Source of the DNA: Bryobacterales bacterium
GTDB taxonomy: Bacteria; Acidobacteriota; Terriglobia; Bryobacterales; Bryobacteraceae
Direction: 5' to 3'
Assembly: GCA_025456495.1 (NCBI GenBank)
Contig: JALOKO010000003.1
Location: 1-39,730, forward strand
Length of the DNA stretch: 39,730 nt
Under the pieces are notes generated by a model, which worked only from the letters and a program-made list of their open reading frames with translations, ran no database searches and was not told the origin of the DNA. The translations under genes were made by a program, and so were the position numbers. Numbering within the stretch: position 1 is the first letter of the stretch; each line of letters starts with the position of its first letter. Positions 1 through 39,730 of this stretch are shown here, piece by piece.

Positions 1-657
1 GTGAGCGCGCAGGTGGCGGCCATAAGCCACCGCATGGAGGTGGACCACTTCCATCGGGTCCCCGCCACTGGGCTGAGCATGAATGAGATCGCCGATGTTC
101 TGCTGGAGACGGCGTCCCCGCTGTTTGTGGACCCTTACCGGCAGAACCGGCAGACCGGCGCCGTGGTGCTGGTGGACCCCATCAGCAACAATACCGTAGC
201 CGCCGGGATGATCCACCACGCCCGCCCCGACGAGGCGGCCGAACGGCGGCGTCGAGAACGCAGCGTCACCTTCACGGCGGGCCGCGTCACCGCCCTGGAG
301 CGCCAGCATCGTTACGGCCATCGTCCGGCGCTGGTGCTGCTGGAGGATGCCGTGGACGCCGAAGCCCTGGAGCGCGCCTGCTTCGATCGAGGCTGGCTGG
401 CCTTGTGGATTGACCACCCCGTCCCGACGCTGCATGCCGCGGACGCTTGGCTGCGCGCCGCGCTGGGGGCAGGGAACCTGGTCTTGCTTAGCCGCTGTAG
501 GCTGGAGGAGGGGGCGCTGCCTGACGGCGTTCCAGTTTTGCGAGTGGCCGCTAGCGTGGGTGCTCGCGACGCTGCCGTCCGCCATGCCCTGGCGCAACTG
601 GCAGCTTGGGGAGTGGTGCCCGCCGAGGACCAGGCGGGAGACGGAGAGGGAATCTAG
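1..657 (+). CDS. cysN: Sulfate adenylyltransferase subunit 1 (CysN), 3' part, with degenerate APS-kinase-like tail
   Basis: This is the C-terminal part of the GTPase subunit of ATP sulfurylase, which activates sulfate to adenylylsulfate with CysD. The frame is open at base 1, so the GTG there is not the true start; the GTPase domain lies outside the window. Visible is the last beta-barrel (EF-Tu domain III-like) with the signatures FVDPYRQNRQTGAVVLVDP and NNTVAAGMI. Downstream, GHRPALVLLED...ALERACFDRGW lines up with the start of the APS kinase domain of CysN/C fusions (GHRPAVVWLTGLSGSGKST...), but the GxxGxGKST P-loop is absent. The tail is therefore probably a decayed CysC domain (inference). 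One base separates the stop from the sulfite reductase start, so it heads the siroheme/sulfite operon. Confidence 0.85.
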   Translation: MSAQVAAISHRMEVDHFHRVPATGLSMNEIADVLLETASPLFVDPYRQNRQTGAVVLVDPISNNTVAAGMIHHARPDEAAERRRRERSVTFTAGRVTALERQHRYGHRPALVLLEDAVDAEALERACFDRGWLALWIDHPVPTLHAADAWLRAALGAGNLVLLSRCRLEEGALPDGVPVLRVAASVGARDAAVRHALAQLAAWGVVPAEDQAGDGEGI

Positions 658-658
658 T

Positions 659-2347
659 ATGGCTACCGAAGCGAAGCTATCCGGCGCGGAACTCACCAAA
701 GCAGGGAGCAACTACCTGCGTGGCACGGTGGGCGAGGAGCTGGGCAATGACCTTACCTATTTCTCAAAGTCCGCCATCGCCGTGCTGAAGTTTCATGGCG
801 TCTACCAACAGGATGACCGCGACATCCGCAAGGAACGTCGGGACCGTGAATACTCCTGCATGGTGCGCGTGGGGATCCCCGGCGGCATCCTCACCCGTCA
901 GCAATATCTGGAACTGGACCGGCTGGCCGACCACATCGGCGATGGCAGCCTGCGCATTACCACCCGGCAGGGTATCCAGTATCACTACGTGGGCAAGAAG
1001 GATCTATGGAGCCTGATGCACGCGATCAACGAAAGCGGCCTGGGCACCTTTGCCGCATGCGGGGACGTGGTGCGCAACGTGGTGTCGTGCTCAGCGCCCA
1101 TTGTGGATCCGCAACGTGTGGATGTCTATCCGTATGTGCGTCTGCTGGCCAGGGAACTGAAGCCGAAAACCCAGGCCTATGTGGAACTGTGGGTGGACGG
1201 CGAGAAGGCGGCCAGCCTGGAGCCGGTGGAAACCGAAGAGCCGCTGTATGGCGATCGTTACCTGCCGCGCAAGTTCAAGATCGGCTTCGCCTACCCGGGT
1301 GACAACACCAGCGACATTTACGCCAACGATGTCGGCATCGTCCCTCATTTCGAAGGCGGAGGGCTGCTGGGCTTCACCATCCTGGCGGGCGGCGGCATGG
1401 GGCAAAGCAATGGCGTGAAGGGCAGCTTTCCGCGCGTCTCTGATCCCATCTGCTTCGTGCAGCCCGATGACCTGCTGGAGGTGGTAAAGGTGATTGTCAC
1501 CATCCACCGTGACTTCGGCAATCGCGAGAACCGCAAGCTGGCCCGATTGAAGTATGTGCTAGCCGATTGGGGGGTGCCGCGCTTCCGCGCTGAGGTGGAG
1601 GCGCGCATGGGCAAGACGCTGTCTGACCCCAAGCCCCTACACTGGCATCGCGCCGATGACTATCTGGGATGGCACAAGCAGGTGGATGACCTGTGGTTCC
1701 TGGGCCTGCGTGTGGTGGCTGGGCGCATCAAGGATACGGCCGAATTGCCCCTGCGCGCGGCCTTGCGGGAAGTATTGCAAGCGGTGCCCTGCGGCGTCCG
1801 CTTCACCGTGCAGCAGAACCTGTATCTGTCTGAGGTTCCGGCTGCCCGCAAGGCGGAAGTGGAAGCCATCCTGGCCCGGCATGGGGTGCGCCTGCCGGCG
1901 GAGTTCCCGCCCATTCTGCGGCATTCCATGGCATGCCCTGCGCTTCCTACCTGCGGTCTGGCGATTACCGAAAGCGAGCGCATTCTGCCCGATGTGTCTG
2001 CCATGATTCAGGCGGAACTGGACGAGTTGGAACTGGGTGAGGAGGCCGTCCACGTGCGCACCACGGGCTGCCCGAATGGATGCGCGCGTCCCTACACTGC
2101 CGAGGTAGGCATCGTGGGCCAGAGCGTGGAAATGTACAGCCTCTATCTGGCCGGTTCTCCGCTCTCCACGAGGCTGGCGCAGTTGTACACGCACAACGTG
2201 AAGATCCATCAGATTGGCGCCACGTTGCGTCCGCTGCTTGAGGATTTCCGTGCCGAGCGGCAGCCCGGCGAAGCCTTCGGGGATTACTGTTATCGCGTGG
2301 GCCTGGATACGCTGCGGCATCGCCATCTGGCCGTGGCGGCGGATTAG
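659..2347 (+). CDS. Assimilatory sulfite reductase, siroheme/4Fe-4S hemoprotein (CysI/Sir type)
   Basis: Predicted to reduce sulfite to sulfide with six electrons using a coupled siroheme-[4Fe-4S] centre. The ORF track starts at 347, but the ATG at 659 is chosen: it follows GGAGAGGG, sits one base after the cysN stop and begins just before the conserved N-terminal domain; this gives 562 residues, normal for the family. Cluster ligands are visible as CPALPTCG (C426, C432) and GCPNGCARP (C471, C475). The substrate-binding half-domains are recognisable (ITTRQGIQYH near residue 100; QQNLYLSEV later). No flavoprotein CysJ follows, so the electron donor could be ferredoxin or a CysJ encoded elsewhere; nitrite reductase activity is a less likely alternative given the cysN and cysH neighbours. 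Confidence 0.93.
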   Translation: MATEAKLSGAELTKAGSNYLRGTVGEELGNDLTYFSKSAIAVLKFHGVYQQDDRDIRKERRDREYSCMVRVGIPGGILTRQQYLELDRLADHIGDGSLRITTRQGIQYHYVGKKDLWSLMHAINESGLGTFAACGDVVRNVVSCSAPIVDPQRVDVYPYVRLLARELKPKTQAYVELWVDGEKAASLEPVETEEPLYGDRYLPRKFKIGFAYPGDNTSDIYANDVGIVPHFEGGGLLGFTILAGGGMGQSNGVKGSFPRVSDPICFVQPDDLLEVVKVIVTIHRDFGNRENRKLARLKYVLADWGVPRFRAEVEARMGKTLSDPKPLHWHRADDYLGWHKQVDDLWFLGLRVVAGRIKDTAELPLRAALREVLQAVPCGVRFTVQQNLYLSEVPAARKAEVEAILARHGVRLPAEFPPILRHSMACPALPTCGLAITESERILPDVSAMIQAELDELELGEEAVHVRTTGCPNGCARPYTAEVGIVGQSVEMYSLYLAGSPLSTRLAQLYTHNVKIHQIGATLRPLLEDFRAERQPGEAFGDYCYRVGLDTLRHRHLAVAAD

Positions 2348-2395
2348 CCGCACGCGGAACGCGCACCCGACGCAGAGATGATTGGCTGGGATGCA

Positions 2396-3097
2396 ATGCC
2401 CTATTACTATCCGGTGTTTCTAAACCTCGAGGGTCGGCGCTGCCTGGTGATCGGCGGGAATGGCATGGCCACCGAAAAGGCGCTGGGCCTGCACGCGGCG
2501 GGCGCCCGGGTGACGGTGATTGCGGAGCAGGTGAGCGAGGAACTGGCCGAAGCAGCGGTGCTGGGGCACGTGGATTGGCGACCTCGCGGGTGGCAGGCAG
2601 GTGACCTGGAGGGCTTCTATCTGGTGGTGTGCGCTCCGGATGACCGCAGCATCAACGCCGCCATCCATCAGGAGGCTGAAGCGCGCGGCATCCTGTTCAA
2701 CGCGTTGGACGACCCGCCCCATTGTGGCTTTATCTTCGCATCCGTTCACCGGCAGGGTGACCTGGTGATGGCCATCAGCACCAGTGGCGTGGCCCCCGCG
2801 CTGGGTGTGCAGTTGCGCCGGTGCTTGGGGGAATTGCTGGGTCCGCAGTACGCTGACTTTCTCACTATGGCCCGCGAGTATCGCGATGCCATCACTACCC
2901 AATTGCCGGCCTTCACGCCGCGCCGCGACCTCTGGTATCGCATCGTCGATTCCGACATCATCCCGCTCTTGAAGCAGGGCGATGAGTCCGCTGCGCGCGG
3001 CCTGTTTGAGGGCTTTCTGCGCGAGGCGGGCGTGACCCCGCAGCGCGTCCCCATCACCACCCCTCAGGAGGAGGATTCCCATGACTGCGCAGCTTGA
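2396..3097 (+). CDS. Precorrin-2 dehydrogenase / sirohydrochlorin ferrochelatase (Met8 / CysG N-terminal type)
   Basis: Bifunctional enzyme expected to oxidise precorrin-2 with NAD+ and insert iron to make siroheme, the cofactor of the upstream reductase. The start at 2396 (MPYYYPVFLNLEGRRCLVIGG) matches the usual N-terminus; the ATG at 2378 would add six residues (MIGWDA). The glycine-rich Rossmann motif IGGNGMATEKA is near residue 25, followed by the CAPDDRSIN segment and the conserved substrate region FASVHRQGDLVMAISTSGVAPAL typical of the CysG N-terminal half. At 233 residues it lacks the SUMT domain of full CysG; that activity is supplied by the separate gene at 3790. Its 3' end overlaps the cysH start by 17 bases, implying translational coupling. 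Confidence 0.92.
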   Translation: MPYYYPVFLNLEGRRCLVIGGNGMATEKALGLHAAGARVTVIAEQVSEELAEAAVLGHVDWRPRGWQAGDLEGFYLVVCAPDDRSINAAIHQEAEARGILFNALDDPPHCGFIFASVHRQGDLVMAISTSGVAPALGVQLRRCLGELLGPQYADFLTMAREYRDAITTQLPAFTPRRDLWYRIVDSDIIPLLKQGDESAARGLFEGFLREAGVTPQRVPITTPQEEDSHDCAA

Positions 3098-3773
3098 CCT
3101 TAGCGCCTTCGACGCGCTGCCGCCTGAGGAGATCGTGCGCCGCGCCTTGGCGGAACTGTCCGCGCCTGCCTGCTTCACGTGCAGTTTTCAGGCGGAGGAT
3201 ATGGCTGTCCTGCATTTGTTGCGGCAGGTGCAGCCGGATATTCCCGTGTTGTTCCTTGAGACCGGCTACCACTTCCCTGAGACGCTGTCCTACCGCGACC
3301 GGTTCGCCGCCAAGTGGAACCTGAACCTGCGCAACCTGCAGGCGTCGATGAGCGTGGCCCAACAGGAAAGCCAGTTCGGCATCCTCAACCAGACTGACCC
3401 GACGCGCTGCTGTGACCTGCGCAAGGTGGGTCCGCTGTGGGAGGGCCTGCGCGGCTACCAGACCTGGTTCACAGGCCTGCGCCGCGAACAGTCCCCCACC
3501 CGCGCCAACATGAAGATGGCCGAACGGCACGTGCTGCCCACGGGAGAGGAACTGGTCAAGGTGAATCCCATCGCGGCCTGGAAGTGGAATGAGGTGTGGG
3601 CCTACCTCAGCATCCATGAGATTGAGGCGCTGCCCTTGTATGACCAGGGCTACACCAGCATTGGATGCGCGCCGTGCACGGCCAAGCCGACGGGCGACGA
3701 TTTGCGCAGCGGACGTTGGGGTGGACGGAAGCTGGAATGCGGTATCCACACCTTTACGGAGGCCCGCCAGTAA
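3081..3773 (+). CDS. cysH: Adenylylsulfate (APS) reductase, 4Fe-4S, thioredoxin-dependent
   Basis: Reduces activated sulfate to sulfite. The 230-residue protein has the catalytic ECGIH motif near the C-terminus (C220) and two additional cysteine pairs, RCC (C110, C111) and CAPC (C196, C199). Those pairs bind the [4Fe-4S] cluster that separates bacterial APS reductases from PAPS reductases such as the E. coli enzyme (family knowledge). Use of APS rather than PAPS fits the loss of a working APS kinase P-loop in the upstream CysN tail, since PAPS would not be needed for this route. The ATG lies behind a strong CAGGAGGAGG ribosome site inside the end of the preceding gene. Confidence 0.93.
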   Translation: MTAQLDLSAFDALPPEEIVRRALAELSAPACFTCSFQAEDMAVLHLLRQVQPDIPVLFLETGYHFPETLSYRDRFAAKWNLNLRNLQASMSVAQQESQFGILNQTDPTRCCDLRKVGPLWEGLRGYQTWFTGLRREQSPTRANMKMAERHVLPTGEELVKVNPIAAWKWNEVWAYLSIHEIEALPLYDQGYTSIGCAPCTAKPTGDDLRSGRWGGRKLECGIHTFTEARQ

Positions 3774-3789
3774 CGGCGGGGCAAGGGCG

Positions 3790-4635
3790 ATGACGCGTGT
3801 GTATCTGGTGGGGGCGGGTCCTGGGGATCCTGATTTGTTGACGGTGAAGGCGGCCCGGTTGCTGGCCAGCGCGGACGTGATTCTGTACGACCGGCTGGTG
3901 TCAATGGAGATTCTGGCGCTCGCCCGGCCCGGCGCGGAACTGGTGTACGTGGGCAAAGAGGATGGCTGCGCACAGGAAACCCAACGGCGCATCTTCGCGG
4001 AACTGGCGATGAACGCGCTGCGTGGCCGGACCGTGGTGCGGTTGAAGGGTGGAGACCCGATGGTGTTTGGTAGGGGCGCCGAGGAGTGGGCCTATCTTTC
4101 CCGATTGGGCGTGGCGGTGGAGGTGGTGCCGGGCATCAGTTCCGCGGTGGCTGTACCCGCGCTGGCGTCCATTCCGCTGACGGCGCGGGGCGTGGCGCGC
4201 AGTTTCGCCGTCACCACGGGGCATGCCAAGGATGGCGAAGCCCAGGATTGGCGGGCCTTCCGCGAGGTGGATACGCTGGTGATCCTGATGGGGGTGAAGC
4301 ACCGTGCGAACATCGCCGCGACGCTGATGGGCCATGGCCGCCCGCCCGGGGAGCCCTGCGCCTTCATCGAAAACGGCAGCACTCCGCGGGAGCGTGTGGT
4401 GTTGGCCACCTTGGCCGACGTGGCTGCAGGCGCGGTGGAGGTAGCATCGCCCGCCATTTGGGTTTGCGGGCGGGTGGTGGCCTTGCGCGCGCAATTGCTG
4501 GCAGGCGCGCCGCCGACCGCCCTGCTGGAGTTGCCGCTGCCTTCGGTTACTGAGCGGACCCTATCCGTGGCGGCCGGCCCGGGTGAGCCTGCCCCTTGTG
4601 CGCCCGCGCTGGTTTTCCCCAGCCGCAAGCATTGA
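3790..4635 (+). CDS. cobA: Uroporphyrinogen-III C-methyltransferase (SUMT)
   Basis: Transfers two methyl groups from S-adenosylmethionine to uroporphyrinogen III to form precorrin-2, which feeds the Met8-like enzyme two genes upstream. The start at 3790 gives 281 residues and the canonical beginning VYLVGAGPGDPDLLTVKA; the longer ORF in the track runs into cysH. Family signatures include VRLKGGDPMVFGRG near residue 80, VVPGISSAVAVPA near residue 115 and the later VILMGVK segment. About 30 residues at the C-terminus are low-complexity and probably not structured. It is 16 bases from cysH and is the last gene of the sulfur operon. The promoter of the lysine operon appears to overlap its stop codon. 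Confidence 0.93.
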   Translation: MTRVYLVGAGPGDPDLLTVKAARLLASADVILYDRLVSMEILALARPGAELVYVGKEDGCAQETQRRIFAELAMNALRGRTVVRLKGGDPMVFGRGAEEWAYLSRLGVAVEVVPGISSAVAVPALASIPLTARGVARSFAVTTGHAKDGEAQDWRAFREVDTLVILMGVKHRANIAATLMGHGRPPGEPCAFIENGSTPRERVVLATLADVAAGAVEVASPAIWVCGRVVALRAQLLAGAPPTALLELPLPSVTERTLSVAAGPGEPAPCAPALVFPSRKH

Positions 4636-4661
4636 CGCTCTTCCGTCTTGTTCGCTATCGT
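4632..4661 (+). promoter_or_regulatory. Probable sigma-70 promoter of the lysine operon
   Basis: TTGACG (4632-4637, five of six matches to the -35 consensus) is followed after 18 bases by TATCGT (4656-4661, four of six to the -10). It overlaps the cobA stop codon. The predicted start near 4668 is a few bases upstream of the riboswitch P1 helix, which is where a riboswitch transcript should begin. Assigned by eye only. Confidence 0.5.
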
Positions 4662-4673
4662 GAAAGTTACCGC

Positions 4674-4870
4674 TGATAGAGGCGCGGCGGCCATCAATAG
4701 GCTTCCCATACACCGGGCCGTTCCCGGGGGATAGCGCGAAAGGGGCCGGGCAGGGCTTCCAGGTGATCCGTCCTGGAGCGTTGCCGGGAAGCAGTTCCTC
4801 CGCCGAAGCGAGCCGGGCACGAACGGTTGCCGGCGCGCTGGTGACCCGGGCTAAATCCTGGGCACTGTCA
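4674..4870 (+). promoter_or_regulatory. Lysine riboswitch (L-box) aptamer
   Basis: The leader carries the conserved L-box blocks in order: GAGGCGCGG after the P1 strand, ATCAATAGGCTTCCCAT (compare the Thermotoga type ATGAGTAGGCTGTCCCAT), GCCGAAGCGAG, and the P5/3' block GACCCGGGCTAAATCCTGGGCACTGTCA split around its loop. Helices fit: P1 TGATA/TGTCA (4674-4678 with 4866-4870), P2 GGCGG/CCGCC, P3 GCTTCCC/GGGAAGC (4701-4707 with 4786-4792), P4 GCCGG/CCGGC, P5 GTG-A-CCCGGG/CCTGGG-CAC. The P3 arm carries a large insertion of about 78 bases with its own hairpins. Lysine binding should reduce expression of the downstream lysine genes. The L-box call supports the DapE-like reading of the first gene. 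Confidence 0.88.
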
Positions 4871-4879
4871 CCTCCGCTG

Positions 4880-4918
4880 ATCTTCCATCGGGAAGATTGG
4901 CCGTGTCCCTTTGGAAGG
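4880..4918 (+). promoter_or_regulatory. Putative riboswitch expression platform (alternative hairpin / anti-Shine-Dalgarno)
   Basis: ATCTTCC-ATCG-GGAAGAT forms a perfect 7-bp hairpin (4880-4897) with no downstream U-tract, so it is not a classical intrinsic terminator. The TCTTCC strand (4881-4886) could instead pair with GGAAGG (4913-4918), part of a good ribosome-binding site. The two pairings are mutually exclusive, which is the layout of a translational switch. This is an inference from pairing only. Confidence 0.35.
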
Positions 4919-4929
4919 AGATGCGAGGG

Positions 4930-5043
4930 GTGGAGCGCTATCGGGCCGTGTCGCAATGTGTAGGCCGCCATCCGGGGCCTTCCAGGCACACGAACCCGCC
5001 CGCCTCTCCCCTCCACGCAAAGCCATGCATGCTTTTGAGCTAA
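4930..5043 (+). CDS. Possible 37-codon leader ORF of the lysine operon
   Basis: A short frame begins with GTG at 4930, nine bases after GGAAGGAG (an in-frame ATG at 4921 is too close to that site), and ends with TAA at 5041-5043. It therefore overlaps the dapE-like start at 5025 in another frame. The predicted peptide (VERYRAVSQCVGRHPG...) has no family I recognise. It is listed because the dapE-like ATG has no Shine-Dalgarno sequence, whereas this frame has a strong one; translation of it could couple ribosomes to the next gene. It could equally be chance. Confidence 0.25.
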   Translation: MERYRAVSQCVGRHPGPSRHTNPPASPLHAKPCMLLS

Positions 5044-6053
5044 CCCGGCGCCTGATTGATATCGAATCCATCACCATGAATGAAAAGGAAGTGGGCGACT
5101 TCCTGCACGGCTATCTCAGCGAACTGGCCGCGGATACAGGTGGCGTGGTGGAGCGCATGATGGTGAGCGAAAGCCCTGAGCGCTTCAACCTGTTGGCCAC
5201 TTGGGGCGAACCCGTGGTGACACTCTCCACGCACTTGGATACAGTGCCGCCCTTCATCCCGTCGCGTGAAGATGATGAGTTCATCTGGGGGCGCGGGGCC
5301 TGCGATGTGAAGGGCATCATCGCCGCCATGATTGGCGCGGTGCGGCAGTTGCTGACAGAGAATCTGACGAACTTCGCGCTGCTGTTCGTCGTGGGCGAGG
5401 AACGCAACAGCGCGGGAGCAATTGAGGCCGCCAAGCATCCTCGTGGCAGCCGATTCCTGATCAACGGCGAACCAACCGAGAACCTCCTGGCATTGGGGTC
5501 AAAGGGCGCTTACCGGTTCACGCTTAAGGCCAGTGGTCGCATGGCGCACTCGGCATATCCGGAATATGGGGAGTCCGCCATCCTGAAGCTGCTAAACGCG
5601 TTGCAGCGGCTGCGGGGGATGGAGTTTCCCAGCCATCCCGTCCTGGGCAGCGCCACCACCAACATTGGCATTGTGCGTGGCGGTCGCGCGCCGAACATCA
5701 TCCCTGACGAGGCGGAAGCGGAAGTGTTGATCCGGCTGGTGGACGATGGCGCCGAGGTGCGGCGGCTGGTGAAAGAGGCGATGCGCTTCCAGGTGGACGT
5801 GCAGGAAGTGCTTACCATTCCGGCGGTGCATCTGGAGAAACTACCCGGCTTCAAGACCACGGTGGTGTCCTACACCACGGATATTCCCGCGTTCGAGGGC
5901 GCTTGGGGCAAGCCCTTCCTGATGGGGCCGGGCTCTATTCTGGTGGCCCATACCAAAGACGAGCGCATCCCCAAGAAGCAGTTGCTGGAAGCCATCGACA
6001 TCTATGCCCGGATGGTACGGCAGTTGCTCACTACGGGCGAGGCGGCCGCTTAG
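5025..6053 (+). CDS. M20 family metallopeptidase, probable succinyl-diaminopimelate desuccinylase (DapE-like)
   Basis: A zinc-dependent amidohydrolase of 342 residues. Metal and catalytic motifs of the M20 family are present in order: STHLDTVPPF (H70), GRGACDVKG, the EE pair in VGEERNSAG, GEPTEN, and a late H in LVAHTKDE. By sequence alone it could be ArgE, DapE or a related deacylase. The lysine riboswitch just upstream and the asd-lysC-dapB-dapA-dapD genes behind it favour DapE, releasing succinate from N-succinyl-LL-diaminopimelate (inference). The ORF-track start at 4911 (TTG) adds an unconserved arm; ATG 5025 gives the usual beginning (FELTRRLIDIES), though it has no visible ribosome site. 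Confidence 0.82.
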   Translation: MHAFELTRRLIDIESITMNEKEVGDFLHGYLSELAADTGGVVERMMVSESPERFNLLATWGEPVVTLSTHLDTVPPFIPSREDDEFIWGRGACDVKGIIAAMIGAVRQLLTENLTNFALLFVVGEERNSAGAIEAAKHPRGSRFLINGEPTENLLALGSKGAYRFTLKASGRMAHSAYPEYGESAILKLLNALQRLRGMEFPSHPVLGSATTNIGIVRGGRAPNIIPDEAEAEVLIRLVDDGAEVRRLVKEAMRFQVDVQEVLTIPAVHLEKLPGFKTTVVSYTTDIPAFEGAWGKPFLMGPGSILVAHTKDERIPKKQLLEAIDIYARMVRQLLTTGEAAA

Positions 6054-6199
6054 CGCAGGCGCCGCCACGGCAAGTGCGCGCAGCCCGGCCCCGGTGCGGT
6101 TCCACATCACCTTGCCCGGTGGCCTGCCAACCCTTGCCCCGTCGCGATGCCGTATCCGGCACTGCGGCACCCGTTACGAACCACGAAGGATTTTCGCAC

Positions 6200-7252
6200 A
6201 TGGCACAGACGATTGAAGTTGGAGTTCTGGGCGCTACCGGGATGGTGGGCCAGCAGTTTATCCGCCTCCTGGAGGGGCATCCGCAACTGAAGCTTACCTG
6301 GTTGGGCGCCAGTGACCGCTCTGCCGGCAAGCTGTATCCGGAGGCTTGTTCGTGGCGACTGGACGGCCCCATGCCAGCAATGGTGCGTGGCCTGACCGTC
6401 AAGGAATGCAAGCCCGCGGGCGCCCCGCCCATTGTCTTTTCGGCGATGGATGCGTCCGTGGCCACTGAGATTGAACGCGCCTTCGCCGAGGCCGGGCACT
6501 GGGTGATTTCCAATTCGCGCAACCATCGGATGGAGCATGACGTGCCCCTGCTGGTGCCGGAGGTGAACGCGCTTCACCTGGCGCTGGTGAAGCAACAGCA
6601 GGCCAATCGCGGATGGAAGGGCGGTATCCTCACGAACCCGAATTGTTCCACCGTAGGCCTGACGATGGGGCTGGGCCCGCTGCGGCAGTTCGGCATCCAG
6701 CGGGTGCTGGTGGCCACCATGCAGGCTGTCTCGGGCGCAGGCTATCCAGGCGTGGCGTCGCTGGACATCCTGGGCAATGTAGTGCCCTACATCGGCGGCG
6801 AGGAAGAGAAGATGCAGACCGAGACGCAGAAGATCCTGGGTGCGCTGGGCGATGGCTGCATTGTTCCCCTGGATGCGAAGGTGAGTGCGCACTGCAATCG
6901 GGTGCCAGTGATCGATGGGCATACCGTGGCGGTAAGCGTGGAGTTTGCGAAGGATCCAGGGATGGACGCCGTTCGTGATGCCTTCACGCGATTCCGCGGC
7001 CGTCCGCAGGAATTGAACCTGCCCAGCGCCCCCACGACGCCTGTGCTTTTGGTGGATGATCCCACGCGTCCGCAGCCGCGCCGGGATGCGATGGCGGGCA
7101 ATGGCATGACGGTTACCATGGGCCGCTTGCGCCCGTGCGAAGTGTTCCACTACAAGTTTGTAGCGCTGGTCCACAACACGATTCGCGGCGCGGCGGGGGC
7201 TGCCATCCTGAATGCTGAGCTGCTGCTGGCGGAAGGATACCTGAACGCATGA
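6200..7252 (+). CDS. asd: Aspartate-semialdehyde dehydrogenase
   Basis: NADPH-dependent reduction of aspartyl phosphate to aspartate semialdehyde, the branch metabolite for lysine, threonine and methionine. The start at 6200 follows GAAGGA and opens directly into the dinucleotide fold VGVLGATGMVGQQF; the track's longer ORF is upstream noise. The active-site cysteine is in NPNCSTVG (C149). At 350 residues, with GGEEEKMQTETQKI and the late KFVALVHNTIRGAAGA segment, it resembles the archaeal/fungal-type Asd branch. A 146-base gap separates it from the M20 gene, in which I see no clear element. Its stop overlaps the lysC start (ATGA). Confidence 0.93.
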   Translation: MAQTIEVGVLGATGMVGQQFIRLLEGHPQLKLTWLGASDRSAGKLYPEACSWRLDGPMPAMVRGLTVKECKPAGAPPIVFSAMDASVATEIERAFAEAGHWVISNSRNHRMEHDVPLLVPEVNALHLALVKQQQANRGWKGGILTNPNCSTVGLTMGLGPLRQFGIQRVLVATMQAVSGAGYPGVASLDILGNVVPYIGGEEEKMQTETQKILGALGDGCIVPLDAKVSAHCNRVPVIDGHTVAVSVEFAKDPGMDAVRDAFTRFRGRPQELNLPSAPTTPVLLVDDPTRPQPRRDAMAGNGMTVTMGRLRPCEVFHYKFVALVHNTIRGAAGAAILNAELLLAEGYLNA

Positions 7253-8619
7253 TCGTCATGAAGTTTGGGGGTAGTTCGCTGGAGTCGCCTGAGGCCATTC
7301 AGCGTGTCTGCCACATTGTGAAGGAGCGCGTGCCGCAGGCGCCGCTGGTGGTGGTGAGCGCCCACGGAGCCACTACGAATCGCCTTCTGCAGGCGGCACG
7401 GGAAGCCCGCGCGGGACGGCGCGAAGGGATGGAAGATCTGCTGCGACAGTTGCGGGAATACCATCACGAACTGGTGCGGGACACGCTCAGCAATGGGCGC
7501 GCGGAGACAGCGCTGGGCGCGGTGGATGACCACTTCGACAAGCTGCTGGAGGTGCTGCGAGGCGTGGCTGTGCTGGGCGAACTGACGCCGCGCACGCTGG
7601 ATACAGTGATGAGTTTCGGTGAGCGTATCTCGTCGCGGTTGGTGGCGCTGGCGCTGTGCGAGCAGGGCGTGGCCGGCAGCGCCGTCGATGCACGGGACTA
7701 TATGGTGACCGACGAACGGCACACGCAGGCGCAGCCGAACCTGGCGGCCACCTACGCCAGGCTGGTTCCGCTGCGGGCGGCCATCCGCCAGGGGCAGGTA
7801 CCGGTGCTGGGTGGCTTTATCGGCGCGACCGAGGAAGGGGTGACATCGACGTTGGGCCGGGGCGGTAGCGACTTCTCTGCGTCCATCATCGGCGCGGGCG
7901 TGGAGGCTGATGAGATCCAGATCTGGACCGATGTGGATGGTGTGCTGACCTCTGACCCGCGCGTCATCTCGAACGTGCATCGCCTACGCGCCATCAGCTT
8001 TGCCGAGGCCAGCGAACTGGCCTACTTCGGGGCCAAGGTGCTGCATCCGGCCACCATGCTGCCCGCCATGCAGAAAGGCATCCCGGTGCGCGTGCTGAAC
8101 TCGCGCCGCCCGCATGTGGAGGGCACGCGCATCGTCCCCGACGTCCAACCCTGCCGCAATCCGGTGAAGGCTATCGCGTGCAAGAAGGGCATCACTGTGG
8201 TGAATGTCCACTCCACGCGCATGCTGATGGCGCACGGCTTCCTGCGACGGATGTTTGAGGTGTTCGACCGCTTTGAGACGCCGGTGGATATGGTGTGTAC
8301 TTCCGAGGTGAGCGTCTCGTTGACTCTGGACAATACGGACCGGCTGGTGGAGATTGTAGCGGAGCTGGAACGCTTCTCTACTGTGTCCGCGGAAGGCGCG
8401 CAGGCCACTGTGGCCATCGTTGGGGACAGCATCCGCTACACGCCCGGGATTACCGCGCGTGCGTTGGCGGCCTTGGGCGGAGTGAACGTGCGTATGATCT
8501 CGCAAGGGGCGTCGCTATTGAACCTCAGCCTGGTGGTGGCTGAAGACCAGTTGCATACGGCCATGCAGGCGCTGCACGACGAGTTCTTTCAGGATCTTGA
8601 CCCGGAGGTGTTTGCCTGA
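7249..8619 (+). CDS. lysC: Aspartate kinase (monofunctional, ACT-regulated)
   Basis: Phosphorylates aspartate, the committed step of the aspartate family pathway. The kinase domain starts with MKFGGSSLESPEA and includes GFIGATEEGVTSTLGRGGSDFSA, the ATP/aspartate-binding region, near residue 190-210, and TDVDGVLTSDPR near residue 225. Two C-terminal ACT-type segments (ITVVNVHSTRM... and VAIVGDSIRYTPGITARAL) suggest allosteric control, probably by lysine or threonine. The length, 456 residues, matches the LysC/ThrA-N type rather than the shorter Gram-positive form. Overlaps of four bases with asd and one base with dapB show a translationally coupled operon under the riboswitch. Confidence 0.94.
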   Translation: MIVMKFGGSSLESPEAIQRVCHIVKERVPQAPLVVVSAHGATTNRLLQAAREARAGRREGMEDLLRQLREYHHELVRDTLSNGRAETALGAVDDHFDKLLEVLRGVAVLGELTPRTLDTVMSFGERISSRLVALALCEQGVAGSAVDARDYMVTDERHTQAQPNLAATYARLVPLRAAIRQGQVPVLGGFIGATEEGVTSTLGRGGSDFSASIIGAGVEADEIQIWTDVDGVLTSDPRVISNVHRLRAISFAEASELAYFGAKVLHPATMLPAMQKGIPVRVLNSRRPHVEGTRIVPDVQPCRNPVKAIACKKGITVVNVHSTRMLMAHGFLRRMFEVFDRFETPVDMVCTSEVSVSLTLDNTDRLVEIVAELERFSTVSAEGAQATVAIVGDSIRYTPGITARALAALGGVNVRMISQGASLLNLSLVVAEDQLHTAMQALHDEFFQDLDPEVFA

Positions 8620-9332
8620 TGCGCGTGGCGCTGGTGGGTTACGGCAAGATGGGCAAGGCGATTGAGGCGCTGGCCCCGGAAGCGGGCGCAGAGATTGCGC
8701 TGGTTCTGGATGAGCACAACAACCGCGATGGCAATGCCATCACACGCGGCGCCTTCGCCGATGTGGATGTGGCCATTGAGTTCACCGCGCCTGCCATCGC
8801 GCCGGGAAACCTGCTGCGGCTTGCTGAGGCGGGTGTGCCTACTGTGACCGGCACCACGGGCTGGTATGCGGCCTTGGACGAGGTGCGCGCTGCCTTCGCC
8901 GGACGCCAGGGAAGCCTGGTGTGGAGCCCGAATTTTTCCATTGGCGTAAACCTGTTTGACCGTCTGGCCGCTGAGGCCGCGCGGCTGTTCGCAGCGCATC
9001 CCGCTTATGGTTGCTGGGCCTGGGAAATGCACCACAACCAGAAGCTGGACGCGCCCTCCGGTACCCTTAAGGCGCTGGTGGAAACCATGCGCGATGCGGG
9101 CTACAGCCACGCCATCGACATCAGTTCCACCCGGGCGGGCAAGGCGCCCGGCACCCACGAGATTGGCTTCGATTCGCAGGTGGACACCATCGAGTTGCGC
9201 CACACGGCACGAAGTCGTGATGGCTTCGCGGGCGGTGCACTTTATGCCGCAAAGCTCTTACTGCGACAGCCCGGCATTTACCGTTTCGCCGACCTGCTGT
9301 TCCCTAGCACCTCACCCAAGGAGAGCGCCTGA
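8619..9332 (+). CDS. dapB: 4-hydroxy-tetrahydrodipicolinate reductase
   Basis: Reduces hydroxy-tetrahydrodipicolinate with NAD(P)H. The Rossmann motif VGYGKMGKAIE is at the N-terminus; the signature EMHHNQKLDAPSGT carries the catalytic HH pair (H138, H139) and K142. SIGVNLFDRLA and the C-terminal GGALYAAKLLL segment are also typical. It is 237 residues long, slightly short of the E. coli enzyme and close to other compact DapB proteins. It precedes dapA, with one-base overlaps (TGATG) on both sides. Confidence 0.94.
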   Translation: MRVALVGYGKMGKAIEALAPEAGAEIALVLDEHNNRDGNAITRGAFADVDVAIEFTAPAIAPGNLLRLAEAGVPTVTGTTGWYAALDEVRAAFAGRQGSLVWSPNFSIGVNLFDRLAAEAARLFAAHPAYGCWAWEMHHNQKLDAPSGTLKALVETMRDAGYSHAIDISSTRAGKAPGTHEIGFDSQVDTIELRHTARSRDGFAGGALYAAKLLLRQPGIYRFADLLFPSTSPKESA

Positions 9333-10207
9333 TGATTACCGGATGCGGCACCGCGTTGGTTACACCGTTCCACGAGGACGGCTCCATTGACACCATCACC
9401 TTTCAGCGTCTGGCGGCGCGCCAGGTGGAGGCAGGCATCGACTTTCTGGTGCCTTGCGGAACCACAGCCGAAAGTCCGACGCTGAACGAGGACGAGCAGT
9501 TGCTGCTGATTCGCATCGCCTGCGAAGTGGCGGCGGGCCGTGTGCCAGTGATGGCCGGCGTGGGCGGCAACCACACGGCTGCCTTGCAGCGACGCGCTGA
9601 GAAGGTGGAGGCGCTGGGAGTGCAGGCCTTGCTGTCGGTAACGCCGTACTACAACAAGCCCTCGCAGGAGGGCCTGTTGGCGCATTACCGCGCACTGGCG
9701 GCCAGCACTTCGCTGCCCATCGTGCTGTACAGCGTGGCCGGTCGTACGGGCGTCAACCTGGAGCCAGAAACGGTGCTGGCGCTGGCCGAGACGCCCAACA
9801 TCGCGGGCATCAAGGAAGCCTCAGGCAACATCGCGCAGATTGCCCGCATCGCCGCGCAGGCTCCGGCTGGCTTCGCTATCTACGCGGGTGATGATCTGCT
9901 GGCGATTCCCGTGATTGCGCTGGGCGGGCACGGCGTGATCTCCGTGGCGTCGAACGAAATTCCGGGGGAGATGGCAGGCATTGCACGCCATGCCTTGAAT
10001 GGCGACCTGGATAGCGCGCGCATTCTGATGAAGCACTACCTGCCACTGATGGACGTGAACTTCATTGATTCAAACCCCGTTCCGGTCAAGACCGCAATGG
10101 CCCTTATGGGCCTGCTGCAGCCCCATTGGCGATTGCCCCTGGTGGCCACCAGCACACCCAGGCAAGCCCGCATTCAAGCCGTACTCGAACAAGTAGGATT
10201 ACTGTAG
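9332..10207 (+). CDS. dapA: 4-hydroxy-tetrahydrodipicolinate synthase
   Basis: Schiff-base aldolase condensing pyruvate with aspartate semialdehyde, the first committed lysine/DAP step. The 291-residue TIM barrel has the substrate loop PCGTTAESPTL, TPYYNKPSQEG with the catalytic tyrosine pair (Y106/Y107), and the lysine in AGIKEASGN (K161, the same number as in E. coli DapA). The YNVPGRT motif is replaced by YSVAGRT, a mild variation. The stop TAG is immediately followed by the dapD ATG. Confidence 0.94.
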   Translation: MITGCGTALVTPFHEDGSIDTITFQRLAARQVEAGIDFLVPCGTTAESPTLNEDEQLLLIRIACEVAAGRVPVMAGVGGNHTAALQRRAEKVEALGVQALLSVTPYYNKPSQEGLLAHYRALAASTSLPIVLYSVAGRTGVNLEPETVLALAETPNIAGIKEASGNIAQIARIAAQAPAGFAIYAGDDLLAIPVIALGGHGVISVASNEIPGEMAGIARHALNGDLDSARILMKHYLPLMDVNFIDSNPVPVKTAMALMGLLQPHWRLPLVATSTPRQARIQAVLEQVGLL

Positions 10208-10934
10208 ATGTCACACGAACTCCAAGCCGCGATTGAGGAACTATTCGCGAACCCGCCAGCCCTATACACGCCCGCGCATACGGCGTTGTTCGCGCGATTC
10301 AAACACCTGTTGAATGTGGGACAGATTCGCGCGGCGCAACCGGACGCGGACACGCCTACTGGGTGGCGCGTGAACCCCTGGGTGAAGCAGGGTATCCTGC
10401 TTGGCTTTCGCATGGGAACTCTGGTGGACATGAGTGTGGAGACCGCGCGCCAGCCTTGGTTTGACCGTTCCAGCTATCCCGTGAAGCAACTCCGCGTGGA
10501 GGATGGCGTGCGCGTGGTGCCTGGTGGATCCAGCATTCGCGATGGCGCGTATGTGGCCCGCACGGTGACCTGCATGCCGCCCATGTACATCAATGTCGGC
10601 GCATATGTCGGTGATCATCGAAGACGACGTGATGGTGGGCGGCAATTGCGGCGTTTATGAAGGCACGGTGGTGAAGCGCCGCGCGGTGCTGGCCACCGGA
10701 GTGCTGTTGAACCAATCGACACCGGTGTTCGACCTGGTGCGCGGAGAGATTCTGCGGGCCACCGATGGCCAACCCCTGGTGATCCCCGAAGACGCGGTGG
10801 TGGCGCCCGGCAGTCGCGCCATCACACAAGGGCCGGGCAAAGACTGGGGCCTTTCCGTATCCGCCGCCATCATCGTGAAGTATCGCGACGCCAAGACCGA
10901 AGGCAAGGTGCAGTTGGAGGACCTCCTGCGGTAG
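10208..10934 (+). pseudogene. dapD: Tetrahydrodipicolinate N-succinyltransferase, interrupted by internal deletion/frameshift
   Basis: Two frames together cover a DapD. The first (10208 to about 10610) carries the N-terminal domain and ends at PPMYINVGAYV; the second resumes at VIIEDDVMVGGNCGVYEGTVV and runs to 10934 with PGKDWGLSVSA and IVKYRDAKT. In intact DapD proteins about 35-41 residues of the left-handed beta-helix lie between these two points (from family memory: the TMVD...GSCAQIG...GGVLEP stretch). Here they are missing and the frame changes by a length of 3n+2 bases. The junction contains two copies of ATGTCGG (10593-10599 and 10605-10611). Without that central coil the protein should not function. 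Either a real deletion or an assembly collapse is possible. The first frame alone would make a 150-residue truncated product. Confidence 0.85.
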
Positions 10935-10961
10935 CCCTTGCCTTCGGCGCCCGGCTTGGCA

Positions 10962-12674
<1,713 letters not shown>

Positions 12675-12777
12675 CGCCCATTCCTAGCTACATCCGCGCG
12701 GGCGGCCAGCCAGGCTGGGCAACCGACAGCGGAGGTCCAATGGGACGCGACTTCCTGATTGTACAGCGGGGACAATC

Positions 12778-13713
12778 GTGGCTGCGTGGGACCGAATCGG
12801 TAGTGCGACGAGCAAGTTCCCTCTCATGTTTGGGGCGAAGACTTCCGATATGTACAACGGGGTCCCTAGTACCGTGTCGACGCCGCAAACCGAAATCCAT
12901 GCCTTGCCGCAGCATCACTGGGCGCTTCGTTGCCTGCCCCCGTTGCCGGCCTCCGCGGCCCGCATGCTGCGGCTGTTGAACGACAACTCGGCGGGTATCC
13001 GGGAGTTTGCCGATGTCATCAGCACCGATGCCAGCTTTGCCTGGGAAGTGCTGCGCGCGGCCAACTCACCGTTGTTCAGCCTACCCTATGAAATCGACGA
13101 CCTCTTCCACGCCGTGAGCATTATTGGAGTGGAACGGGTCCGCGGGATGGTGTTCGTCGCCGCCCTGTCTTCCGGCTTCCGTCACGCGATGCGCGAACAA
13201 AGCCTGTTGGCTTGCTGGAAGCACTCGCTGGCGGTGGCCTACCTGGCCGCCGAGTCCGCAGTGGGCTTCCAGGTGGATGCGGGCAAGGCGTACACGGCCG
13301 GCCTGTTGCATGACCTGGGGCGCTTGGCCTTGATGACCGCGTTCCCCGCCAAATACGCGTCGCTGATTGAGCAATCTCTCCGCGAGGAAGTGGAGATGAA
13401 CGTTCTGGAAGAGCAGTTCTTTGAGATCAACCACTGCGTTGCCGGGGCGTCGATCGCTGCCGCGTGGTCGTTGCCGGTGTCGCTGGCCGAAGTCTGCCTG
13501 AAGCATCACGACGACCCGCTGGACAATCCGTCACCGCTGCTGCAGAACATTGTCGCCGCGAATCGAATGGCGCACACGTTGGGCTTTCAGCCGGTGTATG
13601 AGAAGCGGCTGGTGCAGCCAGCCTCTGACCTACCGAACGGGGTTCCCAATCATTTGGAGGAATCCACCGCGTTGCTGCACCAGAAGATTGACGCTTACTG
13701 CTTGAGTGTGTAG
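12778..13713 (+). CDS. HDOD domain protein
   Basis: The HDOD fold (an HD-related domain without proven hydrolase activity in most members) acts in bacterial signalling, cell-cycle control and motility. The domain runs from about LPPLPASAARMLRLLND (residue 55) to the C-terminus, with AGLLHDLGRLALM, NHCVAGASIAAAWSLP and LKHHDDP typical of the family. No receiver, GGDEF or EAL domain is attached in this 311-residue protein. The GTG at 12778 has GGGG six bases upstream; the first 50 residues are not conserved in appearance, and ATG 12826 or 12850 are alternatives. It is alone, divergent from ilvD, and its specific role is unknown. Confidence 0.85.
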   Translation: MAAWDRIGSATSKFPLMFGAKTSDMYNGVPSTVSTPQTEIHALPQHHWALRCLPPLPASAARMLRLLNDNSAGIREFADVISTDASFAWEVLRAANSPLFSLPYEIDDLFHAVSIIGVERVRGMVFVAALSSGFRHAMREQSLLACWKHSLAVAYLAAESAVGFQVDAGKAYTAGLLHDLGRLALMTAFPAKYASLIEQSLREEVEMNVLEEQFFEINHCVAGASIAAAWSLPVSLAEVCLKHHDDPLDNPSPLLQNIVAANRMAHTLGFQPVYEKRLVQPASDLPNGVPNHLEESTALLHQKIDAYCLSV

Positions 13714-13764
13714 GCGTGCCGCTGCCGCGGGGCTGGTGGGTTGCGTCCAGACGGTGCAAGAGGG

Positions 13765-13809
13765 GACGCAGCGATCGATGACGCAGCGATCGATGATGCG
13801 GCGATCGAG
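13765..13809. repeat. 15-bp tandem repeat, three copies
   Basis: GACGCAGCGATCGAT occurs twice exactly (13765-13779, 13780-13794), followed by a diverged third copy GATGCGGCGATCGAG. It lies between the HDOD gene and the ManD-like gene. The unit length is a multiple of three and happens to be in the HDOD reading frame downstream of its stop (DAAID repeated), which may be chance. Confidence 0.85.
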
Positions 13810-13901
13810 ACCACCGCGAGACGCAGCCTAGCAACAGGCCCAGACGGCAGTGCGCTGTGATAGCGTAGCCCTCAGGAATTCCCGTGATGACTGAGGTGTC
13901 T

Positions 13902-15248
13902 ATGAATCGCCGCAACCTGTTCCAACTGGCCTCCACGCTTGGCGCCGGAACACTGCTGGGCCAACGCCAGGCAGCCGCGCAACAGCAGGCCGCACGCGCC
14001 ACTCGGGCACTGCCGTCACCCATCATCCGCGATATCCAGGTGATTGAAACCGCGCCTCAGGGCCTGCGCCTGGTGGTGGTGAAGGTGATCACAGATCAGG
14101 ACGGGCTGTACGGTTACGGCTGCGGCACCTTCACCCAACGGGCTGACCTGGTGAAGCCAGCCGTGGAGCGCTATCTGAAGCCGCTCTTGGTGGGGCGTCC
14201 CGCTGACCGCATTGATGACACCTGGCAGATGGCCTACAACGGCAGTTACTGGCGGAATGGACCGGTGTTGAACAATGCCTTGAGCGGCGTCGATATGGCG
14301 CTTTGGGACATCAAGGGCCGCCAGTGCGGGCTACCGGTGTATCAGTTGCTGGGCGGCAAGCTGCGCGAGGCCGCCGATTGCTATGGGCATGCTTCCGGTG
14401 AGGATGCCGCTGCTGTCATCGAAAGCGCCAAACAGTGGATGGCTCGCGGCTTTCGTCACGTGCGGATGCAGGTGGGCGTGGCAGGGATGGCGGGCTACGG
14501 ATCCGGCGCTGGCGCGGCGCAGGTGGCCAAACTGCATGACGACCGTGTGTACGAGCCAGCCGCCTACATACGAGCCACCCTGGACATGTTCGCCAAGGCG
14601 CGCCAGGAGCTAGGGATGGAGGTGGAACTGCTGCACGATGTCCACGAGCGCATCTCGCCCACCCAGGCCTTGCAACTGTGTAAGGACATGGAGCAGTTCC
14701 GGCTCTTCTTCCTGGAGGATCCGCTGTCGCCGGAGGACATTGCCTGGTTCCGTCTCATCCGCCAGCAGTGCACTACTCCGATTGCGATGGGCGAGTTGTT
14801 CAACAGCCCGCACGAGTGGACGCCGCTGATTAGCGAACGGCTGATTGACTACATCCGCGTCCATGTGTCGCAAGCAGGTGGGTTGACGCCATGCCGCAAG
14901 ATGGCCACCTTGGGCGAGGTCTTCGGCGTCCGCACGGCATGGCACGGACCCGGCGACGTGAGCCCCATTGGCCATGCCTGCAATGTCACCTTGGACCTTG
15001 CCTGCTATAACTTCGGCGTGCAGGAATACTCGGCATTCGGGGAGCGCAGCCAGGAGGTCTTCCGCAACTGCCCGCGCATGGAGAACGGCTATTTGTATGC
15101 GAACGAGGCGCCGGGCTGGGGGATTGAAGTAGACGAGAAGGCCGCCGCCAAGTATCCCTTTGGCAGCTTTGAGCAGGGGGAACGGAAAGACCTGAATGGC
15201 GGTTGGGGTGTCATCCGCCGCCGCGACGGCACGGTGATTAAGCAGTAG
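13902..15248 (+). CDS. Tat-exported enolase-superfamily enzyme, ManD/RspA-like (mannonate/galactonate dehydratase family)
   Basis: A TIM-barrel acid-sugar dehydratase relative. The ATG at 13902 follows GAGG and begins MNRRNLFQLASTLGAGTLLG, a twin-arginine signal, so the enzyme is probably folded with its metal in the cytoplasm and exported. Superfamily metal ligands are visible as D246 in HDVHERIS (with H248, the DxH of ManD), E272 in LEDPLSPED and E298 in GELFNS; WHGPGDVSPIG and NFGVQEY resemble ManD/RspA strongly. Its substrate cannot be read from sequence; many ManD-like proteins show low or no mannonate activity (family knowledge). It is 448 residues, longer than cytoplasmic ManD because of the signal. 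No sugar-utilisation gene is adjacent. Confidence 0.85.
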   Translation: MNRRNLFQLASTLGAGTLLGQRQAAAQQQAARATRALPSPIIRDIQVIETAPQGLRLVVVKVITDQDGLYGYGCGTFTQRADLVKPAVERYLKPLLVGRPADRIDDTWQMAYNGSYWRNGPVLNNALSGVDMALWDIKGRQCGLPVYQLLGGKLREAADCYGHASGEDAAAVIESAKQWMARGFRHVRMQVGVAGMAGYGSGAGAAQVAKLHDDRVYEPAAYIRATLDMFAKARQELGMEVELLHDVHERISPTQALQLCKDMEQFRLFFLEDPLSPEDIAWFRLIRQQCTTPIAMGELFNSPHEWTPLISERLIDYIRVHVSQAGGLTPCRKMATLGEVFGVRTAWHGPGDVSPIGHACNVTLDLACYNFGVQEYSAFGERSQEVFRNCPRMENGYLYANEAPGWGIEVDEKAAAKYPFGSFEQGERKDLNGGWGVIRRRDGTVIKQ

Positions 15249-15344
15249 TCGCGGGAAGCGCCACCAGCGGCAGACCCGTCGCCCAGGAACTTTGCGGCGG
15301 GATGCGGTGTCTAAGTGGGGCAACCTGGCAAGGTCAAGGGAGGC

Positions 15345-16910
15345 ATGATGCACCCGTATGGATGTCTGCTTCTGATGCTGGCTCTGATCGCCACGCCGAT
15401 TGCGCTTGCCGTCACCATCGAAGGGCAGGTGCTGCGGGACGACACGGGCGCCGCGCTGGTGTCGGCGGACGTGCGCGTGGCTCGACAAGGCGAACGTTTG
15501 CTGGCGGCGCATCTGGAAACCGACCGCGATGGCCGCTTCCGGGCGGAAGACCTGCCGGAGGGCCGCTATGTTCTCACCATCGGTAAGCCGTCCTTTCAGG
15601 ATGTGGCGCTGGAGTTGCCCGTCGACGCCGGCCCCATCCAGGTACGGCTGATCCGGTTGGCGTCTATCTCCGGAACCGTGCGCGCGCGGGACGGAAGCCT
15701 GCTGGCCAACGCCCGCGTTTACGCGATGGAGCGCACGCGCTCGGGGTCCATTCGCGAGCTGAACATGGCCGCCGCCAGCGCGTTCAGCAAAGCCGATGGA
15801 AGCTATCAGCTACGGGGTCTGCCTCCGGGGAACTATGTCCTGGCAATGGGCATGCAGGGCAACAATCGGTCAATGGGCGCCATGTATCCGGACAACCGTA
15901 GCCCGCGCATCTTTGAGTTGAAGGGTGGCGAGGTGATTGACCGCTGTGACTTTGTGGCGGAGACGGGCGAGGTATTCAAGGTGAGCGGGAAGGTGGCCAT
16001 CCCAGAGCACCTTGCCAAGACGCGCGTTCCATCCGGGCCACCGGGAGCCACCATGGACGCGCGCTTTTCAGTGGGACTTGCGCCGGTTGACCAGCCCATG
16101 TTGCAAGTGGCCTGGACGCGGACGGAGCCGGATGGCAGCTTCGAGTTTCCCGCCGTTCCCTGGGGCAGCTATGAGCTGTTCGCTGCTGGTCCGGTGATTG
16201 GCTTCAGCTTCCGCGGCAGCATGCTGGCGGGCGATGGCGCCCTTGCGTTCGGACGAATGCCCGTGCAGGTGACCGCCGATGTGAGGGACCTGGCCGTACA
16301 AGTTCAGCCGCCTCGTACAGTTCGTTTGCAGTGGATACCCGGACGTGCCTCCATCGCGGATTGTCCCAAGACCCTGGCGGTACGTTTGACGGCGCTGGAG
16401 GCGCGGGGCAGCGATCTTACCCGACTAGTATCCCTTCCCTTGGGCGACGTGGTTACCGTGGAGAATCTGGCGCCCACCCGCTATCAGGTGGAGACTGCAA
16501 GCGCGGCTGCTGTCTGCAGCGTGCTGGGCGCAGCGGAGTTGAACTTGCGGAACGGGCAACCCGATGAGCCAGTCACCGTGGAGGCCGCAGGCCATGGTTC
16601 TCTGGCGGGCGAAGTGCTGGATCGCCTGCCGGGTGGGATCTACGAAGTGGCGCTGTTGCCCCTGGGCGTGGCGGCGGGTGAAGCGATGACGCTGCAGACG
16701 GTGGACGCGCAAGGCAAGTTCCGCTTCGCCAAACTGCGACCGGGAAGATATGGGGTGGCCATCCGCTTGCAGCACGGCGGAGGATACAGCGAAGGAGTGG
16801 GCGAGAGGACCGCAGGGCTGGTCTCTTCAATTACCGAAGTGGAAGTGCTGGGCGGCAATGTGGAGATGTTGCTGCATGCGCCCGTGGCGGAAGGGACGGC
16901 CAATCGATGA
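15345..16910 (+). CDS. Secreted carboxypeptidase-regulatory-like (CarboxypepD_reg) repeat protein
   Basis: A 521-residue exported protein beginning MMHPYGCLLLMLALIATPIALA, a clear signal peptide; the start at 15345 follows GGGAGGC. Repeated beta-sandwich modules follow: VTIEGQVLRDDTGAALVSADVRV (about residue 23), SISGTVRARDGSLLANARVYA (about 106) and further GSFEFPAVPWGSYEL / GKFRFAKLRPGRYGV units, each with the G-x-F/Y...L-P-x-G-x-Y ending of the CarboxypepD_reg / SpaA-like families. No TonB-dependent barrel is attached, unlike many acidobacterial proteins with this domain. The function is probably structural or binding at the cell surface; no catalytic residues are recognisable. The next gene overlaps it by four bases and has the same architecture. 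Confidence 0.78.
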   Translation: MMHPYGCLLLMLALIATPIALAVTIEGQVLRDDTGAALVSADVRVARQGERLLAAHLETDRDGRFRAEDLPEGRYVLTIGKPSFQDVALELPVDAGPIQVRLIRLASISGTVRARDGSLLANARVYAMERTRSGSIRELNMAAASAFSKADGSYQLRGLPPGNYVLAMGMQGNNRSMGAMYPDNRSPRIFELKGGEVIDRCDFVAETGEVFKVSGKVAIPEHLAKTRVPSGPPGATMDARFSVGLAPVDQPMLQVAWTRTEPDGSFEFPAVPWGSYELFAAGPVIGFSFRGSMLAGDGALAFGRMPVQVTADVRDLAVQVQPPRTVRLQWIPGRASIADCPKTLAVRLTALEARGSDLTRLVSLPLGDVVTVENLAPTRYQVETASAAAVCSVLGAAELNLRNGQPDEPVTVEAAGHGSLAGEVLDRLPGGIYEVALLPLGVAAGEAMTLQTVDAQGKFRFAKLRPGRYGVAIRLQHGGGYSEGVGERTAGLVSSITEVEVLGGNVEMLLHAPVAEGTANR

Positions 16911-18775
16911 GCGGGTCTTGCCGGATGTTTCTTCATTTGCATGCGATACCGCGGTGGCTGACATGGCTGAGGCGTCCCGCTCTGGAGCAGTTGCAAACGG
17001 CTTCGTTGGGTATGGCGGCCGTGCCGGGTATGGCTGCTGCGCTGTGCCTGCTGTTGGTGGGCCAAGCCATCGCCCAGCCGAGCCCTGCCGCCGGGCTTGC
17101 CGCACAACCTGGTGTGATAGAGGGTCGCGTGATGGATGCCGACACCGGTGAGCCCATTGCTGAAGCCACGGTGTGGGTGGATACCGCCAAGGTAGGCTTC
17201 TTCGGAGGGAAGTTTGGAGTGACGCCCGGCCAGCCGTCGGATGGCTTTGCGGAGTCGGGCGAGGATGGAGCGTTCACGTTGCGCGGTGTGCCGCCCGGCA
17301 AGCGAAGCATCACGGCGATGGCGCCCAAGGGCATCTTCAATGAAGCGCGACTGAGTCGTCAGGTGGGACCAGGGCAGACGCTGGGCGATTGCGTTGTGCG
17401 AATGCGCAATCCCGCCTCCGTTCGCGGTCGCGTGGTAGACGAAAAAGGTGAGCCTCTGGCGGGTGTGCAAATTCATCTGGTGGTGGAGGAGTATCACGCC
17501 GGAAAGGTAAGGCAGTATCTGAGGCCGGGCGGCATGTCGGACGAGAACGGCGAATACCAGATCGAGTCGGCTGTAGCTGGGCGCGCGGTTCGCCTGATGG
17601 CCGAGCGGGTGGCGCGAGGCGCGGAGGCCTCCGCTGATTCCAACGCGCCCATTGACCCCAAGCTCCGGCGCCCTGCGTTTTCCCGCGTGTTCTATCCCGA
17701 TGCGCCAGATCTGCAAGGCGCCACGGTGCTGAAGTTCCGCAGTGGCGAGGAACGCGGTGGTGTGGACTTTGTGATGCGACGAGAGCCGTCCCGTTGCATC
17801 GCGGGGAAGCTTCTGGCGCCAACGGAGGTGAAGGGGATCCGCGTGATGCTGCAACACGCGGAGCCAGCGTATGGGTCAACGCGCCGTGGTGGCAGCTTCG
17901 GCATGACGTGGAGCGCGTCGTTGGATGGAAGACGCGAGTTTCGCATCTGCCAATTGGCGGCGGGGCGCTACCGGCTGCGGGCGCACGATACCGCGGAGGG
18001 TCGCAATGCGGCCATCAGCGCGTATGCGGCAGAATGGATCACGATTACGGACCGCGACCTATCCGACCTGGAGATCCCGATGGTGGCCCCGTGGAAGTTG
18101 AGCACGGAGCTGGAGTGGGCAGCCGCTGCGCCCGAGGCGCCTCCCACGCAGCCCACCATGGTGGCGCTGGAGCCGCTGGACCGGGCCTTCTTCATGGGTG
18201 AGCAGCGGAACGCCCGCATCGAAGCCATTCCGGGTCGTGGGGAGATGGGGGCGGTACTGGTGGACGAGTACAGTGTGAGCGTGCGATTGCCGCGCAGCGG
18301 TCCGTCGGCCCCCGGTTCTGGCGCGCCTACATCGCCCGCCCCAGGCCTTTATGTAAAGGAGATCCGCTATGGGGATGCGGCGGTGCTGGCACAAGCGATG
18401 CGCGTGGGCATGCAACCCGCTGATACGGCCCTGAAGGTGCGGTTGGGGCATGATGCGGGAACGGTGACGGTGCGAGTGACGGACCAGAAGCGGAATCCGG
18501 TTTCAGACGCCCAGGTGTTTCTGCTGCCTAGTGATGCCGCCGATGAGGGGGCGCTAGCCGAGACGCTATTGCGCGGGCAGACTGACCAATACGGCAGCGT
18601 AACCTGGCAACGTGAGGTGGCGCCGGGAAGCTATCGCGCCGTCGCGATTCTGACGAACTTTGACTATTCGCCGGAAGCCGTCCGCATCCTCTGGCAAGCC
18701 CGCGACAGAGCGCCGGAGGTCCGTGTGGCCCCGAATGGAAACGCCGAGGTGGGGGTGCAGGTGGTGCAGCAGTAG
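16907..18775 (+). CDS. Exported carboxypeptidase-regulatory-like repeat protein (second of a pair)
   Basis: This 622-residue protein starts within the stop of its neighbour (ATGA). A hydrophobic segment with an Ala-x-Ala-like site (AAALCLLLVGQAIAQ, about residues 43-57) acts as signal or anchor after an unusually long basic N-region, so an internal start is possible. Modules then repeat: VIEGRVMDADTGEPIAEATVWV, SVRGRVVDEKGEPLAGVQIHL with SDENGEYQI, and a C-terminal VTVRVTDQKRNPVSDAQVFLL...GSVTWQREVAPGSYRA. These are CarboxypepD_reg / Big-like beta-sandwiches. The function is unknown; the coupling suggests the two products work together, perhaps as a surface assembly. Confidence 0.75.
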   Translation: MSGSCRMFLHLHAIPRWLTWLRRPALEQLQTASLGMAAVPGMAAALCLLLVGQAIAQPSPAAGLAAQPGVIEGRVMDADTGEPIAEATVWVDTAKVGFFGGKFGVTPGQPSDGFAESGEDGAFTLRGVPPGKRSITAMAPKGIFNEARLSRQVGPGQTLGDCVVRMRNPASVRGRVVDEKGEPLAGVQIHLVVEEYHAGKVRQYLRPGGMSDENGEYQIESAVAGRAVRLMAERVARGAEASADSNAPIDPKLRRPAFSRVFYPDAPDLQGATVLKFRSGEERGGVDFVMRREPSRCIAGKLLAPTEVKGIRVMLQHAEPAYGSTRRGGSFGMTWSASLDGRREFRICQLAAGRYRLRAHDTAEGRNAAISAYAAEWITITDRDLSDLEIPMVAPWKLSTELEWAAAAPEAPPTQPTMVALEPLDRAFFMGEQRNARIEAIPGRGEMGAVLVDEYSVSVRLPRSGPSAPGSGAPTSPAPGLYVKEIRYGDAAVLAQAMRVGMQPADTALKVRLGHDAGTVTVRVTDQKRNPVSDAQVFLLPSDAADEGALAETLLRGQTDQYGSVTWQREVAPGSYRAVAILTNFDYSPEAVRILWQARDRAPEVRVAPNGNAEVGVQVVQQ

Positions 18776-18899
18776 CGGGAATCCGCTCAGCAGCTTCGAC
18801 GCAGCTGCGGTGTGCCCTGCTAGCCTCCGGGTGTGCCGTAAACGATTGCCGACAAATGGGCCGTGGATTCTCTCCCGTTCTTCCGGGATGTCGCGCCAA

Positions 18900-19706
18900 T
18901 CAACGCTGTGCTGCCACTGAGCGGGTCTTGGCGAGGTGGTCGCTGATGGTGGCAACGGTGTCCAGCCAGATGCCTTGGGCGGGGTCGCTGGCGTAGGTCC
19001 AGACGGCACGGATGGCTTCGATGCTGGTGGTTTGCGGGGCAGGGTCGCCGAAGTCGTGGCCGGCGAACACCAGCCAGCGGCCCTCCTTCATGGCGGCTTC
19101 TACTTGCGCTACCAGTTGGTCTCCGCGATAGCCGTCGCAGTGGGTGCCCATCAGGTAGGCCAAGTCACAGCGTTGAGGGTCGTTGGCGGCTTCGTTCAGG
19201 TATCCGCGCCCGGTGCGGAAGCGACGCGCGATCAACGGGACATAGCTGCGACGCTCCTCGCCACGACCCACCCAGGTTTGCCCGCAGGGATAGGCGAAGC
19301 TCACGGGGCGCACTCCGAAGGTTTCCTCAATCTCGGCTGTGGCTCGGTCGAGATCGGCTTCCATGCGGCCCAGTGTGTAGTCCTCCAGAGCATTGTCCCT
19401 GCTGAAGCGGTAGTTCACGGTGCAGGGGTGCGAGTGAGAATGATGTCCCATCTCGTGCCCGGCTGCGATGGCTTGCTTCCAGCCCCAAACCCGCTGTCTG
19501 AAGCCCGATGGCGACACATAGAAGGTGGCCTTCAAGCCGAGGTGATTCAGCACCGGAATGCCGAAGTCAATCTGGCTGACGCGAGCATCGTCGAAGGTGA
19601 AACTGACCGCGCCACGCTTGCCCGATGGCCAGTGAAACGGTCCGGGTTGCGCGAGGGCCTTGGCGCCGACGGCGGCCGCCAGCAGGCTTCTTCGTGACAA
19701 GGGCAT
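18900..19706 (-). CDS. Polysaccharide deacetylase (NodB fold), Tat/Sec exported
   Basis: Carbohydrate esterase family 4-like enzyme that would remove acetyl groups from amino sugars or peptidoglycan. The N-terminus MPLSRRSLLAAAVGAKALAQ has an RR pair and a hydrophobic core, suggesting Tat or Sec export. The NodB motifs are visible: FTFDDA (catalytic/metal Asp pair), HSHSHP (metal histidines), FAYPCGQTW, and a late FAGHDFGDP. At 268 residues it is a single-domain protein. It is divergent from the DinB-like gene, with about 90 bases between them. Confidence 0.83.
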   Translation of the reverse strand: MPLSRRSLLAAAVGAKALAQPGPFHWPSGKRGAVSFTFDDARVSQIDFGIPVLNHLGLKATFYVSPSGFRQRVWGWKQAIAAGHEMGHHSHSHPCTVNYRFSRDNALEDYTLGRMEADLDRATAEIEETFGVRPVSFAYPCGQTWVGRGEERRSYVPLIARRFRTGRGYLNEAANDPQRCDLAYLMGTHCDGYRGDQLVAQVEAAMKEGRWLVFAGHDFGDPAPQTTSIEAIRAVWTYASDPAQGIWLDTVATISDHLAKTRSVAAQR

Positions 19707-19797
19707 GGTGGCTTCGTTGTACCACTGCGAAGGGAAAGTGGCAACTCTGATGCTGGGTGGCTGCTATACTTGCAGCATTCTGGAGGTGTTCGTGTCC

Positions 19798-20319
19798 ATG
19801 CGTCATGCGCTCGGTTTTGTGCTACTCGCCGCTCTTGCCCTGTTACTGGCGGCCATGCCCGCAAGGGCGCAATCGGTGGCCCTGGAAGGAATTCGGGGCG
19901 AGTTCAAGGCGGTATCCACTTCGGTGATGAAGGCCGCCACCAAAGCGCCCGAAAGCCTGTACGCCTACCAGCCCACGCCGGAAGTGTTCACGTATCGCAA
20001 GATGATGTTGCACATCGCTGGCGCCAGCTACAGCCTTTGCGCCAGCTTCCAAGGCAAGCCGGGCCAAGGCCCGAAGGTGGACGCGGACAAGCAGGCGTCC
20101 AAGCAGGAAGTGCTGGAAACGCTAACGGCAGCGTTCAGTTACTGTGACGCGGCGATGGCTGCCTCCAACGACGCCACGCTGGCGGAGGTGGTGACTGCGC
20201 CTTCCGGCACGAAGCGTCCCAAGAGCTATTACGCCAGCCACCTGATTGCCCACACCAGTCTGCATTTTGGCAACATCGTAACCTACATGCGGATGAACAA
20301 GATGTCCCCGGGCGACTAG
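19798..20319 (+). CDS. Exported DinB/YfiT-like four-helix protein
   Basis: The protein (173 residues) starts MRHALGFVLLAALALLLAAMPARAQ, a signal peptide; the ATG at 19798 lies ten bases after GGAGG (an in-frame GTG at 19792 is an alternative). The mature part looks like a DinB-fold helical bundle with metal histidines in KMMLHIAGASYSLC and in HLIAHTSLHFGN near the end, where DinB proteins have an HxxxH pair. DinB members are metal-dependent thiol transferases or proteins of unknown role. It is only three bases from the flavodoxin gene, so the two are probably co-expressed in the envelope. Confidence 0.75.
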   Translation: MRHALGFVLLAALALLLAAMPARAQSVALEGIRGEFKAVSTSVMKAATKAPESLYAYQPTPEVFTYRKMMLHIAGASYSLCASFQGKPGQGPKVDADKQASKQEVLETLTAAFSYCDAAMAASNDATLAEVVTAPSGTKRPKSYYASHLIAHTSLHFGNIVTYMRMNKMSPGD

Positions 20320-20322
20320 ATC

Positions 20323-20988
20323 ATGCGTTCGTTCTTTCTGGGCGTGTTCCTGTTGGCGTTGGCCGGATTGGCCGTCGCGCAGGAGGTGCGCGTACTGGTG
20401 GTGTACCACTCGGAGAGCGGCAACACGGAGACCATGGCCCGCGCGTTGGCGCACGGTGCCCGGCAGGTTCCCGGCAGTCAGGTGCTGTTGCGCACGTATG
20501 AGGAAGTGGCCAAGGAAGATCTGGCCGCGGCTGACGCCATCGCACTGGGTTCCCCGGTTCATATGGGGGACGTTGCCTGGCAGGTGCGCCAAGCGATCGT
20601 GCGGTGGAGCATGGACTTCGGCTATTGGGAAAGCCGCGCCCTCCAGAATAGGCCAGCGGCTGTGTTCGCCACCGGCGCGATGCCTTCCAACGGGAAGGAA
20701 TTCACGATGATGAGCCTGGGCGGCAGCCTGCTGCAGTTGGGCATGGTGCTGGTGAGCCCCTACGGCAGTTTTGGCGCTTCTGCAACCACGGCGCGGCCTG
20801 ACCCCGGCGTGGACGATGCCGAAAAGAAAATCGCCACCGACCTGGGCGAACGCCTTGCGCGCATCGCCCAGCAGATGAAACGGGGAGCACGCCAGCAGGA
20901 CGCCGTTCCCCTCACCTCCGGCGCGTCGGTCAGTTCAGGCTCATCGGGCGGACGGCGGGAAGCAACGCCTTCCGCACCAGTTCATTGA
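20323..20988 (+). CDS. Exported flavodoxin/WrbA-like protein
   Basis: A flavodoxin-fold protein with an N-terminal signal peptide (MRSFFLGVFLLALAGLAVAQ). The FMN phosphate loop is YHSESGNTETMA (about residue 28-39), and LGSPVHMGDVAW plus FATGAMPSNGKEF fit WrbA/NAD(P)H-quinone oxidoreductase relatives. Flavodoxins are nearly always cytoplasmic; a signal peptide implies FMN is inserted after export or that the hydrophobic end is an anchor. The last 30 residues are Ser/Gly rich and the 3' end overlaps the convergent Asp-box gene by 59 bases. Total 221 residues. Confidence 0.75.
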   Translation: MRSFFLGVFLLALAGLAVAQEVRVLVVYHSESGNTETMARALAHGARQVPGSQVLLRTYEEVAKEDLAAADAIALGSPVHMGDVAWQVRQAIVRWSMDFGYWESRALQNRPAAVFATGAMPSNGKEFTMMSLGGSLLQLGMVLVSPYGSFGASATTARPDPGVDDAEKKIATDLGERLARIAQQMKRGARQQDAVPLTSGASVSSGSSGGRREATPSAPVH

Positions 20989-23900
20989 ACTTCGCCAGAT
21001 CCCCGTCCATGGCCTGCCGTAACCCCGCTAACTGCGCGTTGATGCGCGTCACGAGGTCTTCGAACACCACGTAACTCTGGTCAGTTGGGGCAAAGTCGGC
21101 ACCGCCCACAACGCCCGCCAGAGCCGCCAGTTTGTTGTTCAATTGGATGGGAAAATTCAGCGGGTCCTGCGAACTGCGGTTCTTCGTCTGGTAAAGCATC
21201 TCCTCAATGCTGGTGAGTTTTTTGATGAGCGCTTCGGCGGCCTGCACGGCGTCCTCGGCGGCCTTCTCGGTTTTGTTGCGCTTGGCGAACTCCTGCAACT
21301 GCGCGCGCAAATCTCGAATGCGCAGGATGCTTTCGTGCGTCTCAGTGAGCTTGTCGCGAATCTGCAGCAGCAAGCTGAACTGCTTTTCGAAGCCCTCAGC
21401 GCTGGTGGGGATTCGCGGATCTTTGCTGACGGTGAAGCTCTGCGTAAGCGTCTTGTCAGCCACCGTCAGCCGCACCTGATACTCGCCCGGCACGGCCTTG
21501 GGGCCGGCCAACTGCCCGCCCCACAGGATCATGCCCTTGATGCGTTTGGCGTCGGGGTAGCGAAGGTTCCATATAAAGCGGTTCCAGCCTCGTTTGGCTT
21601 CGAACTTGGCTTCCGCGTCAGCGTCCGGGTCTGGTTTTTCGTCCTTCAACTTGCTGTCGAACTTGCGGATGAGGGCGCCTTTGGCATCGAGAATCTCGAT
21701 GGTGAAGCGCTTGTCGGGCTCCGCCGCAAGCCAGTAGTGGAACACCGCGCCGTTGGGCGGATTGGCTCCAAAGGCGGCGCTGCCACCCTCGTCGTCAAAG
21801 CCGCCGCCACCCTGCATGCGATAGGCCGCTTCCGGTTTCAGCAGCGACACGCTAGCCTTAGCCTCCGCGCTGAGCGTGGCTGCCTGGCGCAGCGCGGCCA
21901 GGTCGTCCAGCACATAAAAACTGCGCCCTTGCGTGGCCACCACCAGGTCGTCCTCGCGGGCATGCACGGCAAGGTCAGTGATGGGAACAACGGGCAGGTT
22001 CAGTTGCAAAGACCCCCACGTATCGCCCTGGTTGAAGGATACGTACATGCCGGACTCAGTGCCGGCGTAGAGCACGCCGCGCGCGTTCGGATCCTCCCGC
22101 ACCACGCGGGTGAAGGCGTCATCGGCGATGCCGTTGACGATCTTCGTCCAGGTTTGCCCGTAGTCTGTGGTCCTGAAGAGATAGGGCCGGAAGTCGTCGG
22201 ACTTGTACATGGTGGCGGCTACCCAGGCCGTGGCCGGGTCGTGGGGTGAGGCATCGATGGAGTTCACCTGGATCCACTCCGGCATTTCCTTGGGCGTCAC
22301 GTTGCGCCAGCTCCTGCCGCCATCCTGCGTGAGATGGATGAGGCCGTCATCGCTGCCGGCCCAGATCACTCCCGCGCGCCGAGGCGATTCGGCCACGGTA
22401 AAGATGGTGTTGTAGTATTCCACGCCGGTGTTGTCCTTGGTGATCGGGCCACCGGTGGGACCCTGCTTGCTCTTGTCATCGCGCGTGAGGTCCGGGCTGA
22501 TAGGTGTCCAGGTTTGCCCCTCGTTGGTGGTCTTGAACAGGAGGTTCCCGGCAGTGTAGAGCACCTTGGGGTCATGAGGAGAAAACAGGATGGGGAAGTT
22601 CCATTGGAAGCGGTACTTCATGCCCTCGGCCCCATAGCCCATCGGGTTGTCGGGATAGACGGTGATGGTGCGGCTGCTTCCCAGGCGGTGGTCATAGCGC
22701 GTGAGCAGGCCGCTGTAGGAACCGGCGTAGACAATGTTGGCATCGCGCGGGTCAGGCGCAATCCAGCCGCTTTCCCCGCCGCCTACCGGCCACCAGTGCT
22801 GCTGCGTGATGCCATAGCTGGTGGTGCGGCTGGCGATGCGCACGGTGGTGTTGTCCTGCTGCGCGCCGTAGATGTTGTAGGGGAACTCGTTGTCGGTGAC
22901 CACCCGGTAGAATTGAGCCGTGGCCTGGTTCTGGGGGGTCCAACTCCTGCCGCCATTCAGGCTGACGTTGGCGCCGCCATCGTTGGCTTGCACCATGCGC
23001 TGGTTGTTGTCCGGGGCGATCCAAAGGTCGTGGTTGTCGCTGTGGGGCGTGTCGATGACGGTGTAGGTGCGGCCGCCATCGTCACTGCGATGGAACTGCA
23101 CGTTCAGAACGTAGAGGCGGTCCTTCAACTGGGGATCTGCGTAGAGGCGCGAGTAATACCAAGCGCGCTGCCGCAGGTTGCGATCTTCGCTGACGCGCGT
23201 CCACTTGACGCCCGCATCGTCTGAGCGGAAGACGCCACCCTCTTCGGCCTCCACGATGGCGTAAACGCGATTGGAATCCACCGGAGACACCGTCACGCCG
23301 ATCTTGCCCAGCACCCCCTTCGGCAGGCCGTCGTTGCGCGTGATCTCCGTCCAGGTCTCGCCCGCATCGGTAGACTTGAACAGGCCGCTGCCCGGGCCGC
23401 CGCTATCGAAGGAATAGGGTGTGCGGCGTACCTGCCACAGCGCGGCGTACAGGACACGGGGGTTGTTGGGGTCAATCACCAGGTCGATGGCCGCGGTGTC
23501 GGCATCGCGAAACAGAACCCGCTTCCAGGTTCCGCCACCGTCGGTGGACTTGTATACGCCGCGTTGCTGGTTGGGCCCGAACAGATGGCCCATGGCCGCC
23601 ACATACAGCACGTCGGCGTTGGTGGGATGGACGCGCACGCGGGAGATATGGCGGCTATCCGCCAAGCCGATTGGCGCCCAACTTTTGCCAGCATCCACGC
23701 TCTTGTACATGCCATCACCATGCGACACGTTGCCGCGCACGGGGGCTTCGCCCATGCCCAGGTACAACACATTGGCATCTGACGGGGCCACCGCGATGGC
23801 GCCCACGGATCCGGTGCGGATCCACTGGTCTGTCATGGGCGCCCAGTTCAGACCGCCATCCGTGGTCTTGTAGACGCCGCCCCCGGTAGCGCCGAAATAG

Positions 23901-24079
23901 TAGGTTTCCGGCTGAGAGGCAACTCCGGCCACGGCGGTTACGCGTCCCCCGCGATAGGGGCCGATCTGGCGGTAATGGAATCCCTCATAAGCGCCTGGCG
24001 AGACGGGCTTCTCGGCGGCGAGGGCGCAAAGCGCGAGGCATCCCACGGCGATCCAACGGGCGATCTGCATGACGGACAT
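20930..24079 (-). CDS. Secreted Asp-box (VPS10/BNR repeat) beta-propeller protein
   Basis: A 1049-residue exoprotein with signal peptide MSVMQIARWIAVGCLALCALA; the ATG lies behind GGGGAG. I count about ten Asp-box repeats of the S/T-x-D-x-G-x-T/S-W form, among them SVDAGKSW, STDGGGTW, STDAGETW, TTNEGQTW, TQDGGRSW and TTDYGQTW, spread over roughly residues 60-690. They form sialidase/sortilin-like propellers. A C-terminal region of about 300 residues follows, with a beta part (ILDAKGALIRKFDSKLKDEKP) and a helical end. Such proteins are common in Acidobacteriota and Bacteroidota and often annotated as glycosyl hydrolases without evidence of catalysis. The substrate is unknown. It stands alone and converges on the flavodoxin gene. 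Confidence 0.86.
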   Translation of the reverse strand: MSVMQIARWIAVGCLALCALAAEKPVSPGAYEGFHYRQIGPYRGGRVTAVAGVASQPETYYFGATGGGVYKTTDGGLNWAPMTDQWIRTGSVGAIAVAPSDANVLYLGMGEAPVRGNVSHGDGMYKSVDAGKSWAPIGLADSRHISRVRVHPTNADVLYVAAMGHLFGPNQQRGVYKSTDGGGTWKRVLFRDADTAAIDLVIDPNNPRVLYAALWQVRRTPYSFDSGGPGSGLFKSTDAGETWTEITRNDGLPKGVLGKIGVTVSPVDSNRVYAIVEAEEGGVFRSDDAGVKWTRVSEDRNLRQRAWYYSRLYADPQLKDRLYVLNVQFHRSDDGGRTYTVIDTPHSDNHDLWIAPDNNQRMVQANDGGANVSLNGGRSWTPQNQATAQFYRVVTDNEFPYNIYGAQQDNTTVRIASRTTSYGITQQHWWPVGGGESGWIAPDPRDANIVYAGSYSGLLTRYDHRLGSSRTITVYPDNPMGYGAEGMKYRFQWNFPILFSPHDPKVLYTAGNLLFKTTNEGQTWTPISPDLTRDDKSKQGPTGGPITKDNTGVEYYNTIFTVAESPRRAGVIWAGSDDGLIHLTQDGGRSWRNVTPKEMPEWIQVNSIDASPHDPATAWVAATMYKSDDFRPYLFRTTDYGQTWTKIVNGIADDAFTRVVREDPNARGVLYAGTESGMYVSFNQGDTWGSLQLNLPVVPITDLAVHAREDDLVVATQGRSFYVLDDLAALRQAATLSAEAKASVSLLKPEAAYRMQGGGGFDDEGGSAAFGANPPNGAVFHYWLAAEPDKRFTIEILDAKGALIRKFDSKLKDEKPDPDADAEAKFEAKRGWNRFIWNLRYPDAKRIKGMILWGGQLAGPKAVPGEYQVRLTVADKTLTQSFTVSKDPRIPTSAEGFEKQFSLLLQIRDKLTETHESILRIRDLRAQLQEFAKRNKTEKAAEDAVQAAEALIKKLTSIEEMLYQTKNRSSQDPLNFPIQLNNKLAALAGVVGGADFAPTDQSYVVFEDLVTRINAQLAGLRQAMDGDLAKFNELVRKALLPAVRPMSLN

Positions 24080-24285
24080 TGGTTACTCCCCTGGCGACCT
24101 GCGCCAACAGCGACAGCGTAACAAAGCCGGGGCGGATTCGCTTGAGGCCGGGGACGGCAGCCGGGGCCTGGGGGTGGCGGAAGCGGGGCGACAACAGCCG
24201 GAGCGGGCGGCGCCACGAGGATGCCTGCCATGCTGGCGCGATGCAGGTTGTCCACGCGCACCGCAATTGCTGCGAGAATAGCGCT

Positions 24286-25335
24286 GTGACTTGGTTGGTG
24301 ACGGTACTGCTGGTGGTTGGCGGCTTGGTGGCTGGAGCCCTGCTGTTGCTTTGCGCCGGGCTTGCGTACCAGGCTTTGGGGGAAAGGCGAGACGCGCGCC
24401 GACTTCCGCCTCCCGGTACAGTGGTGACCGTGCTGGGCCAGCCTCTGCATTACCACGAAGCGGGCAATGGAGAGCCCACGGTGGTGCTGGAGGCGGGCAT
24501 CAGCGCCTCAAGCTTAAGTTGGGCGCGCGTGATGCCACGGCTCGCCCCCCATGCACGAGTGATTGCCTATGACCGGGGCGGGTTGGCGTGGAGCGGTGCG
24601 GCGGGCCATGCGCGCGTGGCCTCCCGGTTGGTGGAGGAACTGCACGCGTTGCTGGAGGTCGCATCAGTGCGCGGCCCGGTGCTGCTGGTGGGCCATTCCT
24701 ATGGCGGTTTGCTGGCCTTGCTCTTCGCGTGCCGCTATCGGGAGCGCGTGGCTGGCGTGGTGTTGGTGGACTCCGTTCCGCGCGTCGATTGGAGGCCCCT
24801 TCAGCCGGCGCAACAATTGCGCTTGAATCATGGAATCCGACTGGCGCTGCGGGGCGCGCTGCTGGCGAAGCTTGGCGTTGTGCGACTGGCGCTGGCGCTG
24901 ATGATGGGCGGTGCGCGCCGTTTCCCTCGCGCTATCGCCAAGGCCAGCAGCGGTCGCGCCACGTCCGCCATTGAGCGGCTGATTGGCGAAGTACGGAAGT
25001 TGCCCGAAGAACTGTGGCCCGCTGTCCGCGCGCACTGGTGCGTCCCCAAGACCTTTCTGTCGATGGCCTCGCACTTTGAAAACCTCCCTGAAAGCGTCGA
25101 GGAGTATTCGCGCGAGGCCTTTCCTCCGCACGTGCCGCTGACGGTGCTGTCGGCAGAGTCAGCCCACGCGGAGGCCATTGAAGAGCACGCGGCGGATAGC
25201 CGGATGTCCTTGGTGGGGACACACCGTGTGGTGCCGGGCAGCGGCCATTGGATTCACCTGGACCAGCCGGATGCGGTGGTGGATGCCGTGTTGGAGATGC
25301 TGGATTTCTTGCGCTCGCTGGAGCGCACCGCCTGA
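24286..25335 (+). CDS. Membrane-anchored alpha/beta hydrolase
   Basis: A serine hydrolase of about 349 residues. The GTG at 24286 opens directly into a transmembrane helix (WLVTVLLVVGGLVAGALLLL); ATG 24241 in frame is an alternative. The catalytic triad is suggested by GHSYGG (nucleophile serine), an acidic residue in the LSAESAHAE region, and GSGHWIHLDQP (histidine). The oxyanion loop VVLEAGISASSLSW and the following YDRGGLAWS are typical. Esterase, lipase or epoxide hydrolase activity cannot be distinguished. It is divergent from the Asp-box gene, with a 206-base spacer in which I see no clear element. Confidence 0.8.
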   Translation: MTWLVTVLLVVGGLVAGALLLLCAGLAYQALGERRDARRLPPPGTVVTVLGQPLHYHEAGNGEPTVVLEAGISASSLSWARVMPRLAPHARVIAYDRGGLAWSGAAGHARVASRLVEELHALLEVASVRGPVLLVGHSYGGLLALLFACRYRERVAGVVLVDSVPRVDWRPLQPAQQLRLNHGIRLALRGALLAKLGVVRLALALMMGGARRFPRAIAKASSGRATSAIERLIGEVRKLPEELWPAVRAHWCVPKTFLSMASHFENLPESVEEYSREAFPPHVPLTVLSAESAHAEAIEEHAADSRMSLVGTHRVVPGSGHWIHLDQPDAVVDAVLEMLDFLRSLERTA

Positions 25336-25425
25336 CGGCCGGGGGCGGTGGGGACGTTGGCGTCGCGCAAACCAGGCTGATCTGCATCGGATCCTCCGCC
25401 AACCTGCCACTCGTGCCCACTTATC

Positions 25426-25453
25426 TTGCCTTTGTGTGTCCGGTGTGTTAACT
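25426..25453 (+). promoter_or_regulatory. Probable promoter of tRNA-Asp
   Basis: TTGCCT (25426-25431) and TTAACT (25448-25453) with a 16-base spacer lie 22 bases upstream of the mature tRNA 5' end. This spacing suits a tRNA transcript with a short 5' leader. Confidence 0.45.
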
Positions 25454-25475
25454 TGGGAAGGTTGGACAAACGTCA

Positions 25476-25552
25476 GGGGACGTAGTTCAGTTGGTTAGAA
25501 CGCCTGCCTGTCACGCAGGAGGCCGCGGGTTCGAGCCCCGTCGTCCCCGCCA
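25476..25552 (+). tRNA. tRNA-Asp (GTC)
   Basis: The full cloverleaf can be folded: acceptor GGGGACG/CGTCCCC, anticodon stem CCTGC/GCAGG with loop CTGTCAC giving anticodon GTC (25510-25512), T-arm with GGTTCGAGCC, and an encoded CCA end (25550-25552). A T-run (25565-25570) follows without an additional hairpin. Confidence 0.97.
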
Positions 25553-25577
25553 ACATCCCGCCCGTTTTTTGTTTCCA

Positions 25578-25621
25578 TTGACATTTCTGAAAACCCCGGC
25601 ACAATAGAAAGAACTATTGTG
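25578..25621 (+). promoter_or_regulatory. Promoter with perfect inverted-repeat operator upstream of rraA-like gene
   Basis: A consensus -35 TTGACA (25578-25583) and a -10 CACAAT (25600-25605) are 16 bases apart. The -10 is embedded in CACAATAG-AAAGAA-CTATTGTG (25600-25621), a perfect 8-bp inverted repeat placed where a repressor would block RNA polymerase. The regulator is not identified and none is adjacent. Confidence 0.6.
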
Positions 25622-25638
25622 TTTTCAAACGTGTACCC

Positions 25639-26379
25639 ATGAGACAGCGTCCTTACTTGCTCTCGATCCCCTTGTTACTGCTGATTGTGCTGTTTTTTGG
25701 CCTGGCGGCCAGCAATCGCCCTCCGGAAGAGCCGCTGGTGGCTGGCTTTCGGGGTGTGACCGTGGCCTCAGTCGCCGATGCCGTTGACCAGGTTGCGGGG
25801 CAGCGCGGCTTCCTGGAACACGAGTTCCGGCCGATGGTGGAGGGCGTGGTGGTGGGTCGTGCGCGGACCGCGCTGGTGAGGCCAGCCAAGCCTGAGAACG
25901 CAACTCCGGTGCTGGCGACCAAGCACTCCATTGAAATGATCGACAGCGCGCAGCCCGGGGAAGTGGGCGTGATTGTGATGGAGAACGGCCTGAACGTGGC
26001 CGCCATCGGGGGATTGATGGCCACCGCGGCCAAGGCGCGCGACATGGCGGGGATGGTGATTGACGGGGGCGTGCGCGATGTGGCGGAAATCCGCCGCCTA
26101 GGCCTGCCCGTGTACGCCCGCAGTGTGACGCCAGCCACGGCCGTGGGCCGCTACGCCAGTGTGATGAAGGACGAACCGGTTTGGTGCGGGGGCGTTCTGG
26201 TACACCCGGGCGACATTATTGTCGCCAGCGAGGATGGCGTGGTGGTAGTGCCCAAGCAACACGCCGAAGCGGTGCTGAAGCTGGCCTTGGAAATCGACGA
26301 CCGGGAAAGCCGCATGGTGCCCGTCATCCAGCAACTGCGCTCACTGGGCGAAGCCGTCAAGAAGTTCAACCGCATCTAG
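25639..26379 (+). CDS. Exported or membrane-anchored RraA-family protein
   Basis: The RraA fold includes RNase E regulators, HMG/CHA aldolases and proteins once called demethylmenaquinone methyltransferases. Motifs: GGLMATAAKARDMAGMVIDGGVRD (about residues 125-148) with the Arg-Asp pair that binds substrate and metal in the aldolases, then VWCGGVLVHPGDIIVASEDGVVVVP. The first 25 residues (MRQRPYLLSIPLLLLIVLFFGLA) are a signal peptide or anchor, which is unusual for this family. An aldolase-like activity outside the cytoplasm is the likeliest role, but is unproven. There is no Shine-Dalgarno sequence before the ATG at 25639, and the leader from the predicted promoter is about 27 bases. Confidence 0.82.
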   Translation: MRQRPYLLSIPLLLLIVLFFGLAASNRPPEEPLVAGFRGVTVASVADAVDQVAGQRGFLEHEFRPMVEGVVVGRARTALVRPAKPENATPVLATKHSIEMIDSAQPGEVGVIVMENGLNVAAIGGLMATAAKARDMAGMVIDGGVRDVAEIRRLGLPVYARSVTPATAVGRYASVMKDEPVWCGGVLVHPGDIIVASEDGVVVVPKQHAEAVLKLALEIDDRESRMVPVIQQLRSLGEAVKKFNRI

Positions 26380-26464
26380 CAGCCGCAACCGGGCCGCTGC
26401 GCAGCAGATCTTCCACCGTATCCTTGCTCTTGTCCACCCGCCGTCTCTTGGCGCGTTTTCTCAC

Positions 26465-26514
26465 TGGACTTTACGGTCTGAAAATGATGTAATGCGGGCG
26501 AGCGTTCGCATTAC
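26465..26514 (+). promoter_or_regulatory. Candidate promoter and operator of the corrinoid operon
   Basis: TGGACT (26465-26470) and TGTAAT (26488-26493) are 17 bases apart. The -10 overlaps a perfect inverted repeat GTAATGCG-GGCGAGCGTT-CGCATTAC (26489-26514). The rest of the 267-base gap before the first gene shows no cobalamin or SAM riboswitch that I can recognise. Confidence 0.4.
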
Positions 26515-26646
26515 TTCCGCTCTGGCGCCGACGGCGGTAGCCTCGTCCGCAACGTGATCGACAATGTGGGGGGGGCTGACGCGAACGCGAGACATCGTCG
26601 CCATGATCGATGCCGTTCACGAGTTCCATGGAAGGAGCTAGCCCCG

Positions 26647-27294
26647 ATGCCGGACCTGAACCAGTTGTACGCTGCAGTTGTCGAAGGGGACCAGAAGCTT
26701 GCCATCGCTGTCACCGAAGAGGCGATTGCGGCTGGCATTCCGGCAATGGACCTCATCAATGGCTACATGATTCCGGCCATGGACGAAGTGGGCAGGCGTT
26801 ATGAATGCGAGGATTACTTCGTACCTGAACTCTTGTTGTCCGCCCGGGCAATGAAGGGCTCGCTTTCCCTGCTGCGACCACTGCTGGCGGCGCAAGGGGC
26901 AGAGCCCGTGGCGCGCGTGGCAATCGGTACGGTGAAGGGCGACCTGCACGATATCGGCAAGAACCTGGTGGCGTCCATGCTGGAGGGTGGTGGGTTTGAG
27001 GTGTACGACCTGGGCGCGGACGTGCCGCCGGAGCGCTTCATTCAGGCCATTCGAGAGCAGCGGGTTTCCATCATCTGCCTGTCCGCGTTGCTGACGGTTA
27101 CCATGCCATCCATGCGCACTACGATTGAAGCCTTGCGGGAGGCGGGTGTGCGCGACGAAGTGAAGATTCTGGTGGGTGGGGCTCCGGTGACGCAGCAGTT
27201 TGCTGACCAGATTGGCGCCGATGGCTACGGCGCGACGGCGAGCGTGGCGGTGGCGTTGGCGCGTCAGGCGGCGGGCGTTGCCGCGCATCACTAG
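26647..27294 (+). CDS. Corrinoid (B12-binding) methyl-carrier protein, MtaC/MtbC/MttC type
   Basis: A 215-residue carrier of the methyl group on cobalt. The N-terminal helical cap (residues 1-85) is followed by a Rossmann B12 domain with the base-off/His-on motif KGDLHDIGKNLV (D99, H101, G104), VYDLGADVPPERF, LSALLTVTMPSM and the final GADGYGATAS segment. The ATG at 26647 follows AAGGAG; the longer track ORF starts upstream in unconserved sequence. It is first in a five-gene operon with a homocysteine methyltransferase, a UroD-family methyltransferase and a RACE protein, so methyl groups presumably pass through it. Confidence 0.93.
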   Translation: MPDLNQLYAAVVEGDQKLAIAVTEEAIAAGIPAMDLINGYMIPAMDEVGRRYECEDYFVPELLLSARAMKGSLSLLRPLLAAQGAEPVARVAIGTVKGDLHDIGKNLVASMLEGGGFEVYDLGADVPPERFIQAIREQRVSIICLSALLTVTMPSMRTTIEALREAGVRDEVKILVGGAPVTQQFADQIGADGYGATASVAVALARQAAGVAAHH

Positions 27295-27314
27295 ACGGGT
27301 AAGGGGGGCGCGGA

Positions 27315-28202
27315 ATGACCACGATTGGGGAAATGTTGGCCCAGGGGCCCCTGTTGACGGATGGCGCCTGGGGCACCCAGTTGCAGGCTAACGGGTTGGC
27401 GATGGGGGATTGCCCGGATGTCTGGAACCTGACGCATCCGGATGCCGTGCGCGCGGTAGCGGCTGCCTACGTGGACGCGGGCAGTCGCGTAGTGCTTACC
27501 AACACCTTTCGTGCCAATGCCATCGCGCTGGGTGACTACGGACATGCCGATGATCTGGTGCGCGTCAACCAACATGGCGTGATGCTGAGCCGCGAGGCGG
27601 CTGCGGGCAAGGCCTACGTGTTCGCCTCAATCGGACCCAGCGGGAAGCTACTGGTGATGGGCGATGTTTCGAGGGATGACCTGCGGCGGGTGTTCGCCCA
27701 GCAGGCGGAAGCCCTGGCCGGCGCTGCACCGGATGCGCTGTTGCTGGAAACCTTCAGCGACCTGGACGAGGCGCTAATTGCCTTGGATGCGGCGAAGAGC
27801 ACGGGACTGCCCGTGGTGGTGAGCTTTGCCTTCGACAGCGGGAAGCAGCGCGACCGCACCATGACCGGGTTACGCCCGGAGGACGCCGCCCGCGTCATGC
27901 AGGAAGCAGGAGCCGATGCCGTGGGCGCAAACTGCGGCAACGGCATGGAGGCGTTTCCCGCGGTTTGCGCGCGCATGCGCACCGCGTCGACGCTTCCCCT
28001 CTGGATGAAGGCCAACGCGGGAATGCCGCAGATGGTGGACGGCCGCGCGGTGTATGTGGAGGAAGCAGTGTCGTTTGCGGCCCATCTGCCCGGGCTGTTG
28101 CAAGCTGGCGCCTCGTTCGTAGGTGGTTGCTGCGGCACCTCGCCGGCTTTTGTGGCTGCTCTGGCGGCTGTTTGGCGGGAGGGCGCATGCGTGTCCGCTT
28201 AG
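27315..28202 (+). CDS. Homocysteine S-methyltransferase domain protein (MetH N-terminal type)
   Basis: Stand-alone version (295 residues) of the zinc module that methylates homocysteine in MetH and BHMT. The N-terminal TDGAWGTQLQ and LTNTFRAN motifs and the three zinc cysteines, GANCGNG (C207) and GGCCGT (C272, C273), are present. It lacks the pterin-binding, B12 and activation domains of MetH; the B12 domain is the separate protein 20 bases upstream. Expected reaction: methyl-Co(III) corrinoid plus homocysteine to methionine. Use of another thiol acceptor cannot be ruled out. Confidence 0.88.
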   Translation: MTTIGEMLAQGPLLTDGAWGTQLQANGLAMGDCPDVWNLTHPDAVRAVAAAYVDAGSRVVLTNTFRANAIALGDYGHADDLVRVNQHGVMLSREAAAGKAYVFASIGPSGKLLVMGDVSRDDLRRVFAQQAEALAGAAPDALLLETFSDLDEALIALDAAKSTGLPVVVSFAFDSGKQRDRTMTGLRPEDAARVMQEAGADAVGANCGNGMEAFPAVCARMRTASTLPLWMKANAGMPQMVDGRAVYVEEAVSFAAHLPGLLQAGASFVGGCCGTSPAFVAALAAVWREGACVSA

Positions 28203-28963
28203 TGGCTTGCGAGGTGTTGTGTCGAGAGTTGAGCGCGTGTCTTGCGGAAGGTCAGTTGGTGGTGGATCCTGAGTTCCTGCCGAAGGGCCTGCACGACGAC
28301 GGGGGACCTGCCATGCGGGCGCGACTGCAGCAGTTGATTGACCAGACCGATCCCACGCGCTACCAGGCGGTCCTGCTGGGTTATGCGCTGTGCGGAACGG
28401 GGACGGCGGGGCTGGTGGCGCGCGAGATTCCCGTGGTCATTCCCCGTGCGCACGATTGCATTGCGCTGCTTCTGGGCAGTCGCGCCGCCCATGACGCGCA
28501 GATGGCGGTGGATCCTGGAACCTTCTTCCGTTCGCCGGGATGGGTGGAGCGCGGCGCGGACTTGCTGCAATTGAGCCGCAGGGCGGAACAGGAGGGGCAT
28601 ACGCTGGAGGACCTCATCCGGCGCTACGGCGAGGACAACGGGCGCTATCTGTTTGACGAGTTTCATCGCTACCGCGCCAGGTATTCGCGCCTGGTCTACA
28701 TCGATACAGGGGTTGCCGGCGGGCGGGGCTTGCAAGCGTGGGCGCGCGATGAGGCGTCGCGTAACGGATGGCGCTTTGAAACTGTCGAGGGCAACCAGGG
28801 ATGGTTCCGAAAGCTGCTGGAAGGAAGCTGGGACGACGACTTCGTCGTGTTGCGTCCGGGCGAGCAAAGCGTACACACCTACGATGACGACATCCTGCGC
28901 GCTGAGCCCGGACAGCGGCCCCAGCCACAGTTGGTTCCGCCCGCAAAGGAGGCATCGGCATGA
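28187..28963 (+). CDS. DUF1638 protein of the corrinoid operon
   Basis: A 258-residue protein of the DUF1638 family, whose function is not established but which I know mainly from corrinoid methyltransferase operons. Visible conserved-looking features are ACEVLCRE (C8, C12), GYALCGTG (C69) and PRAHDCIALLLGS (H89, C91), which together could bind a metal or a cofactor, and a later YIDTG segment. The ATG at 28187 (behind GGGAGG) overlaps the homocysteine methyltransferase gene by 16 bases, and its own stop overlaps the next gene by four. The tight coupling argues for an obligate role in the methyl-transfer pathway, such as acceptor handling or corrinoid loading (inference). Confidence 0.8.
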   Translation: MRVRLVACEVLCRELSACLAEGQLVVDPEFLPKGLHDDGGPAMRARLQQLIDQTDPTRYQAVLLGYALCGTGTAGLVAREIPVVIPRAHDCIALLLGSRAAHDAQMAVDPGTFFRSPGWVERGADLLQLSRRAEQEGHTLEDLIRRYGEDNGRYLFDEFHRYRARYSRLVYIDTGVAGGRGLQAWARDEASRNGWRFETVEGNQGWFRKLLEGSWDDDFVVLRPGEQSVHTYDDDILRAEPGQRPQPQLVPPAKEASA

Positions 28964-29970
28964 CCGGCAAACAGCGTATTCTGGCCACACTGGAAGGACT
29001 ATCCCGCGATCATCTCCCCCTGATGCCCATCACGATGATGTTCGCCGCCGATACCGCGGGTGTGCGCTACGGAGAGTATGCGCGCGACTATCGGGTGCTG
29101 GCGGAAGCGCAACTGCGCACCGCGGAAAAGTACGGCTTCGATTATGTGTCGGCGATTTCTGACCCCGCGCGCGAGGCGGCTGACCTGGGCGCGGCCATCG
29201 AGTACTTCGATGATCAACCACCGGCCATTATCGAGGAGCGGGCGCTGCTGCTGGACAAATCCAGGTTGGGGTTGCTGGCGCTGCCGGACCATAGCCAGTG
29301 CGGGCGCATGCAGGATCGGCTGTTGGCGGTGGAGGCGCTGGCTTCCCGAGTGGGAGAGGATCTGCTGGTGGAAGGCTGGGTGGAGGGCCCTTGCGCGATG
29401 GCCTCTGACCTGCGGGGCATCAACAACCTGATGCTGGATTTCCACGACGATCCGGACTTCGTCCGTGACCTCTTCGCGTTCGTGATTGCCATGGAGGTGG
29501 ATTTCGCCAAGGCGCAGATTGCCGCGGGGGCGGGAATCATCGGCATCGGTGACGCAGCGGCATCCCTGGTTGGCCCGCGCATTTACCAGAGCTTCGTGCT
29601 TGCCGGCGAGCAGCAGATGATCCGTGAGATTCATGCGGCGGGGGCCAAGGCACGCCTGCACATCTGTGGCAACACGCGCCGCATCTTGACCGGCATGGGG
29701 CAAACCGGCGCCGACATGATCGATCTGGATTCCCCCTCCCCGGTGGCTGAGGCGCGCGCGGCCATGAGCGCTTCGCAGCCCTTGCTGGGCAATCTGGATC
29801 CGGTGCGCACGCTGCGCGACGGGAGTCCGGAGTCCGTGACCAGCGCCATCGCCCAATGCCATGTCGAAGCAGGCGAGGCCTTCCTGGTGGGCGCCGGCTG
29901 TGAGATTGCCCGGGGTACGCCAGAGGCTAACGTGTTCGCAATGGCGCGCTACGCGGCATCCCATGCCTGA
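28960..29970 (+). CDS. UroD-fold corrinoid methyltransferase (MtaA/MtbA/CmuA-like)
   Basis: A 336-residue member of the uroporphyrinogen decarboxylase superfamily. The methyltransferase zinc signature H-x-C is in LHICGNT (H234, C236) with a third ligand in GAGCEIARGT (C314), a set found in MtaA/MtbA and in the methyltransferase half of CmuA but not in true UroD. In relatives these enzymes move methyl groups between a corrinoid protein and coenzyme M, or demethylate a substrate such as chloromethane. With no coenzyme M genes here, it may supply methyl groups to the corrinoid protein from an unknown donor (inference). True heme synthesis is unlikely given the neighbours. Confidence 0.87.
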   Translation: MTGKQRILATLEGLSRDHLPLMPITMMFAADTAGVRYGEYARDYRVLAEAQLRTAEKYGFDYVSAISDPAREAADLGAAIEYFDDQPPAIIEERALLLDKSRLGLLALPDHSQCGRMQDRLLAVEALASRVGEDLLVEGWVEGPCAMASDLRGINNLMLDFHDDPDFVRDLFAFVIAMEVDFAKAQIAAGAGIIGIGDAAASLVGPRIYQSFVLAGEQQMIREIHAAGAKARLHICGNTRRILTGMGQTGADMIDLDSPSPVAEARAAMSASQPLLGNLDPVRTLRDGSPESVTSAIAQCHVEAGEAFLVGAGCEIARGTPEANVFAMARYAASHA

Positions 29971-31483
29971 GCGCCGCACGCTGACTCTGCATCCGCGTCC
30001 GGGTGAACGCCTACGCGATCTGCTGTTGGCCAGCGGGATGGAGTTTCCCTGCGGCGGTGAGGGAAGCTGCGGGCAATGTCGAGTGCGCGTATCGCGTGGC
30101 GCCGTGCCAGCGACGGCCGCAATGAGCGCTTGTCTGGACGCGAAGGAACTGGCGGCTGGCTGGCGCTTGGCCTGCCTGGCGGAGTTTGACAGCGCCGAGC
30201 CCTGCAACCCTGTGGAGGTGGAGTTTCCGCCATGGCAGGGGGACGCTGCTTCGGGCGCCGTTGCGATCCTTGGCGATGAGGGGGTCCTGGCAGTAGAACC
30301 TCGGGAGGGGCTGGGCGCGGTGGTGGATGTGGGAACCACCACGTTGGTGGCGCAGGCTGTTGACCTGGCATCGGGTTTGCTGCTGTCCACGGAATCTGCA
30401 CTGAACGCGCAGTCCCGCTGGGGAGCGGACCTGATGAGCCGCATCCACCATGAACTGCAACAGCCCGGCGAACTAACAGCGCTTATCCGGCAGCAAGTGG
30501 GCGAATTGCTGACGCGCGCCAGCCATGGGCACCCGATAAGTGAGGTGCTGCTGGTGGGCAACACGGTGATGCACCACCTTTTTTGTGGCTTGTCCATCCA
30601 GGCGCTGGCCGCCGCGCCCTTCCGCACGCCGCACCTGGACGCAAACACCCTTCGCGGCTCCACGCTGGGCTGGACGTTTGCGCCTGACGCAACCGTTACC
30701 TTCCTGCCCAACCTGGGGAGCTTCGTGGGCAGCGACGTGCTTGCAGGATTGGCGGCGGTGGGGATGGAAAGCCGAGTAATGCCTGAGGCGCTACTGGACC
30801 TTGGCACCAACGGCGAGATCGCTCTGGCCACGGAGGGCGGCATCCTGTGCGCATCCACAGCTGCGGGTCCTGCCTTCGAGGCCGCCAATATTCGCCATGG
30901 CATGCGCGCGGCCCAGGGCGCCATCCATCGGGTGGATGTGGTGGATGGCCAGTTGCGCGCTGAGGTGCTGGGGAACGGAACTGCCTATGGCGTCTGCGGC
31001 AGTGGCTTGGTGGACGCGGTGGCCTGCGCGCTGGACACAGGCATGCTGAGTCCACGGGGGCGTCTGCGGTGGGGACTCTCCGCGATTGTGCTGGCCGATG
31101 GCGTAGTCATTACCCAGCGGGATATTCGCGAGCTGCAGTTAGCGAAAGCTGCTATCGCCAGCGGCCTGCGTCTGCTGCAGGATGTCGCGGGCACAAGGCC
31201 TTCTCGACTTCATCTGGCCGGGGCTTTCGGCAACTACCTCCGCCCGTCTCGTGCCGTGCGCATCGGCCTGCTACCCACAGGCGAGGGGGATGGCTACCCA
31301 CCCTGTGTGTTGGCGCCTGCCGGCAACACCGCTCTGCGTGGCGCGCGTATGCTGTTGCTGGCGCCCAACCGCCATGCCAAGGTTTTCGATGGCCTGCGCC
31401 ATCGCGCTCACCACGTTGAGCTGGCTGCGCTCCCACGGTTTCAGGAGGAGTTTGTCGATGCGCTCTTGTTCCCTGAGGCGTGA
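29963..31483 (+). CDS. Fe-S reductive activator of corrinoid proteins (RACE, ASKHA type)
   Basis: A 506-residue ATP-dependent activator that re-reduces inactive Co(II) to Co(I). The N-terminal ferredoxin-like domain has C30, C36, C39 and C71 (CGGEGSCGQC...ACLAEF), a [2Fe-2S] pattern. A linker is followed by the ASKHA/DUF4445 domain with VVDVGTTTLVAQ (about residue 115), LLDLGTNGEIAL, AGPAFEAANI and GVCGSGLVDAV. This is the architecture of RACE proteins of O-demethylase systems, and differs from the 4Fe-4S archaeal RamA. The start at 29963 overlaps the upstream gene by eight bases; the track ORF begins inside that gene. It completes the corrinoid operon. Confidence 0.92.
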   Translation: MPERRTLTLHPRPGERLRDLLLASGMEFPCGGEGSCGQCRVRVSRGAVPATAAMSACLDAKELAAGWRLACLAEFDSAEPCNPVEVEFPPWQGDAASGAVAILGDEGVLAVEPREGLGAVVDVGTTTLVAQAVDLASGLLLSTESALNAQSRWGADLMSRIHHELQQPGELTALIRQQVGELLTRASHGHPISEVLLVGNTVMHHLFCGLSIQALAAAPFRTPHLDANTLRGSTLGWTFAPDATVTFLPNLGSFVGSDVLAGLAAVGMESRVMPEALLDLGTNGEIALATEGGILCASTAAGPAFEAANIRHGMRAAQGAIHRVDVVDGQLRAEVLGNGTAYGVCGSGLVDAVACALDTGMLSPRGRLRWGLSAIVLADGVVITQRDIRELQLAKAAIASGLRLLQDVAGTRPSRLHLAGAFGNYLRPSRAVRIGLLPTGEGDGYPPCVLAPAGNTALRGARMLLLAPNRHAKVFDGLRHRAHHVELAALPRFQEEFVDALLFPEA

Positions 31484-31504
31484 CGGGTTGAGGGCACGCT
31501 AGGC

Positions 31505-32092
31505 CTAGATCATCTCGCGCAGCAGTTCCGCGCGCGGATGGGGGATCACCACCTTGTTCACCAGCAGTCCCCGGGCGCCTACCACGCGCGCCCCTGCGTC
31601 GATGGCGGTATCGACATCGGCCACTGAGCCGGTGAGCGTCACGAAGGCCTTCCCTCCTAGCGCCATCGCCAGCCGGATCTCCAGCAGTTGCACATCCGCC
31701 GCCTTCACGGCCGCGTCAGCCCCTTCAATCAGAGAAGCGACGCTGAAGGCTTCCAGCACTCCTAGGGCGTCCAAGGCTTGCAGCTTGTTGGTTCCGGCGA
31801 TGGCGGGAAACACAGCCTCATGCAAGTTGGCGATGACAAACGAATCAATCACAGACACGCTTCCGGCGCGCTTTCCAGCGGCTACCGCGGTTTGCACCTT
31901 TGCCACATCGCCGCGCACCATCACCATGAATTTTCCAGAGCAGATGGACCGCGCCAACACAATCCGCACGCCGGCGGACTTCAGCATTGCATCGCATACC
32001 TGAAAGCCCGCCGCGATGCTGCCAAGCTCAATGAGCCCGATGGAGTTCTCTGAAGATCTGCCGTCATCGCTCGCGCTGAAGTGGGTGTTCAT
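31505..32092 (-). CDS. Tandem-domain bacterial microcompartment shell protein (BMC-T), PduT-like
   Basis: A trimeric shell tile with two BMC domains: SIGLIELGSIAAGFQVCDAMLKSA (first, about residues 17-75) and ALGVLEAFSVASLIEGADAAVKAA (second, about 109-170), ending in VIPHPRAELLREM, as in PduT. The pore loop RSICSGKF has a cysteine (C51) where PduT has the cysteine (ICPGKF) that holds a [4Fe-4S] cluster at the threefold axis (family knowledge). The ATG at 32092 follows AGGA and gives 195 residues; the track's longer ORF adds 47 unconserved residues. No BMC-H, BMC-P or enzyme core genes are in the window. It converges on the RACE gene with a 21-base gap. Confidence 0.9.
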   Translation of the reverse strand: MNTHFSASDDGRSSENSIGLIELGSIAAGFQVCDAMLKSAGVRIVLARSICSGKFMVMVRGDVAKVQTAVAAGKRAGSVSVIDSFVIANLHEAVFPAIAGTNKLQALDALGVLEAFSVASLIEGADAAVKAADVQLLEIRLAMALGGKAFVTLTGSVADVDTAIDAGARVVGARGLLVNKVVIPHPRAELLREMI

Positions 32093-32160
32093 GTCTTCCT
32101 GCCGAAACGGTCTGCCGATGTTATCCGCCGACACGATCTGCCGACACTGTATCATGCGGG

Positions 32161-32202
32161 GCGGACCGCGCCATACTGGAATGACTTGGCGCGGACCGCG
32201 CC
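32161..32202. repeat. Palindromic GC-rich direct repeats between BMC-T and grpE
   Basis: GCGGACCGCGCC occurs at 32161-32172 and again at 32191-32202, exactly 30 bases apart. The second copy is extended to a perfect 7-bp palindrome GGCGCGG-A-CCGCGCC (32188-32202). They lie between the divergent BMC-T and grpE genes and could be operator sites for either. This is not the CIRCE element of HrcA. Confidence 0.7.
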
Positions 32203-32310
32203 TTCTGGCGATAATAAGGGGTGAAGACTCCACAGCAGCCGTGGTTCTCGCGGCTTCGGAAGGGCCGTGGCAGCCCGGCTATCTCCAACTGGTTGCATCA
32301 CAAGAACGAT

Positions 32311-32898
32311 ATGAGCGAACGGAACGAAGCAGACTTTGTCGCGGATGGGGTGTCCTTGAGCCCGGATGAGGGCACGCCATCGTCCACGGAATCCACGCCG
32401 CCCGATGCGATGGCGCACTTGGAGCGCGAGAACCTCGACCTGAAGGACCAGTTCCTGCGCATGCGCGCGGAGTTTGACAACTTCCGCCGTCGCGTCGCTA
32501 AGGAAAAGGAAGAGATTCACGAGTACGCCAGCATGGAGGCCGTGCGGCCCTTGCTGGCTATCGCCGACGATTTCGAACGGGCGCTTGCGGTGGAATGCGC
32601 GGACTCCGGCTACGCCAAGGGGATGGAACTCATCTATCACCGCATGGGCGAGGCCTTACGCAAGATGGGGGTGGAGCCGTTGCCCGCCAAAGGGCATCCG
32701 TTTGACCCCAATCAGCATCATGCCATCGACATGGTGAAGACCGCCGATGCCCCGGACAATACGGTGCTGGACGTTTTCCAGCAGGGATATACCTTCAAGG
32801 GCAAACTGATCCGCCCCGCGGTGGTAAAGGTGGCCGTTGCTCCGGGAGAGTCCGTTGCGCCTAATGAGGATGTCCCTGTCCCTGGAGACGGGGCCTAG
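32311..32898 (+). CDS. grpE: Nucleotide exchange factor GrpE
   Basis: Releases ADP from DnaK in the Hsp70 cycle. The ATG at 32311 gives 195 residues. A disordered acidic N-terminus is followed by the long coiled coil ([26 protein letters not shown], about residues 37-62, quoted in part) and the C-terminal beta-domain with [12 protein letters not shown] and [21 protein letters not shown], the family signature. The track frame extends to a GTG at 32221 without conserved sequence. It is followed by dnaJ after 146 bases; dnaK and hrcA are not in the window. Confidence 0.94.
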
Positions 32899-33044
32899 CG
32901 GGGCGGTCTAGTGGCGTTCGCCCGATGCAGCCCGTCGAGGCGGGCGGCTATCCAGGCAGCATCGTGCATCCACGGGGTAGGGATCTCCTGAACGAACGAA
33001 GCAGCCCAGCCAGAGAAGACAACAGCCCCGGCAGAGAAGGAAAA

Positions 33045-34172
33045 ATGGTGACGAACCGCGACTATTACGAGATTCTGGGCGTAGCGAAAGGCTCCAGCGA
33101 GCAGGAATTGAAGTCCGCGTATCGCAAGCTGGCCATGAAGTACCATCCGGATCGCAATCCGGGTGATGCCGCGGCGGAGGAAAAGTTCAAGGAAGCGGCG
33201 GAGGCCTACAGCGTGCTGAGCGACCCGCAGAAGCGCGCGGCCTATGACCGCTACGGCCATGCGGGCGTGCAGGGGGCCGCTGGCGGAGGCGGGAACTACG
33301 ATCCCACCATCTTTGCGGATTTCAGCGACATCTTCGGGGACTTCTTCGGCTTCGGCGACCTCTTTGGGAGCAGTGGAGGGCGGCGCCGTAACCGTCCCGT
33401 GCGCGGCGAGGACTTGCGCTACGACCTGGAAATCGGCTTCGATGAGGCGGTGTTCGGGACAGGCGTGGAAATCCAGGTGCCCCGTCACGAGACCTGCGAG
33501 ACCTGCAATGGGTCCGGAGCGGCGTCCACCAATGGCATTGCAGTGTGCCAGGTTTGCAAGGGTTCAGGAACCCAAACTATCCAGCAGGGTTTCATCACCA
33601 TGCGACGCACCTGTGGCAATTGCGGAGGCACTGGCCAGATTCTGCGCGACCCCTGCAAGACATGCAATGGGCGGCGCTACGTGCGTAAGGAACGCAAGCT
33701 GAAGGTGAACATTCCGGCTGGTGTGGACGATGATACCCGCCTTCGTTTGCAAGGGGAAGGGGAGGCGGGCGCCAATGGCGGACCGGCTGGCGACCTTTAC
33801 GTAGTTCTTCGCGTGAAGGAACACCCGCTGTTCCATCGCGACGGGCAGGATCTTCACATCCGGGTGCAGGTGAACGTGGCGCAGGCCGTGTTGGGCGACG
33901 AAATTCTGGTGCCCACCCTGGGAGGTGAGGAACCGTTGAAGATCCCGGAAGGCACACAGCCCGGAAAGCAGTTTCGGATGAAGAATCAGGGCGTACCGTA
34001 CCTGAATGGCTCCGGCAGAGGCGACCTGTATGTCCACCTGGATGTGGTGATCCCGGACAAACTCAGCAAGGACCAACGCAAGCTGTTTGAGCAACTGCGC
34101 GAGGTGCTTCCCGCTGCTGACGCCCCCAAGGAGAAGGGCATCTTTGAGAAGGTGAAGGACTACTTCGTCTAG
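33045..34172 (+). CDS. dnaJ: Chaperone protein DnaJ (Hsp40, type I)
   Basis: Co-chaperone that delivers substrates to DnaK and stimulates its ATPase. Domains in order: J-domain with HPD (residues 34-36 in KYHPDRNPG), a Gly/Phe-rich region with [12 protein letters not shown], the zinc domain with [24 protein letters not shown] and CKTCNGRR (the fourth motif lacks its last glycine), and the C-terminal substrate-binding beta domains ending EKVKDYFV. The ATG at 33045 lies behind AAGGA, giving 375 residues. The longer track start adds 40 unconserved residues. A perfect 17-bp tandem repeat begins immediately after its stop codon. Confidence 0.96.
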
Positions 34173-34240
34173 CGCGCTGCCTCAGTTGGCGCGCTGCCTC
34201 AGTTGGCGCGCTGCCTCAGTTGGCGCGCTGCCTCAGTTGG
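34173..34240. repeat. 17-bp tandem repeat, four perfect copies
   Basis: CGCGCTGCCTCAGTTGG is repeated four times without a mismatch, starting on the first base after the dnaJ stop codon. The array sits between the convergent dnaJ and carB genes. There is no spacer sequence, so it is not CRISPR. Perfect identity suggests recent expansion and a variable-number locus. Confidence 0.95.
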
Positions 34241-34285
34241 CGTGTGACGGCGCTCGATCGTGGCGTGTCACCACCGGTCAGCGAT

Positions 34286-37200
34286 TTACTTCGCCGTGCG
34301 GGCGCCGTGGATTTCCTGCAAGCTCCACACCCGGATGGGATCGCGGTGGGCGCTGGCTACTGCTTCCGCGCAAGCCAAGGCGCCGCTGATGGTGGTAATG
34401 CAGGGGATGCGGTTTAGCAAAGCCGTGCGACGAATCTGCCGTTCGTCGCTGAAGGTGGTGGCGCCGGTGGCGGTGTAGATGACCAGTTGCGCCCGGCCCG
34501 CCTTCATGAAGTCCACGGCATTTGGACGGCCTTCGTTCACCTTGAAGATGGTGGCGCATTCCAGTCCCGCCGCCTTCATCGCGTTGGCGGTCCCGCGCGT
34601 GGCCACCAGCTTGAAGCCATGCTGCACCAGCTTGCGCGCCACCTCCACGGCTTTGGGCTTATCCTTATCACCCACTGAGATAAACACCGTACCGGTTTCG
34701 GGAATGGGGGTTCCCGCACTCCGCTGCGCCTTGGCAAAGGCTTCGCCGAAGTTATCCCCAACGCCCATCACTTCCCCGGTGGAGCGCATCTCGGGTCCCA
34801 GTGCTGGATCAACACCCGGGAATTTGTTGAAGGGGAACACCGGCGACTTCACGAAGTACTGCGGCACGGGTAGGACCCCGCTTTCGGGCGCCCCGGTGAG
34901 GTGCGCGAAGTCCTTTAGCTTCTTGCCCAGCATCAGCCCCACCGCCACTTTCGCAAGGGGAACGCCGGTGGCCTTGCTGACATAGGGGACCGTGCGGGAG
35001 GCCCGTGGGTTCACCTCAATCACGTAGACGGCGCCGTTTTCCACGGCGAACTGCAGGTTCATCAAGCCCACGACCTTCAGCGCCCGCGCCAACTTGCGGG
35101 TGTACTCGATGATGGTGTTCTTTGTGGCCTCGCTCAACGAAAAGGCCGGCAGCACGCAGGAGCTGTCGCCGGAATGAACGCCAGCTTCCTCAATGTGCTC
35201 CATGATGCCGGCAATCAGCACCTCGTCGCCATCGCAGAGCGCGTCCACGTCCACCTCGACGGCGTCCTGAAGGAAGCGGTCAATCAACACCGGACGCTCT
35301 TGAGAAAACACCACCGCTTCGCGCATGTAACGGCGGACGGTCTCCTCGTCATAGGCGATCACCATTGCCCGTCCGCCCAGCACATAGCTGGGACGCACCA
35401 GCACGGGGAAACCCAGATTGCTGGCGATGTCGATGGCGCCCTCCACGCTGGTGGCTGACCCGTTCGGCGGACTGGGGATATCCAACTCGTCAATCAGCTT
35501 GCCGAAGCGCTTGCGATCTTCGGCGATGTCGATGTTGTCCGGGTCAGTGCCGATGATCGGAACCCCGGCCTTCTTCAGCGGCAGCGCCAGCGTCAGCGGA
35601 GTTTGGCCGCCGAACTGGACGATCACACCCGTCGGCTTTTCCGTGTCGCAGATGTTCAGCACTTCCTCCAGCGTGAGCGGCTCAAAGTACAGGCGATCAC
35701 TGGTGTCGTAATCCGTGGACACGGTTTCCGGATTGCAGTTCACCATGATGGACTCATGGTCAAATTCCTGCAGCGCGAAGGAGGCGTGGCAGCAGCAGTA
35801 GTCGAACTCAATCCCTTGCCCGATACGATTGGGTCCGCTGCCCAGAATCATCACCTTGGGCCTGGTGGTGGGTTCGGCTTCGCATTCGCTTTCGTAGCTG
35901 GAATAGAGGTACGGCGTGAAGCTTTCAAACTCGGCCGCGCAGGTGTCCACTCGATTGAACACCGCGTGGACGCCCGCCACCTTTCGCTTGGCGCGGACAT
36001 CCAGCTCAGTGGTGCCCCAAACGCTGGCCAACTGGCCGTCAGAGAAGCCCATGCGCTTGGCGCCCCGCAGCAGATCGCTGTCCGATTGCCAGCTTGCGTG
36101 CGCCTCCCGCAAGCGAGGCACTTCGTCCACCACGTCCTTCATCTGGCGGAGGAACCACGGGTCAATCCGCGTCATCTCGTGGATTTCCTCCACGGAATAG
36201 CCCTTCTCCATGGCAAAGCGCACATAGCCCAATCGTTCCGGAGTGGGCGTGATGAGCTTCTGCGCGATGAGCGATTCGTCCAGCGCTTCCTCGGCCTTGG
36301 CGCTCTTACCTGTCTCCAGGCTGCGGATGCCCTTGGAGAGCGCCTGCTTGAAAGTCCGGCCAATGGACATCACTTCGCCCACGCTCTTCATTTGCGTGCC
36401 CAGAGTGGAGTCACTGCCGGGGAATTTCTCGAATTGCCAGCGCGGGATCTTCACCACCACGTAATCCAGCGTCGGCTCAAAGCAGGCGGGCGTCTTGAGG
36501 GTGATGTCGTTGGCGATCTCGTCCAGCCGGTAGCCCACTGCCAGCTTTGCCGCGATCTTCGCGATGGGGAAGCCAGTGGCCTTGGACGCCAAGGCCGAAC
36601 TGCGCGACACGCGCGGGTTCATCTCAATGACCACCATCCGCCCGTCCCAGGGGTTGATGGCGAACTGCACGTTTGACCCGCCGGTGTCGACGCCGATTTC
36701 GCGCAGGCAGGCCAGGGCCCCATCGCGCATCATCTGATACTCGCGATCCGTGAGCGTTTGCGCCGGCGCCACGGTGATGGAATCGCCCGTATGCACGCCC
36801 ATCGGGTCGAAATTCTCAATGGAGCAGACGATGATGGCGTTGTCGGCCAGGTCGCGCATCACCTCCAACTCATATTCCTTCCACCCCAGTGCGCTTTCTT
36901 CCATCAGGGTTTCGTGAACGGGCGATAGGTCCAGGCCGCGCTCAAGAATCTCGATGAGTTCCTCGCGGTTGTAGGCGATACCGCCACCGGTGCCGCCAAG
37001 GGTGAAGCTGGGACGCAGGATGGCCGGATAGCCAATTGTGTCGATGAAGTCCAGACCTTCGTCCACAGTGCGCACCAGACGGGAACGCGGCGTGGCCAGG
37101 CCGATCTTGTTCATTGCGTCCTTGAACAGCAGGCGGTCTTCGGCCTTCTTGATGGCCTCGATTTTGGCGCCAATCAGCTCGACGCCGTACTTGTCCAGGA

Positions 37201-37519
37201 TTCCCTTTTCCGCCAGCTCCACAGACAGGTTCAGGCCCGTTTGGCCACCTACGGTGGAGAGCAGCGCGTCCGGCCGTTCGCGAGCGATCACTTCTTCCAG
37301 GAAGGGAACGGTGAGCGGTTCGACGTAGGTGCAGTCAGCCAGCTCCGGATCGGTCATGATCGTGGCCGGATTGGAATTCACCAGCACTACCTGATAACCC
37401 TCTGCCTTGAGGGCCTTGCAGGCCTGGGTTCCGGAGTAGTCAAACTCGCAGGCCTGCCCGATGACGATGGGGCCGGAGCCGATAATCAGAATCTTGTGAA
37501 GGTCGTTGCGGCGTGGCAT
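34286..37519 (-). CDS. carB: Carbamoyl-phosphate synthase large subunit
   Basis: Makes carbamoyl phosphate from bicarbonate, ammonia and two ATP for arginine and pyrimidine synthesis. The 1077-residue protein has the two homologous synthetase halves: the first starts [24 protein letters not shown] and has an ATP-grasp with [16 protein letters not shown]; the second starts near residue 565 with [22 protein letters not shown] and has [36 protein letters not shown] and [20 protein letters not shown] carry metal ligands. The C-terminal MGS-like regulatory domain (about residues 940-1077) is complete. The start lies two bases after the carA stop. Confidence 0.97.
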
Positions 37520-37521
37520 CG

Positions 37522-38652
37522 TTAGCGTGGGTTCTCGTCCATCAAGCGGGCAAAGTCAGTGAACAGGTACAGCGAATCGTTGGGGCCGGGTGACGCTTCC
37601 GGGTGATACTGCACACAGAACAACGGGTAGTTGCGGTGGCGGAACCCTTCCAGGGTGTGATCGTTCAGGTTCACGTGCGTCAGTTCGATGTCGTTGGCGT
37701 TCAGGGAACCCGGGTCCACGGCGAAGCCATGGTTTTGGGCGGTGATCTCCACCCGGTTGGTGAGCTTGTTCAGTACGGGATGGTTGCCGCCCCGATGGCC
37801 GAACTTCAACTTGAAGGTTCTGCCACCCACGGCGCGGCCCAGTACCTGGTGCCCCAGGCAGATGCCGAAGATGGGCGCGCGTCCCAAGAGCTTGCGGATT
37901 TCTCCGGCGGGGCCTTCCAGCGGCTCTGGGTCACCGGGTCCGTTGGAGATGAAGATTCCGTCGGGCTTCAGCGCAAGGACGTCCTCGGCTGAGGTCCCAG
38001 CAGGAACCACCGTGACGCGCGCGCCGTTGTGCCTGAGCCGTCGCAAGATGTTCCGCTTGATGCCGAAATCGAAAGCCACGACATGATGTCGCGCGGGAGG
38101 CGCTTCCCCCAACAGTTCACTGGGGCTGGCGACAGGCATGCCCTCGTCCCAGGCGTATGCGGTGCTGGTGCTGACTCCGGTGGCCAGATCCAGGCCCACC
38201 ATGGACGGCGCGTTCCTGGCCTTATCCAGCAGAGCCTCAGCGCTTTGGGGAACGGTGGACAGGGCGCCGCGCATGACACCCCGCGTGCGCAAATGCCGCA
38301 CCAACGTGCGGGTGTCGATGTCTGAGCCGATGGGGATATTGTGCTGGCCCAGGTAGGCGTCGGCATCCTGTTGGCTACGCCAGTTGCTGGCTAGCGGTGA
38401 GAAGTCCCGCACCACCAGCCCTTCAATGTGCGGCGTACCTGCTTGGGGGTCTGTGTCGTTGGCGCCGTAGTTGCCAATCTGGGGGTTGGTGAGAACGATG
38501 ATCTGGCCGGCGTATGATGGGTCAGAAAAGATTTCCTGGTAGCCGGTGATGGAGGTGTTGAACACCACTTCCCCAACCCGCTCCGTCTGCGCGCCAAATG
38601 CCCGGCCTTCGAATACGCGGCCATCTTCCAGAGCGAGTATTGCTTTGTTCAA
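37522..38652 (-). CDS. carA: Carbamoyl-phosphate synthase small (glutaminase) subunit
   Basis: Hydrolyses glutamine and passes ammonia to CarB. The track gives an ATG start at 38745, but a TTG at 38652 is chosen: it follows GGGGAGG at nine bases and begins at the conserved [19 protein letters not shown]; the 31 extra residues upstream look unconserved. This gives 376 residues. The N-terminal CPSase domain ([20 protein letters not shown]) is followed by the class I glutamine amidotransferase domain with [10 protein letters not shown] (catalytic Cys) and [10 protein letters not shown] (His, Glu). carA and carB form an operon. Confidence 0.95.
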
Positions 38653-38774
38653 CCCGTATCGCCTCCCCTGCGGGGCGCGCAGGAGGGCTCGCGGTGGCTG
38701 CGAGTGACGCGCACCCGCGCATCTTTCCAATTTCAACACGAGCACGCCTTCAGGGGCAACCCTCCGCGTGTATG

Positions 38775-38804
38775 TTTATGCGTTTGGCTGATTAAAATCG
38801 TCAC
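38775..38804 (-). promoter_or_regulatory. Candidate carAB promoter
   Basis: On the minus strand GTGACG (38804-38799) and CATAAA (38780-38775) are 18 bases apart, about 120 bases upstream of the TTG start, inside an AT-richer stretch. No PyrR or arginine-box element was recognised. Weak, by-eye call. Confidence 0.3.
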
Positions 38805-38891
38805 CTCGCCCTTCCCGTAGATGCCCAGCCACCCAAGCCGCCCACCGCTGCCTTCCTTCCTTCCCCTCGCGCCCGGCTCTACACTAGAGGC

Positions 38892-39413
38892 ATGGGCGCC
38901 ATTCCCACCCTGGTATCGCCAACTGAGTATCTCGAAACCGCCTTCCCGGACGGTGACCATGAGTACGTCGATGGGCAGGTGGTGGAGAGAACGATGGCTG
39001 AAAAAGACAACAGTACAGCGCACAGACGCATCATCTTGCTTTTGCTCGATTTGAGGACAGCCACCAGCTCCCGGCGTTTCCTGAGCTTCGGTTGAGAGTA
39101 TCGGCCGAACGCTATCGAATCCCCGATCTCCCGGTATGTCAGGGTGTCGAACCCGACGAGCAGGTCTTCACCACCCCCCCCACTGCTGGTCATCGAGATC
39201 GTCTCCCGTACTGATTCCGTTCACGACCTCAACCAAAAGATTGCCGACTACCGCGCCTTCGGCGTCCACCATATCTGGATCATTGATCCCTACAACCGCG
39301 GCGCCATGCACTACACCCAGGATGGCGTGCAAGAGGTGCGCGACGGCTATCTCCGCCTGCCCGAAGCCGACGTCATCATGCCCCTGGGAGACGTTCTGCC
39401 CAAGCGCAAGTAA
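38892..39413 (+). pseudogene. Uma2-family (DUF820) restriction-endonuclease-fold protein, two frameshifts
   Basis: A Uma2-like protein can be read only across three frames. Frame one gives LVSPTEYLETAFPDGDHEYVDGQVVERTM; at about 39050 the reading must step to EDSHQLPAFPELRLRVSAERYRIPDL; at the C-tract 39174-39181 it steps back to LLVIEIVSRTDSVHDLNQKIADYRAFGV and the conserved HIWIIDP end, stopping at 39413. The steps look like one lost T in a T-run (39050-39052) and one extra C in an eight-C run. They compensate each other, but frame one meets TGA at 39093-39095. Uma2 proteins have a PD-(D/E)XK-like core and unknown roles. Sequencing error in homopolymers is a real alternative. Confidence 0.8.
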
Positions 39414-39649
39414 AGCCCACGCCCCTCCCATTGGCTAGAAACTCCGCCACTTCCGCTCATCCCCTACTGCCCAGCAGGGACTCCGCCCTGTCCTGCCTCT
39501 ACGCAGCCATCCCGCCCCGCAGCCCTGCCGCTGCACCCTATCCGAAAACAGCGTGACTCGTGAATAATCGTCGCATCGTGTATTGTCCCCACGCATCCGA
39601 TACGGTGGAGCCAAGGCTCCCTCTCACTCCAACAGATACAGAGGCAATC

Positions 39650-39730
39650 ATGGCGAACATCCTGCACATCAACGCATCCCCCAGAGAAGGCTCTCGTTCC
39701 CTGGCCGTAGCGAAGGCCTTTCTGGATGAA
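39650..39730 (+). CDS. Flavodoxin-fold NAD(P)H/FMN oxidoreductase, N-terminus only (azoreductase/AcpD-like)
   Basis: The window ends 27 codons into this gene. The ATG at 39650 follows AGAGG. The peptide MANILHINASPREGSRSLAV has the first beta strand and the FMN phosphate loop (SPREGSRS) of FMN-dependent NADH-azoreductases and NAD(P)H-quinone reductases. The 236-base spacer upstream of it, after the Uma2 remnant, shows no clear element. Subfamily and completeness cannot be judged. Confidence 0.6.
   Translation, partial: MANILHINASPREGSRSLAVAKAFLDE

Follow-up and report, generated by a model that had tools for sequence, protein, structure and literature searches.

The locus studied here raises the question of why a gene for a PduT-like microcompartment (BMC) shell protein stands alone beside an operon of corrinoid enzymes, and which cellular system it serves. 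The window analyzed (39,730 bp) is one entire contig of a Bryobacteraceae MAG of 4.17 Mb in 583 contigs, which is 79% complete, so that absences from this genome carry less weight. A sequence-only reading had described the gene as an orphan, either supplying a shell tile to a compartment encoded elsewhere or belonging to a compartment-linked methyl-transfer pathway.

The open reading frame, with its ATG at position 32092, encodes a 195 aa protein (Table 1) that matched Pfam PF00936 with 146 bits in two domains. Both domains were in order, covering profile positions 1-74 and 1-75, indicating that they are tandem and non-permuted, as in the standard-trimer (BMC-Ts) class. The top PDB sequence matches were 3nwg, 3pac (PduT), and 3n79 (PduT), with E-values from 2e-49 to 9e-43. 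When the AlphaFold model (pLDDT 87.5) was used for a fold search, 3pac, the "4Fe-4S cluster binding site" PduT, came first (E 1.7e-21, 42% identity), with TM scores of 0.85/0.91. The PduT-like assignment was therefore borne out by both searches. The same was true for the pore cysteine of the RSICSGKF motif: in the PDB sequence alignment with 3pac, Cys51 aligned with the PduT cysteine that ligates the 4Fe-4S cluster, and Cys51 and RxICSGK were invariant in two alignments (37/37 and 29/29 sequences). The tandem, non-permuted domains and the cysteine at the aligned pore position are shared with PduT of Salmonella and Citrobacter (3n79, 3pac) and with the PduT-like BMC-T of Desulfitobacterium (3nwg), whereas identity to these proteins was 40-49% and the cut-off of the NCBIfam PduT equivalog TIGR02526 was not reached (121.6 vs 250.3 bits); we therefore call the protein PduT-like rather than a PduT equivalog. 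A promoter scan near the gene returned two weak sites on the + strand, no site on the - strand, and no terminator.

Table 1: Features in and around the BMC-T gene of the window.
Feature	Position	Strand	Basis or remark
PduT-like BMC-T, tandem non-permuted BMC domains, 195 aa	31505..32092	-	Profile, structure matches, model
R48-F55 codons (RSICSGKF), pore loop with invariant cysteine	31928..31951	-	Protein sequence, alignments
Convergent corrinoid methyl-transfer operon	26554..31483	+	Domain profiles; judged not to be part of the BMC system
MtgC-like corrinoid protein	26554-27294	+	Domain profiles
Homocysteine S-methyltransferase	27315-28202	+	Domain profiles
DUF1638 protein	within 27965-28963	+	Domain profiles
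MtaA/CmuA-type UroD	28960-29970	+	Domain profiles
RACo-type activase	29963-31483	+	Domain profiles
grpE	32311-32898	+	Divergent from BMC-T gene; named from sequence
dnaJ	about 33045-34172	+	Divergent from BMC-T gene; named from sequence

Whether the gene is an orphan depends on the scale considered. Profile searches of the window found one PF00936 gene and no PF03319 gene, and the surroundings of the BMC-T gene there yielded neither a further shell gene nor BMC cargo, so the description stands within the window; it does not stand genome-wide, since BMC loci were found on other contigs. The proposed search for BMC-H and BMC-P genes recovered both on contig C444, which carries a BMC-H gene, a BMC-P triplet, and a class II aldolase whose C-terminus bears an encapsulation peptide (EP), called from an amphipathic helix after a linker. 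A 2-hydroxyacid dehydrogenase gene (L010:9222-9971; PF02826 domain only) lies about 3 kb from the aldolase gene on the opposite strand. A single further BMC-H gene was located on contig C36, and contig C134 is a satellite locus encoding an aldehyde dehydrogenase (AldDh) with an N-terminal amphipathic, EP-like helix. In the literature, a satellite BMC locus is a contiguous one with too few shell genes, in a genome that has a non-satellite BMC locus elsewhere (PMC4207490); the window BMC-T gene falls under this definition, C444 being the locus with both shell families. A full BMC locus with a PduT of its own, together with a lack of corrinoid synteny in relatives, had been named as the outcome that would speak against the sequence-only reading. 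The full locus exists and the synteny is lacking (see below), but the locus has no PduT of its own.

Judged by gene content, the dispersed compartment genes appear to match the ACI microcompartment type, which the main text of a BMC catalogue describes as having a class II aldolase with an EP, a hydroxyacid dehydrogenase, a BMC-P triplet, and a satellite-encoded AldDh that is phylogenetically close to MIC3 (PMC8217296). The class II aldolase with C-terminal EP, the 2-hydroxyacid dehydrogenase, the BMC-P triplet, the BMC-H, and the satellite AldDh are all shared with the ACI loci described there. In contrast, that main text places ACI mainly in Acidobacteria subdivisions 4 and 6, whereas the relatives considered here are Bryobacterales/Solibacter lineages (subdivision 3), and it does not mention PduS or PduT. 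A PduL-type PTAC (PF06130) was sought in this genome and not found, which at 79% completeness does not imply its absence. The CoA-type AldDh of this genus was present in 20/121 family genomes, compared with 92 for BMC-P.

Contig C521 (L012:3403-5111) encodes a DHDPS-family aldolase that carries an EP-like helix at its C-terminus, its gene overlapping by 4 bp with that of a tandem BMC protein of 223 aa that has no pore cysteine. Close orthologues of the aldolase were found in 34/121 family genomes, 33 of which have BMC-P, and it may represent a second enzyme carried as cargo in the ACI compartment. A literature search on the aldolase/BMC pair found no paper. We considered the tandem BMC protein as a second PduT and rejected it, as a reading of its pore positions gave no cysteine.

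The partner of the BMC-T was sought among its relatives. The family survey covered 121 genomes, one per species, with family membership taken from kinship labels, and a BMC-T orthologue was detected in 67 of them. Synteny was read from the best 80 loci of named genomes, with flanks of up to 10 kb; 78 loci had room for an upstream gene. At 73 of these 78, pduS lay immediately upstream of the BMC-T gene on the same strand, with gaps of -74 to +183 bp, and at three more it lay 0.5-2.2 kb upstream. The BMC-T gene is thus the second gene of a two-gene pduS-BMC-T operon in relatives, and a PduS operon partner is also common to the known PduT systems. PduS was present in 67/67 family genomes with BMC-T and in 2/54 without, and BMC-P in 66/67 and 26/54, respectively, nine BMC-P-negative genomes being counted as the remainder of the set rather than by individual name. 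The protein has the fold and pore cysteine of PduT; in this lineage it has been inherited together with PduS, and nearly all genomes that carry it also have BMC-P. These counts, together with the BMC-H gene, the BMC-P triplet, and the EP-tagged aldolase and AldDh on other contigs, upheld the proposal of a satellite tile; the partner PduS had not been foreseen.

The only loci with room but without a nearby pduS (L093 and L130) belong to the same genus as the window. Unlike in the known PduT systems, pduS and the BMC-T gene are apart in this genus: no pduS adjoins the BMC-T gene in the window or in the sister species G079, and the copy in this genome is on contig C225, that of G079 on C135. In both the BMC-T and the PduS tree, this species paired with L093 inside Acidobacteriota (support 100/99 and 100/100, respectively); since both trees join the two species within that phylum, the separation is most simply explained by rearrangement rather than by a foreign gene. 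Neither PduS nor BMC-T was found in the remaining two genomes of the genus, G007 (99% complete) and G114, although both retain BMC-domain proteins, a BMC-P triplet, and an EP-type AldDh, indicating that the PduS-BMC-T module is optional. Taken together, we regard it as fairly probable that the BMC-T is both a satellite shell gene of a dispersed ACI-type compartment and one half of a PduS-PduT electron module that has been split in this genus. Such a satellite position outside the main BMC operon sets it apart from the Salmonella, Citrobacter, and Desulfitobacterium proteins.

BMC-T relatives at 60-71% identity, mostly with PduS upstream, were also found in records labelled Ignavibacteria, Melioribacteraceae, Chlorobiota, and Bacteroidetes (L097, L098, L158, L159, L164, L170, and L171), suggesting either that pduST has moved between phyla or that the bins are mislabelled.

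The split could also mean that the BMC-T is a decaying relic. The separation of pduS from the BMC-T gene in this genome and in G079, and the absence of both genes from G007 and G114, would fit such decay, as would the state of the PduS encoded here. The latter (C225, L078:6137-8077) retains Complex1_51K, SLBB, 4Fe-4S dicluster, and RnfC_N domains but, relative to its same-genus sister, is missing 36 aa in frame within the FMN/NADH domain; the gap may be real, with the module decaying here, or an assembly error. However, the BMC-T gene itself is intact, with 82-86% identity to the same-genus sister and every pore residue kept, and the PduS of the sister species (C135) is full length with every domain. 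We therefore consider a relic unlikely and retain the satellite gene with a split electron module as the preferred reading.

What the module might do can be suggested from its biochemistry in other organisms. PduS, an FMN/Fe-S reductase that oxidizes NADH, binds to PduT (PMC2982820), and the PduT cluster lies at +99 mV, for which a role in electron exit has been proposed (PMC6325248); based on these data, NADH oxidation with electron export is the likely function. In the proposed mechanism, three Cys51 residues would bind a 4Fe-4S cluster in the pore of the trimer, and PduS, with FMN and two 4Fe-4S clusters, would dock at the lumenal face of the shell and oxidize NADH from an encapsulated dehydrogenase. 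Electrons would then pass from PduS through PduT to a cytosolic acceptor across the shell, the direction being the presumed one, and NAD+ would be regenerated inside. The EP-tagged AldDh (C134) and aldolase (C444) count in favor of this scheme; observations that count against it are that no EP was found on PduS and that the CoA-type AldDh, the candidate lumenal source of NADH, was detected in so few family genomes. GRM compartments, in which electron export across the shell has already been proposed, likewise have a PduS/PduT pair without a B12 enzyme (PMC6325248, PMC4207490). The difference is that their pduS-pduT genes are part of the main locus, together with a glycyl radical enzyme, whereas the acidobacterial compartment considered here is aldolase-based and has the pair at a satellite locus.

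Alternatively, PduS and PduT could serve as a corrin reductase module for a B12-dependent enzyme within the shell, as in the propanediol compartment. PduS of Citrobacter does reduce cobalamin (PMC2982820), and a diol dehydratase was detected in 11/67 family genomes with BMC-T compared with 1/54 of the others. However, a search confined to diol dehydratase found none in the four genomes of the genus, this one included, and 56/67 BMC-T genomes had none. The ACI core of aldolase, 2-hydroxyacid dehydrogenase, and AldDh needs no B12, and the loci known for this compartment show no enzyme that depends on it. The search results for diol dehydratase in particular make this role quite improbable here, and electron export remains the preferred function.

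The neighborhood of the gene was as previously described: the corrinoid operon runs convergently toward the BMC-T gene, with 21 bp between its end and the BMC-T stop, the adjacency being that of a single MAG contig. With 583 contigs in the assembly and the junction in one genome only, the BMC-T gene could have been placed there by chance through misassembly or misbinning. This is very unlikely for the gene itself, because its pairing with a same-genus genome at 100/99 support places it in the genus, which leaves only the adjacency in doubt.

Methyl-transfer sets with a RACo-type activase and DUF1638 are known in methionine synthesis and in N-methyl osmolyte metabolism (PMC5764234, PMC12478193), and DUF1638 has been tied genetically to B12 re-activation, without known biochemistry (PMC5764234). 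The split methionine synthase of Phaeobacter shares the corrinoid protein, the homocysteine methyltransferase, a RACo/RamA-like activase, and DUF1638 with the neighboring operon, which adds an MtaA/CmuA-type methyltransferase (PMC5764234); this likeness concerns the neighbor only and does not extend to the shell protein. The suggestion that methyl transfer was compartment-linked found no support, on three counts. First, about 1.19 Mb of DNA flanking BMC-T at 80 loci of relatives contained none of the five corrinoid genes. Second, RACo and BMC-T occur apart within the genus: RACo is missing from G079, which has BMC-T, and BMC-T from G114, which has RACo; in G099, a single-contig genome, the two genes are about 2.3 Mb apart by position. 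Third, no corrinoid protein showed an EP-like terminal extension beyond its Pfam domains and terminal helices of the kind seen on the likely cargo, the starts of RACo and of the corrinoid protein being ambiguous. The helical moments of their termini were 0.13-0.31, compared with 0.36-0.61 for the likely cargo, and the DUF1638 ends gave no helix score. The N-terminus of the UroD protein is presumably ordinary for its family. On the strength of the missing synteny, the separate occurrence within the genus, and the lack of EP-like termini, we reject a linkage of BMC-T to the corrinoid operon and take the neighborhood as incidental; the operon is an unrelated gene set, and the adjacency is a one-off rather than a sign of a shared pathway. 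A linkage to grpE-dnaJ was likewise rejected, as these genes were absent from the flanks of the best 80 relatives' loci.

RACo orthologues were present in 44/67 BMC-T genomes and 6/54 others, and within BMC-P genomes in 43/66 with BMC-T and 6/26 without, in counts that ignore phylogeny. POR, a broad ferredoxin-oxidoreductase marker used as a control for anaerobiosis, was a poor one, being nearly universal (111/121 genomes), and it leaned the same way with both BMC-T and RACo. The unlinked co-occurrence of RACo and BMC-T across Bryobacteraceae is thus a lead only. Despite these counts and the adjacency in this genome, a compartment or electron exit tied to the operon, for example through RACo with PduS/PduT electrons re-activating the corrinoid protein, is highly improbable, given the findings above and a convergent arrangement in which the genes are not co-transcribed. 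We likewise give very little credence to electrons that leave the compartment feeding cytosolic corrinoid re-activation by RACo, although, if true, this would explain the unlinked co-occurrence and give the PduT cluster a physiological acceptor.

The corrinoid operon is therefore an ordinary gene neighborhood only, and the BMC-T gene probably encodes a shell tile with electron-carrying capacity for a compartment whose parts are scattered over the genome of a soil acidobacterium. The two-gene pduS-pduT satellite locus offers a clean natural test of what PduS and PduT do outside B12-dependent compartments; the locus was found in 67/121 sampled Bryobacteraceae genomes and is missing from close relatives that keep the other compartment genes. 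These findings extend the description of the ACI type to Bryobacterales, with a redox partner that the main text of the catalogue does not mention (PMC8217296). Moreover, G007 and G114 represent a natural knock-out of the electron module, so that a comparison with relatives that carry it would set a like shell and cargo with the proposed electron exit against one lacking it.
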